From: Rickettsiales bacterium
GTDB taxonomy: Bacteria > Pseudomonadota > Alphaproteobacteria > Rickettsiales > SXRF01
NCBI GenBank assembly: GCA_025464625.1
Contig: JAOAUZ010000006.1
Location: 1 to 54,235 of the forward strand
Reading direction: 5' to 3'
DNA: 54,235 nt
The position numbers and the translations under genes were made by a program. Positions 1 to 54,235 of this stretch are shown one piece after another (positions within the stretch are counted from its first letter, which is position 1; the number at the start of each line of letters is the position of its first letter). The notes beneath the pieces are model-generated. The model saw only the letters and a program-made list of their open reading frames with translations. It did no database searches and was not told the DNA's origin.

Positions 1-878
<878 letters not shown>

Positions 879-990
879 CTAAGGATTTTGTTTATTCAAC
901 ATGTTTGGATTATCCAAGCCTCTGTATGTTAAACGAATCATTATACATGATGCCTCGCCATCTGCGCCTAAATGCTCTTACATCGAAATG

Positions 991-1024
991 AAAAAGGGAC
1001 TCTAAGAAATTAGAGTCCCTTTTT
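991..1024. terminator. Intrinsic terminator behind the 16S gene, probably bidirectional
   Basis: A perfect 15-bp stem runs from 991-1005 to 1010-1024 with a GAAA loop; the core pairs GGGACTCTAA with TTAGAGTCCC. The stem is flanked by an A run on the left and a T run on the right, so it can stop transcription from both sides: the 16S transcript on the plus strand and the HNH/toxin-antitoxin transcript on the minus strand. It lies about 110 bases past the 16S end, with only unassigned spacer between them. It shows that the 16S transcript ends here without a 23S gene. Confidence 0.9.
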
Positions 1025-1050
1025 ATTTCTTCTTTTTTGAAAATGTCTCC

Positions 1051-1107
1051 GTGAGATTCTACTGAATCTCACATGAGACGTGCTTCGCAGCTCATGGCTG
1101 CCTCATG
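1051..1107. repeat. Two adjacent hairpins between 16S terminator and HNH gene
   Basis: GTGAGATTC (1051-1059) pairs perfectly with GAATCTCAC (1064-1072) around a TACT loop. Directly next to it, CATGAG (1072-1077) can pair with CTCATG (1102-1107), enclosing a GCAGC/GCTGC stem (1087-1091 and 1097-1101). The second structure runs over the stop codon of the minus-strand HNH gene. Together with the terminator at 991-1024 this makes three hairpins within about 120 bases. They may stabilise or end the minus-strand transcript; neither has a clean T run of its own. Confidence 0.55.
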
Positions 1108-1813
1108 CTTCTGCATTCGCTAAAATTTGGAGTTTTTCCTCAGCATATTTCTTATCTAAAGTAGTTACAGTTACATAAAATGCGTTATAAAACTGATAAA
1201 AACCTATAGATGAATTCTCCGCATCATCTACTACACCAAATTTATAGGAAAATTCGTCCCTGATAAATTCGGTAATCATATGTGGAGAACAGAGTTCAAA
1301 TACATCTTTATTAAATCCAGCATTTGGTACAAGCAATGACTTCTGCTGTACAGAGAATTTTATCTTTGCATCCTTAGCAAGGATTTTATTACTAAGTTTG
1401 AAAAATAATCCCTTTGTTATTTTTATTAAAACAGGTTTCACAAGCTCAGGATTTACTTTGATTGCGTGGTGTTTTCCTAAATATATTCCACTCTCCGTAC
1501 TAACAGGCACTTCCAGTAAATTGTTTCTAATATATTCTTGTAACTTGCTATTGCCTTTATATCTAATAGTTCGTCTTGCTTTCTGAAAAAAAGCTTTTCC
1601 ATGATCATTTTGATGCCCGACCGCAATTGCCAACATTACTGTAAAATATTCATCAGCTTTTGATGACCCATTATTACAATTATCGCATGCTGGAACAGTT
1701 ATAAGATTACTAGGTCGCGGTTTAAGAAAGATGCCTTTTGGTGGGATGTGTTCATTAGTTGTTGCTTTGTTATCTCCGCATAAAACGCATTTTGAGCCTA
1801 TATTTTTACTCAT
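1103..1813 (-). CDS. HNH endonuclease-like protein downstream of a toxin-antitoxin pair
   Basis: A 236-residue protein whose N-terminus shows a zinc-ribbon HNH pattern: CVLC (residues 9-12), NEHIPP (20-25) and ACDNCNNG (42-49). The two CxxC pairs would hold zinc and His22 is the likely catalytic histidine, so a nuclease is the best guess. The remaining ~190 residues match nothing I recognise. The start at 1813 is chosen because GGAAGG sits seven bases upstream and the resulting 8-base overlap with the relE-like gene suggests translational coupling. A longer frame starting at 1861 adds 16 residues but has no support. It could be a third partner of the toxin-antitoxin unit or an unrelated solitary HNH protein. 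Nuclease activity is inferred from motifs only. Confidence 0.72.
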   Translation of the reverse strand: MSKNIGSKCVLCGDNKATTNEHIPPKGIFLKPRPSNLITVPACDNCNNGSSKADEYFTVMLAIAVGHQNDHGKAFFQKARRTIRYKGNSKLQEYIRNNLLEVPVSTESGIYLGKHHAIKVNPELVKPVLIKITKGLFFKLSNKILAKDAKIKFSVQQKSLLVPNAGFNKDVFELCSPHMITEFIRDEFSYKFGVVDDAENSSIGFYQFYNAFYVTVTTLDKKYAEEKLQILANAEA

Positions 1814-2066
1814 AAACATCCTTCCGATGTCCAACCCGTACCACCACAACAATAAGTTCATTTTCGAAAATCTGATAGATTACTCGGTAATCACCAATGC
1901 GGTAGCGATACAAGCCAGCGAGGTTACCAGTAAGTGGCTTGCCAAGATTTAGTGGATCTTTTACTAGGTGTGATTCAATTTTTTTAACAATGCGGATTGC
2001 TTCAGTTTTTCCTAGTGAAGATAAATCTTCAAGTGCGTCCTCATCCCATTTTACCGTGTATATCAT
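1806..2066 (-). CDS. RelE/ParE-family toxin
   Basis: An 86-residue protein with the full RelE/ParE layout: an N-terminal YTVKWDEDALEDL strand-helix, a helical middle (KKIESHLVKDP), GNLAGLYRYRIGDYRVIY, and the C-terminal VRVGHRKDVYE. RelE proteins of this type usually cut mRNA in the ribosome, while ParE relatives poison gyrase; the R-x-G-x-Y-R-V-I-Y and GHR-x-x-V-Y signature favours RelE. It overlaps the upstream antitoxin gene by four bases (ATGA), the usual arrangement for type II pairs, and its end overlaps the HNH gene start. It is normal length, with no frameshift. Confidence 0.9.
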   Translation of the reverse strand: MIYTVKWDEDALEDLSSLGKTEAIRIVKKIESHLVKDPLNLGKPLTGNLAGLYRYRIGDYRVIYQIFENELIVVVVRVGHRKDVYE

Positions 2067-2278
2067 TTCCGCTTTTCAAGCTCTTTTATAATTTCTTTTG
2101 TAGAAAGTAGTTTCCGTTTCGGGCGCGAGATTCGGTCAATAGCAATATACTGGTCAGCAATATCTTCCAAATAGGTGGCGAGAGCTTCCTTGATGTAAAA
2201 ACTTTTGCTGCGCTTGGTCAGCTCGCATAACTGCTCAAGTTGCATATCTATATTTTCTGGCAAACGTACGGAAGTCAT
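2063..2278 (-). CDS. Ribbon-helix-helix antitoxin (RelB/CopG-like)
   Basis: A 71-residue protein beginning MTSVRLPENIDMQLEQL, a typical ribbon-helix-helix DNA-binding strand and first helix, followed by TKRSKSFYIKEAL, the second helix. The basic C-terminal tail (residues ~50-71) should bind and neutralise the RelE-like toxin encoded four bases into its stop codon. Such antitoxins repress their own operon; a perfect inverted repeat lies 29 bases upstream of the start codon. It is the first gene of a three-gene minus-strand unit, antitoxin, toxin, HNH protein. Confidence 0.88.
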   Translation of the reverse strand: MTSVRLPENIDMQLEQLCELTKRSKSFYIKEALATYLEDIADQYIAIDRISRPKRKLLSTKEIIKELEKRK

Positions 2279-2306
2279 AAGTTCAGCTTTCTAAAATTAT
2301 TACAAT

Positions 2307-2321
2307 TAGTACATCGTACTA
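2307..2321. promoter_or_regulatory. Inverted repeat, likely operator of the toxin-antitoxin operon
   Basis: TAGTAC-ATC-GTACTA is a perfect 6-3-6 inverted repeat just upstream of the antitoxin start. On the minus strand it overlaps plausible promoter boxes: TTGCTT, then 17 bases, then TACGAT, the last inside the repeat. Ribbon-helix-helix antitoxins bind short palindromes of this kind, so autorepression by the antitoxin, strengthened by the toxin complex, is the natural reading. Binding itself is inferred. Confidence 0.5.
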
Positions 2322-2436
2322 CAAATAATACATAAAAGCAAGTTCCCAAACCGACACATTCTTATCTATAGATTTTTTATGGGTTTTGTGCTACGGTGCG
2401 CTCCATAATGAGAAACAGATAAATATAGGAGTTGTC

Positions 2437-2643
2437 ATGCGTAACTCAGCACACAAAAAACATGAACACCATGGTCATAAACAAACCACTGAGCAGGCAG
2501 AGGCATCTGATGTTGTGGAGTTTGTCACCCGTAGCCGTTTGATCGCAAAGCAAGCTGATGAGGCATGTCATATTGAAGGCAATAACAACAGCCCAGATTT
2601 TGATGAGTTCGAAGCAAAGTATGGTTTTAGTTCTTTCGCTTAA
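2437..2643 (+). CDS. Small hypothetical protein, His-rich N-terminus
   Basis: A 68-residue ORF. The start at 2437 is favoured over an in-frame upstream ATG (2386) because AGGAG lies five bases before it. The N-terminal third is basic and histidine-rich (HKKHEHHGHK), the middle is acidic-helical, and the end is DFDEFEAKYGFSSFA. No signal peptide, membrane segment or known domain is visible. It stands alone on the plus strand between the divergent toxin-antitoxin unit and a palindromic repeat. I do not recognise it; the good ribosome-binding site is the main reason to call it a gene. Confidence 0.5.
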   Translation: MRNSAHKKHEHHGHKQTTEQAEASDVVEFVTRSRLIAKQADEACHIEGNNNSPDFDEFEAKYGFSSFA

Positions 2644-2654
2644 TTTCATTTTAC

Positions 2655-2723
2655 TGTCATCCCGAGCGTAGTCGAGGGATCTAATTGTCAACATAAGACC
2701 CTTCGATTTCGCTCAGGGTGACA
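2655..2723. repeat. Intergenic palindromic repeat with TGTCATCCC ends
   Basis: The left arm 2655-2682 begins TGTCATCCCGAGCG and the right arm 2696-2723 ends GCTCAGGGTGACA. The arms are 28 bases each and pair with seven differences, several of which would be G-U pairs in RNA. The outer word TGTCATCCC and inner word GGGATCT are shared with the element at 44254-44339, so the two belong to one dispersed family. Similar sequences are common between genes in many bacterial genomes. It may act as a transcript stabiliser or end, but here it sits just past a small ORF. Confidence 0.8.
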
Positions 2724-2746
2724 TGTTTCTGAGGATATAAACAAAA

Positions 2747-2773
2747 CCCCGCCTCCTTATATGGGAGACGGGG
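2747..2773 (-). terminator. Intrinsic terminator of the DUF378 gene
   Basis: CCCCGCCTCC and GGAGACGGGG form a GC-rich stem (one G-U pair) with a short AT loop. Read on the minus strand, the stem is followed by TTTTG and more T, fitting a rho-independent terminator 38 bases past the stop of the minus-strand gene at 2811-3005. Confidence 0.75.
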
Positions 2774-2810
2774 AGTTGGTTAAGCAGCTAATCACTTAAC
2801 TAGAAAGTTT

Positions 2811-3005
2811 CTAGTGAACTGGTTTTTTCAAAAGTGTTGTATATGTTGTAAGTAACATATACAGACCAGAGAAACCAACCAACACGCTAATGATATGGCT
2901 GAAAGTGCCAAACACAACGCTGATTAGGTCAACATGTAGCAACGTCACTAGTCCAATGTTAATGGCACCGAATATGACGAGCAACAAAGTGATCTTGTTG
3001 AACAT
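2811..3005 (-). CDS. DUF378 family small membrane protein
   Basis: A 64-residue protein with two hydrophobic segments (about residues 5-24 and 30-55). The pattern FNKITLLLVIFGAINIGLV, then a short polar turn with LISVVFG, then a second helix ending GFSGLYMLL, matches the DUF378 family, whose members are short inner-membrane proteins of unknown function; the usual Trp after the first GxxN is replaced. AGGAGG ten bases upstream of the ATG gives a strong ribosome-binding site. It is a single gene with its own terminator. No biochemical role can be assigned. Confidence 0.8.
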   Translation of the reverse strand: MFNKITLLLVIFGAINIGLVTLLHVDLISVVFGTFSHIISVLVGFSGLYMLLTTYTTLLKKPVH

Positions 3006-3257
3006 ATGCTTATTTAACCTCCTCCCATGTGTTACTGGACTAAAATCTCTTCTAATCCTGAATTTATATTAACACAAAATTCTGTGGATTAAAAGAATAA
3101 TCTATTGTTTTTTATAGATATTTTTGCTGCGATGCACAACGAAAATGGCGAAAAATAAGGAATTTTTGTCTTTTATGCACCTGATTTTGTTCATATTCTT
3201 CTGTAATTAAGGGTGAGTGCTGCTTCGCAGCATTTTGTCGGTGTTTATAAGATGTTT

Positions 3258-4067
3258 CTAAGAAGCAGATAGATCTTCGTAAACCGAACATAATGCACCA
3301 GCCATAATCGGCATGATAATTGGGATAGGAATTATCAGAACAATGCAAAGCATATAGAATAATGTAATAAAACCTAGCTTCATCAGTGAGATTTTATCTA
3401 ACTTTCCGATCAACGAAAATATCGAACCAATAGTTTTTCTAACATTGTAATCATAATCCAATATAAACATAGGGATATATGCCAACAGCAGCATAGAAAT
3501 GATAGCTGGTACAATTAGTAGAGGCAGTCCGCCAATAATTATAAATGAAAATAAAACGGAGACGAACGCCAACTTTCCCATTATTGGTGCGAGTGTGTAT
3601 TCAATAAAATCTAAATCAGTTCTCTGCCCACGATAAAGGCGCAGTGACACCGCGAAAAAACAACTTTGCAAAAATAGAAACATTATCCAACTGGCGGCGA
3701 TGCCAGAGCCAGCTTTGTGCAATATCTCATTTGCTAATATGCCAAACATCCACGCCAACAGTAATATACCGCCAGCGAAAACAGGCATGTTTTGATGTTC
3801 CAAAGTAAATTGCCAGCCCTTTCTTAGGATTTTAGCAATTGATAGTTTGGGTGTTGGTGACAATTCATGGCGTATATCCTCGATCGGATTATTGAAGAAT
3901 GGTGACAAATCTTCAATGCTATAGGCTGGTGCTAGTTCACCTTCTTCACCTAAATAAAACTGGGTTTCAGGAGCGATTATGCCAGAGCGGATACGACGCA
4001 TGATCGTAACCAGATCGTGCGGACCATCTTTTTCATGTTTAACGCTGACATAGTAATAATATTGCAT
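3258..4067 (-). CDS. GYF_2-like domain membrane protein
   Basis: A 269-residue protein. Residues 1-60 (YYYYVSVKHEKDGPHDLVTI, then FYLGEEGELAPAYSIEDL) resemble the GYF_2 domain, a short cytoplasmic fold often fused to membrane regions in bacteria. Residues ~75-260 contain four to six hydrophobic helices (for example GGILLLAWMFGILA and FSFIIIGGLPLLIVPAIISML) like YciC/DUF4013-type integral membrane proteins. It is probably an inner-membrane protein with a cytoplasmic N-terminal domain. The 190 bases downstream to the DUF378 gene contain a small TGCTGC/GCAGCA hairpin at 3218-3232 and no other gene I can see. The role is unknown. Confidence 0.75.
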   Translation of the reverse strand: MQYYYYVSVKHEKDGPHDLVTIMRRIRSGIIAPETQFYLGEEGELAPAYSIEDLSPFFNNPIEDIRHELSPTPKLSIAKILRKGWQFTLEHQNMPVFAGGILLLAWMFGILANEILHKAGSGIAASWIMFLFLQSCFFAVSLRLYRGQRTDLDFIEYTLAPIMGKLAFVSVLFSFIIIGGLPLLIVPAIISMLLLAYIPMFILDYDYNVRKTIGSIFSLIGKLDKISLMKLGFITLFYMLCIVLIIPIPIIMPIMAGALCSVYEDLSAS

Positions 4068-4133
4068 AACTGCTAATTATGCACACTGAATAATTAAAAA
4101 AGTGTTAGCCTTTAGGCTTAAATGAAAAACACT

Positions 4134-4505
4134 CTAGCCGTTTTCTTTTGATGCGCTGAGGATAATATCGGCAAATTCGCTGAGATAGACTGAGCCTTTA
4201 ACGGTGCGCTGGATAATAACGTTTCTCTTATCCTGTTTGTCACGGATGCGTTTTACCAGCTTGGCATTTTCCAAAGCGTCAATGGCACGACAGATGGCTG
4301 GTTTAGAAATCATCAGCTCCTCAGCTAGAGATTTAATGCTATGTGGAGGTGGCATTAAATATATATTTAGTAGAACAGCTGTTTGGCGGGCGGATAGATC
4401 AACAGGCATTTTTTGCAATGCTGCCGAAGTTACGCCATGCCAGAAAGATAGTGCGCGGATTGTTTTTGATGAACCGATTTTTTCTTCTTTATCGCGTACT
4501 GCCAT
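4134..4505 (-). CDS. MarR-family winged-helix regulator
   Basis: A 123-residue protein with a MarR-type core: LSARQTAVLLNIYL (helix), HSIKSLAEELMISKPAICRAIDALENAKLVKR (helix-turn-helix, residues ~55-87), then the wing DKQDKRNVIIQRT. It is shorter than typical MarR proteins because the N- and C-terminal dimer helices are brief. AAAGGAAAA precedes the ATG. It overlaps the 3' end of the upstream leucyl aminopeptidase gene by 17 bases, so the two are probably cotranscribed. The target genes and ligand are unknown. Confidence 0.8.
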   Translation of the reverse strand: MAVRDKEEKIGSSKTIRALSFWHGVTSAALQKMPVDLSARQTAVLLNIYLMPPPHSIKSLAEELMISKPAICRAIDALENAKLVKRIRDKQDKRNVIIQRTVKGSVYLSEFADIILSASKENG

Positions 4506-5880
4506 AATTTTCCTTTATTAATTTATATAATGCTCGAATTGCCATTGCCTCGCCACCCTGCGGACGACCCGCCTTGTTTTGCAGATTCCATGCCATCATG
4601 TCAACATGAATCCATGATTTTGTTTTGAGTATAAATTCTTGCAAGTATAAAGCGGCAGTTATAGCACCTGCGTAACTACTATCAGGGTCATTACTAAGGT
4701 CAGCATTTTTCGTATCAAGTTGGCTGCGATAGCCTTTCCATAGTGGCAGCCTCCACACAGGATCGCATTCTTTTTCACTGATTTCAGCGAGTTTGTTTGC
4801 TAGTTTATTATCAGCGGTAAAAAACGCAGGAATTTCTGTGCCAAGTGCCACGCGAGCAGCACCAGTTAGTGTTGCACAATCAATGAGCAAGTCAGGTGCT
4901 TCACTATCGCCTTCAAATAGCGCGTCGCATAATATCAAGCGACCTTCCGCGTCAGTGTTGCCAATTTCAACATTGATACCTTTGCGGGTTGGCACAATAT
5001 CCAACGGGCGCATGGCATTTCCAGCAACGGCATTTTCCACAATAGGAAGCAATATGCGGAGCTGCACAGGAAGGTTGTTATCAACTATAACTTTAGCGAG
5101 GGCCAGAACATTAGCCGCGCCACCCATATCTTTTTTCATCAGTTTCATTCCGCTTGTGGATTTAATATCCAGTCCACCAGAATCAAAAGTTACACCTTTG
5201 CCAACCAGAGTAATTTTTGGTGCATTTTTACGCGGGAATTTTATATCCACCAGATATGGCGGAACGGTAGCTGCTTTACCCACTGCATAAATCATCGGAT
5301 AGTTTTCTTTGAGTAGCTCTTCGCCTTTGATAATGGAAACTTTAGCTTTCTGAGTTTTTGCCCAATTCGCAGCCTCACCAGCTAGTGTAGCAGGGTTCAT
5401 GTCATTGGCAGGAATATTGATGAGGTCACGCGCCCAGCAAATTGCTTCAAAAAATGATTTAGCAAGTGCAACATCGCAATTTTTTGGCGCAACAAGCTGC
5501 GGAAATTTTTTGCTGCTTTTTTTGTATTTAGTAAATTCATAAGTGGCGAGCGACCAGCCGAGCGCAAGATTGGTTGCTTCTTCTTTGTTAAATTCACCTT
5601 CCAGATGATAAATTTCTGCGGGGATTTTTGTTGGCAGATGGGCAATGCTCCAGATATTTAGTGGAGTTTCCACGCCACAAAGAATTTTATCCACCGTTCC
5701 ATTTGGGGTAGACAGCACAATATGGCTTCCATCTTTGGCAGTAAAATCATTGGTTTCCAGCCATTTTTTAAGTTTGGCGGGTTGTTTTTTAAGCCAAGTA
5801 GGAAAAGTTTTTTCCGTGAGCAGATAAATTGCAGTGCTTGCAGTTTTTGATTTGGTGATGATGGGGAATGTGTGGGGCAT
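4489..5880 (-). CDS. pepA: Leucyl aminopeptidase (M17)
   Basis: A 463-residue cytosolic metallopeptidase that removes N-terminal residues, especially Leu, from peptides. The M17 hallmarks are present: VGKGVTFDSGGLDIK (about 227-240, metal ligand Lys and Asp), KKDMGGAANV (~250-258) and the family signature NTDAEGRL (~308-315), followed by ATLTGAARVALG. The N-terminal domain (1-~160) is divergent, as usual, and slightly short compared with ~500 residues in E. coli PepA. It lies upstream of and overlaps the MarR gene, and parE ends 33 bases before its start. E. coli PepA also acts as a DNA-binding protein, but nothing here tests that. The ribosome-binding site is weak. Confidence 0.93.
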   Translation of the reverse strand: MPHTFPIITKSKTASTAIYLLTEKTFPTWLKKQPAKLKKWLETNDFTAKDGSHIVLSTPNGTVDKILCGVETPLNIWSIAHLPTKIPAEIYHLEGEFNKEEATNLALGWSLATYEFTKYKKSSKKFPQLVAPKNCDVALAKSFFEAICWARDLINIPANDMNPATLAGEAANWAKTQKAKVSIIKGEELLKENYPMIYAVGKAATVPPYLVDIKFPRKNAPKITLVGKGVTFDSGGLDIKSTSGMKLMKKDMGGAANVLALAKVIVDNNLPVQLRILLPIVENAVAGNAMRPLDIVPTRKGINVEIGNTDAEGRLILCDALFEGDSEAPDLLIDCATLTGAARVALGTEIPAFFTADNKLANKLAEISEKECDPVWRLPLWKGYRSQLDTKNADLSNDPDSSYAGAITAALYLQEFILKTKSWIHVDMMAWNLQNKAGRPQGGEAMAIRALYKLIKENYGSTR

Positions 5881-5913
5881 AAAATTAGTCCGTATTGTTT
5901 TTAGTAATAGTTG

Positions 5914-7890
5914 CTAAACATCCAATTCATCAATAACCACGCGCTCGCGGGTTTGTTCTTGAATAAATGTAAAGCGGTGTTCGGGTTTGCGTCCCATTAA
6001 TTGCTCAACCCTCTCGCTGGTGCGCTCGCTATCATCCTCATCAATCATTACCTTCAGCAAGATACGATTAGCTGGGTTCATGGTGGTTTCTTTTAGTTGT
6101 GGCGGGGTCATTTCTCCCAGACCTTTGAAGCGACCAACCTCAACCTTAGCATTGCCTTTGGCGTGTTTGGCGATGATTTGAGTTTTTTCTTTTTCATCCT
6201 GCGCGTAGTAAGTCTGGTTGCTGATGGTGATGCGGAATAGGGGCGGGCGAGCGAGGAATAAATGCCCACCAGAAATCATCTGTGGCATTTCTTGATAGAA
6301 AAATGTCATGAGCAGCGAGGCGATATGCGCTCCGTCCACGTCAGCGTCAGTCATAATTATAACTTTTTCGTAGCGCAAAGCATCGGGTGAATAATGTGTG
6401 CCACTGCCACAGCCAAGGGCCAGCACTAAATCCGAAAGTTCTTGGTTGGCTTTGATTTTATCAAGCGATGCACTGGCGACGTTGAGAATTTTTCCGCGCA
6501 GTGGCAAAATCGCCTGCGTTTCGCGGTTGCGGGCTTGCTTGGCACTACCACCTGCTGAATCTCCTTCTACAATAAAAATCTCTGTGCCTTTATTGGTAGA
6601 GCGCGAACAATCCGCTAGTTTGCCGGGAAGACGCAGACGGGTGGTGACGGCTTTACGGCTGACTTCTTTTTCTGATTTACGGCGCAGACGGTCTTCCATA
6701 CGGGCGATAATGAGTGCGCTGAGGCGGTTGGAATTTTCTGGGTCACCACTTAAGTAATGGTCAAAATGGTCACGCATGGCGTTTTCCACGAGCTTTGCTG
6801 CTTCGGCACTAACTAGGCGGTTTTTAGTCTGCCCTTGAAATTGTGGGTCACGAATAAATAGGGAAAGAACAATAACCGCTCCGCCCAAAATATCCTCACC
6901 TTGAGCCTGCGTGAGTTTTTTATTGTTAGTTAATTCCCCATAAGCGCGGATGCCTTTATTTATTGCTGAACGCAGCCCAGATTCATGCGTGCCACCATCA
7001 GGTGTGGGTATGGTGTTGCAATAGGTGCTGATATATGGCTCTTCATCGGCTGGCCAATCAATCGCCCATTCAATTCTTCCCATTTTTCCTGCTAATTCTG
7101 CCTCACCACAAAATGGTTGCGATGTAATAGCAGGGCGGTCAGCAAGTTGTTGGGTGAGGAAATCACGCAGTCCATTGGGGAAATGGATGGTATCTTCAGT
7201 TGGTATTTCGCTGCCTTCAGGAATAAGCGATTTATCGCATTTCCAACGAATTTCCACCCCACGGAACAAATATCCTTTTGAGCGCGCGAGCTTATAGAGT
7301 TTCTCAGCGCGGAATTTTGCTTTGCCAAAAATTTCACTGTCAGGGCGAAAGGCAACTGTCGTTCCGCGTCCTTTAGAATCCCCACCAATTTTTGTAATCT
7401 TGCTGGTTGGTTCACCACGGCTATAAGACTGGCGATAGACAGTTTTATCGCGCACCACTTCCACTTCCATATAATCGGAAAGGGCATTTACCACAGAAAT
7501 ACCAACACCGTGCAAACCGCCTGAAGTGTCATAGACTTTTCCGCCAAACTTACCACCCGAATGGAGCATAGTCATAATCACTTCCAGTGCCGATTTCTTT
7601 GGAAATTTAGGGTGTGGGTCAATCGGGATGCCGCGCCCATTATCACGCACGATGATTACATTATCTGGGCGCACTTCAAATTCAATACGGTTGGCAAAAC
7701 CTGCCACTGCTTCATCCATCGCATTGTCAAAAATTTCATTAACAAGATGGTGCATGGCGGTTTCATCCGTTCCGCCAATATACATCCCTGGACGGCGGCG
7801 GACAGGTTCAAGCCCTTCTAATACTTCAATATCGGAAGCGTCATAGGAGCCATTATTAAGAGAGTTTTTAGATGTAAATAGGTCGGACAT
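5914..7890 (-). CDS. parE: DNA topoisomerase IV subunit B
   Basis: A 658-residue type IIA topoisomerase ATPase subunit that with ParC unlinks daughter chromosomes. The GHKL ATPase region begins DIEVLEGLEPVRRRPGMYIG, with NEIFDNAMDEA, and DNGRGIP at about 60-66; the transducer follows. The TOPRIM region has IVEGDSAGGSAKQAR (~440) and MTDADVDGAHI (~515), and the end has GRFKGLGEM. Length and the absence of the long insertion found in many GyrB proteins (~800 residues) favour ParE, and the opening is like other alphaproteobacterial ParE proteins. GyrB is the alternative. It is divergent from pdhA. Confidence 0.9.
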   Translation of the reverse strand: MSDLFTSKNSLNNGSYDASDIEVLEGLEPVRRRPGMYIGGTDETAMHHLVNEIFDNAMDEAVAGFANRIEFEVRPDNVIIVRDNGRGIPIDPHPKFPKKSALEVIMTMLHSGGKFGGKVYDTSGGLHGVGISVVNALSDYMEVEVVRDKTVYRQSYSRGEPTSKITKIGGDSKGRGTTVAFRPDSEIFGKAKFRAEKLYKLARSKGYLFRGVEIRWKCDKSLIPEGSEIPTEDTIHFPNGLRDFLTQQLADRPAITSQPFCGEAELAGKMGRIEWAIDWPADEEPYISTYCNTIPTPDGGTHESGLRSAINKGIRAYGELTNNKKLTQAQGEDILGGAVIVLSLFIRDPQFQGQTKNRLVSAEAAKLVENAMRDHFDHYLSGDPENSNRLSALIIARMEDRLRRKSEKEVSRKAVTTRLRLPGKLADCSRSTNKGTEIFIVEGDSAGGSAKQARNRETQAILPLRGKILNVASASLDKIKANQELSDLVLALGCGSGTHYSPDALRYEKVIIMTDADVDGAHIASLLMTFFYQEMPQMISGGHLFLARPPLFRITISNQTYYAQDEKEKTQIIAKHAKGNAKVEVGRFKGLGEMTPPQLKETTMNPANRILLKVMIDEDDSERTSERVEQLMGRKPEHRFTFIQEQTRERVVIDELDV

Positions 7891-7902
7891 AAGGTTTTGA
7901 TA

Positions 7903-8010
7903 ATTGGATGACTGGATTACAAGATGACTAGATTACTAAAGAATTTGGCGGTGAAGTAAACTTTTTTCTTCATAATCATCAAATCATCCAATAATCTTAT
8001 CATCTATATT
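7903..8010. repeat. AT-rich imperfect palindrome upstream of pdhA (copy A)
   Basis: The left side, GGATGACTGGATTACAAGAT and onward, is built from GATGA/GATTA words. The right side, about 7971-8010, is their reverse-strand counterpart (ATAATCATCAAATCATCC, ending TTATCATCTATAT). A closely similar arrangement occurs at 25884-25966 before aspS. Both copies lie in the gap between two divergent genes. The role is unknown: promoter region, dispersed repeat or both. The exact ends are a judgement. Confidence 0.5.
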
Positions 8011-8109
8011 GCATCGCAGCACAAAATCATTGCAATAAATACTTGCCAATAACGCTGGTTTTGGTCTTTATAGCGGTTTATAACCATATATAAATATTGC
8101 GGAGTTATC

Positions 8110-9120
8110 ATGTCTAAAGTGGCAAAAAAAACAGTTAGTGAAATTTCTACTGGTAATGCACCTATAACTAAAGAGCTTTTGCTCTCCCTCTATCGTGAAA
8201 TGCTAATGATTCGTCGCTTTGAAGAAAAAGCTGGGCAGCTTTACGGAATGGGCTTAATTGGTGGTTTCTGCCATTTATATATTGGGCAGGAAGCAGTGGT
8301 GGTTGGCATGCAAAGCTGCATCACTCCGAATGACGCAGTGATTACCAGCTATCGTGATCATGGTCACATGCTGGCTTGTGGCATGAATCCAAACGGAATT
8401 ATGGCAGAGCTTACAGGGCGCATTGACGGCTTTTCTAAAGGCAAGGGCGGCTCGATGCACATGTTCTCCACCGAAAAACATTTTTATGGCGGGCATGGGA
8501 TTGTTGGCGCGCAAGTGCCGATTGGAACTGGCATTGCTTTCGCCCATAAATATCGCAAGAATGGCGCACTCAGCCTTGTTTATTTTGGTGATGGTTCGGT
8601 GAATCAGGGGCAGGTTTATGAGTCATTCAACATGGCAAGCCTGTGGAAACTTCCTGTTATTTATATTATTGAAAACAATGAATATGCGATGGGGACTTCT
8701 ACCAAACGCAGCCATGCGACAACCGAATTATATAAGCGTGGCGAAGGCTTTGGGATAGTTGGAAAACAGGTAAACGGTATGGATGTGGTAGCTGTGCGTG
8801 AGGCTGGCTTAGAAGCTGTTGCTCATGTGCGCGCTGGCAAAGGACCATTCCTTCTTGAAATGAAAACCTATCGTTATCGTGGTCACTCTATGTCTGATCC
8901 TGCTAAATATCGCAGCAAAGAAGAAGTTGAGGGTTACAAAGAACATCATGATCCGATAGAAGGATTGAAGGCGCGCCTTATTAAAGAAAAATACGCCAGC
9001 GAAGATTCACTGAAAGATATTGATAAAGAAATAAAAGCTATCGTTGCGGAGTCCGCTGACTTTGCCCAAAAATCTCCGCAGCCTCCAGAGTCAGATCTGT
9101 GGACTGATGTATTGGTTTGA
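8110..9120 (+). CDS. pdhA: Pyruvate dehydrogenase E1 component, alpha subunit
   Basis: A 336-residue alpha chain of the heterotetrameric E1, which uses thiamine diphosphate to decarboxylate pyruvate and passes the acetyl group to the lipoyl arm of PdhC. The thiamine-diphosphate motif is GDGSVNQG at residues 160-167 with the closing ENNEYAMGT. SYRDHG near 80, YRYRGHSMSDPAKYR (phosphorylation-loop region) and the C-terminal acidic helix are typical. GGAG lies five bases before the ATG. It is the first gene of a cluster containing all four PDH subunits; a small lipoprotein gene follows two bases after its stop. Confidence 0.96.
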   Translation: MSKVAKKTVSEISTGNAPITKELLLSLYREMLMIRRFEEKAGQLYGMGLIGGFCHLYIGQEAVVVGMQSCITPNDAVITSYRDHGHMLACGMNPNGIMAELTGRIDGFSKGKGGSMHMFSTEKHFYGGHGIVGAQVPIGTGIAFAHKYRKNGALSLVYFGDGSVNQGQVYESFNMASLWKLPVIYIIENNEYAMGTSTKRSHATTELYKRGEGFGIVGKQVNGMDVVAVREAGLEAVAHVRAGKGPFLLEMKTYRYRGHSMSDPAKYRSKEEVEGYKEHHDPIEGLKARLIKEKYASEDSLKDIDKEIKAIVAESADFAQKSPQPPESDLWTDVLV

Positions 9121-9122
9121 GT

Positions 9123-9257
9123 ATGAAGTTTATTAGTGCTTTAGCGATGTTGGTTTTATTCAGCGGGTGCGGATGTATTACTGACACAGAGGATAAATCC
9201 GATGTTCCTGAGTATTTTTCAGGATGTTGGTCAAAAGTTGAACGTAATAAGAAGTAA
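9123..9257 (+). CDS. Small lipoprotein between pdhA and pdhB
   Basis: A 44-residue ORF that fits exactly in the gap between pdhA and pdhB. It starts MKFISALAMLVLFSGCGC: a two-residue basic start region, a hydrophobic stretch, and the lipobox LFSGC with Cys16 as the predicted lipidation site. The mature part would be only ~29 residues and holds two more cysteines. It starts two bases after the pdhA stop, indicating cotranscription and coupling. Entericidin-like or other tiny lipoproteins are the closest general class. The function is unknown. Confidence 0.65.
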   Translation: MKFISALAMLVLFSGCGCITDTEDKSDVPEYFSGCWSKVERNKK

Positions 9258-9266
9258 GGAAATAAT

Positions 9267-10253
9267 ATGCCACAACAAACAGTAAGAGTAGCACTTCGTG
9301 ATGCCATGGCGGAGGAAATGCGTCGTGATAAAGAAGTGTTCGTGATGGGTGAGGAAGTCGCCGAATATCAGGGTGCGTATAAAGTTACCGAGGGTTTGCT
9401 TGCTGAATTTGGCGCGCAACGTGTGGTTGATACACCAATCACCGAGCATGGTTTTGCAGGTCTGGGCGTTGGAGCAGCGATGATGGGTTTGAAACCTGTT
9501 GTTGAATTCATGACTTTTAATTTTGCGATGCAGGCGATGGATCACATCATTAATTCTGCAGCCAAAACCAACTATATGTCAGGTGGGCAGATTCGTTGCC
9601 CAATCGTATTTCGTGGACCAAACGGTGCAGCATCGCGCGTTGGCGCGCAGCACTCACAATGTTACGCAAGCTGGTATGCTCATATACCGGGTCTGAAAGT
9701 TGTTTCACCTTGGGATGCAGCATCGGCTAAGGGTTTATTAAAGGCAGCAATCCGTGATCCTAACCCAGTTATATTTTTGGAAAATGAAATACTTTACGGG
9801 CAGAGTTTTGACGTTCCTGAAGGCGATGATGTTACGCTCGAAATCGGCAAGGCTGCTGTGGTGCGCGAAGGGAGTGATGTTACTATTGTCGCCTTTTCCA
9901 TTATGGTAGGCAAAGCGTTGGAAGCAGCAGAAAAACTAGCTCAAGATGGGATTTCAGCAGAGGTTATTGACCTGCGCACCATCCGACCGCTTGACACCGA
10001 AACTATTGTGGAATCAGTGAAGAAAACAAATCGCTGTGTAAGTGTGGAAGAAGGCTGGCCAGCAGCTGGCATTGGTTCAGAAATTGCAGCGGTTATTATG
10101 GAACATGCGTTTGATTATCTCGATGCGCCTGTTAAGCGTGTGGCTGGTGTTGATGTGCCACTTCCTTACGCCGCAAACCTTGAGAAATTGGCACTGCCAC
10201 AGGCAAGCCATATCATCGAGGCGGTAAAGGAAGTTTGCGCGCGAGAAATATAA
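9267..10253 (+). CDS. pdhB: Pyruvate dehydrogenase E1 component, beta subunit
   Basis: A 328-residue beta chain of E1. It opens [20 protein letters not shown] and shows [35 protein letters not shown] and [16 protein letters not shown], all highly conserved in PdhB. The C-terminal transketolase domain includes [11 protein letters not shown] and VSVEEGWP. It has no N-terminal lipoyl domain, unlike the ~460-residue PdhB of many free-living alphaproteobacteria; the short form is what Rickettsiales have. AAGGAA precedes the ATG. Confidence 0.96.
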
Positions 10254-10286
10254 CTTTGTAACCAAAATCAGTGAAGGGGTATTAAA

Positions 10287-10748
10287 ATGAAATATATTTT
10301 AGCAGTTGTTTTTAGTGTGTTTTTATCCAGCTCTGCCAATGCTAAAGACATTATGGGGTTGCTTTCTTCTGCTGCTGGTAATTGTATGAAGGAAACTGTT
10401 AGCATCAACATTAATTACAATCTAAAGGGAAAAAGTTTTGATGAGATTAAGAAATTGATTGATGAACAAAACGCCAAAATTGAAGAATATGCAAAACAGC
10501 AGAAACTGACTAAATTTGAATTACAGGGCAAAAATTACAACATAAGTGCTTCAGCATCTTCTTATGATCCTAGTGGGAGACCAGAAAGTTTCCAATACAA
10601 TGGAAACGGCAATGTTTCTTATAATTTGGATAGTAGCGATGCAGCGTTTAAGTTCTGTGAATTTTTAATAAGTCAAAAAATACAAGTATCAATGAATTCA
10701 AATATGTATAATCAGGGTAATTGTAATAATTCTGCAAGGGCTGAGTAG
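10287..10748 (+). CDS. Secreted protein of unknown function in the pdh cluster
   Basis: A 153-residue protein with a cleavable signal peptide (MKYILAVVFSVFLSSSANAKD, cut expected after ANA). The mature part has an acidic/lysine helix (residues ~50-75, DEIKKLIDEQNAKIEEYAKQ) followed by Ser/Asn/Tyr-rich beta-type sequence and three cysteines (about residues 33, 128 and 146). The helix plus NYNISASASSYD and VSYNLDSSDAA faintly recalls SIMPL/DUF541 proteins, but this is not firm. AAGGGG precedes the start. It is probably periplasmic. I do not recognise it. Confidence 0.72.
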   Translation: MKYILAVVFSVFLSSSANAKDIMGLLSSAAGNCMKETVSININYNLKGKSFDEIKKLIDEQNAKIEEYAKQQKLTKFELQGKNYNISASASSYDPSGRPESFQYNGNGNVSYNLDSSDAAFKFCEFLISQKIQVSMNSNMYNQGNCNNSARAE

Positions 10749-10767
10749 ATAAAAAGATGGTTTGCTG

Positions 10768-11109
10768 ATGCAATATATAATCAAGATTGTTGTAACTACT
10801 ATTCTGGTGATATCAGCATCGGAAGTTGCGAAGCGTTTTCCCGCGCTCGGTGCGCTGATTATTGCGTTGCCACTTACCTCTATAATAGCCATGAATTTTT
10901 TATATTATGATACTAGGGATGCTGTAAAAGTAGCAGAATTTTCACGTTCCATTCCGCCTGTTATAGTTCCATCTATTATTTTTTTCTATTCTTTTGGTTT
11001 TTTGATTGATAAAAATTTTACTTTCGCTGTAGCAATGTCATCGGCTTTGCTACTTATGTTATGTGTCTATAGTATTTATATTTTTTTCGTAACTCGTATT
11101 GGATTGTAG
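10768..11109 (+). CDS. DUF3147-like small membrane protein
   Basis: A 113-residue integral membrane protein with four hydrophobic segments. The pattern ISASEVAKRFPALGALIIALPLTSIIAM, followed by LYYDTRD, matches the DUF3147 family of short membrane proteins of unknown function. The ATG at 10768 is preferred over an in-frame TTG six bases earlier. It ends three bases before pdhC, so it is very likely cotranscribed with it. Confidence 0.75.
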   Translation: MQYIIKIVVTTILVISASEVAKRFPALGALIIALPLTSIIAMNFLYYDTRDAVKVAEFSRSIPPVIVPSIIFFYSFGFLIDKNFTFAVAMSSALLLMLCVYSIYIFFVTRIGL

Positions 11110-11112
11110 TTT

Positions 11113-12375
11113 ATGCCTATTGAAATTTTAATGCCTGCACTTTCGCCAACCATGACGGAAGGAAACCTTGCCAAATGGGTGGTAAAAGAAGGTGACAAGA
11201 TAAAATCTGGTCAGGTTATTGCCGAGATTGAAACCGATAAAGCCACTATGGAAGTGGAGGCGGTAGATGAGGGCGTTGTTGGCAAAATTATGATTCCTGC
11301 TGGTACAGAAGGGGTGAAAGTCAATCAGCTTATTGCTCTCCTGCTAGAAGATGGTGAAGATAAAAAGGTGTTGGATAGTTATAAGCCAAAGATGGCTCAG
11401 GGTTCAGAGGTCAAGGTTCAGGGTTCAGAGAAAGAAGGAGCAAAGGTAGAAATTGCCCCTATCCTGACCTCTGACCCGCGACCTCTGACCTCTACGGATA
11501 GGCTAAAAGCCTCTCCGCTCGCCAAACGCGTTGCTGCAAATGAAGGCATTGATTTACGCATGGTATCTGGCACTGGTCCTCACGGTCGCGTGGTAAAAGA
11601 TGATGTGCTTAAAGCGGTAACTTCTGGCGGAACTTGTGGCAAGGGTCGGGTGTTGCGCAATCCAACTGAATTTATCAAAATTCCGAATAATAATATGCGC
11701 AAGGTTATTGCTCGTCGCTTGACGGAATCAAAGCAAACTGTTCCGCATTTTTACCTCACCGTTGATTGTGAACTAGATAAACTTCTCGAAGTTCGCAAAG
11801 AAATAAATTTTGATGCCGAAGCAACGGCTGGAAAAGATAAAAAACCAGCTTATAAACTTTCGGTGAATGATTTTATTATTAAGGCAACTGCGCTGGCTTT
11901 GAAAAAAGTGCCAACTGCCAACGCTTCATGGAGTGATGAAGCGATTTTGCAATATAACAATGTGGATATTTCTGTTGCCGTTGCCATTGACGGCGGTCTG
12001 ATTACTCCGATTGTAAAAAATGCAGATCAAAAAACAGTTGTAACTATTTCTAACGAGATGAAAGACCTAGCAACCCGTGCTAAGGCTGGCAAACTCGCTC
12101 CTGAGGAATTCCAAGGTGGTGGCTTTAGCATCTCCAACCTCGGCATGTTCGGCGTGAAGCAATTTGCAGCGATTGTGAACCCGCCACAAGGTTGCATCCT
12201 TGCCGTTGGTGCGGGTGAGGAGAGGGCGGTGGTGCGTCATGGTAAAATCGAAATCCGCAACATGGTTGATCTGACTCTTTCTGTTGACCACCGCGTGGTT
12301 GATGGAGCAGTCGGCGCACAGTTTCTTTCTGCTCTGAAGCATTATATCGAAAGCCCAAGCCTGATGTTGCTGTAG
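11113..12375 (+). CDS. pdhC: Dihydrolipoamide acetyltransferase (PDH E2)
   Basis: A 420-residue core of the PDH complex. One lipoyl domain is at 1-~80 with the lipoylated lysine in [14 protein letters not shown]; the peripheral-subunit-binding domain is at ~133-165 ([26 protein letters not shown]); the catalytic domain follows and ends with DHRVVDG (His393, Asp397). It transfers acetyl groups to CoA. Residues ~95-127, in the flexible linker between the first two domains, are encoded by a repeat-like sequence (see the repeat at 11396-11493), which seems tolerated because the linker needs no fixed sequence. The DUF3147-like gene ends three bases upstream. Confidence 0.96.
11396..11493. repeat. 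GGTTCAGAGGTCA-type repeat inside the pdhC linker
   Basis: The segment 11396-11430 is made of GGTTCAG/AGAGGTCA words repeated three times. Segment 11464-11493 holds the inverse words (CTGACCTCTGACC, then CGACCTCTGACCTCT), so the two arms can fold back on each other around a ~33-base loop. It is translated in frame with no stop, giving PdhC residues ~95-127 rich in Gly, Ser, Lys, Thr and Pro. The base pattern is unlike the surrounding gene. It looks like an inserted intergenic-type repeat rather than native linker. Confidence 0.6.
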
Positions 12376-12412
12376 TATAACTATAGGTGCATATTTTTTG
12401 TCGGAGGTGTTT

Positions 12413-12898
12413 ATGAGGAATACATGGTTAATTGCTATAGTTTGTTCTGCTGCTATTATAGCATCAGTTGCCTACGCCCGTGAGTCTGCACCTGTGGCGG
12501 TGAAGGCTGGTGTGTCTGAGGTTGATTCGGCGATTATGGATTGGAAAGAAGCGGTAGAAGGTGGTGATGCACAGGCTATAGTTGCTTTGTATGACAAAAA
12601 CGCGGTTATGATTTCCACCTTCGTGCAGAACCCAATAACCAACAACGCTGCGCTACTCGGTTATTATAAAAAAGTTGTTTCAAATCCTGATGTGCGTGTG
12701 GAAATTGAGGAAGAACATCCGCGCAAATTTGGTAATATGGCAGTAAATACAGGAAAATATACTTTGAGCTATACGCAGGAAGGTGAAGAGGTAGTTGTTC
12801 CTGCGCGTTTTTCATTTACCTATCAGTTGCAGGGCAAAAAATGGATAATAGTTGATCATCATTCATCTGCTGTTCCTATGCCACAAAATGTAAAATAA
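12413..12898 (+). CDS. Secreted SnoaL/DUF4440-like protein
   Basis: A 161-residue protein with a signal peptide (MRNTWLIAIVCSAAIIASVAYARE). The mature domain reads like an NTF2-fold protein of the SnoaL/CaMKII-association type: VDSAIMDWKEAVEGGDAQAIVALYDKNAVMI near the start, an LLGYYKKVV helix, then NTGKYTLSYT, PARFSFTYQ and WIIVDHHSSAVP at the end. The start at 12413 is chosen for GGAGGT, four bases before the ATG; an in-frame TTG at 12398 lacks support. It lies between pdhC and lpd. The ligand or enzyme activity is unknown. Confidence 0.78.
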   Translation: MRNTWLIAIVCSAAIIASVAYARESAPVAVKAGVSEVDSAIMDWKEAVEGGDAQAIVALYDKNAVMISTFVQNPITNNAALLGYYKKVVSNPDVRVEIEEEHPRKFGNMAVNTGKYTLSYTQEGEEVVVPARFSFTYQLQGKKWIIVDHHSSAVPMPQNVK

Positions 12899-12908
12899 TA
12901 GGTTTGTT

Positions 12909-13211
12909 ATGAGTAAAAATATTGTGCGTGGTATGCTCAGGGTTTGGTTGCTTATCAGTGTATTATGGATTGGTGGCATGGGCTGGTATCAATATCAGGA
13001 GGCAGGAAAACCTGAAAGGGAGGGTATAACCATCGCCCTTTCTAAGGATTCCGAGCTTCGTATTGATGCTAATGGCATTTCAAAAACTGATGAGAAAGAT
13101 AAGTCAGCATTGCAAATGAAACGTATAGGAATAGTTTTCTTGCCGCCTATTTTGCTGCTTGGGCTATTTCCCATTGGCATTTGGTTAGCGCGTGGTTTTA
13201 AGGCTAAATAA
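12909..13211 (+). CDS. Small two-helix membrane protein in the pdh cluster
   Basis: A 100-residue protein with hydrophobic segments at about 9-27 (VWLLISVLWIGGMGW) and 72-93 (IGIVFLPPILLLGLFPIGIWLA) and a polar loop of ~45 residues between. The loop has EREGITIALSKDSELRI. It begins 10 bases after the SnoaL-like gene and ends 23 bases before lpd, which fits one operon. The N-terminal part (RVWLLISVLWI) resembles small inner-membrane proteins common in alphaproteobacteria, but I cannot name a family. Confidence 0.7.
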   Translation: MSKNIVRGMLRVWLLISVLWIGGMGWYQYQEAGKPEREGITIALSKDSELRIDANGISKTDEKDKSALQMKRIGIVFLPPILLLGLFPIGIWLARGFKAK

Positions 13212-13234
13212 AATAAATAATAAAAGGAAAAAAT

Positions 13235-14638
13235 ATGACTGAGCAACAAAGTTTTGATCTGGTGATTATTGGTGGTGGGCCAGGTGGTTATGTGGCAGCG
13301 ATTCGCGCAGCACAACTCGGTATTAAAACCGCAGTGGTTGAGGCTAATCATATGGGGGGAATCTGCCTTAACTGGGGATGTATCCCAACAAAAGCGTTGT
13401 TGCGTTCCAGCGAGATTTATCACCTTATGCATAATCTTGATGCGTTTGGTCTCAGCGCGAAAGATATAAAATTTGATCTGGCAAAAATTGTCGCCCGTTC
13501 GCGTGCAGTTTCAGCACAGCTTTCCAAAGGCGTTTCTGGGTTGATGAAAAAAAACAAAGTAACCGTGATTGATGGTTATGGCAAACTGGCAGGAAAAGGC
13601 AAAGTTTCTGTAGAAAAAGACGGTAAAAAAATCAGCGAAATAGCTTATAAAAACGTGATTTTAGCAACTGGCGCGCGCGCTCGAGCTTTGCCGAATTTAG
13701 AGCCAGACGGAAAATTAATCTGGACATATAGGGAGGCAATGCTTCCTGATATGATGCCAAAATCATTATTAGTGGTGGGCAGTGGTGCAATTGGTATTGA
13801 GTTCGCCAGCTTCTATCGCACGCTGGGTGCAGAAGTAACTGTGGTAGAAGTTATGGATAGAATCCTTCCTGTGGAGGATGAAGAAATCTCTAAAATGGCG
13901 CAAAAATCCTTTGAAAAACAAGGCATGAAAATCCACACCGCTACCACTGTAAAAGCACTTAAGAAAGGCAAGAATAATGTTACCGCTACGCTGGAAGCTG
14001 GCGGTAAAACCAGTGAAATAACGGTTGATCGCGTGATTCTTGCGGTTGGCATTGTTGGTAATGTGGAGAATTTAGGATTGGAAGGCACGAAGGTAAAAGT
14101 AGAAAAAACTCATATTGTCACCAACCAATGGGGCGCGACTGATGAGCCGAATGTTTATGCTATTGGTGATTTGACAGGTGCGCCGTGGCTTGCCCATAAA
14201 GCCAGCCATGAGGGTGTTATCTGCGTAGAAAAAATCGCGGGAGTGAAAGATGTTCACCCGATGAAAACTACTAATATTCCGGGATGTACTTATGCGAGTC
14301 CTCAGGTGGCAAGCGTTGGGCTAACCGAAAAAGCAGCCAAGGAAAAAGGTTATAATGTCAAAGTTGGGCGTTTCCAATTTATGGGTAATGGCAAAGCTAT
14401 AGCTCTTGGTGAACCTGAAGGTTTAGTGAAAACGGTGTTTGACTCAAAAACAGGCGAGTTGCTCGGAGCACACATGATTGGTGCGGAAGTTACCGAGATG
14501 ATTCAGGGCTATGTTATCGCTAAAACTGGCGAGCTTACCGAGGCTGATCTAATGCACACAATCTTCCCACATCCAACGCTTTCGGAGATGATGCATGAAT
14601 CAACACTTGATGCGTTTGGTAAAGTAATCCATATGTAA
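13235..14638 (+). CDS. lpd: Dihydrolipoyl dehydrogenase (E3)
   Basis: A 467-residue FAD/NAD flavoenzyme that reoxidises the lipoyl arms of PDH and related complexes. The FAD-binding GGGPGGYVAAIRAAQLG is at 13-29, the redox disulphide GGICLNWGCIPTK has Cys44 and Cys49, the NAD site is VVGSGAIGIEFASFYRTLG (~177-195), and the C-terminal catalytic His-Glu pair is HPTLSEMMHE. Length and motifs are standard. It closes the pdh cluster. AAAGGAA precedes the ATG. Confidence 0.96.
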   Translation: MTEQQSFDLVIIGGGPGGYVAAIRAAQLGIKTAVVEANHMGGICLNWGCIPTKALLRSSEIYHLMHNLDAFGLSAKDIKFDLAKIVARSRAVSAQLSKGVSGLMKKNKVTVIDGYGKLAGKGKVSVEKDGKKISEIAYKNVILATGARARALPNLEPDGKLIWTYREAMLPDMMPKSLLVVGSGAIGIEFASFYRTLGAEVTVVEVMDRILPVEDEEISKMAQKSFEKQGMKIHTATTVKALKKGKNNVTATLEAGGKTSEITVDRVILAVGIVGNVENLGLEGTKVKVEKTHIVTNQWGATDEPNVYAIGDLTGAPWLAHKASHEGVICVEKIAGVKDVHPMKTTNIPGCTYASPQVASVGLTEKAAKEKGYNVKVGRFQFMGNGKAIALGEPEGLVKTVFDSKTGELLGAHMIGAEVTEMIQGYVIAKTGELTEADLMHTIFPHPTLSEMMHESTLDAFGKVIHM

Positions 14639-14669
14639 CAAAGAAGTTTCATTGGGAGTAAATGTTTAT

Positions 14670-15635
14670 ATGCAAAATTCAAATAACAGAGCCTTTACTC
14701 TTCTTGAACTAAGTATTGTTCTGCTTATTATCTCGGTTGTTATGGGTGGGATTATGGTGCTGTTCAACCAGTCCTTAGAGCAGCAGCAGGTTCAGGAAAC
14801 CCAAACCAAAATGGCAGCTATTCAGAAGGCTCTGCGTGATTACAGACTTGCTTTTCTGCGCATTCCTTGCCCCGCTGATGCAACGCAAGCGATGGATGCT
14901 ACCAGCAGTAACTATTATGGGGTAGAAGCAGCAAATAATGGTGTGTGTACGGGTGGAACACCAGCCTCCAATTTTTCTATCGCTGCCAGCACCTTTACTG
15001 GTAGCACAACAAATGCATCAGCAGTTGTAACCAGCGTAAGCTCAACCGCAGGGCTTTCTATTGGCACAGTTGTTTCTGGAACAGGGATTACATCGGGAAC
15101 AACCATAGCCAGCATAGATAGTGCCACGCAAATTACGCTGGATACGGCAGCTACCGCAACCAATGCAGGCATCACAATTAGTCGCAATACAGTTGTGGGT
15201 GGAATGGTGCCAACGAAAACTCTGCAGTTACCAGATGACTATGCGATTGACGGCTGGGGACGGCGCATAATGTATATGGTGGACGTTAATTTAACAGCTT
15301 CTGCTGGTTTTGCTACTGTTCCAGTCACAGATTCTGCAACTAATAGAATCACAATAAATGATTCTACTGGCGCAGCAAAAACTACATCGGCAGTTTATTC
15401 GCTGCTAAGTTTCGGTAAAAATGGACATGGTGGATATAACCGTAGCGGTAGCAGTACAAGGTTTGCCAACTATGTCAGTTCCGATGCCGATGAGCTTACT
15501 AATTGCCATTGCGACAGTTCAGCAGCAGCGACGGCGTTTTCTTCTACATTTGTGCAGAAACCAATATCAACGGGTACCTTTGATGATTTGGTATTGTATG
15601 CAACACGCGCAGATCTACGCGCTCCTTACGAATAA
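14670..15635 (+). CDS. Pseudopilin / prepilin-type protein with inserted Ser-Thr-Gly module
   Basis: A ~321-residue protein with the class III prepilin start AFTLLELSIVLLIISVVMGG: a short charged leader, cleavage expected just before the Phe, Glu at +5, and a hydrophobic helix. Next come the amphipathic QQVQETQTKMAAIQKALRDYR and a CPAD segment. Residues ~105-175 form a separate Ser/Thr/Ala/Gly module (SSTAGLSIGTVVSGTGIT and onward) seen in many unrelated surface proteins. The C-terminal part (DDYAIDGWGRRIMYMV, SLLSFGKNGHGG) is typical of secretion-type pseudopilins. An ATG at 14670 is preferred to an in-frame TTG at 14652. No pilus assembly genes lie nearby. Confidence 0.82.
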   Translation: MQNSNNRAFTLLELSIVLLIISVVMGGIMVLFNQSLEQQQVQETQTKMAAIQKALRDYRLAFLRIPCPADATQAMDATSSNYYGVEAANNGVCTGGTPASNFSIAASTFTGSTTNASAVVTSVSSTAGLSIGTVVSGTGITSGTTIASIDSATQITLDTAATATNAGITISRNTVVGGMVPTKTLQLPDDYAIDGWGRRIMYMVDVNLTASAGFATVPVTDSATNRITINDSTGAAKTTSAVYSLLSFGKNGHGGYNRSGSSTRFANYVSSDADELTNCHCDSSAAATAFSSTFVQKPISTGTFDDLVLYATRADLRAPYE

Positions 15636-15648
15636 CCAGCGATTAATC

Positions 15649-15957
15649 CTAATCGTGATCATGCCTGCTATATTCATTATGATGCCTGCGATGTTTGTGA
15701 CGCTTGCAATCGCGTTTATTATGACGGTAAGGCTCATCATAATACCAGTAATTATATTCGTAGTTATAGCGCGGATAAGCTGTGGCTATATATTCTGGGT
15801 AATAGTCAACATAAACAGGTCTAGGCTGCGCTACATACACTGGTGCTGGTCTGTATATTGGTGCTGGCGAAAAGAAATTCAGATGGAAACCACCAGCATT
15901 AGCTGCGAAGCTGCTAAACATAAATATGGATGCACCAAGTAATATTGCTTTTTTCAT
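15649..15957 (-). CDS. Tyr/Pro-rich secreted protein with His-Arg-rich tail
   Basis: A 102-residue protein with a clear signal peptide (MKKAILLGASIFMFSSFAANAGG) and GGAGA before the ATG. The mature part is low-complexity: APIYRPAPVYVAQPRPVYVDYYP, then repeated Y/R/N, ending in a His/Arg/Lys/Asp tail (RDCKRHKHRRHHNEYSRHDHD). Similar small Tyr-Pro-rich secreted proteins occur in many proteobacteria without a known role; the tail could bind metals or polyanions. It converges with the pseudopilin gene, 13 bases apart. Confidence 0.75.
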   Translation of the reverse strand: MKKAILLGASIFMFSSFAANAGGFHLNFFSPAPIYRPAPVYVAQPRPVYVDYYPEYIATAYPRYNYEYNYWYYDEPYRHNKRDCKRHKHRRHHNEYSRHDHD

Positions 15958-16053
15958 AAACTCTCCTTTTGTAAATGATGTTCATTTATTAAGGTCACGA
16001 TAACAGTTTTATGTTACATGTATATGGAGCTTATATTACATATAATTTAGCTT

Positions 16054-16116
16054 ATAACTGATAAGCATATGATTGCTTAATCAGTTATGAAAATCGTAAG
16101 CCGAAAGCACGATTTT
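16054..16116. repeat. Two consecutive stem-loops downstream of the 471-residue gene
   Basis: ATAACTGAT (16054-16062) pairs with ATCAGTTAT (16080-16088), and AAGCA with TGCTT inside it, with a single bulged A. Next to it AAAATCGT (16090-16097) pairs with ACGATTTT (16109-16116). Read on the minus strand the second stem ends in TTTT, so it may terminate the transcript of the gene at 16167-17582. Weak T tracts make this uncertain. Confidence 0.45.
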
Positions 16117-16166
16117 CCGCGCCGAAGGCAGCGTCAAAATGCTGCAAGCACTTTGTTAGTTAAAAA

Positions 16167-17582
16167 CTATATTCCTGTAAAATTTTGACGCGCTGTAAAA
16201 TTATGTGGCGTAGCTTCCCGTTGTACAAATTTGGAAGGCGGTTGAATATATTGACCGAAAGGAATTATAGCCTCGTTACCATCAGTTTTGATTTGCAGAA
16301 AGAACTTGGTAGCCCCTTCTTTTTCTGGTGTGATATGGAAATGTAAATCACCGTTGGAATTATCATTGATTGGATGGCAATGGATAAAATTTTCTCCATC
16401 TTTACTAAAGCCTACCAAGTGGGCATATGCACCCATTATTGGTTCAAATTTTACTATACCACCTGATTTGTTTGTAACCTTTAATGTGAGTGTCGAATCT
16501 TTGCCTGCACTTAAGGGCGGATTAACATCAATATCAACATTGCTATCTTGATTTGCAACAGAGTTGGTATGCTGGATAATAGGCGGTATTTTATAATCAC
16601 GCGCAGAAGATATTTTGTTTTTAAGAATGATATTACAATCGTTTTTTTGCAGCGTAAAATCTTGCCATATATTATATTCTCCTTGAACTTTAGGAACAAA
16701 AGATAAGGTAAATAATTCAGTATTTTTATCATATTCTGGGTGGATGTGGTGATAATCACTTAGCGAGCTGTCAACAAGCATCACATGTAGTTTTTTTGTA
16801 TAAGTCTCGCGCATATCATCAGGGGTTATAGCTTTCCCATTTTCATCGCTTATACGAAATTCAATTTTGCAACGCTCACCACGTTTAATTGTAGGGTTTT
16901 CCTTTATTTCAACCTTTATTGAAGGTTTAACGGAAGTATCATTATCGTTATCAAGATAGATAGCGCCAGCAACAGAGAGAGCCGCTCCCCCACAGGTTAT
17001 AAGATGGGTTAAAGCACTACCAAGACCTGCGCCAGCAGTTGCCATGCTCATGCCACCGATAGAACCAAGTGTGCTGGATGTGGTTGCCATAACGCTACTA
17101 GCAATTTCAGCACCAGCAAATGATGCAAGATAGGTGATGCCGACGCTTATCCCAGTTAAAATACTGGGTAGAGCAATAAGTATTGAGGTAGTAAGAGCCG
17201 CATATTTTATAACTTTACCCCATGGAATAGAACCTTCTTTATGGGGTTTTTTATCGAGATAATTACCTAATAAAATTCCACCAATACCAATAATTCCCGA
17301 TGATGCCGTGGTGGCAATGCCACCAGCAGATAGGGTATCGCCAACATATGGAATCATATCAAGCAAGCTGTTAATTCCGCCTGCAATCCCAGTTCCAAGC
17401 CCATGGCTGTGCAGGGCAGCCATTATTTCTGGAGCGGTTGTTGTGCTTAAATTTAGTGCATCGCCAATATAAGGGGTAACAATAAGACCAGAGGTCGCAA
17501 GCCCACCTTTTAGAAGCATTCCACTTCTTTTTGAGGTGATGTGTTTGCCATCACTAGCGTTATGTTCTGAGTGTCCCTGCAT
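16167..17582 (-). CDS. Membrane protein with two C-terminal HxHP/HCHP-type domains
   Basis: A 471-residue protein with no recognisable overall family. The N-terminus is His-rich (MQGHSEHNASDGKH). Residues ~20-215 carry several Gly/Ala/Ser-rich hydrophobic segments, with two similar GDxL turns (TPYIGDALNL, IPYVGDTLSA) hinting at internal duplication. Residues ~225-320 and ~340-450 look like two beta-sandwich domains; they contain LHVMLVDSSLSDYHHIHPEY and the weaker counterpart AHLVGFSKDGENFIHCHPI, a pattern I associate with extracytoplasmic proteins near copper or other metal genes. A metal-binding role is plausible from the His/Cys motifs but unproven. It stands alone on the minus strand, 184 bases from divergent ilvC. 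Confidence 0.68.
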   Translation of the reverse strand: MQGHSEHNASDGKHITSKRSGMLLKGGLATSGLIVTPYIGDALNLSTTTAPEIMAALHSHGLGTGIAGGINSLLDMIPYVGDTLSAGGIATTASSGIIGIGGILLGNYLDKKPHKEGSIPWGKVIKYAALTTSILIALPSILTGISVGITYLASFAGAEIASSVMATTSSTLGSIGGMSMATAGAGLGSALTHLITCGGAALSVAGAIYLDNDNDTSVKPSIKVEIKENPTIKRGERCKIEFRISDENGKAITPDDMRETYTKKLHVMLVDSSLSDYHHIHPEYDKNTELFTLSFVPKVQGEYNIWQDFTLQKNDCNIILKNKISSARDYKIPPIIQHTNSVANQDSNVDIDVNPPLSAGKDSTLTLKVTNKSGGIVKFEPIMGAYAHLVGFSKDGENFIHCHPINDNSNGDLHFHITPEKEGATKFFLQIKTDGNEAIIPFGQYIQPPSKFVQREATPHNFTARQNFTGI

Positions 17583-17709
17583 CTTTGGTAAAGAAAAATT
17601 AATATTTTAAGTATTTTCTATGGTTTTCTTGGTATAGTCAATAAAATCATCGGATTTATTGGCGTTTATATAGCATAAAGTGCTTTTCAATTAGGCAATA
17701 ATTGGGTAG

Positions 17710-18786
<1,077 letters not shown>

Positions 18787-18793
18787 AGGATTT

Positions 18794-19030
18794 ATGAAGA
18801 ATATAATTTCAATTATTGCAACACTTGCTTTCCTTTCAGCTTGCGGAACTACCACCAGTGAACGTGCCTTAAGCGGTGCTGGCATTGGTGCTGGTCTTGG
18901 TGCGGTTGGCGGTGCGCTTGCTGGGGCTAACCCAATTGCTGGTGCAGTTGTTGGTGGTGCTGTCGGTGGTGCGGTTGGTGCGGTTGTCGATAAGGCAAAA
19001 GTTGATTTAGGCAAGCCAGCTTGGAAATAA
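18794..19030 (+). CDS. Glycine-zipper lipoprotein
   Basis: A 78-residue protein with a lipoprotein signal (MKNIISIIATLAFLSACGTT, lipobox LSAC, Cys17). The mature part is almost entirely a glycine zipper: GAGIGAGLGAVGGALAG and VVGGAVGGAVGAVV, which would form one or two membrane-inserting helices as in the SlyB/YMGG/OsmB-type proteins. A short tail ends DLGKPAWK. It lies 7 bases after ilvC and its stop is two bases before lepB, so it is read in the same transcript. Probably envelope-associated; role unknown. Confidence 0.78.
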   Translation: MKNIISIIATLAFLSACGTTTSERALSGAGIGAGLGAVGGALAGANPIAGAVVGGAVGGAVGAVVDKAKVDLGKPAWK

Positions 19031-19032
19031 TT

Positions 19033-19794
19033 ATGACCTCTGAGCTTGCTGCCGAAACTACCGTAAAGAAAAAACACAGCCCGCTTGGCGACACCATTCG
19101 TACGATAGTGTTGGCAGTTGTTCTGGCGGTTACGGTGCGTAGTTTGGCGTATGAACCGTTTCATATTCCTTCTGGCTCAATGAAAAGCAATTTGTTGATT
19201 GGTGATTATCTATTCGTTTCTAAATATTCTTATGGCTATAGCCGTTATTCATTTCCGTTGGGAATACCATTCTTCAAGGGGCGTATACTGGCTTCTGGTG
19301 AGCCACAGCGTGGTGATGTTGTCGTATTCCGCTATCCGCCAAACCCGCGCATTGACTACATTAAACGCCTGATTGGTCTTCCTGGTGACAAAGTGCAGGT
19401 TAAGGATGGCATTGTGTACATTAACGGCAAAGCTCTGGAGCGTAAATTTGTTGATGATTTTTCCGATAGTGAAAATAATATGGTAAAAGTTATTCCGCGC
19501 TTTACTGAAACCTTGCCAGAAGGGAAAGTAATCACCATCCTGAAAGAAAAAGGGGTGGATGCAGCGAATAATACCCCAGAATATGTTGTCCCAGAGGGAA
19601 AGTATTTCATGATGGGCGATAACCGTGATAATTCCCGCGATAGTCGCTTTGAGGTTGGTTTTGTGCCTGCTGAGAACTTGGTTGGTCGGGCAGAAATAAT
19701 CTGGTTTTCAACTGATGGCAGCGCGAGTTATTTTAATCCTGTTAGTTGGTTTACCGCATTGCGTACCGAACGTTTTTTCAAGATAGTTAAATAA
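19033..19794 (+). CDS. lepB: Signal peptidase I
   Basis: A 253-residue inner-membrane protease that removes Sec and Tat signal peptides. One N-terminal transmembrane helix (~22-38) is followed by the catalytic Ser49 in IPSGSMKSNLLIGD and the Lys111 general base in DYIKRLIGLPGD; the GDNRDNSRDSR box is near the end. The ATG at 19033 is used; an in-frame TTG 12 bases upstream would overlap the lipoprotein gene. The order lepB-rnc-era, with one- and four-base overlaps, is the common proteobacterial operon. Confidence 0.95.
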   Translation: MTSELAAETTVKKKHSPLGDTIRTIVLAVVLAVTVRSLAYEPFHIPSGSMKSNLLIGDYLFVSKYSYGYSRYSFPLGIPFFKGRILASGEPQRGDVVVFRYPPNPRIDYIKRLIGLPGDKVQVKDGIVYINGKALERKFVDDFSDSENNMVKVIPRFTETLPEGKVITILKEKGVDAANNTPEYVVPEGKYFMMGDNRDNSRDSRFEVGFVPAENLVGRAEIIWFSTDGSASYFNPVSWFTALRTERFFKIVK

Positions 19795-20453
19795 TGGAAG
19801 CGTTGCAGAAACGCATTGGTTACCAGTTTAAAGATATAAAACTGCTGACACGCGCCCTAACTCACCCCAGCCTTGCCAAGCAGGAAAATAATCAGAGATT
19901 GGAATTTCTGGGAGATGCAGTTATTGGGCTGGTGGTTGCGCGTATTCTGTATGATTTATTTCCCAAGGAACAAGAAGGTGAGTTGGCACGCAGGCAGGCA
20001 GATTTAGTGCGTGGTGAAACTCTGGCGCAGGTGGCTCGTGATATAGGTCTTGGTGATGCGCTAAAGGTGGCTACCAGCGAGATACAAAGTGGTGGGCGTG
20101 ATAATCCCTCAAACCTTGAAGATGCACTTGAAGCCTTGATTGGAGCAATCTATCTGGATGGTGGAATTAAAGCAGTTGAAGAATTTACCACGCCACGTTG
20201 GAAAGAATTGGCAAAGAATGTTACCTCAGCTCCTAAAGATGCAAAAACCGCCTTGCAGGAATGGGCGCAAGGGTGTGGCTTGCCACTTCCTAGCTATAAA
20301 TTGATTGAAACTATTGGCTCTGCGCACGCACCAATTTTTACTATCGAGGTAACTGTACAAGGTTATGCCCCATCCACTGCTAAGGCAGCATCTAAACGCA
20401 TGGCAGAACAGCAAGCCGCAGGAATTTTATTGGAAAGATTGAGTAAATTATGA
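19794..20453 (+). CDS. rnc: Ribonuclease III
   Basis: A 219-residue double-strand-specific RNase that processes rRNA precursors and regulates mRNAs. The catalytic domain has the signature QRLEFLGDAVIGLVVA (~36-51) with acidic residues further on in NLEDALEALIGAIYLDGG (~105-122). The double-stranded-RNA-binding domain is at ~147-219, starting with TALQEWAQG. The ATG overlaps the lepB stop by one base (TAATG), and the end overlaps era by four, so the three are translationally coupled. Confidence 0.95.
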   Translation: MEALQKRIGYQFKDIKLLTRALTHPSLAKQENNQRLEFLGDAVIGLVVARILYDLFPKEQEGELARRQADLVRGETLAQVARDIGLGDALKVATSEIQSGGRDNPSNLEDALEALIGAIYLDGGIKAVEEFTTPRWKELAKNVTSAPKDAKTALQEWAQGCGLPLPSYKLIETIGSAHAPIFTIEVTVQGYAPSTAKAASKRMAEQQAAGILLERLSKL

Positions 20454-21352
20454 GTGCGAAGAAAAAATGTGGTTTGGTTGCTATTATAGGCGAGCCGAAT
20501 GCAGGAAAATCCACTTTGATTAACCGCTTAGTTGGTGGCAAGGTTTCTATTGTTACGCCAAAGGTACAAACGACACGTTTTAACATTCGTGGGGTGTGTG
20601 TTCATGGCGATTCACAGTTGGTGTTTATTGATACACCGGGAATTTTCGATGCAGGAAAAGATTTCGAGAAAGCTATGGTGCAGGCTGCGTGGTCAGGTAT
20701 TGGTGATGCTGATGTGGTACTGCTTCTACTCGATGCAACGCGGGGGCTGCGTGACAGCACTTTGCAAATTATAGATAGATTAAAAGAAAATACAAAAAAG
20801 CCAGTATTGCTAGTTATCAATAAAGTTGATGCAGTAGAGAAAAACAAATTATTTGAGCTTGCTTCTGCGTGTAACGAGCGTGGTAATTTTGCCAAAATAT
20901 TTATGATATCTGCGTTGGATGGCGATGGTGTCGCTGATGTTGTTGCGCATCTTGCAGGGATTGTTCCCGCGCATCCATGGCTTTATCCAGCGGAGCAGAT
21001 GAGCGATATTTCTATGCGCCTGCTTGCCTCAGAAATTACCCGTGAGAAAATATTTCTGCGCTTGGAACAGGAATTGCCCTATGCCATTTTTGTAGAAACA
21101 GAAAGCTGGGAAGAAAGCGCAAACTTTGTGAAAGTTTCGCAGGCAATACTAGTGCAGCGTGAAGGACAGAAAAAAATTGTGATTGGCGATAAAGGCTCGA
21201 TGATAAAAGATATAGGCATCGCTGCGCGCCGCGAGCTAGAAAAAATGCTGGATAAGAAAATCCATCTAGAATTATTTGTGAAAGTAAAACCAAACTGGAA
21301 AGAAGATAGCGAAAGCTACAGATTATTAGGGTTGGAATTCAAGAAGAACTAG
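20450..21352 (+). CDS. era: GTPase Era
   Basis: A 300-residue GTPase needed for 30S subunit assembly, binding near the 3' end of 16S rRNA. G1 is GEPNAGKSTLINRL (~14-27), G3 is DTPGIF, G4 is NKVDAV; the KH domain (~200-290) holds QREGQKKIVIGDKGSMIKDIG. It is the last gene of lepB-rnc-era. Its stop overlaps, tail to tail, the small minus-strand ORF at 21349. Confidence 0.95.
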   Translation: MSAKKKCGLVAIIGEPNAGKSTLINRLVGGKVSIVTPKVQTTRFNIRGVCVHGDSQLVFIDTPGIFDAGKDFEKAMVQAAWSGIGDADVVLLLLDATRGLRDSTLQIIDRLKENTKKPVLLVINKVDAVEKNKLFELASACNERGNFAKIFMISALDGDGVADVVAHLAGIVPAHPWLYPAEQMSDISMRLLASEITREKIFLRLEQELPYAIFVETESWEESANFVKVSQAILVQREGQKKIVIGDKGSMIKDIGIAARRELEKMLDKKIHLELFVKVKPNWKEDSESYRLLGLEFKKN

Positions 21353-21540
21353 AGACCGCGTCCACCACCTTTAGTGTTGGAAGGAACGTGTGTATTGCAG
21401 TCTTTACAATCCAGATCAACTCCCTTAACAGCATTGCGCGCGGCGACATAAGCTGGATCCAAGACACCATCGAACTGCGTAACGATAGTAACTCCACTCC
21501 TAGCTCCATTTGGTACGTTTCCCCAAATAACATCACTCAT
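21349..21540 (-). CDS. Small hypothetical protein, convergent with era
   Basis: A 63-residue ORF starting MSDVIWGNVPNGARSGV with GGAG six bases before the ATG; the frame opens slightly earlier at a TTG that is less likely. The sequence is Gly/Asn/Val-rich with CKDCNTH in the middle (a CxxC) and ends KGGGRGL. No signal peptide or membrane helix. A second minus-strand frame overlaps it, so coding is not certain; the good ribosome-binding site and its own upstream AT-rich region support it. The family is not recognised. Confidence 0.5.
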   Translation of the reverse strand: MSDVIWGNVPNGARSGVTIVTQFDGVLDPAYVAARNAVKGVDLDCKDCNTHVPSNTKGGGRGL

Positions 21541-21764
21541 ACTCAACTCCAAAAAATAAATCGTATTTCGTTTCTTATTAAATTCATCATAACCTATTTT
21601 TTTTTAAATTGGATGACAATTTCGTGAAGGTTTGTTTTTTTTGCTTATGACAGTTTTATGACAGGTTAAACCATTGATTCTATTGTTTATATTCCATTGT
21701 AATATATGGTTTTTTTAAGCGGTGCTGATTTTTGCATTAGTTTTCAGCACTGATATGATACAGC

Positions 21765-23045
21765 CTACCCCTCGGCAATTTCCTCCAGAACCTCATCATC
21801 TTTGCTTTTGGGCAGGGATTTTGTGGTCTTTATTCCTAATGATTTCAATTTCTCGGCTTGATTCAATAGATTACCACGTCCACTAACTAGCTTGTTGTTA
21901 GCATTATCATAGGCTTTATGTAGATTGTGGATGTGCTTGTTTATTTCCTCCATATCGCCTAAAAACCCTGCGAATTTGTCATATAACGCGCCACCTTGGC
22001 GGGCAATTTCCAAAGTGTTTTTATTTTGCTGTTCCATTTTCCAGATGGAAGCGATGGTGCGGAGCGTGGCAAAAAGCGTTGTCGGGCAAACCAGCACAAT
22101 TTTTTTGCCCCATGCGTAGGCATGCAGCTCGCTGTCTGCCTGAATTGCCAGCGAGTATGCGCCCTCAATCGGTAAAAACATCATAACAAAATCAGGTGTT
22201 CCGAGTTTTTCTATATCCTGATAACGCTTTTGTTCCAAACCACCGACATGCGCTTTGATAGACTTTACAAATTCTTTTATTTGAATTTGCCTGAGTGTTT
22301 CATCACTTTCACTGCAATAGCGTTCATAGGCGGTGAGTGACACTTTTGAATCAATAATTATATGTTTTTTATCAGGCAGATTGACAATAACATCAGGCTG
22401 CAATCTTCCGCCATCAGCGTTATTAAGCCCCATTCCTATGCCTTGGATAATATAATCTTCGCCAGTTCTAAGCCCTGATTCCTCAAGAATCCGTTCCAGC
22501 ATTACCTCACCCCAGTTGCCCTGTGCTTTCACATCACCACGCAGAGCTTTGGTTAGCCCGTCAGTTTGCAGAACAATTTTTTCAATTTCATTTTTCAGTG
22601 AATGCTGCTCTTTTCCTTGTGTAGCAAAGGAATCAACAATCATTTTTTGGAATTCACCTAGCCTGTCGCGCATTGGATTTAGCAAATCACCAATTTTTTT
22701 CTCAGATTGCACGGTAAATTTATTGCTGAAATCCTCAAAAATACTAGTGGCGGTGTTTTTGAATTCTGCCCGCAGTTTTTCCCCAGTTTGCTCTAGCTCT
22801 CTTTCCAATAATTCGCGCTTGGTTTCAGAGGTTACCACCCGTTCGTGAAATTTGGTGCGCTCGCTTCTGGCATGTTCCAACTCATCGCGCAGGCTATCTA
22901 GCTCCTGCTGCAGCATTTCCAGCTTTGTGGTTAGTGCCACTTTTTCGCCAGAAAGAGCTTCCAGCTTCTTTCTGCTCAGCACCCAAGCCACTGCAAAACC
23001 AAGCACTGCCACCGCCACCAGCAACAATATTGTTGTATTTTCCAT
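21765..23045 (-). CDS. rmuC: DNA recombination protein RmuC
   Basis: A 426-residue protein. The N-terminal membrane anchor (TTILLLVAVAVLGFAVAWVL, ~4-23) is followed by a long coiled coil (~28-125) and the RmuC nuclease-like domain (~140-390) with GNWGEVMLERILEESGL, IIIDSKVSLTAYERY and FVMMFLPIEGAYSLA, a PD-(D/E)XK-like core in which the DSK segment is the active-site candidate. RmuC limits inversions and rearrangements at inverted repeats in E. coli. It is transcribed alone, divergent from glmU (55 bases apart). A GTGCTGA/TCAGCAC stem lies 15 bases past its stop. Confidence 0.93.
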   Translation of the reverse strand: MENTTILLLVAVAVLGFAVAWVLSRKKLEALSGEKVALTTKLEMLQQELDSLRDELEHARSERTKFHERVVTSETKRELLERELEQTGEKLRAEFKNTATSIFEDFSNKFTVQSEKKIGDLLNPMRDRLGEFQKMIVDSFATQGKEQHSLKNEIEKIVLQTDGLTKALRGDVKAQGNWGEVMLERILEESGLRTGEDYIIQGIGMGLNNADGGRLQPDVIVNLPDKKHIIIDSKVSLTAYERYCSESDETLRQIQIKEFVKSIKAHVGGLEQKRYQDIEKLGTPDFVMMFLPIEGAYSLAIQADSELHAYAWGKKIVLVCPTTLFATLRTIASIWKMEQQNKNTLEIARQGGALYDKFAGFLGDMEEINKHIHNLHKAYDNANNKLVSGRGNLLNQAEKLKSLGIKTTKSLPKSKDDEVLEEIAEG

Positions 23046-23100
23046 GTTATGCTCACCCTGTTATTGCATAGTTATATAATTTCAGATAATTCTTACGCTT

Positions 23101-24438
23101 ATGGATAGTCAAAACAAGAACAAAATAAATATTCCTTTCGCCTGCGTGATACTTGCTGCTGGTAAAGGCACGCGCATGAAATCAGAGCTGCCCAAGGTTA
23201 TGCACCAAGTTGTGGGCGAACCTATGATTTCGCATGTTGTTTTAAGCCTTGCGCCACTTTCTCCTGAAAAAACTATTATTGTTGTTGCAGATGGTATGGA
23301 TTCGGTAAAGCAGGCGGTGGGCAGAGTTGATGCTAAAACAAAATTCGCAGTCCAGAAGGAACAGCTCGGAACTGGGCATGCGGTTAGAGTTACAGAATCT
23401 GAGCTTAAAGGTTATACGGGAAAAATTCTGGTTCTGTGTGGTGATGCACCACTTATAACCACTGAGACATTAGAAAAATTACTGGATGCTTCGCAGTCAG
23501 CAGAAATCGTGGTTCTCGGGATGAGAATGGAAAATCCGCATGGCTATGGTCGCTTGTTGATAGATACAGAAGGTCAGTTGCAGGAAATAATCGAAGAGCG
23601 TGATGCAACTCCTGAGCAAAAATCTATAAATCTATGTAATTCAGGCGTGATGGCGGTTAGCGGAAAACATTTATTTTCACTGCTTGAGAAACTTACCAAC
23701 AATAACAATGCTGGTGAATATTATCTGACGGATATTGCAGCCTTGGCGGATGATATGGGGCTGCATTGCCGCGTGGTAGAGGCAGGCGCAGAAGAGCTTT
23801 TGGGCATAAATACCCGCGAGCAATTAGCAAATGCCGAAAATGTTATGCAGTGGCGGTTGCGCGGGAATGCTATGGCAGGTGGCGCAACTATGATTGATCC
23901 TTCCAGCGTATATTTAAGAAATGATACTAAAATAGCTGGTGACGTTACCATCTATCCCAATGTTGTTTTTGGTAGTGGTGTTACAGTTGAAAGCAATGTT
24001 GAAATCCGTTCTTTTTCCCACATTGAAGGCGCGTATATTAAGTCTGGCGCGATAGTAGGGCCTTTTGCCCGCCTGCGCACTGGCAGCGTGATTGGTAAAA
24101 ACGCGCATGTGGGAAATTTTGTGGAGCTTAAAAACACCAAGCTAGGTGACGGCGCAAAAGCTAATCATTTAAGTTATGTTGGTGACGCGCAAGTTGGTGC
24201 AGATGCGAATATCGGCGCAGGAACAATCACCTGTAATTATGACGGTGTGAATAAGCACAAAACAACCATAGGGCAGGGAGCGTTTATCGGCTCGAATAGT
24301 TCGCTAGTTGCGCCTGTTACTATTGGTGCAGGTGCGGTGGTTGGCGCGGGAAGTGTCATCACGCAGGACGTACCAGATAATATGCTTTCCATAGAGCGTT
24401 CACCGCAGCTAAACAAAGAACGCAAATCAAAAAAATGA
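23101..24438 (+). CDS. glmU: Bifunctional GlmU (N-acetylglucosamine-1-phosphate uridyltransferase / glucosamine-1-phosphate acetyltransferase)
   Basis: A 445-residue enzyme making UDP-GlcNAc for peptidoglycan and lipopolysaccharide. The N-terminal pyrophosphorylase domain has LAAGKGTRMKSELPKVMH (~19-36) and LCGDAPLI; the left-handed beta helix (~250-440) has hexapeptide repeats and the acetyltransferase stretch NFVELKNTKLGDGAKANHLSY, then GAGTITCNYDG. The last four bases overlap the next gene (ATGA). Its presence means amino-sugar precursors are made in the cell. Confidence 0.95.
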   Translation: MDSQNKNKINIPFACVILAAGKGTRMKSELPKVMHQVVGEPMISHVVLSLAPLSPEKTIIVVADGMDSVKQAVGRVDAKTKFAVQKEQLGTGHAVRVTESELKGYTGKILVLCGDAPLITTETLEKLLDASQSAEIVVLGMRMENPHGYGRLLIDTEGQLQEIIEERDATPEQKSINLCNSGVMAVSGKHLFSLLEKLTNNNNAGEYYLTDIAALADDMGLHCRVVEAGAEELLGINTREQLANAENVMQWRLRGNAMAGGATMIDPSSVYLRNDTKIAGDVTIYPNVVFGSGVTVESNVEIRSFSHIEGAYIKSGAIVGPFARLRTGSVIGKNAHVGNFVELKNTKLGDGAKANHLSYVGDAQVGADANIGAGTITCNYDGVNKHKTTIGQGAFIGSNSSLVAPVTIGAGAVVGAGSVITQDVPDNMLSIERSPQLNKERKSKK

Positions 24439-24914
24439 AAAAAATACTGCTGCTATTGTCATTATTTTTATTGGCTGGGGCAAATGCTTTTGCAGCAGAA
24501 TCTGGCGCAAAAAAATCTTTCGATAAAATAAATAATTGCGTGCAAAAAGAGGATAAACAAGGCTGCAAAGATTTATTCACAGCAAGCTCTGCCTCGCTTT
24601 ATAACCGTTTTATGTCTTATGGACTTATCGGCTGCTTGCCTAAAGACACGCAGTATGTTTCGCATAAGGAAATTGGTAGCCATGTTATGATCCGTGCCAG
24701 TGCCACCGATTTAGGCAAACAGCGATTCATGCGCCTGTTTTTTGTAGAGGAAGAAGGGCAGTGGAAGTTGGATGTGCCAGAATCTTTGCGTACCTCAATG
24801 GGTAAAAATTGGGAAAAGCAGATAGAACTCACCGAGCAGATTTATCTTCTTATGAAAAGCCAATTAGGAGCGCAGCTTGACTGCAAGGCGATCCGAAACT
24901 TGGTAAAAAAATAG
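24435..24914 (+). CDS. Secreted protein of unknown function
   Basis: A 159-residue protein with a signal peptide (MKKILLLLSLFLLAGANAFAAES; cleavage expected after AFA). The mature part has four or five cysteines (NNCVQ, GCKD, GCLPKD, DCKAI) and the phrase RLFFVEEEGQWKLDVPESLRTSMGKNWE, which reads like a lumazine-binding/NTF2-style periplasmic protein, but the match is weak. It overlaps glmU by four bases and ends four bases before the uracil-DNA glycosylase gene. The family is unknown. Confidence 0.75.
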   Translation: MKKILLLLSLFLLAGANAFAAESGAKKSFDKINNCVQKEDKQGCKDLFTASSASLYNRFMSYGLIGCLPKDTQYVSHKEIGSHVMIRASATDLGKQRFMRLFFVEEEGQWKLDVPESLRTSMGKNWEKQIELTEQIYLLMKSQLGAQLDCKAIRNLVKK

Positions 24915-24918
24915 AGCT

Positions 24919-25626
24919 ATGCACAGCCCATCACCTGACTGTAATTTTTGCCCACGGCTTTGTGAATTTCGGCAAAAAAATCGCGGTGAGCATCCTAGTT
25001 TTTTTAATGCACCAGTGCCGTCATTTGGAAGTTTGGATGCGCAGTTTCTGGTGGTTGGACTTGCCCCAGGATTAAAAGGGGCAAACCAGACGGGAAGACC
25101 ATTTACTGGCGATTATGCAGGGCTGATTCTCTATCATTCACTAAAGAAATATGGTTTTGCGAAGGGCGATTATAAAGAGCGCTTGGGTGATGGTTTTGAA
25201 CTGGTAAATTGTAGAGTAACTAATGCTGTGCGCTGCGTGCCACCAGAAAATAAACCAGAACCGTCTGAGATAAATAAGTGCAATAGTTTTCTGCGTGAAG
25301 AAATTGCCAAGATGCAAAATATGCAGGTGATAGTTTCGCTTGGGCTGGTTTCTCATAATGCCGTGCTAAAAGCCTTTGGACACAAACCATCCTTTGCTAA
25401 ATTTACACATGGTGCGCAGCATCTTCTCCCTCTCCCTCTGGGAGAGGGTTGGGGTGAGGGCAGGAAAACTAATGAAAGAGCCCTCACCCTATCCCTCTCC
25501 CAGAGGGAGAGGGGACTTTATTTATTAAACAGCTACCACACCTCGCGCTATAACATGAACACAGGTCGCCTGACGCAGGAAATGTTCGATGCGGTGGTGA
25601 AGAAGGCAGCAGATTTATTGCTCTGA
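24919..25626 (+). CDS. Uracil-DNA glycosylase, family 5 (UdgB)-like, with in-frame repeat insertion
   Basis: A 235-residue DNA-repair enzyme that removes uracil and related bases. Iron-sulphur-type cysteines open the protein (CNFC at 8-11, more at C15 and in NCRVTNAVRC). The family-5 active-site motif GLAPGLKGANQTGRPFTGD is near residues 50-68. The C-terminal substrate loop is SYHTSRYNMNTGRLT, where relatives have SYHPSxxNTxTGRLT, so the Pro is Thr. Residues ~170-199 (LPLPLGEGWGEG to LSQREREG-like sequence) come from a palindromic repeat inserted just before that loop. The frame is kept and the flanking motifs are intact, so it may still be active. Family 4 is the alternative. Confidence 0.85.
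   Translation: MHSPSPDCNFCPRLCEFRQKNRGEHPSFFNAPVPSFGSLDAQFLVVGLAPGLKGANQTGRPFTGDYAGLILYHSLKKYGFAKGDYKERLGDGFELVNCRVTNAVRCVPPENKPEPSEINKCNSFLREEIAKMQNMQVIVSLGLVSHNAVLKAFGHKPSFAKFTHGAQHLLPLPLGEGWGEGRKTNERALTLSLSQRERGLYLLNSYHTSRYNMNTGRLTQEMFDAVVKKAADLLL
25426..25514. repeat. Palindromic repeat inserted in the uracil-DNA glycosylase gene
   Basis: The left arm 25426-25460 (CTCCCTCTCCCTCTGGGAGA and onward to GGTGAGGG) and right arm 25481-25514 are near-perfect inverse copies, about 34 bases each with only a few differences, around a ~20-base loop. Each arm also folds on itself (CCCTCT/AGAGGG). Such CCCTCTCCC-type elements are widespread intergenic repeats in proteobacteria. Here it is read through in frame, giving about 30 residues with no stop. 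This copies the behaviour of Rickettsia palindromic elements, though the sequence family is different. Confidence 0.85.
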
Positions 25627-25884
25627 TGCCAGTTTTTTTGCCAGCTCAACATCGTGAATCTTCAGGCGTTTATGGCGGGAAGTTTCGCCAGCAACTAATT
25701 CCAGAGCTGTTTTAGGAATTTTCCAGTGCTTTGCCAGAAAGCGTATTAATTCCGCATTTGCCTTGCCATCTTCAGGCTGGGCAGCGATTTTTACCCTAAG
25801 TACAGGCTTTCCATCCGCATCCGCAACCCAGCCGATAATCTGGTTTTTCGTGGATTTTGGGGCAATATGCAGGGCTAATATCAT
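25615..25884 (-). CDS. DUF167 / YggU family protein
   Basis: An 89-residue protein matching the DUF167 pattern: LHIAPKSTKNQIIGW near the start, then RVKIAAQPEDGKANAELIRFLAKHWKIPKTALELVAGETSRHKRLKI, of which PxDGKAN and the GxxSRxK box are the diagnostic parts. Family members are small cytosolic proteins of unknown function. The gene converges with the glycosylase gene and their ends overlap by 12 bases. Confidence 0.88.
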   Translation of the reverse strand: MILALHIAPKSTKNQIIGWVADADGKPVLRVKIAAQPEDGKANAELIRFLAKHWKIPKTALELVAGETSRHKRLKIHDVELAKKLASEQ

Positions 25885-25966
25885 AGATTACAGTTGACTA
25901 GATGTTAATATGGCTGGATAAAGCTATTTCTTAATCATCTAATCATCAAATAATTTTATTATCTAT
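25884..25966. repeat. AT-rich repeat upstream of aspS (copy B)
   Basis: The segment shares the left word TAGATTACAGTTGACTAGAT and the right words TTAATCATCTAATCATC and TTATTATCTATAT with copy A (7903-8010). The right part abuts the aspS start codon, leaving no room for a normal Shine-Dalgarno sequence. It may contain the aspS promoter. The ends are a judgement. Confidence 0.5.
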
Positions 25967-27793
25967 ATGCACGCATACCGTACCCATACCTGCTCTGAGA
26001 TTACCAAAAAAAACGTTGGTGAAACCGTAAAACTTTCTGGTTGGGTGCATCGGAAGCGCGATCATGGCAATTTACTGTTTATCGATCTGCGCGATCATTA
26101 TGGCATCACGCAGCTAGTGGCAGATGGCGGTGAACATTTTGATACTCTGACCCATGTCAAGCTGGAAAGTGTTATAACCATTGAAGGCAAGGTGGTTGCG
26201 CGCTCTGCTGAAACAATAAATAAAGAGCTTCATACAGGTGAGATTGAAGTTGCCGTTGCTGCTATGAAAATAGAATCAGCAGCAGAACCGCTTCCGCTAC
26301 AGGTAAATTCTGACCGTGAGCAGCCAGAGGATACTCGCCTGCGCTATCGTTTCTTAGATCTCCGCCGTGAAAAACTGCATAAAAATATCATGCTGCGTTC
26401 GCAGGTAATTTCCTCATTACGCAGAAGGATGATTGAACAGGGTTTCAATGAATTTCAAACCCCGATTTTAACAGCGAGTTCGCCTGAAGGTGCGCGCGAT
26501 TATCTTGTGCCATCGCGCATCCATCCAGGTAAATTCTACGCTCTACCACAAGCTCCACAGCAATTCAAACAACTGCTCATGGTTTCTGGTTTTGATAAAT
26601 ATTTCCAGATTGCCCCATGTTTTCGTGATGAGGATGGCAGGGCTGATCGTTCCCCCGGAGAATTCTACCAGCTTGATATTGAGATGAGCTTTGTAACGCA
26701 GGAAGATGTTTTTTCGGCGATAGAGCCAGTTCTGCATGGTGTTTTCACCGAATTTGGCGATAAAAAAGTGACTGACTATCCATTCCCGCGCATCACTTAT
26801 AAAGAAGCGATGCTTAAATATGGTAGCGATAAGCCAGACCTCCGCAACCCGCTGATTATCAGCGATGTAACGGAAGTGTGGCGTGGTTCTGGCTTTGGCA
26901 TTTTCAATAAAGTTATTGAAGGTGGCGGAGTGGTTCGCGCTATCCCTGCGCCAAATTGTGCCAGCAAACCACGCAGCTTTTTTGACAATATGATTGAGTT
27001 TGCCAAGAGCATGGGTGCGCAGGGGCTTGCCTATATTATTTTTGAAGAAAATGGCGATGCCAAAAGCCCGATAGCAAAATTCCTCACTCCTGAGAAACTT
27101 GCCGAATTAAAACAGGCTGCTGGCATTAAAAATGGTGACGCGGTATTTTTCAGTTCTGGTGCGGAGCTTTCCGCGGCAAAACTTGCGGGGCAGGTGCGAG
27201 TGCAGTTGGGTAATGAATTAGACCTACTAGAAAAAGGTGTGTTCAAATTCTTGTGGGTAGTAGATTTCCCATATTTTGAATATGATGAAGAAGAGAAAAA
27301 AATTATCTTCAGCCACAATCCATTTTCTATGCCACAAGGTGGAATGGACGCGCTGCTAACCAAAAATCCGCTGGATATTCTTGCTTATCAATATGACATT
27401 GTGTGCAATGGCGTTGAACTTTCTTCTGGCGCGATTCGTAACCACAAGCCAGATTTGATGTATAAAGCCTTTGAGATTGCTGGATATGGCGCGGATGTTG
27501 TTGATTCAAAATTCGGCGGGATGATTTCTGCTTTCAAATTCGGTGCGCCACCGCATGGCGGGCTGGCACCGGGGGTTGACCGCATGGTGATGCTCCTTGC
27601 CGATGAACCGAATATCCGCGAGGTTATTGCCTTCCCGATGAACCAGAAAGCTGAGGATTTACTTATGCAAGCACCGAATGTTGCTGATGATAAACAACTG
27701 CGTGAGCTGCACCTGCAACTTTCACCAAAAGCCAAACAATTGCTGGCGGAAGAAGCAGAAAAATCAGAAGAAAAACTTGGAAAGATAGCGTAG
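25967..27793 (+). CDS. aspS: Aspartyl-tRNA synthetase, probably non-discriminating (Asp/Asn)
   Basis: A 608-residue class II synthetase of the bacterial type. OB-fold anticodon domain 1-~110; motif 2 [24 protein letters not shown] (~219-242); the GAD insertion domain ~300-420; motif 3 [13 protein letters not shown] near 530-545. His33 in KRDHGN is the residue that marks the non-discriminating form (Leu in discriminating E. coli AspRS). If correct, it charges both tRNA-Asp and tRNA-Asn with Asp, and GatCAB completes Asn-tRNA. There is no Shine-Dalgarno upstream of the ATG. Confidence 0.94.
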
Positions 27794-27933
27794 TAGAGTT
27801 GCTGTAAATCATTACTAAATGTAAAACATATTTGTATAAATTGTTAAATAAATTGTAGATATTTTACAGTTGAAAAACACAAATATAGTAGTTACCATGG
27901 TATGGTGATTAATTAATTTATTATGTAGTAATA

Positions 27934-28524
27934 ATGCAACAGCAAGATGAAGCAGAAAAGTTATCCGTCATAAATCGCCGCCAGTTTGCCTGCGGGCTTG
28001 CTGCCTTCGCTGGACTCTCCGTTATTCCGCAACCATTACTAGCTTCAATCCCCAAAGCATCTGTTGGGATAATAAAAAAACCAGCGCGTTTCCTCGCCTT
28101 TGATAATCTACACACTGGAGAAACTACCAAGCTTACATATTGGGAGAAGGGGCGTTATATCAAAGGTGCGCTTGCTGAAATAAATTATATCTTGCGTGAT
28201 CACCGTACCAATGAAGTGGCTCGTATAGATAGAGAACTTCTGGATCAGCTTTTTGTATTGCATAATAAACTTGGTTCTCGCGCGCCGTTTCAGGTTATTT
28301 CTGGCTATCGTTCACCAAAAAGCAACAGGATGCTGCACGAACATTCAAACGGTGTTGCTAAAAAAAGCATGCATGTGGAAGGAAAAGCAATTGATATTCG
28401 CCTGCAAGATAAGGACTTAGTCTATATCCGTAATGCAGCTCTTTCCTTGAATGCTGGCGGTGTTGGCTATTATCCACAGTCGCAATTTGTACATGTTGAC
28501 ACCGGGCGCGTGCGTCACTGGTAA
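27934..28524 (+). CDS. DUF882 / M15A-type murein peptidase
   Basis: A 196-residue exported protein. A Tat-like signal (INRRQFACGLAAFAGLSVI, ~12-30) leads to a DUF882 (YcbK-like) domain: NLHTGETTKLTYWEKGRY, then ISGYRSPKSNRMLH, then SMHVEGKAIDIRL and FVHVDTGRVRHW. The three zinc ligands expected for M15A peptidases are the His of SMH, the Asp of AIDI and the final FVHVD histidine. It probably trims peptidoglycan peptides in the periplasm. It faces the L,D-transpeptidase gene tail to tail; in E. coli the ycbK and ycbB homologues are also neighbours. The 139 bases before it are AT-rich with no visible gene. Confidence 0.9.
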   Translation: MQQQDEAEKLSVINRRQFACGLAAFAGLSVIPQPLLASIPKASVGIIKKPARFLAFDNLHTGETTKLTYWEKGRYIKGALAEINYILRDHRTNEVARIDRELLDQLFVLHNKLGSRAPFQVISGYRSPKSNRMLHEHSNGVAKKSMHVEGKAIDIRLQDKDLVYIRNAALSLNAGGVGYYPQSQFVHVDTGRVRHW

Positions 28525-28527
28525 CTA

Positions 28528-29733
28528 TCAACTTTTGTTTTCTGCCAATATCTCTGAGATACGTTTTTTATCCCGACCGTAAATATCGGGGTAAAAATAT
28601 GGTTGTTTGGTTGTTTCATCAACCCAGCTTGTCCAATAGACGGTGTAAACTGGAACTGGTTCAACAGTGATTATTCTTGATGCGCTGCCGTCATATAGTT
28701 TGGAAATACGTTCTTCATTCCAACCATTACGATTTTCCATCACAAAATATACCAAATCTCTTGCCATCTCTACTCTGATACAGCCATGACTCAGAGCGCG
28801 TTCTGGTTTGTTAAACAGCTTCGGGCTTCCAGTTGAATGAAGGTAGATGCTGTTAGTATCGGGCAGGCTAAATTTAACTTTTCCGAGCGCGTTTTTATCG
28901 CCTTCATTTTGGACAAATTTATAAATTTCTCCAGTATGATTTTCCCAGTCTATTTCCTCAGCATTTATGGTTTCGCCATGATTGTCTTTAATAACATAGT
29001 CGCCTTTGATAAAATACTCTGGGTCTTCGCGCAGTTTTTCCATAAATTCATTGCGGGCGATGCTTACTGGCACATGCCACTTAGGATTAAAATTTATGCT
29101 AGTTATCTCACTATGAAAAAGCGGGGTAGAATTTTTCGGTGTGCCAACGATAATGCGGGAAGTGATTGCGGTGGTGTTTTTATCAACGGCTTGCAGATAA
29201 TAACCAGCGATGTTCACCAGAATATATCGCTCACCAAAATCGGGCATTTCACGCATGCGCTCCAAAGTCGCCTGCATTTGTGCTATACGAAATTGGGCAG
29301 TAACTGCCAGTGCAGCTTGGGTTTTTTTGCCGATTGCGCCGTCAGCTTCTAAGCCGTGACGAATCTGAAATTTTTTTACGGCTTCAACAAGTGCTTCATC
29401 CATAGTTTCTGAATCAACGGTATCTTCCAGATGATAATCACCCATTACCGATAAAATTTGGCGAACGGTAGGGATGCGTGTATCCTTTACTTCTTTTTTT
29501 ATGGTATTGCCAATTGGGAAAGCTGGCCACCCACCGTTTTCGGCAATTTTCTTGTAGTCATTAATTGCTGCTTCAAGTGACGATATATAGCGACTTTGGC
29601 TGCTTGAGCCTTCATTAATTATAGCGTCTGGGTGAAGTTTTTCGGCAAAGGAAACAGAGGTAGAAAAAATGAAAATAAATATTGGCAGTAAAAAAGTCTG
29701 TATCCATGTTTTGATAGCGGATATATTCAGCAT
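28528..29733 (-). CDS. L,D-transpeptidase with peptidoglycan-binding domain
   Basis: About 401 residues with a signal sequence (MLNISAIKTWIQTFLLPIFI and on to VSFAEK). A peptidoglycan-binding domain lies at ~110-150 (DEALVEAVKKFQIRHGLEADGAIGKKTQAAL), and the YkuD catalytic domain at ~165-345 with IIVGTPKNSTPLFHS, YLHSTGSPKLFNKPERALSHGCIRV holding the nucleophile Cys. It forms 3-3 cross-links or attaches proteins to murein; the layout is YcbB (LdtD)-like but shorter than E. coli's 615 residues. The in-frame ATG at 29766 would add 11 residues; 29733 is preferred for its signal peptide. Confidence 0.9.
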   Translation of the reverse strand: MLNISAIKTWIQTFLLPIFIFIFSTSVSFAEKLHPDAIINEGSSSQSRYISSLEAAINDYKKIAENGGWPAFPIGNTIKKEVKDTRIPTVRQILSVMGDYHLEDTVDSETMDEALVEAVKKFQIRHGLEADGAIGKKTQAALAVTAQFRIAQMQATLERMREMPDFGERYILVNIAGYYLQAVDKNTTAITSRIIVGTPKNSTPLFHSEITSINFNPKWHVPVSIARNEFMEKLREDPEYFIKGDYVIKDNHGETINAEEIDWENHTGEIYKFVQNEGDKNALGKVKFSLPDTNSIYLHSTGSPKLFNKPERALSHGCIRVEMARDLVYFVMENRNGWNEERISKLYDGSASRIITVEPVPVYTVYWTSWVDETTKQPYFYPDIYGRDKKRISEILAENKS

Positions 29734-29825
29734 ACTTAGTCCCAGTATAAATTGATTTATACACATATAGTACGGCAGTAGAATTAAACCTTAGTTATTA
29801 TTATTTAAAATTTTATCTAAATTTT

Positions 29826-30665
29826 ATGGAAAAAACCATGCTGAAAGTAGCTTGCATACAACTCACCAGTAGCGCGGATTTGCTAGAAAATATCGCCAAA
29901 GTTGAAGGTATGGTGTCCCGTGCCGTGGCACAAGGGACGCAGCTTATAATTACTCCAGAAAATACATTTTTAATAGAAGAAAGTGGTAAAAACAGAGTTT
30001 TTTATACGCAAAATGAGCATCCCGCCGTTAAAGCATCAGCGGAAATGGCTCGGAAACATAAGATCTGGTTATTGATTGGCAGCGTGGCAATAGCTGCAAA
30101 TAATGATAAATGCTACAACCGCTCGCTGCTTTTTAATACGCAGGGCGAAATAGTGGCGCAGTATGATAAAATACACCTATTTGACGTAGATGTAGGTGAT
30201 GGGCAGGTCTATAGGGAATCTGCAAGGTTCGTTGCTGGTGATAAAGCAGTTATTGCTACTACGCCATGTAGCAAATTGGGCATGACGATTTGTTATGATC
30301 TACGTTTCCCACAGCTTTACCGCGCATTGGCAAAGGCAGGGGCGGGTATTATCACCGTGCCAGCAGCTTTCACGCAGGTAACTGGCGAGGCGCATTGGCA
30401 TGTTCTGCTTCGCGCACGAGCCATTGAAACGGGCTGTTATATTATCGCTCCAGCGCAAACTGGTACACATGCTGGTGGCAGAAAAACCTATGGTCATTCA
30501 CTGATTGTTGACCCATGGGGCAAAGTTCTTGCCGATGGTGGCATAGATGAGGGCTTTATTATTGCTGATTTAGATTTATCAGAGGTAGAAAAAACACGCG
30601 CCAAACTGCCAAGCCTTATGCATGACATGGAGTTTGCTATTTCTTCCCAACCACCAGATAATTAA
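29826..30665 (+). CDS. Carbon-nitrogen hydrolase (Nit2/omega-amidase-like)
   Basis: A 279-residue nitrilase-superfamily amidase. The Glu-Lys-Cys triad is visible: Glu in TPENTFLIEE (~45), Lys in YDKIHLFDVDVGDG (~120) and Cys in GMTICYDLRFPQLYR (~157). Alphaproteobacterial nitrilases with this neighbourhood (next to ubiG and lysC) resemble Nit1/Nit2 proteins that hydrolyse deaminated glutathione or alpha-ketoglutaramate. The substrate here is unproven. Its end overlaps the convergent ubiG gene by 29 bases. Confidence 0.9.
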   Translation: MEKTMLKVACIQLTSSADLLENIAKVEGMVSRAVAQGTQLIITPENTFLIEESGKNRVFYTQNEHPAVKASAEMARKHKIWLLIGSVAIAANNDKCYNRSLLFNTQGEIVAQYDKIHLFDVDVGDGQVYRESARFVAGDKAVIATTPCSKLGMTICYDLRFPQLYRALAKAGAGIITVPAAFTQVTGEAHWHVLLRARAIETGCYIIAPAQTGTHAGGRKTYGHSLIVDPWGKVLADGGIDEGFIIADLDLSEVEKTRAKLPSLMHDMEFAISSQPPDN

Positions 30666-31377
30666 CCGCCAAATCTTTGGGGTCTGGATGCCATTTCTGT
30701 GAGAGTGGGTTCATAACCATCCCCATTAGTTCGCTAATATCAATATTTTGATGTTCCAATATATTGCAAAGCTCGCTGGGGCGCAGGAATTTGCTCCATG
30801 TGTGCGTGCCTACGGGCAGCATCCGCATGATATATTCCGCGCCTATGATAGCAAGGGCGTAGGATTTTACAGTGCGATTAAGGGTGGAAAGAATGATGAT
30901 TCCATTGGGCTTCAGAAGCTCGCAGGCGGATTTAATAAATAAATTTATATCCGCCACATGCTCCACGATTTCCAATGACAGGACTACATCAAATTTTTCT
31001 CCAGTCTTGACTAAATTTTCGGCAGTGGTGCAGCGATAATCAATATTAAGCCCCATTTGTTCTGCGTGTAGGCTGGCGACAGCAACGTTCTTTTCCGAAG
31101 CATCGATGGCGGTTACTTTTGCTCCAAGCCGCGCCATAGGCTCGGCTATTAAACCCCCGCCACAGCCAATATCCAGCAATGACAGGGAATTTATAGCCTC
31201 AAAATGCTTTAGAATTGTATCGCGGATATACTCAATTCGTACAGGATTCATGCTATGCAGAGGCGCGAATTTGCCTTTTATGTTCCACCATTCCTCGGCT
31301 ATGCGTGAGAAACGCTCAATTTCTGCATTGTCTATGGTGCTGTTTTCAGCGTCAGATTCTATATTTTTTGTTTTCAT
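30637..31377 (-). CDS. ubiG: Ubiquinone biosynthesis O-methyltransferase
   Basis: A 246-residue SAM-dependent methyltransferase that makes both O-methylations of ubiquinone. WWNIKGKFAPLHSMNPVRIEYI (~32-53) is the family signature; motif I is LLDIGCGGGLIAEPMARLGA (~75-94), and VVLSLEIVEHV marks motif II. YALAIIGAEYIMRMLPVGTHTW is the UbiG-specific membrane-associated loop. It implies an aerobic respiratory chain with ubiquinone. It is divergent from the TPR gene. Confidence 0.94.
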   Translation of the reverse strand: MKTKNIESDAENSTIDNAEIERFSRIAEEWWNIKGKFAPLHSMNPVRIEYIRDTILKHFEAINSLSLLDIGCGGGLIAEPMARLGAKVTAIDASEKNVAVASLHAEQMGLNIDYRCTTAENLVKTGEKFDVVLSLEIVEHVADINLFIKSACELLKPNGIIILSTLNRTVKSYALAIIGAEYIMRMLPVGTHTWSKFLRPSELCNILEHQNIDISELMGMVMNPLSQKWHPDPKDLAVNYLVVGKK

Positions 31378-31430
31378 TTGTATTAATAAGTTGGTAAGTT
31401 AATTAAGAACATCAGGCGGGAGTATATTAT

Positions 31431-31838
31431 ATGCAGGAAGAAGAATCTCCAAAAAAGAAGGATTTTGCAAAAGATCTCGGCAATTCTTTCAAAAATGAAA
31501 TATCTAAGGAAGGGTTTGCTAGAAATCTAAAAAAATGGAAAAATGATATAGTCGTTTTCATATCGACCCTGAAAAAAATCCGCGACATAGTAAAAAATAA
31601 TTATGAACTCGGCAAAAAACATTATGATCTGGGAAATTTTGATGATGCTGTTTTTCGCTTTAAATTTTTAACATGGATGGATCCCAAACATGCTGATGGA
31701 TGGTATTGGTTGGGGGCTAGCTATATCGCTCAGGATAAAAAACAAAACGCTAAAATAGCTTTGAAAAGAGCCTTGGAGATTAGGCCTAATTTTCAGGAAG
31801 CGCGTGATATGTTGAAAGTTGCAAGTGGTGACGCTTGA
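31431..31838 (+). CDS. TPR-containing protein
   Basis: A 135-residue cytosolic protein. The first ~60 residues are Lys-rich and helical (ESPKKKDFAKDLGNSF and on), and the remainder forms two TPR units: NYELGKKHYDLGNFDDAVFRFKFL and ADGWYWLGASYIAQDKKQNAKIALKRALEIRPN. It probably mediates protein-protein contacts. Its end overlaps the GNAT gene, suggesting coexpression with it and lysC. No partner is known. Confidence 0.78.
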   Translation: MQEEESPKKKDFAKDLGNSFKNEISKEGFARNLKKWKNDIVVFISTLKKIRDIVKNNYELGKKHYDLGNFDDAVFRFKFLTWMDPKHADGWYWLGASYIAQDKKQNAKIALKRALEIRPNFQEARDMLKVASGDA

Positions 31839-32298
31839 TTCTGTAAGAGATTTAACTATCAGGCAGGTGACAGAAACTGAAGCTGATACGCTCACTAAAA
31901 TTCACGAAGAATGTTTTCCACGCTATTGGAACAGGCAGGCATTTACCGACTTTTTCGCGGTTAAAGATACTTTTGCTCTTTTAGTAGAAGATGGTGGTAA
32001 AGCAATTGCAATGATGGTGTACCGCGTTGCATTTGATCAGGCGGATGTACTTACACTTGCTGTTGTGCCAGCATTCAGAAGGCGTGGTATTGCCAAAATG
32101 CTGGTGGAAAAAACATTGGAGAGCTGTAAGGCATTGGGGGCAAAGAAATTGTTTCTTGAGGTGGAAGATGGCAATATTGCCGCTCTAAAACTATATGAAA
32201 ATGCTGGATTTAAGAACATCAGCCGTCGTAAACTGTATTACCAGCAACTTGATGGCTCTTTTACGGATGCACTTGTCATGGCAAAAAAATTAGGTTAA
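31828..32298 (+). CDS. GNAT N-acetyltransferase, RimI-like
   Basis: About 156 residues with a GNAT fold: ADTLTKIHEECFPRYWNRQAFTDFF at the start, the acetyl-CoA motif VVPAFRRRGIAKMLVEKTLESC (~75-96), LEVEDGNIAALKLYENAGFKNISRRKLYY near the end. It resembles RimI, which acetylates ribosomal protein S18, but the label rests on fold-level similarity. The start is uncertain: GTG at 31828 or 31825, or TTG at 31819, all overlapping the TPR gene end. Confidence 0.82.
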   Translation: MTLDSVRDLTIRQVTETEADTLTKIHEECFPRYWNRQAFTDFFAVKDTFALLVEDGGKAIAMMVYRVAFDQADVLTLAVVPAFRRRGIAKMLVEKTLESCKALGAKKLFLEVEDGNIAALKLYENAGFKNISRRKLYYQQLDGSFTDALVMAKKLG

Positions 32299-32300
32299 TC

Positions 32301-32324
32301 ACGAACTACGAATTACGAATTACG
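32301..32324 (+). repeat. Short tandem repeat before lysC
   Basis: ACGAACT-ACGAATT-ACGAATT-ACG is a run of three 7-base units (the first with one change) filling nearly all of the gap between the GNAT and lysC genes, just before GGGG and the lysC ATG. It may be a remnant of a dispersed intergenic repeat. Confidence 0.6.
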
Positions 32325-32330
32325 GGGCTT

Positions 32331-33560
32331 ATGGCATTAATAGTACAAAAATTCGGTGGCACTTCGGTGGGCAATATTGAGCGTATCCGCAATGTCGCCA
32401 CTAAAGTAAAAAAAGAATTAGATAAAGGCAATCAGGTGGCGGTTGTGGTTTCTGCTATGTCTGGCGTTACCAATCAACTGGTTGCGTATGTACAGGAACT
32501 CTCGCCACTTTCAACTCCTGAAGCATGGGCGGAATATGACCATGTTGTTTCTTCTGGCGAGCAGGTTACCAGCGGTCTTTTGGCACTTTGCCTTAATGAA
32601 ATGGGGATTCCAGCTCGTTCATATGCTGGCTGGCAGATTCCACTAAAAACCGACATGGCGCATGGCAAAGCACGCATAGAAAGCATAGATGCTGCTTCAA
32701 TGTTGGCAGAGATAAAAAGCGGGAAAGTGGTGGTTATCGCTGGCTTTCAGGGGGTAGATAAAAATAACCGTATATCAACGCTGGGGCGTGGTGGCTCGGA
32801 TACTTCGGCGGTGGCACTGGCAGCGGCACTAAAGGCTGATAGATGCGATATTTATACTGACGTTGAAGGTGTTTACACAACAGACCCGCGCATTGTAAAA
32901 GATGCTCGTAAACTGGATAAAATAGCTTATGAAGAAATGCTGGAAATGGCATCGCTAGGTGCAAAAGTTTTGCAAACACGTTCGGTTGAAATGGCGATGA
33001 ATCACAACGTAATTGTGCAGGTGCTTAGCAGCTTTACTGACACAGCGGGAACATTATTGGTAAAAGAAGAGGATATTATGGAACAAAAACGCATAACAGG
33101 GATTGCTTATTCGCGGGATGATGCGCGTATTTCGCTTACCGAAATTCCAAACGTGCCGGGTATGTCGGCATCATTGTTTGCGCCGCTTGCACAGGCAGGA
33201 ATCAATGTTGACATGATCGTACAGAACGTAACTGAAGGTGGCAAATCTACAGATATTACCTTCACTGTGCCAAGAGCTGATTTAGATAACGCGGTTGCGG
33301 TAGTAAAAAAATTGCAGGATAAGCTGAAATTCAAATCCTTGCACGCGGATAAGAATGTGGCAAAAATTTCTGTTGTTGGTGTGGGAATGCGTAGCCACAC
33401 TGGTATTGCCCAAACTATGTTTGAAGCTCTTGCCGAAAAAAATATCAATATTTCGGTTATTTCAACTTCAGAAATTAAAATCAGTGTGCTGATTGCCGAA
33501 GAATATACTGAACTTGCGGTGCGCGCTCTGCATGCTGCTTTTGAACTGGAGAAAACATGA
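32331..33560 (+). CDS. lysC: Aspartate kinase
   Basis: A 409-residue first enzyme of the Lys/Thr/Met/diaminopimelate pathway. KFGGTSVG near the start (~7-14), GRGGSDTSAVALAAALKADRCDIYTDVEGVYTTDPR (~150-185), two ACT domains at ~265-405 with VPGMSASLFAPLAQAGINVDMI and MRSHTGIAQTMFEAL, which usually bind Lys or Thr for feedback inhibition. Length fits the monofunctional class. It also supplies diaminopimelate for murein. Its last bases overlap the next gene by four (ATGA). Confidence 0.95.
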   Translation: MALIVQKFGGTSVGNIERIRNVATKVKKELDKGNQVAVVVSAMSGVTNQLVAYVQELSPLSTPEAWAEYDHVVSSGEQVTSGLLALCLNEMGIPARSYAGWQIPLKTDMAHGKARIESIDAASMLAEIKSGKVVVIAGFQGVDKNNRISTLGRGGSDTSAVALAAALKADRCDIYTDVEGVYTTDPRIVKDARKLDKIAYEEMLEMASLGAKVLQTRSVEMAMNHNVIVQVLSSFTDTAGTLLVKEEDIMEQKRITGIAYSRDDARISLTEIPNVPGMSASLFAPLAQAGINVDMIVQNVTEGGKSTDITFTVPRADLDNAVAVVKKLQDKLKFKSLHADKNVAKISVVGVGMRSHTGIAQTMFEALAEKNINISVISTSEIKISVLIAEEYTELAVRALHAAFELEKT

Positions 33561-34567
33561 GCAATGTATTAAATAATCTCTGGTCTCGCGGTACAGAATT
33601 TCTCGGCACGGAATATGCTATTATGGGCGGGGCGATGTCTTGGGTTTCCGAACGTAATCTTGTTGCGGCACTTTCTAATGCTGGTGCATTTGGAGTAATT
33701 GCTTGCGGTTCTATGCCTCCTGAATTGCTTGAAAAAGAAATTGCTGAAACCAAAAAACTCACCAGCAAACCCTTTGGTGTAAACCTAATTATTATGCATC
33801 CGCAGCTTGCTGAATTGGTGCAGGTGTGTAAACGGCAGAATGTTACACACGTCGTTCTTGCTGGTGGGATTCCAAGTGGTGAGACTATAAAATCCATCAA
33901 AGAATTTGGCGGAAAAGTTATTGGTTTTGCGCCATCAGCAATTATTGGACGTAAATTAGTACGTAGTGGGGTTGACGCGTTGGTTATTGAAGGAGCGGAG
34001 GCAGGCGGGCATATAGGACCAGTTTCTACTTCGGTTTTAGCGCAGGAGATTCTACCGAATATTCGTGAAGTCCCAATTTTTGTGGCGGGCGGTATCGGGC
34101 GTGGTGAGGCTATAGTGAGTTATCTAGAAATGGGTGCGGCTGGTGTGCAGCTTGGCACTCGTTTTGTCTGTGCGACTGAATCCATCGCTCATCAAAAATT
34201 CAAAGAAGCATTTATCCGTGCGCAGGCGAGGGATGCTATGCCTTCTGTGCAGTTAGACCCTGATTTCCCTGTGATTCCGGTGCGTGCGCTAGTGAATAAA
34301 GCAACCGATGCCTTCACTCGCTGTCAGCACGAGGTTATAGCACAGTTCAGGGCAGGTGGAGTGGATAAAAAAGAAGCACAGCTAAAAATCGAACACTTCT
34401 GGGCAGGTGCTCTTAGAAAAGCAGTCATAGATGGTGATGTTGAAAACGGTTCTCTAATGGCTGGGCAAAGTGTTGGGATGGTAACAAAAATCGAACCAAT
34501 GCAGGCTATTGTTGATGAGCTTGTAACGCAGGCTGAATCTTGTCTTTCAGCACGAATGTCTGCATAA
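33557..34567 (+). CDS. Nitronate monooxygenase / FabK-like flavoprotein
   Basis: A 336-residue TIM-barrel FMN enzyme. IMGGAMSWVSERNLVAALSNAGAFGVIACGSM (~22-53), VDALVIEGAEAGGHIGP (~137-153, containing the EGxEAGGH motif) and VPIFVAGGIGRGEAIVSYLEMGAAGVQLGTRF (~174-205) place it with 2-nitropropane dioxygenase and FabK enoyl-ACP reductases. Which reaction it does cannot be told; FabK would matter for fatty acid synthesis. It overlaps lysC by four bases. A fabI elsewhere would argue for nitronate monooxygenase. Confidence 0.88.
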   Translation: MSNVLNNLWSRGTEFLGTEYAIMGGAMSWVSERNLVAALSNAGAFGVIACGSMPPELLEKEIAETKKLTSKPFGVNLIIMHPQLAELVQVCKRQNVTHVVLAGGIPSGETIKSIKEFGGKVIGFAPSAIIGRKLVRSGVDALVIEGAEAGGHIGPVSTSVLAQEILPNIREVPIFVAGGIGRGEAIVSYLEMGAAGVQLGTRFVCATESIAHQKFKEAFIRAQARDAMPSVQLDPDFPVIPVRALVNKATDAFTRCQHEVIAQFRAGGVDKKEAQLKIEHFWAGALRKAVIDGDVENGSLMAGQSVGMVTKIEPMQAIVDELVTQAESCLSARMSA

Positions 34568-34663
34568 AAAACACTAAATTATAGTTGCAATGCAATATAT
34601 TATTGCTGCAACGCAGCGTTGAATAAACTTCTTTTTATTTCTCTTTTGCGTTACAATGTTGCA

Positions 34664-36937
34664 ATGAGCAGCAAGGTCACAAAATTACCAATTACACCGC
34701 TATCGCTGTTGCGTCAGATTCGCGATGTCATGGCACTTGATGCCAGCGCGCAGGCTCGGCTTGATAGTGTGGTGAAGGTTATTGCTGATGGCTTCGATTC
34801 ACAAGTATGTTCAGTTTATCTGTTGCGTGCTGGCGATATTATGGAGTTGTTTGCCAGTGAGGGGCTAAATAAAACGTCAGTGCATTTAACTCGCATGAAT
34901 ATGGGGCAGGGGTTGGTTGGTGCGGTGGCATCCTCAGCCGAACCACTTAATTTGGCAAATGCCCAAGAACATCCCAAATTTGAATACCGTCCAGAAACAG
35001 GTGAGGAGATTTTCCATTCATTCGTTGCTGTGCCAATTTTCCAAAGCGGGAAGGTTATAGGTGTACTGGTTGTTCAGGGTAAAGAAGCCCGCGAATATAG
35101 CTTAGATCAGGTTGAAGTTCTGCAGACGGTGGCGATGGTTCTTTCTGAGCTTGCGGTTTCAGGGCAGCTGGTAAAACTTCAGGAAATCCAAACCGCAACT
35201 GGCGGGCTTGCTTTACAGCAGCTAACTGGAACACAATTATGTGGTGGCGTGGTAAAGGCACTTGCGGTTTTACATCAACAGCAATTAGTTATTACCCAGT
35301 ATGTTGCAACAGATATAATTCTTGAGAAAGAAAGATTCGACAGCGCGTTGCAAAGATTACAAGAGTCATTTGATAATTATGTTCAGTCGTCTAGCTTGCG
35401 GGATGATGACGTACAGCGGGAGATTATCGAGACTTATTTGTTATTCACACAAGATCGTGGTTGGTTAGTGCGCATCAGTGAAGCAATAGTTTCAGGGCTG
35501 ACCGCTGAGGCTGCCGTAAAAAAAGTGCAGGAAGAGCTACAGGCAAAAATGAGCCAGATGGCAAGTCCATATATCAAAGAAAGGATTCATGATCTTGAGG
35601 ATTTGTCTAATCATCTGTTACAAATATTATTAGGGAAGGATGTGCAGCAGAACCAAGATAACCTGCCAGAAGAGTTTATTTTAGTTGCCAGAACTATTGG
35701 AGCTGCGGAGCTTCTTAACTACGATCACAAACGTTTAAAAGGTCTGATAATCGAGGAAGGTTCAGCCAGCTCGCACATTGCTGTTATTGCCCGTGCTATG
35801 GATATTCCAGCTCTGGCTCGGGTGCAGAATTCTACTATGTTTATCCAATCTGGGGACATGGTAATTTTGGATGCAGATGGTGGAAATGTTTATGTTCGCC
35901 CAAGTGATGATGTTACAGAGGAAATGGACAAGCACATCGCACTTTATGCTGAACGTGCAGTTGAATATGAATCTCTGCGCGATGTGGAAGCTGTTACCAA
36001 AGATGGTGTAAGGATTTCTCTCAATGTCAATGCTGGCTTATTTGTAAACACTGCCAGTTTATTGCAAAAAGGTGTTGATGGTATTGGTTTATATCGCACC
36101 GAGCTACCTTATATGACCTCGCAGAATTTTCCTGATGAGGAAATGCAAACGCAGCTCTATGCTGGAATGTATAATCAGTTGCCAGAAAAGCGTATTATAT
36201 TTCGTAGCTTTGATATTGGCGGTGATAAAAAAGTTCCATATCTTAATGCTGGAGTGGAAGAAAATCCAGCTATGGGTTGGCGCGCAACTCGTATTGGTCT
36301 GGATAGACCTAGCATCCTCCGCACCCAGTTCAGAGCATTGCTTAATGCTGCGGTAGGTAAGCCACTTTATATAATGTTTCCTTTTATCGCGAATGTTTCA
36401 GAGTTTGATGCTGCAAAACAAATTTTGAGCAATGAAATTAATGCGTTTGAGTTGGGCGGAAGACAATTGCCGAGCATGGTAAAAGTTGGAGTGATGATTG
36501 AGATACCTTCTTTATTGTGGCAGCTTGATGCGCTGATGCAAAGGGTTGACTTCGTTTCGATTGGTAGTAATGATCTGATGCAATTTTTATTTGCTTGCGA
36601 TCGCGGGGCAACGCATATGGTTGGCAGTTATGATACGCTCTCGCCAGTTATGCTCAATGTTGTAAGGCAGATTGTGGAGAAAGCGAAGCAGCATAATGTG
36701 GAAGTTAGTTTTTGTGGCGAGATGGCGCGTAAACCGCTTGATGCGATTGCGCTTGTTGGACTCGGCGTTCGGACTCTGTCGGTTTCTGCTGCTGCAATTG
36801 GATCGCTTAAAGCAACAATTCGTAGTATGTCGGTTGATGAATTAACGAGTTATATCGATTATCTAACTACTCTTTCTGAAGCAAGCGTTCGTCAGTGGCT
36901 GCTCTCCTACGCACAAGATCACGGTATTGTGGTTTAA
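34664..36937 (+). CDS. ptsP: Phosphoenolpyruvate-protein phosphotransferase PtsP (EI-Ntr)
   Basis: About 757 residues. An N-terminal GAF domain (~10-155, SLLRQIRDVMALDASAQARLD opening it) is followed by the EI region: EGSASSHIAVIARAMDIPALA (~360) carries the phosphorylated histidine, GIGLYRTELPYM and FRSFDIGGDKK mark the PEP-binding barrel, and SIGSNDLMQFLFACDRG and SFCGEMARKP are near the end. It starts the nitrogen phosphotransferase chain, regulatory rather than sugar-transporting. The ATG at 34664 is used; an in-frame TTG at 34619 is less likely. No Shine-Dalgarno is evident. Confidence 0.94.
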   Translation: MSSKVTKLPITPLSLLRQIRDVMALDASAQARLDSVVKVIADGFDSQVCSVYLLRAGDIMELFASEGLNKTSVHLTRMNMGQGLVGAVASSAEPLNLANAQEHPKFEYRPETGEEIFHSFVAVPIFQSGKVIGVLVVQGKEAREYSLDQVEVLQTVAMVLSELAVSGQLVKLQEIQTATGGLALQQLTGTQLCGGVVKALAVLHQQQLVITQYVATDIILEKERFDSALQRLQESFDNYVQSSSLRDDDVQREIIETYLLFTQDRGWLVRISEAIVSGLTAEAAVKKVQEELQAKMSQMASPYIKERIHDLEDLSNHLLQILLGKDVQQNQDNLPEEFILVARTIGAAELLNYDHKRLKGLIIEEGSASSHIAVIARAMDIPALARVQNSTMFIQSGDMVILDADGGNVYVRPSDDVTEEMDKHIALYAERAVEYESLRDVEAVTKDGVRISLNVNAGLFVNTASLLQKGVDGIGLYRTELPYMTSQNFPDEEMQTQLYAGMYNQLPEKRIIFRSFDIGGDKKVPYLNAGVEENPAMGWRATRIGLDRPSILRTQFRALLNAAVGKPLYIMFPFIANVSEFDAAKQILSNEINAFELGGRQLPSMVKVGVMIEIPSLLWQLDALMQRVDFVSIGSNDLMQFLFACDRGATHMVGSYDTLSPVMLNVVRQIVEKAKQHNVEVSFCGEMARKPLDAIALVGLGVRTLSVSAAAIGSLKATIRSMSVDELTSYIDYLTTLSEASVRQWLLSYAQDHGIVV

Positions 36938-37031
36938 GAATTGTAGTTTGATTTTTTTCCAAAGAATAAATATCAGTTAAAAACAAAATTCTTATATTTC
37001 ATTTGCATTCGTTTAGTTGTAATTGAAAGCC

Positions 37032-37625
37032 ATGACCTCATCATATCATAATGAAATCGGTAAATTGTTACAGAATGCACGCGAAGATCTGCAATTGAAC
37101 CTGCAACAAGCTTCCACAGCACTCCATATTCGCGCCCATTATTTACATGCTTTGGAGATAGGAGATCTTACTAATTTACCTGGTGCAGCCTATACCAAAG
37201 GGTATTTGCAGGCGTATGCGGTTTTTCTGCATTTGGATAAAGACGAATTGTTGCGACGTTTTGAGCTAATAGAAAATAATTTACCAGAAAATGGGCTTTT
37301 TTTTCCTCAAGTGTTCAGCAAGGAGAAAAAACCTTCTCATTCAGTAATTCTTCTTGGTTTGGCATTGGTTTTGATAGCATATGTATTATGGTTTTTGTTA
37401 TTTAAGCCAGATCTTGTAGCACTTTCTGTGGTTGCGATGCCGTCTTATAAAATGGAGGTAACCACTTCATTTCCCGTTGCTAATTATACCCCTAATCTTA
37501 CTTGCGCTGCGCCTCAAGTTAGGCTATACCCTCCTTGTTATAGCGCAGCTATGGGCAGAATGTCGGAAATTCCAGCACTGCCACTGCGCCGCCAGAGAAA
37601 TTCTATTATGGAATTGGCAGACTAA
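37032..37625 (+). CDS. RodZ-like helix-turn-helix membrane protein, short form
   Basis: A 197-residue protein. The HTH_25 domain (~5-75) reads [22 protein letters not shown], then [32 protein letters not shown], diagnostic for RodZ, which links MreB to the cell wall machinery. A single transmembrane helix lies at ~108-128 ([21 protein letters not shown]). The periplasmic tail is only ~70 residues and lacks the DUF4115 beta domain of typical ~300-residue RodZ. Its position between ptsP and ispG supports orthology. The TTG at 37023 is a possible alternative start. Confidence 0.82.
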
Positions 37626-37648
37626 CCACAAACCTTGTTAAGGATACT

Positions 37649-38863
37649 GTGCTTCCCATTCGTCGTACATCTTATCAAACTTTTATTGGACACATTCCAG
37701 TTGGTGGTGATGCACCCATTATGGTGCAATCCATGACTAATACTGATACTGCTGATATAGCAGCAACTGTGGCGCAGGTTTATGATTTAGCTAAGGCTGG
37801 CTCTGAAATCGTACGCATTACTGTTAATAATGATGATTCAGCTAAGGCTGTTCCGTTCATCCGCGAAGGGCTTGATGCTTTGGGGTGCAAAGTGCCGTTG
37901 GTTGGTGACTTTCACTATAACGGGCATACATTACTTAAAACATATCCCGATATGGCAATAGCTCTCGCCAAATATAGAATTAATCCTGGAAATGTAGGGT
38001 TTGCTGATAAGCATGATTTGCAATTTTCGCAGATGGTTGAAGCTGCGATAAAATATAACAAACCAGTGCGTATTGGCGTGAATTGGGGAAGTCTGGATCA
38101 GCAGATGCTTGCTTTAGTGATGGATGAAAACGCAAATAGCAAAAATCCAAAAGATGCTTCTGCCGTTGCTCGCGAGGCGTTGGTACGTTCTGCGTTGGAA
38201 AGTGCAAAAATGGCTGAAAATATTGGGCTTGCTGCCAATAAAATTTTGCTTTCCTGCAAGGTTAGCCGTGTGCAGGACTTAATTCTGGTTTACCGCGATC
38301 TGGCAAAGCGTTGCCAGTATCCGCTGCATCTTGGGCTTACCGAAGCAGGAATGGGTAGCAAAGGAATAGTTGCTTCCGCATCTGCTCTTGCGGTTTTATT
38401 GCAGGAAGGGATTGGTGATACCATCCGCATTTCATTAACACCTGAGCCGAATGGCGACAGAACTCAGGAAGTGCGTGTGGCTCAGGAAATTTTGCAGAGC
38501 ATGGGTTTTCGCGCCTTTACACCGCAAGTCACTGCCTGTCCTGGTTGCGGACGGACGACCAGCATGGTTTTTCAGGAGCTAGCAGATAAAATCCAGAATT
38601 ATCTGCGCACACAAATGCCAATATGGAAGAATAAACATAAAGGTGTTGAAAATATGAATGTGGCAGTGATGGGCTGTATCGTAAATGGACCAGGTGAAAG
38701 CAAGCATGCTAATATTGGAATTAGCCTTCCGGGTACTGGCGAGCAGCCAGCAGCTCCCGTGTTTGTTGACGGTAAAAAAACTGTGACCTTGCGCGGTGAG
38801 AATATAGCAGAGGAGTTTCAAGCTATTGTTGAGGGCTATGTCAGGAAAAACTATGCTGAATAA
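37649..38863 (+). CDS. ispG: 4-hydroxy-3-methylbut-2-enyl diphosphate synthase
   Basis: A 404-residue iron-sulphur enzyme of the MEP isoprenoid pathway, also called GcpE. It starts with GTG ([20 protein letters not shown]), then the conserved [21 protein letters not shown] and INPGNVG. The cluster ligands are in CPGCGRT (~291-296) and CIVNGPGE (~340-347). It lies 23 bases after the RodZ-like gene and overlaps the next gene by 11. The pathway must continue through ispH elsewhere. Confidence 0.95.
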
Positions 38864-40472
38864 GTTTAACAACACGGCTGCGCTTATATCAGCTATCGGA
38901 ATTATGATGCTTCTCGCACTTGCCCGCGAAGTTTTTTTCTTTCCTAAGATGGATATGATCCCCAATCCTGATAGTAGTTGGTTGATTTATGCAGCGCAAC
39001 GCATGGAGGATGGACAAAAATTATACGTTGATTTTATGGAAACGAATCCTCCACTTATTTTATGGATAAGTCTTCTCCCCGTTTGGGTTGGACGGTTTCT
39101 AAATATTTCGCCATTTATGGCTTTTCCGTTTCTGGTAACACTGCTTAATATAGCAAGCCTTTTGCTGGTGGCAAAAACCATGCGTGGTAGTGCATTGCTT
39201 GGCAGCAAACCAGTGTTTGGTGCGGTGTTGCTTTATATTGCCTTTGGCTTTTTTCTGCTATCACCCGCTATTTATGGGCAGCGGGAATTTTTGTTTATTT
39301 CCTTAGTGTTGCCATATCTTGTTAAATCATTAGTTGAAGAAGAAAAAGCAAGGTTTTCTGCATCCAATTTGCTGATAGTTGCTATGGCAGCCATTGGTTT
39401 TGCCATAAAACCGTTTTTTCTTTTGCTGTGGGCGGCAAACGAACTGCATAAGGCAGCGCAGAGGAAAAGTTTTCTTTCGCTATTTTCCTTTGGTAACTGG
39501 TTTATTGGATTTGCACAGCTTGCGTATTTCGCAGCTATATATCATTTCACACCAGAGTATATAAATGTGATTCTACCTACGGTTCTCACCACTTATTTTG
39601 CTTATGAAACCCTGTGGTCAAGCATATGGAAGGCTATAGGCATTGTTGTGGGAACGACCTTGTTTTTGGTGTGGATGGCAAGTTCACACGGTGATTTCAG
39701 AAAAATAATAATGCGGGTTTCTGTGTGGATGCTTGCCTGTTCTCTGTTACTAGTTCTACAGCGCAAGGATTGGCTCAATCACCTCTACCCTATGGTTTTT
39801 ATGGCAGGTTTGGTAGTGGTGATGGTTCTGCTCTATCTCTGTGAAATATGGCGTGAGTTGGAATTATTGATTGGGCGGTTGCGTTTTACAGCACTTTGCA
39901 CCTCAGTGGTGATTTTATTATCTGTAACCTATATTGATGCCAAATTCTGGTATTTTATTTATCAGCATCCTTCAGTCATTCATACCAAGCTATTGGCGGA
40001 GATTAATAAGCGCGCGGACGGGAAATATGTCTATCCCCTTGCTTTTAATATGCAAACTGGCTTTCCAGTAATAGCCATGTCAAAAGGAATCTTTCGCGGG
40101 AGTTTCTATCAACTATGGCCAATGTCAGGGCTTATTATCCGTGAACAAGAAGAAGTAAAAAATGAGGAAATAACAAGAGCATATAATTTCTTTTATGATA
40201 CTTTAGTGGGTGATTTTCACAGTTATCCCCCAGAATTAGTTTGGGTTGATGAAAATGTTAATTTGGAAAAAATAGCAAATTATGATATTGAGCCTGAAAA
40301 TAGAAATATTATAAACCTTCTAACTCGTGATATGCGCTTTGCTGTTTTGTGGCAGAATTACGAAAAAATTGGTGAAATAGAAGGTGAAAAACCAGAGGAA
40401 AAAGAACTTGCTGATGGCGAAAAACAGTTGAAGCCAGAGCGTTACACATTATACACAAGGATTAAAAAGTGA
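38853..40472 (+). CDS. Multi-pass membrane protein, glycosyltransferase-39-like
   Basis: A ~539-residue inner-membrane protein. The start at 38853 ([17 protein letters not shown]) has GGA seven bases upstream and overlaps ispG by 11; the reading frame opens earlier inside ispG. About ten hydrophobic helices precede a soluble C-terminal ~150 residues. The first loop, [31 protein letters not shown], is like the first periplasmic loop of PMT/ArnT-type glycosyltransferases that use polyprenyl-linked sugars. Donor and acceptor are unknown. It sits between ispG and hisS, where most alphaproteobacteria have no such gene. Confidence 0.75.
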
Positions 40473-41770
40473 GCAGTAAATTGCAGCCAGTGCGTGGCAC
40501 GCACGATATTTTGCCTGATGATTTTGAGAAGTTTAACGTGGTAACGGGCGTTGCTCGTGAGCTTGCCACACTTTATGGTTTTCGGGAAATGGCAACGCCA
40601 ATTTTTGAACAGACCGAAGTTTTTTCACGTTCAATGGGCGAATCGTCAGATGTGGTGAGCAAAGAGATGTTCACTTTTGAAACGCGTGGTGGCGAGAGTG
40701 TGACGCTGCGTCCAGAATTTACCGCAGGAACAGCACGAGCTTTTATTTCAAACGGAATGCAGCAAAATCTGCCACTGAAATTATTTTCTACAGGTGCGGT
40801 TTTTCGTTATGAACGTCCGCAGAAAGGTCGTCAGCGTCAGTTCCATCAGGTGAATTATGAATGGCTGGGTGATGATAGCTGGCAGGCGGATGCTGAAATG
40901 ATTTTACTGGCTGGGCATCTTCTTTCCATGCTCACTGAAGAAGAAACTGAGCTGCACATAAATACTCTTGGTGACGCGCAGAGCCGTGAAAAGTATCGTG
41001 ATGCGTTGGTTTCCTACCTCACCCCACTTTCTGATAAATTATCTGAAGATAGCAAGCGTCGCCTTGCTTCTAATCCTTTGCGGATTTTGGATTCTAAGGA
41101 TGATGGCGACAGAGAAATATTAAAGAATGCGCCAGTAATGACTGATTTTCTAAGCGTAGAAGCAGCACAAAGATTCAAAAATATATGTGATTTGCTGGCA
41201 GATGAAATGTTACAATTTTCTCATAAAATAGTGATAGATCCTGCTTTAGTGCGTGGGTTGGATTATTACACCGACACGGTGTTTGAATTTGTAGCAAATT
41301 CTGGTGATTTGGGAGCGCAGAACACGGTTCTTGCTGGTGGGCGTTATGATGGTTTGATTGGACAAATGGGTGGCAATCCAACGCCAGCCATTGGTTTTGC
41401 CGCTGGTGTAGAGAGATTATCACTTTTACTTGCTGATGATATTGTTGATTCCAACCAACATAAAGTTATATTGCTGCCACTCGAAGATATGCCTGCTTCT
41501 ACGGTGTTTTCAGTTGCTTCTACTTTACGTTTTAATTTGAGTGATGTTTTACCTTGCTTACAGGTGGAAATATTGTGGCATGGGAAACTGACAAAACGTC
41601 TGGAAAAATCATCTAAAAATGCGGCAACCCACGTTGTTATTATGTCGGCTGATGATGAAAAACAGGGTATGTGCATTGTAAAAAATATGGCAGCGCGCAC
41701 TGAGAAAAAAGTGCATTTCGAAGATTTTACAAATGAAGATGAAATAGCTGATATTTTCAGCTTAAAATAA
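40469..41770 (+). CDS. hisS: Histidyl-tRNA synthetase (canonical bacterial type)
   Basis: A 433-residue class II synthetase starting at GTG, four bases inside the upstream gene. Motif 1 region IFEQTEVFSRSMGESSDVV, TLRPEFTAGTARA, motif 2 FRYERPQKGRQRQFHQ (~110-125), LVRGLDYYTDTVFEF and AGGRYDGLIGQMGG (His-specific), and motif 3 PAIGFAAGVERL are all visible. The RPQKGR-RQFHQ form is the canonical type that reads G-1 of tRNA-His. Caulobacter and many alphaproteobacteria have a divergent type instead, so this copy is informative for lineage. Confidence 0.94.
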   Translation: MSSKLQPVRGTHDILPDDFEKFNVVTGVARELATLYGFREMATPIFEQTEVFSRSMGESSDVVSKEMFTFETRGGESVTLRPEFTAGTARAFISNGMQQNLPLKLFSTGAVFRYERPQKGRQRQFHQVNYEWLGDDSWQADAEMILLAGHLLSMLTEEETELHINTLGDAQSREKYRDALVSYLTPLSDKLSEDSKRRLASNPLRILDSKDDGDREILKNAPVMTDFLSVEAAQRFKNICDLLADEMLQFSHKIVIDPALVRGLDYYTDTVFEFVANSGDLGAQNTVLAGGRYDGLIGQMGGNPTPAIGFAAGVERLSLLLADDIVDSNQHKVILLPLEDMPASTVFSVASTLRFNLSDVLPCLQVEILWHGKLTKRLEKSSKNAATHVVIMSADDEKQGMCIVKNMAARTEKKVHFEDFTNEDEIADIFSLK

Positions 41771-41785
41771 ATGGAAAAATAGAAA

Positions 41786-42856
41786 ATGAGTTTTGAAGAT
41801 AAGTTAGAAATGTTGGTGCGCAGGCATGATGAGCTGGGTGATAGTTTAGCGCGTGGTGATGTATCAGGCAGTGAGTTTTCCAAAATATCGAAGGAATATG
41901 CGGAACTGACACCAATTGTGGAAGTTATCAAAGAATATAGCAATGCCAAGAAATCAATTTATGATCTGGAGCAGATGGCAAAAGATCCATCTTGTGATCC
42001 AGAGATGAAAAAAATGGCGGAAGAAGAGGCCTATGGATTAACCCAGAAGTTGCCAGAACTTACTCGCAAGGTGCAGTTATCTTTGATTCCCAAAGACGTT
42101 GCTGATGAGAAGAACGCTATTTTAGAAGTTCGTGCTGGAACAGGTGGTGATGAGGCGGCATTGTTTGCAGCGGATTTATTCAATATGTATCAGCGTTATG
42201 CCCAGAAGCAGGGCTGGAAATTTGAAATTATTTCTATTTCTGATGGTAGCGTTGGCGGGTATAAAGAAGCGCAGGCGGAGATTAGCGGCAAAAGTGTGTT
42301 TGCCCGTCTTAAATTTGAATCTGGTGTTCACCGCGTGCAGCGTGTTCCAGCTACAGAAACGCAAGGTCGAATCCACACTTCGGCAGCAACAGTTGCGGTG
42401 CTTCCTGAAGCAGAGGAAGTGGATATTAAGATTGAGGATAAAGATTTGCGGATTGACGTTTTCCGTTCTAGTGGGCCGGGGGGACAGTCGGTAAACACTA
42501 CTGATTCGGCGGTGCGGATTGTGCATATCCCAACTGGTGTAACTGTGCAGCAGCAGGATGAAAAATCGCAGATTAAGAACAAGATAAAGGCGATGAAAGT
42601 TCTGCGGGCAAGGCTATATGAAGCTGAACGTGAAAGGCAGGCAAGCGAAAGAGCTAGTGCGCGCAAGGAACAAGTTGGTTCTGGCGATAGGTCGGAGCGC
42701 ATCCGCACCTATAACTTCCCGCAAGGTCGGGTTTCCGATCACCGCATTAACCTTACCACTTATAACATAGATCAGGTTATGAATGGTGATTTGAACGAAT
42801 TTATTGAAGCACTGATTGCTGATGATCAGGCGCGTCAGCTATCTGAGTTAAATTAA
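41786..42856 (+). CDS. prfA: Peptide chain release factor 1
   Basis: A 356-residue factor that ends translation at UAA and UAG. The GGQ loop [17 protein letters not shown] (~228-244) triggers peptidyl-tRNA hydrolysis; [18 protein letters not shown] contains the PxT-type codon-recognition loop (PAT). [18 protein letters not shown] is near the end. Length is standard. It is followed 12 bases later by prmC, whose product methylates the GGQ glutamine. Confidence 0.96.
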
Positions 42857-42868
42857 GGAGTAGAATTA

Positions 42869-43747
42869 ATGGGTTTGCGTGCAAATAAAGTAGAAAATAT
42901 TCTCGCCAAAGAAGCTTTACGCTGGGCGGTTCTGAGATTGCAACAGGAGCGCATAGAATCAGCCTCTCTAGATGCTAGGATTTTGTTGGAGCATGTTTTA
43001 GGAGTTAGCCGTGAGCAACTGCTTTTTTCGCTTGATTTGCCGATAACTCCAGCGCAATATGCGCGCTTGGAAATGCTTGTTGAAAAACGCACGCAGCGTC
43101 AGCCGATTGCACAGCTTGTTGGAAAGCGTGAATTCTGGGGGATGAATTTTGTGGTAAGTGAATATACACTTGATCCACGCCCTGATAGCGAAACTCTAAT
43201 TGAATATGTGCTGGAGCGAATTAAAAATCGCGCTGAGGTGTTTCGGGTTTTAGATTTGGGTACGGGAACTGGTTGCTTGCTGCTTTCACTGCTTTCTGAA
43301 TTGCCATCGGCAAAAGGTGTGGGTGTTGATTATTGTGACAATGCACTGCTGGTTGCCAAAGAGAATGCAATGGCGTTGGGTTTTGCGGCGCGCTGCGAGT
43401 TTACACGCGGTGATTGGTGTGAAAAGTTGGAGGGTGAGTTTGATGTTATATTAGCAAATCCGCCTTATATTCCAACCGACGTTATTCCAACTCTTGACCC
43501 TGAGGTGTCGGAATTTGAGCCAATGTTAGCATTGGATGGTGGTGAAGATGGTTTTTCATGTTACCGAAAAATTATGAAGGCGTTGCCAAGCATTATGGCA
43601 AAAAATGGGCTTGCTGCTTTTGAATTTGGGATGGGACAGCAGCGCGGGCTAGAGGCTTTAGCAGTTGAAAATGAATTAGAAATTGTTGGTGTAAAACATG
43701 ATTTAAGTGGAATTGCTCGCTGCATTATTGTGCAGCATAAAAATTAA
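42869..43747 (+). CDS. prmC: Release factor glutamine methyltransferase
   Basis: A 292-residue SAM enzyme that N5-methylates the Gln of the GGQ motif in release factors. N-terminal helical domain ~1-85; motif I DLGTGTGCLLLSLLSELP (~125-142); the catalytic NPPYIP (~196-201). REFWGMNFVVSEYTLDPRPDSE is the family-typical hinge. AAGGAG nine bases before the ATG is a strong ribosome-binding site. It is directly downstream of its substrate gene prfA, a widely kept pairing. Confidence 0.95.
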   Translation: MGLRANKVENILAKEALRWAVLRLQQERIESASLDARILLEHVLGVSREQLLFSLDLPITPAQYARLEMLVEKRTQRQPIAQLVGKREFWGMNFVVSEYTLDPRPDSETLIEYVLERIKNRAEVFRVLDLGTGTGCLLLSLLSELPSAKGVGVDYCDNALLVAKENAMALGFAARCEFTRGDWCEKLEGEFDVILANPPYIPTDVIPTLDPEVSEFEPMLALDGGEDGFSCYRKIMKALPSIMAKNGLAAFEFGMGQQRGLEALAVENELEIVGVKHDLSGIARCIIVQHKN

Positions 43748-43776
43748 CTATCAACTTATTTAGAAGGTAAATTACA

Positions 43777-44244
43777 GTGAATTATAGCAGAAAAAAATCA
43801 TCATCTCAGGGCAGCAGCAATTATAGCGGTAGCAATAACCAGCAGCGTAACAAACCGCGTTTTTCACATGGTGGTGGCGGTCAAAACCATAATAGTGGTG
43901 GCAATCGTCCGCGCAAAAATTATGGCGCAATGCGCGAAAAATATTTGACGCAAGCTCGTGATGCTTTAGCATCTGGGGATCGCGTTCTTGCAGAAAATTA
44001 TTTCCAACACGCTGATCATTGCTTCCGTATGATTGCCGAAGAAAATGCTTCACGTCCGCAGCGAGTGCATGTTCCGCAGCAAGAACAGCAGGTTGCAGAA
44101 GTTTCTCCAGAAGCTCCTGCTGAAGAAGATGATACAATCTCCACTAATGTCAGCTCGTTACCAGCGTTTCTTACAGCAAATTATGAGCCACCGAAAAAGG
44201 ATGATGAGCAACCAGTGATAGTTCCCAACTGGGAAGAAGAATAA
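43777..44244 (+). CDS. DUF4167 family protein
   Basis: A 155-residue protein. It opens with a disordered Ser/Asn/Gly/Gln-rich stretch (KKSSSQGSSNYSGSNN), then the conserved core NYGAMREKYLTQARDALASGDRVLAENYFQHADHCFRMIAE (~48-88), diagnostic of DUF4167, and an acidic tail. Proteins like this follow prmC in many alphaproteobacteria and may bind RNA, given the basic disordered start; the function is unknown. AGAAGG precedes the ATG. Confidence 0.9.
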   Translation: MNYSRKKSSSQGSSNYSGSNNQQRNKPRFSHGGGGQNHNSGGNRPRKNYGAMREKYLTQARDALASGDRVLAENYFQHADHCFRMIAEENASRPQRVHVPQQEQQVAEVSPEAPAEEDDTISTNVSSLPAFLTANYEPPKKDDEQPVIVPNWEEE

Positions 44245-44253
44245 TTAAATTCC

Positions 44254-44339
44254 TGTCATCCCCGCGCAGGCGGGGATCTATAGCTACAAAGTTCTGTCAG
44301 AGTTTATCTCCATAGATCCCGCATCAAGTGCGGGATGAC
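44254..44339. repeat. Palindromic repeat with TGTCATCCC ends between convergent genes
   Basis: Left arm 44254-44281 (TGTCATCCCCGCGCAGGC and on to GGGGATCTAT) and right arm 44312-44339 (ATAGATCCCGC to GCGGGATGAC) are inverse copies; each arm also folds on itself (CCCCGC/GCGGGG and CCCGCA/TGCGGG). It shares its ends with the element at 2655-2723. It lies between the convergent DUF4167 and DUF3108 genes, where it could stop both transcripts. Confidence 0.85.
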
Positions 44340-44348
44340 GGTGTTTAG

Positions 44349-45164
44349 TTACTCACTAATCCCCAATAAACAAGATTCCTCTTTGCTACATTTTTTAACA
44401 AGGTCAGCACTGATATTTTGCATAAGGAATGGTACTTCCATACGCAGAGGGATTAGTTTTTCATCATTGCTGAAGTAAACTGTAAGGCTCGGTTCGTTTG
44501 GGTCGTAATCTTCCAGCTCTCCTTTGGTATATCCAGAAAGGAATTTCCTGCGTGCTGTTACCTGTATGGCTCTATATTTTTTCCCAGAAATTTTTATAGT
44601 CTTTTCACCAATAATATTAAAATCCGCTTGGGTTAGCCTACGACCATCATAAGCATTCAGAGTAAAAGTTGTTTTTCCATTTTTTTGTGCGCTAAGAATA
44701 TCGCTACGCATCTGCAACAAGAAACTCATTAGATCATAAGCTGAATTTTTATCAGCATCAGGCACAGCAGGGCGTTTATCACGGTTTTCTGGCGGTTCAA
44801 TTATTTCTTCGGTTATTTTACCAGCTTTATAAGTCAGTTTTACATGCCGTGCTTTTTTACGGGTTTTATAGTTACTTTCATAGATGCGGTCGGGATAGAT
44901 AAAATTACTTCCAGTAGCGGTGAGTGTTGTGTGGCTAGAATGTTTGATAAACAAGGCCATAATTCCAGATGAGGAAATATCGCAGGTGACTTTCGCCTTA
45001 TCTTCCTGCTCGTCAATTTCAATACCGATTTTACCAAAATTTATACCCGACCACCCTGCCTCATAATATAATTTTTCATTGATAGGAGTGAGGTTTTCTG
45101 CGGATACAGCAGGGGTAGCCAGCAACATTAATAATAGCGACATATTGATAAAAAGGCGGGGCAT
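44349..45164 (-). CDS. DUF3108 family periplasmic protein
   Basis: A 271-residue protein with a signal peptide (MPRLFINMSLLLMLLATPAVSAEN). The body reads as DUF3108: YYEAGWSGINFGKIGIEID, YPDRIYESNYKTRKKARHVKLTYKAG, AYDLMSFLLQMR, FTLNAYDGRRLTQADF, LTVYFSNDEKLIPLRMEVPFLM. It is predicted to be an all-beta envelope protein of unknown function. It diverges from clpB, 55 bases apart. Confidence 0.85.
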   Translation of the reverse strand: MPRLFINMSLLLMLLATPAVSAENLTPINEKLYYEAGWSGINFGKIGIEIDEQEDKAKVTCDISSSGIMALFIKHSSHTTLTATGSNFIYPDRIYESNYKTRKKARHVKLTYKAGKITEEIIEPPENRDKRPAVPDADKNSAYDLMSFLLQMRSDILSAQKNGKTTFTLNAYDGRRLTQADFNIIGEKTIKISGKKYRAIQVTARRKFLSGYTKGELEDYDPNEPSLTVYFSNDEKLIPLRMEVPFLMQNISADLVKKCSKEESCLLGISE

Positions 45165-45219
45165 AACTATATATATTTGGATGTTTGCTAATAAAACATA
45201 TTGAAAGGTAGCATAAAAT

Positions 45220-47790
45220 ATGAATTTTGAAAAATATACAGAGAAATCGCAAGGATTGATACAGGCAGCGCAGGCTCTAGCTCTTAGGAATTCACATCAA
45301 CGCTTTACGCCAGAGCATATATTGGCAGCGATGATGGAGGATCGTGAGAAAATGGCTGATAAGCTCATCCGCGTTTGTGGTGGTGATGCTGCGCAGGTTA
45401 TAAAATCATATGGGGAAGCCATAAAATCAATGCCCAAGGTAGAAGGAAGTGGGGCAGGTGGGCTATATGCAACCGCTGAAATAGCCAAACTTTTTTCCTC
45501 AGCCGAAGAGCTTGCAAAAAAAGCTGGTGATGAATATGTGACTGTGGAGCGCATGTTACAGGCTCTTTCACTCGCTGATGGGACTCCCAGCGCAAAAATA
45601 CTTCGTGACGCTGGTGTTACACCACAAAAGCTTAATTCTGCGATAAATGATATGCGTAAAGGCAGAACTGCAGCGTCTTCCAATGCGGAAGATAGTTTTG
45701 AAGCACTGAAGAAATATACCAAGGATTTTACGCAGCTTGCTAAAGACGGAAAGCTAGACCCAGTAATCGGGCGTGATGAAGAAATCCGCCGTACTATGCA
45801 GGTTTTGTCACGCCGAACCAAAAATAACCCAGTGCTGATTGGTGAACCAGGAGTTGGTAAAACAGCGATTGTTGAAGGTTTAGCGCAGCGCATGGTAGCT
45901 GGAGATGTTTCCGAAACTTTGCGTGATAAACGTTTGCTTTCTCTTGATTTGGGAGCGTTGGTTGCTGGTGCAAAATATCGCGGTGAGTTTGAAGAACGCT
46001 TAAAATCAGTGTTGAATGAAATCGCTGCCAGCGAAGGCGATGTGGTTTTATTTATTGATGAGTTGCACACTTTGGTTGGTGCAGGAAAAACAGAAGGAGC
46101 GATGGATGCCTCCAACCTTCTAAAACCAGCTTTGGCGCGTGGAGATTTGCACTGTGTGGGTGCTACGACACTTGATGAATATCGCAAATATATAGAAAAA
46201 GATGCTGCCCTAGCGCGGCGTTTCCAGTCTGTTTTCATATCTCAGCCAACGGTGGAAGATACTATTTCTATTCTGCGTGGGCTTAAAGAAAAATACGAAC
46301 TGCATCACGGAATCCGCATTAATGACGCTGCAATCGTTGCAGCGGCAACTCTATCTGACCGCTATATTTCCGATAGATTTTTGCCAGATAAAGCGATTGA
46401 TCTAATGGATGAAGCAGCAGCGCGGTTGCGTATGGAAGTTGATTCCAAGCCAGAGGAACTGGACGAACTGGACAGGCGCGTTATGCAGCTTAAAATTGAG
46501 CGCGAAGCTCTGAAAAAAGAAACGGATGATGCTTCTAAAGAACGTCTTACTAAACTCAATAAGGAGTTGGAAGGTTTGGAAAAACAAAGTGCTGATTTAT
46601 CTTCGCGCTGGCAGGCGGAGAAATCACAGCGCGTGAGTGTACAGAAACTTAAAGAACATATTGAGCAAGCCCAGCATGACCGTGATATTGCCCAGCGTAG
46701 CGGTGATCTGGCGAAGGCTGGTGAAATTGTCTATGGTGTGATTCCAAAGCTTACCGAACAGCTTAAAAAAGCCGAAAGTGCCGCGCAGGATGGTATGGTT
46801 AAAGAAGCTGTAACTGAGGCAGACATTGCTGCCATAGTTTCGCGCTGGACTGGCGTTCCTGTAGAAAAAATGTTGGAAGGCGAGCGGGCAAAGCTTCTTA
46901 AAATGGAAGATAATCTGCGTAATAGGGTGATAGGACAAGAGGAAGCACTTATTGCTGTTTCTAACGCTGTGCGTCGCGCCCGCTCTGGTCTACAAGATCC
47001 ATCGCGCCCGCTTGGTTCATTCCTCTTTCTTGGACCAACTGGTGTTGGCAAAACTGAGCTTACTAAGGCCCTTGCCGAATTTATTTTTGATGATGAATCA
47101 GCGCTTCTTCGCATTGATATGTCCGAATTCATGGAAAAACATGCAGTAGCGCGCTTGATTGGCGCGCCTCCGGGCTATGTTGGTTATGAAGAAGGTGGTG
47201 TGATAACTGAGGCTGTACGCCGCAGACCATATCAAGTGATTTTATTTGACGAGGTAGAAAAAGCGCATCCCGATGTGTTTAATATTCTGTTGCAGGTTTT
47301 AGATGATGGCAGGCTTACAGATGGGCAGGGGCGCACTGTTGATTTCCGTAATACCATGATTATCCTTACCTCTAACTTGGGTTCTGAATTTTTGGCAGAC
47401 TCCAAGGAGAAGAAACTATCGGAAAAAACTCGTGAATTGGTGATGAATGTGGTTAGAAGCTCATTCCGTCCTGAATTCCTTAACCGTTTGGATGAAATTA
47501 TTTTGTTTGGTCGTCTGCAGAAAGAACACATGGCGGGAATTGTTGACATTCAAATTGCGCGTTTAGCAAAGAGGCTGGAGGAAAGACACATCACTCTTAC
47601 TTTGGAAGATTCTGCCCGTGATTGGTTGGCTGAAAAGGGTTATGATCCAGTCTATGGCGCACGTCCGCTGAAACGCATAATCCAAAAAGAATTGCAGGAC
47701 AAACTGGCTAGTGCGCTGCTTGCTGGGCGGATTGCTGATGGTCAGAATGTAAAAGTAACTGGTTGGGAGGGTGGACTTAAGGTTGACTAA
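45220..47790 (+). CDS. clpB: ATP-dependent disaggregase ClpB
   Basis: An 856-residue Hsp100 chaperone that rescues aggregated proteins with DnaK. N domain 1-~145; first AAA+ domain with GEPGVGKTA (~206) and [14 protein letters not shown]; the coiled-coil middle domain ~400-520 ([20 protein letters not shown] and on); second AAA+ domain with [17 protein letters not shown] (~605) and [15 protein letters not shown]. Length is full. I could not make out a clear heat-shock promoter in the 55 bases upstream. Large ORFs on the other strand within it are frame shadows. Confidence 0.97.
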
Positions 47791-47798
47791 AGAACAAT

Positions 47799-48533
47799 TC
47801 AGTTTCCCTGCAAATAATAAACGGTGCGACAGCCTATAGCATCAGAATTTTGATAAAGATTTGCTCCGCCAGCGTCCCTACAATTGGTAGGTGCGGTAAC
47901 CTGTGCTGGGCAATCTGGGGTTTGCTCTATTTTTCCATCAAAAGCAAGAAAACTGCCACTGCTTGGTAGGGCATCATCAATTTTCATATCAATAGCAAGA
48001 GCATCATTGGGAGGGAGTGATGCGGTGTTTATTTGACCGCAAGTTTGGCTGTTTGTCCAACTGCCACTACCAAACCATGAAATAGTAACCCCTCTGCGCC
48101 GAAATGTGCTATATAAATCTTGGTAATATAAAATTCCATATCTACCACCATTTACATTCATATAGGGTCCGAGTAACCATGCGGATATAAAAGTTTTTTC
48201 AAGTAGCTCTGCGGAGACCAAAGAGTGTATTGCATACATTGATTCGTTGGACCACTCAATTAGACCATCTCCATCGCCATTTCCAGCAACAATGCTATTA
48301 TCGAATAATGCAGTTGAATTGGTGCAATCACCTGGAACGCAGTTATACTTTATCTTGAAGGTATTTACTGCCACAGTTACCGTATTTAAATCACTAATGG
48401 CACCTCGTATTTCAGCAGCTTTTATCATTGATTTACCAACCATAATCCCACCAATAACCAGCCCTATAACAACGATAGCTATAGAAAGCTCAATGAGGGT
48501 AAATCCACAAATTTTTTGTTTATCGCAGCACAT
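47799..48533 (-). CDS. Pseudopilin / prepilin-type protein
   Basis: A 244-residue protein with the class III leader CGFTLIELSIAIVVIGLVIGG: cleavage before Phe, Glu at +5, then a hydrophobic helix. KSMIKAAEIRGAISDLNTV continues the helix as in type II secretion or type IV pilus pseudopilins. The globular part has six or more cysteines and a DGDGLIEW acidic segment, calcium-site-like. It is the last of three minus-strand genes (M23 peptidase, Sel1, pseudopilin). The assembly machinery is not in the window. Confidence 0.82.
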   Translation of the reverse strand: MCCDKQKICGFTLIELSIAIVVIGLVIGGIMVGKSMIKAAEIRGAISDLNTVTVAVNTFKIKYNCVPGDCTNSTALFDNSIVAGNGDGDGLIEWSNESMYAIHSLVSAELLEKTFISAWLLGPYMNVNGGRYGILYYQDLYSTFRRRGVTISWFGSGSWTNSQTCGQINTASLPPNDALAIDMKIDDALPSSGSFLAFDGKIEQTPDCPAQVTAPTNCRDAGGANLYQNSDAIGCRTVYYLQGN

Positions 48534-48539
48534 AAGAAA

Positions 48540-49295
48540 CTATTTGCCATCTTTCGGTTTCCACTCGCTGGCTAGTTTTTTTCCTTCGGCAATTTGTTCT
48601 GCAGTCATTATTTCTTGTATGTCAGCAAGGCGTTTGATTGCGTATGGTTTGTTCTGTGCCGCTGAAAGTGAGAGCCACAAATAAGCCTGCACAATATCTT
48701 TCTTTACTCCCTGTCCATTTGCATACATAGAGCCAAGATTAAACTGTCCTTTTGGGTCATTATTTTCTGCCGCTTTTTGATACCACTGCGCAGCTTTTAC
48801 TTCGTCTTTGGGAACAGCTTCGCCCTTTGCATACATTACCCCTAGGCTGTTTTGAGCAACGGCAACATTTTGATCGGCTGCTTTGGTAAACCATTTGATT
48901 GCCTCAGCATAATCTTGCTTAACACCTTGCCCATTTTCGTAAGCGATACCTAAATTATTCTGGGCAAACCCATAGCCCTGTTCTGCTGCTTTACTATACC
49001 ATTTTACAGCTTCCGTTAGGTCTTTTGTAAGACCGCCAACACCATCGCTATACATATTGCCGAGATTATATTGTGCTGTGGCGTTGCCACTTTCCGCTGC
49101 TTTGGTAAACCATTTTACGGATTCAGCATAATTTTTGTTGTTGAAGTAGGTTATAGCAATATTAACCTGCGCTTCAACATTGCCACGTTCGGCGTTTAAT
49201 CTTTCTCTTTCAGTAGGTGCGTTGCCGTCTGCTGCCAATGCTTGAGTTAAAAAAAATACTATGTACAAAGCACTGACAAACGAAAGTAGTCTCAT
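48540..49295 (-). CDS. Sel1-repeat secreted protein
   Basis: A ~251-residue protein. Signal peptide MRLLSFVSALYIVFFLTQALAADG, then five or six Sel1-like repeats of ~36 residues (for example QNNLGIAYENGQGVKQDYAE, AIKWFTKAADQNVAVAQNSLG). Sel1 repeats form alpha-solenoids that bind other proteins; in Legionella and relatives they are linked to host contact or envelope stress. The start at 49295 is chosen for its signal peptide and lies seven bases after the M23 gene; an upstream in-frame start at 49370 would lie inside that gene. Confidence 0.85.
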   Translation of the reverse strand: MRLLSFVSALYIVFFLTQALAADGNAPTERERLNAERGNVEAQVNIAITYFNNKNYAESVKWFTKAAESGNATAQYNLGNMYSDGVGGLTKDLTEAVKWYSKAAEQGYGFAQNNLGIAYENGQGVKQDYAEAIKWFTKAADQNVAVAQNSLGVMYAKGEAVPKDEVKAAQWYQKAAENNDPKGQFNLGSMYANGQGVKKDIVQAYLWLSLSAAQNKPYAIKRLADIQEIMTAEQIAEGKKLASEWKPKDGK

Positions 49296-49302
49296 GGCTA
49301 AA

Positions 49303-50766
49303 TCAATTGTTTGTTTGTTTGTTATTTTCATCAACCATGGCAACGGTTTTTCCGCGTTCAACAGAGGCAAGTTTAGCTTCTATCTTGCTCATGTTGCTAC
49401 GGAAGCTGGCAAGCTCTTTGCCTTGTAATATGCTGCCAGTTTTAAACTTAATATTGGCAGGATTGCTCTGTATGTTGTCCTTTAGAATCTCATAATGCAA
49501 ATGTGGACCAGTGGTTGACCCAGTCATCCCTACATAAGCAATAATCTGTCCCTGCTTTACTTTTTTGCCTGGTGAAACACCGCTGGCAAAACGACTTAAG
49601 TGAGCATAAGCTGAGGCGTATTGCTTGTTATGTTGTATCTTTAGATAATTGCCATATCCACTTTTTACAGATGCAGATGCCACCACACCATCACCAGCAG
49701 CGTAAATCGGTGTTCCAATCGGCGCGCCGAAATCTACACCTCTGTGCATTTTGGTATACCCAGAAATCGGGTGTTCGCGCATTCCAAAACTTGACGTTAT
49801 TCTCGCCCCGTTAATAGGTGTACGGAGTAGGGCTTTGCGAATGCTCTCGCCTTTTTCATTATAGAAATCCGCATTTCCGTTTTTATCTGTATAACGGTAA
49901 ATCTTAAGCACTCTGTCGCCCAAATTTAATTCTGAAAATACAATATTCCCATTACCAGCAACGGTTCCATCATTCGTTTCCATACGCTCAAATAAAACAT
50001 CAATGGAGTCGCCTTTTTTAACATCGCGCTGGAAATCCACATCATAGCTATAAGCATTGATAATTTCATTCAGCATAGAGGCTGAAATACCAGAATCAGA
50101 GCCTGTTTGATAAATACTGCTATTAATAATGCCGCCAGCACGAGCAAGCCTCTTAGTTAAAGGGACACTAGTTTTTTTTACGCTAAACTGGTCATCCTTC
50201 GTGCGGCTTAATTCAATGGTTGAAAGCCCTGAAACAGGCATTTTGAACTCACGGACTATTATATCGCCATGACTATCCTTGTCGATTTTTACTGTAATGG
50301 TGCTGCCAATATCCAATTTGCGTGGGTTAAATACCGCTCTGATAGCGTCGAAAGCATTTTTTGCCTCATTCAGGGTAATGCCTGTATCAGCGAGTAAACT
50401 GACAAGGGTGTCGCCTTTTTTAACTTTAAATTCAAGAACTTGAGGGTATGGCACGGGTGTTTCTAAGGCTTTACTATCATTGATCTCAGGCAGTATTTGC
50501 GGGGCAGCATCAGCAGTGTATTCAGCAGGAGATGCTCCGACAATATCCTCTAGTGGCGCACTAGCTTGCAAATTAGAAGTATCAATAGGGTTCTTAGCTG
50601 AAGCAATTAAACCGTCTGTGCTGAAAATTGGTGTAAGCGAAGAAGTGCATCCTATCCCAAACGCAACGCCAGCAACAAGCCATGAAAGGCGCAATTTTCG
50701 TAGTCTTGAGATGCTTGCAGTACGACAAACAATCTTGATTGGGTACGCGGTAGTTTGTTCGTTCAT
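49303..50766 (-). CDS. M23 metallopeptidase with LysM-like domain
   Basis: A 487-residue envelope protein. An N-terminal membrane anchor or signal (~28-45, LSWLVAGVAFGIGC) is followed by a LysM/OapA-like domain (LEFKVKKGDTLVSLLADTG, ~112-130) and a C-terminal LytM (M23) domain: MHRGVDFGAPIGTPIYAAGDG, with zinc ligands His and Asp, and GPHLHYEI, the HxH. It resembles MepM/YebA-type murein endopeptidases that cut cross-links during growth. It ends with a charged tail. It leads a run with the Sel1 and pseudopilin genes. Confidence 0.92.
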   Translation of the reverse strand: MNEQTTAYPIKIVCRTASISRLRKLRLSWLVAGVAFGIGCTSSLTPIFSTDGLIASAKNPIDTSNLQASAPLEDIVGASPAEYTADAAPQILPEINDSKALETPVPYPQVLEFKVKKGDTLVSLLADTGITLNEAKNAFDAIRAVFNPRKLDIGSTITVKIDKDSHGDIIVREFKMPVSGLSTIELSRTKDDQFSVKKTSVPLTKRLARAGGIINSSIYQTGSDSGISASMLNEIINAYSYDVDFQRDVKKGDSIDVLFERMETNDGTVAGNGNIVFSELNLGDRVLKIYRYTDKNGNADFYNEKGESIRKALLRTPINGARITSSFGMREHPISGYTKMHRGVDFGAPIGTPIYAAGDGVVASASVKSGYGNYLKIQHNKQYASAYAHLSRFASGVSPGKKVKQGQIIAYVGMTGSTTGPHLHYEILKDNIQSNPANIKFKTGSILQGKELASFRSNMSKIEAKLASVERGKTVAMVDENNKQTNN

Positions 50767-51126
50767 TATAATCTCTAGTTTAATTTTAATTAACAGACTT
50801 TGAAATTATTACTGCAAACGTTAGTAGGTGATTTTTCTCTATCTGCCAACCCTAAAAATGCATTTTAGCATTTTTTTGCATTTAAGTATAATTTTAACTT
50901 GACGTATGCTTAATAGGTAATTAGGTTGCGTGCCTCCGCCAAACAAGGCAGATACTACCTAAGTGATTGATATATAGTAATATGTATGAAAATTTATGGT
51001 AAGTCTCCCTGATTTTGCAGGAGAAAGTATTTTTTGCCTGTGTCGCTAATTTCATAATTTATTTGAAAATATGGCTCTGGCTTGAATTAAATTTGTTAAA
51101 AACTTTTGAGATATAAGGGTATATGA
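50767..51126 (+). other. Intergenic leader region before the str operon
   Basis: A 360-base stretch without a gene. It is AT-rich, with a candidate promoter at 50899-50927. Downstream of it are two possible weak hairpins: TGCCT/AGGCA near 50931-50953 and CTCC(C)TG/CAGGAG near 51006-51024. The leader to rpsL would be about 190 bases, longer than needed. The upstream ~110 bases also contain the unmapped promoter of the divergent M23 gene. No tRNA or small RNA is recognisable. Confidence 0.6.
50899..50927 (+). promoter_or_regulatory. Candidate sigma-70 promoter of the str operon
   Basis: TTGACG (50899-50904), a 17-base spacer, then TAGGTT (50922-50927). The -35 box has five of six consensus bases and the spacing is ideal; the -10 is weaker. 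It would start transcription near 50934, ~190 bases upstream of rpsL. Prediction by eye only. Confidence 0.35.
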
Positions 51127-51498
51127 ATGCCAACAATTAATCAGTTGGTCCGCAGTCCTCGTCGCTCTGTGGCTAAGCGTAATAAAGTTCCAGCTCTGAA
51201 GGCATGTCCGCAAAAGCGTGGCGTGTGTACTCAGGTTAAAACTGTAACTCCTAAGAAGCCGAACTCAGCTTTGCGTAAAGTGGCGCGTATTCGTTTGACT
51301 AATGGTTTTGAAGTGTTCGGATATATTCCAGGTGAAGGTCATAACCTTCAGGAGCATAGTGTTGTGCTTATTCGCGGTGGTCGCGTAAAAGATTTACCAG
51401 GTGTTCGCTATCACATTATCCGTGGTACGCTTGATACCCAAGGTGTTAAAAACCGCAAACAGTCGCGTTCATCTTATGGCGCGAAACGTCCTAAATAG
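51127..51498 (+). CDS. rpsL: 30S ribosomal protein S12
   Basis: A 123-residue protein of the ribosomal decoding centre. [15 protein letters not shown] opens it; [17 protein letters not shown] and [10 protein letters not shown] are the conserved loops where streptomycin-resistance changes arise, and both have the ordinary lysines, so a sensitive type is predicted. It starts the str operon. Confidence 0.97.
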
Positions 51499-51515
51499 TT
51501 ATAAGGTAGAGAAAT

Positions 51516-51986
51516 ATGTCACGTCGTCACGCCGCTAAAAAAAGAGAAGTTTTACCAGATGCTAAATTTGGTGATGTTGTTCTCACGAAACTTATCAATA
51601 CCATGATGTATGATGGTAAGAAGTCGGCTGCTGAAACTATTGCTTATGAAGCCCTCGATATCATTCATAAAAAAACCAGTGCTGATCCTCTGAAATTTTT
51701 TCATGATGCGCTTTCCAATATTAAGCCGTCTGTAGAAGTTCGTTCACGTCGTGTTGGTGGTGCTACATACCAAGTGCCGACAGAAGTGCGTGAAGAGCGT
51801 CGTTTGGCTTTGGCTTTGCGTTGGTTGATTGATGCTTCACGCAGCCGTAAAGAAAAAACAATGCGTGATCGTATTGCTGCTGAACTTATGGATGCGGCGA
51901 ATGGTCGCGGTGGTGCGGTTACAAAACGTGAAAATACTCATAAAATGGCGGATGCAAACAAAGCATTCTCGCATTATCGTTGGTAG
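51516..51986 (+). CDS. rpsG: 30S ribosomal protein S7
   Basis: A 156-residue 16S-binding protein that organises the head of the small subunit. Highly conserved ARRR-like start ([19 protein letters not shown]), [22 protein letters not shown] in the middle, and [28 protein letters not shown] at the end. AAGGTAGA lies before the ATG, 17 bases after rpsL. In E. coli S7 autoregulates its operon; that is not tested here. Confidence 0.97.
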
Positions 51987-52001
51987 TAGGAAATAAGTAA
52001 A

Positions 52002-54077
52002 ATGGCTCGCAAAACACCACTCAGTGATTATCGTAATATTGGTATCTGTGCGCATATTGACGCAGGTAAAACGACTACGACTGAACGTATTCTATATTAT
52101 ACTGGAAAATCCCATAAAATCGGCGAAGTGCATGAAGGTGCTGCGACAATGGATTGGATGGAGCAGGAGCAAGAGCGTGGTATCACCATTACCTCTGCTG
52201 CAACAACTTGCTATTGGAATGATCATCGCATCAATATTATTGATACACCGGGACACGTTGATTTTACCATCGAAGTAGAGCGTTCAATGCGCGTTCTTGA
52301 CGGTGCGGTTACAGTGTTTGACTCAGTTGCAGGTGTCGAGCCGCAGTCAGAGACAGTATGGCGTCAGGCTGATAAATATAGTGTTCCGCGTATTTGTTTT
52401 GTGAATAAAATGGATCGTATCGGTGCGAACTTCCAGCGTTGCGTGGATATGATGATTGACCGTCTTGGTACAGTTCCTTTAGTTATTCAGCTTCCTATCG
52501 GAAGTGAAGACAAGTATGAGGGTTTGGTTGATCTCATAAAAATGAAGGAAATCGTTTGGAGCGGTGACGAGCTTGGGGCAAAATTTGACGAACTTCCTAT
52601 ACGTTCCGAACTTCAGGATGCCGCTAAAGCTGCTCGTATTAAAATGCTGGAGACTGCCGTTGAGATGGACGATGCGGTGATGGAAAAATACCTTGGTGGT
52701 GAAGAGCCAACCATTGCAGAGATAAAATCTTGTATTCGTAAAGGTACTGTTGCTTTTAAATTTGTACCAGTATTAAACGGTGCGGCATTTAAGAATAAGG
52801 GTGTTCAGCCAATGTTGGATGCGGTGGTGGATTTCCTCCCTAGCCCAGTTGATATTGGCTCGGTTACAGCTATTGATGTTAAGACTGATGCTGAAATTAA
52901 GCGTTTTGCTAAAGATGATGAAAAATTCTCAGGTCTCGCTTTCAAAATTATGACCGATCCTTTCGTTGGTTCTCTTACCTTCGTTCGTGTGTATTCTGGT
53001 AAATTGGAAGCTGGTTCTTATGTGCAGAACACAGTAAAAGATAATCGCGAACGTGTTGGTCGTATGTTGCTTATGCATGCAAATTCACGCGAAGATGTAA
53101 AAGAAGTTTATGCTGGTGATATTGTTGCGCTTGCTGGTCTTAAAAACACCACTACTGGTGATACTTTATGTGATGTTGATGCTCAGGTTATTCTTGAGCG
53201 CATGGAATTCCCAGAGCCAGTAATCGAAGTTGCTGTTGAGCCAAAAACTAAGGCAGATCAAGAAAAAATGGGTATGGCTTTGTCACGCCTCGCTTCGGAA
53301 GATCCTAGTTTGCGTATTTCAACCAATGAAGAAACAGGGCAAACCATATTAAAAGGTATGGGTGAGTTGCATTTGGAAATTATAGTTGACCGTATGAAGC
53401 GTGAGTTCAAGGTGGAAGCGAATGTTGGTGCGCCACAGGTTGCTTACCGTGAAACTATCACCAAAAAATATCAGGTTGATTACACTCACAAAAAACAATC
53501 TGGCGGTTCTGGTCAGTTTGCGCGCGTTATCATTGATTTCGAGCCACTTAAGGCAGGTGAAGGTTTTGTATTTGAAAGCAAAATCGTTGGTGGTTCAGTA
53601 CCAAAAGAATATATACCAGGTGTAGAAAAAGGTCTTGATGCCTCTATCAGCAACGGTGTGGTGGCGGGATTCCCAACTATTGATTTTAAAGCCACCTTGG
53701 TTGACGGCGCGTATCATGATGTGGATTCATCGGCTCTGGCGTTTGAAATTGCAGCGCGCGCTGCCTTCCGTGAAGGTATGCCAAAGGCTGCTCCAGTGTT
53801 GCTTGAGCCAATAATGAAAGTAGAAGTTGTAACACCAGAAGATTACATGGGCGATGTTATTGGTGATTTGTCATCACGTCGTGGTCAGGTAACTGGTATG
53901 GATTCTCGTGGTAACGCTCGCGTTGTTGATGCGATGGTGCCGCTAGCTTCGATGTTTGGTTATGTAAATACCTTACGTTCGATGTCACAAGGTCGTGCGC
54001 AATATTCAATGCAGTTTGATCACTATGATCAAGTTCCATCGGCTGTTGCAGAAGAAATTAAAAAGAAAGTAGCATAG
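52002..54077 (+). CDS. fusA: Elongation factor G
   Basis: A 691-residue translocation GTPase. G1 is [15 protein letters not shown] (~17-31), G2 region [14 protein letters not shown]3 DTPGHVDF and G4 NKMDR. Domains II-V follow, with [13 protein letters not shown] in [16 protein letters not shown] in III, and [22 protein letters not shown] in V. Full length and no insertion. It lies 15 bases after rpsG and 12 bases before tuf. Confidence 0.97.
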
Positions 54078-54089
54078 GAGTAAGTCAAA

Positions 54090-54235
54090 ATGGCAAAAGA
54101 GAAATTTGAGAGAAATAAACCGCATTGCAACATTGGAACTATTGGTCACGTGGATCATGGCAAGACCAGCTTGACTGCTGCGATTACGAAGGTATTGGCT
54201 GAGGCTAATAAAAAGAACACTTATACAGCGTATGA
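54090..54235 (+). CDS. tuf: Elongation factor Tu (3' end beyond the window)
   Basis: The first 48 residues of EF-Tu are present and the gene runs off the right edge. [34 protein letters not shown] shows the G1 motif GHVDHGKT at ~19-26. AGGAG precedes the ATG by ten bases. It continues the str operon order rpsL-rpsG-fusA-tuf. In Rickettsia tuf is separated from fusA, so the kept order fits a less rearranged relative. Confidence 0.95.

Follow-up and report, generated by a model that had tools for sequence, protein, structure and literature searches.

A palindromic repeat read in frame inside a uracil-DNA glycosylase gene and its relation to DUF559 genes set between inverted repeats

Here, we report a palindromic insert, open in frame, in the uracil-DNA glycosylase (UDG) gene of a Rickettsiales bacterium (GenBank assembly GCA_025464625.1, contig JAOAUZ010000006.1). 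The insert is probably a MITE-like remnant of a mobile element of about 450 bp, built as an inverted repeat, a DUF559 open reading frame (ORF), and a second inverted repeat; by its unit layout, it is assigned to the known BoxC/PIT/TM (triplex motif) family. We observed the repeat unit, the inverted ends, unrelated host genes, empty sites, and short remnants where other genomes have the full element. The ends are TM repeats here and in many genomes, and variants with other sequences in part of the order.

The glycosylase gene and its insert

Features of the UDG locus are given in Table 1, numbered within the window (the whole stretch of DNA that was analyzed, 54,235 nucleotides). An earlier note on this DNA had described a palindrome in frame inside the UDG gene, which was confirmed: the insert is an inverted pair of 34-base units without a stop. 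The left unit is laid out as CCCTCTCCC-TCT-GGGAGAGGG-TT-GGGGTGAGGG(C) and the right unit as (G)CCCTCACCC-TAT-CCCTCTCCC-AGA-GGGAGAGGG, each being a hairpin that has its third arm (GGGTGAGGG or CCCTCACCC) on the inner side. The ends of the pair, CTTCTCCCTC...GAGAGGGGACTT, resemble those of sister copies elsewhere in the genome (C1:50470, C5:121473, and C6:826789). In the UDG frame, the insert is translated as LLPLPLGEGWGEGRKTNERALTLSLSQRERGLY, between HGAQH and LLNSYHTSR.

Table 1. Features of the UDG gene and its insert
Feature	Position in window	Strand	Basis or detail
UDG ORF, 235 aa	24919..25626	+	PF03167, PDB 2d3y; flanking sequence kept on both sides of the insert
Paired TM element, MITE-like (inverted TM units, 18-nt spacer)	about 25424..25518	.	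Unit layout, sister copies
Left TM unit, CCCTCACCCC type read on the minus strand	25428..25461	-	Hairpin CCCTCTCCC/GGGAGAGGG, third arm GGGGTGAGGG on the inner side
Right TM unit, CCCTCACCCT type	25480..25513	+	Third arm CCCTCACCC on the inner side, then hairpin
33-codon stretch, HGAQH to LLNSYH	25423..25521	+	7 codons in same-genus G001; net +26 aa

The match to PF03167 (UDG superfamily; residues 34-229, 84 bits) runs across the insert, and the closest solved structure (PDB 2d3y; E, 5e-40) is aligned on both sides of it, with the motifs GLAPG..G.N.TGRPFTGD and SYH.SR...TGRLT falling one on each side. A single residue of the 2d3y chain separates the two aligned blocks, which places the insert in a tight turn immediately ahead of the SYH..R motif. 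These motifs are ones that we take to be labels of UDG family 5, and on that assumption, together with the 2d3y match, the enzyme is called family-5-like; NCBIfam returned only family-4-type and UdgX models, all below cut-off. The insert would most likely form an extra exposed loop beside SYH..R without destroying the enzyme, a placement that comes from the 2d3y alignment and an activity that is inferred. A DUF167 (YggU) gene (window positions 25615-25884, minus strand) is convergent with the UDG ORF and overlaps its 3' end.

UDG matches were found in 48 of 90 genomes, from which 29 loci were fetched (the counts given here cover L032-L057 and leave out L058-L060). The insert was absent from all 26 relatives read at the site, the same-genus genomes G001-G003 included, so no segment conserved at the protein level without the palindrome was found. 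The length of the loop at this site varies among relatives. The earlier note was right that residues had been added between HGAQH and LLNSYHTSR, and its estimate of about 30 has to be lowered: with 7 residues between the anchors in G001 and 33 here, the net gain is 26.

Repeat copies across the genome

The repeat is not confined to the UDG gene. A 181-base query gave 52 BLAST matches in the genome (both strands), and the core pattern CCCTCNCCCN{0,10}GGGNGAGGG matched 30 times, versus no match for the pattern read backwards; the UDG palindrome is therefore not due to chance. Taken together, the BLAST and core matches make up 27 sites: full DUF559-bearing elements at two, pairs at six, and solo or partial copies at the other 19. 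Nine of the sites fall within conserved genes, and in all nine the copy is in frame (UDG, IleRS, RecG, MurD, two aminotransferases, CobD/CbiB, YkuD with a full element, and GlyRS beta). Internal sites were recognized by an open frame, which biases the count toward in-frame cases. NCBIfam models span the insert well above cut-off in four of these hosts (ileS, 843 bits, cut-off 621; murD, 381 bits, cut-off 212; recG, 905 bits, cut-off 785; glyS, 719 bits, cut-off 300). Many copies, nine in-frame gene sites, and empty relatives support the proposal of the earlier note that a mobile palindrome makes protein insertions in this lineage.

Further copies touch the ends of genes (LigA, CutA, RsmH, CheB, an MbnB-like gene, and ABC-3), and the remaining sites look intergenic (a Pfam scan covered the flanks of seven; C6:736427 was left unclassified). 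At the seven scanned sites, no split gene was seen in flanking ORFs and Pfam matches, since the families of the flanking ORFs differ or one side is without a family. At the N-terminal side of rsmH, a TM copy and two half-hairpin copies lengthen the open frame (L010, 1501-1606; G000:C6:22539-22644).

In all eight pairs and full elements of the genome, the third arm points inward, and six of the eight mix CCCTCACCCC and CCCTCACCCT (or CCCTCATCCT) units, the exceptions being the IleRS pair and the YkuD element. Judged from these arrangements, the two unit types in these six would correspond to the left end and the right end of a single element.

DUF559 genes between inverted repeats

The DUF559 (PF04480) genes found in the genome (C1:28555-28875 and C5:241368-241676) are both flanked by inverted TM copies, forming full elements at C1:28491 and C5:241297 whose TM ends are shared with the UDG pair. 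Together with its TM ends, the first of these genes is read as a single frame of 308 aa within a YkuD L,D-transpeptidase gene.

The same arrangement was sought in named genomes at the best 80 DUF559 loci, chosen by protein similarity alone. Three loci (L107, L120, and L162) were dropped for short flanks or runs of N, the high score of L162 being due to an N run, which left 77; controls were 1,540 displaced positions within the same loci, with the threshold at their 99th percentile. Flanking inverted repeats reached the threshold at 60 of 77 loci and scored above the highest single control at 7. TM-like hairpins stood on both sides at 45/77 loci (1/1,540 controls) and on either side at 64/77 (59/1,540 controls). 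A first run under slightly different rules had passed 59 of 79 loci (one of them the N-run locus L162), with 44 above the highest control. Against a DUF559-bearing element stand the 17 of 77 loci below the threshold, the 13 without a TM-like hairpin on either side, and the low number (7) above the highest control.

Within the window's order, 71 loci were reduced to 67 by removing L083, L092, L098, and L357 (short flanks or N), and 57 of the 67 reached the same inverted-repeat threshold. TM-like hairpins were present on both sides at only 23 and on either side at 30, which counts against such an element; as 57 loci pass while so few have TM on both sides, other end sequences must exist in the order. 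Six loci from a plasmid collection (E. coli, two; Neisseria, Azospirillum, Deinococcus, and Synechocystis) were all flanked by a TM-like motif on one side or both, but only two of the six passed the inverted-repeat threshold. E. coli K-12 ycjD, with a TM-like motif on its 3' side only and no inverted pair, is a further point against.

At L130, L143, L145, and similar DUF559 loci, the flanking repeats have a second, inner palindrome; these resemble the RIME repeats of Rhizobium, which may be of the same element class. DUF559 relatives are also encoded on 62 viral contigs (IMG/VR, L179-L240).

TM repeats and DUF559 also occur together across genomes. Among 343 genomes of the order, 46 had both, 22 had DUF559 only, 17 had TM only, and 258 had neither (Fisher odds ratio, 32; p, 3e-26), and the association persisted when the two large families lacking both were left out (odds ratio, 13; p, 8e-14). 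For 398 genomes of the phylum, scored for a DUF559 match counted as strong (E < 1e-20) and for five or more TM cores, the corresponding counts were 71/32/19/276 (odds ratio, 32; p, 1.5e-35). Kinship was ignored in all three tests. The PF04480 search had no match in the E. coli control, although ycjD of MG1655 is annotated as DUF559, so the family search undercounts.

DUF559 in frame inside host genes

In the order, DUF559 was matched 86 times at 80 bits or more, and 49 of these matches fall in open frames at least 400 aa long. Host families were scanned at 20 of 30 fetched order loci, chosen for long frames. The host family was found on both sides of DUF559 at 14 of the 20 (class I tRNA synthetases, eight; Mfd, Sua5, DnaE, RecJ, PriA, and an Eco57I-type methylase) and on one side only at the other six, in five of which the frame runs off the locus at the other side. 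IleRS and ValRS are among the hosts, and NCBIfam names, each above at least one cut-off, were ileS for L070 and L072, valine-tRNA ligase for L074 and L093, recJ for L091, and priA for L095 and L160. One IleRS frame (L078, G341) also contains a GNAT acetyltransferase domain (PF13302) besides DUF559.

At ten named-genome loci scanned in the same way, host domains were found on both sides at three, on one side at six, and on neither at one. The three were a class I synthetase (Rickettsiales bacterium AM-377-L16), PriA of an alphaproteobacterium, and PriA of a Gastranaerophilales record (L160) with a TM-ended DUF559 gene; such in-frame insertions are thus not confined to this lineage.

Transfer, empty sites, and decay

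A ValRS gene (L074, G315) and a RecJ gene (L091, G305) have an element in common, 481 bp at 75% identity with both inverted ends included, and their 600-bp flanks are unrelated apart from short repeat matches. The ends of this element have an outer hairpin, an inner palindrome, and a purine arm, in a sequence unmatched by the TM patterns, which again weighs against a DUF559-bearing element defined by TM. The ValRS site is empty in G309; in the ValRS gene of G307 (L366), an extra stretch without DUF559 lies at the same insertion site, before LLKQEKITRAVKC, and looks like a decayed element.

At one IleRS site, a full element with TM-like ends (G007), a TM composite (G010), an 88-bp TM pair (this genome), and an empty site (G006) were found, and the same IleRS sites are repeatedly occupied in different genera. 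Among the matches listed for G007, one close IleRS copy was found, and it bears the element; the other listed match has 28% identity. Two further genomes (L255 and L256, from G012 and G008) have a different palindrome-like insert in the IleRS loop after GKYTD, in frame (..VTPAQAG..SGLRRNDE..) and with 81-87 nt between anchors, so this loop accepts several repeat families. The YkuD site holds a full element here and in G007, where the match listed does not extend far into the second YkuD half, and is empty in six relatives. In G013 (L283), a short in-frame insert, PPPIEGRLGGGLEG..PPPQPSPCGGGS, follows EYNRH at the full-element site without DUF559. Because a full element, a TM pair, and an empty site occur at one locus in different genomes, we read full elements, pairs, and solo copies as stages of decay, and the UDG palindrome, from its layout, as a putative pair stage.

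On a DUF559 tree, which was poorly resolved (few columns and few supported forks), host labels need 14 changes, versus a mean of 20.4 for shuffled labels, and none of 200 shuffles was as low. The YkuD elements of this genome and G007 form one supported clade, and in another supported clade, copies from ValRS and RecJ are intermingled. The idea that each host site has its own clade was rejected, since only YkuD of the eight labels forms one; two rows labeled LeuRS may be ValRS (L093, ValRS by NCBIfam, and L327).

No obvious target duplication was seen at UDG, YkuD, or IleRS, where relatives are too distant for base-exact junctions. Comparison of 26 within-genome DUF559 pairs gave best local matches of about 66-83% (one was higher, over only 23 bases); with copies this divergent, there was no sign that a full element had recently jumped within a genome, which also speaks against a DUF559-bearing element.

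Mechanism and alternatives

The steps behind these patterns are inferred. A DUF559 nuclease would cut DNA and drive insertion, either by break repair from a copy of the element or by processing of the terminal hairpins; its activity on the ends has not been shown, and the autonomy of full elements is likewise an inference. That it moves the element by break repair is a tentative proposal, which we believe a little less than we doubt it. Since TM copies are free of stops when read in several frames, those landing in frame in an exposed loop could be tolerated and translated. Internal deletion of a full element would then leave a TM pair (UDG and IleRS), and a later step of decay a solo TM (RecG, MurD, and others). 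Our broadest reading, on which we lean only just toward acceptance, is that TM/BoxC/PIT repeats represent the termini and scars of a minimal mobile element of a new class, whose sole protein is a Vsr-like DUF559 nuclease without a splicing domain, and which persists translated in frame in essential proteins and donates loops to them (UDG, IleRS, RecG, and MurD) on decay.

Alternatively, DUF559 could be a site-specific homing endonuclease acting at a few sites, with the repeats being hot spots, or products of its cutting and the ensuing repair, rather than element ends. We consider this unlikely, though the relationship of DUF559 to a homing endonuclease (PDB 3r3p), the recurrent occupation of IleRS sites, and the divergence of copies within one genome all agree with it; conservation of the unit in ValRS and RecJ extends through the two inverted ends and no further, the third arm is without exception inward in the pairs and full elements of this genome, and the host genes are many and different.

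Less probable again is an unidentified enzyme that mobilizes TM pairs, with DUF559 as passenger cargo caught between two repeat copies. DUF559 lies between TM-type repeats across a broad set of named records, and the DUF559 unit recurs in unrelated hosts, neither of which suits a passenger. The Y1 transposase of RAYT systems was the sole alternative searched: Y1_Tnp (PF01797) had no match in this genome, its relatives lying outside the search, against matches in 5 of 14 control genomes, and a RAYT/Y1 mobilizer was rejected on that basis. What keeps another mobilizer in play is that 6 of 398 genomes have at least 30 TM cores but no DUF559 match of strong or intermediate grade (a count against a DUF559-bearing element, from a search that undercounts the family), that TM units far outnumber DUF559 genes (30 core matches versus 2 here), and that many DUF559 units of the order have inverted ends that are not TM.

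Removal of the insert from RNA or protein (as an intein or by bypass), leaving a normal product, would account for essential synthetases among the host genes. It is very improbable: none of the Pfam matches in the scanned DUF559 host ORFs was to an intein or Hint domain, and an intein reading was rejected on those scans; furthermore, the nine internal sites are in frame and stop-free, which removal does not require (these sites having been recognized by their open frame). An ordinary lineage-specific protein insertion with a palindromic look by chance, for which only the variable UDG loop speaks, can be set aside almost entirely, given the identity at the DNA level to genome copies read in several frames and the absence of the insert from every relative read.

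Significance

TM/BoxC sequences are among the widespread small bacterial repeats, and a recurrent DUF559 partner is a candidate parent for them. The element behind the repeat appears to be undescribed in the literature searched: no work linking DUF559 with TM repeats was found (subscription journals were mostly outside the search), and none on DUF559, ycjD, COG2852, or PF04480 was about repeats, judging from titles and the starts of abstracts. The findings suggest that a repeat which is very common, and whose origin is unknown, was left as a scar by a mobile element not yet described that can lodge in working genes. This would be a means for selfish DNA to add segments to essential proteins with no intein or intron involved, would give a possible use to DUF559, still a family of "unknown function," and raises the question of whether Rickettsia palindromic elements come from a similar source.

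Comparison with known systems

Rickettsia palindromic elements are short palindromes that lie in frame in unrelated protein genes, and they are not known to have an autonomous parent. The TM copies of this genome are likewise inserted in frame in unrelated proteins; the parallel drawn in the earlier note is apt as an analogy, and only as one. REP/RAYT systems are also similar: palindromic repeats bracket the gene of a DNA-cutting enzyme, and nonautonomous copies exist, as is the case for TM repeats here. They differ in the enzyme, which here is a PD-(D/E)XK-type nuclease and not a Y1 (HUH) transposase.

The main solved relative of the DUF559 profile is PDB 3hrl (E, 1e-39). The profile also matches 3r3p, titled "Mobile intron protein" (E, 2e-4), which we take to be I-Bth0305I, a likeness to the EDxHD homing endonucleases. 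The EDxHD enzymes have been described as a family that includes I-Bth0305I (PMC3943268), and YcjD has been assigned to the PD-(D/E)XK superfamily, where it detects Vsr in profile comparison (PMC1189080). In contrast to homing endonucleases of this kind, no intron or intein was seen around DUF559, which has inverted palindromic ends and a frame shared with the host.

The repeat itself belongs to the BoxC/PIT/TM family, of which Holder et al. 2015 (PMC4666352) give 23 copies in E. coli K-12, always intergenic; among these are five inverted pairs, each of which joins a type A loop to a type B loop. In Enterobacter sp. 638, one hundred hairpins with the TM core are reported (PMC2869309). The CCCTCTCCC-GGGAGAGGG hairpin, the purine third arm of GGGTGAGGG type, and the presence in many genomes agree with that description (PMC4666352), as do pairs of two loop types, found here in six of eight. 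An intergenic location is a reported property of the K-12 copies, not of the TM motif itself. Whereas the K-12 copies are intergenic and are reported without an associated mobility gene (PMC4666352), the repeats reported here occupy nine in-frame sites inside genes and have DUF559 between them.
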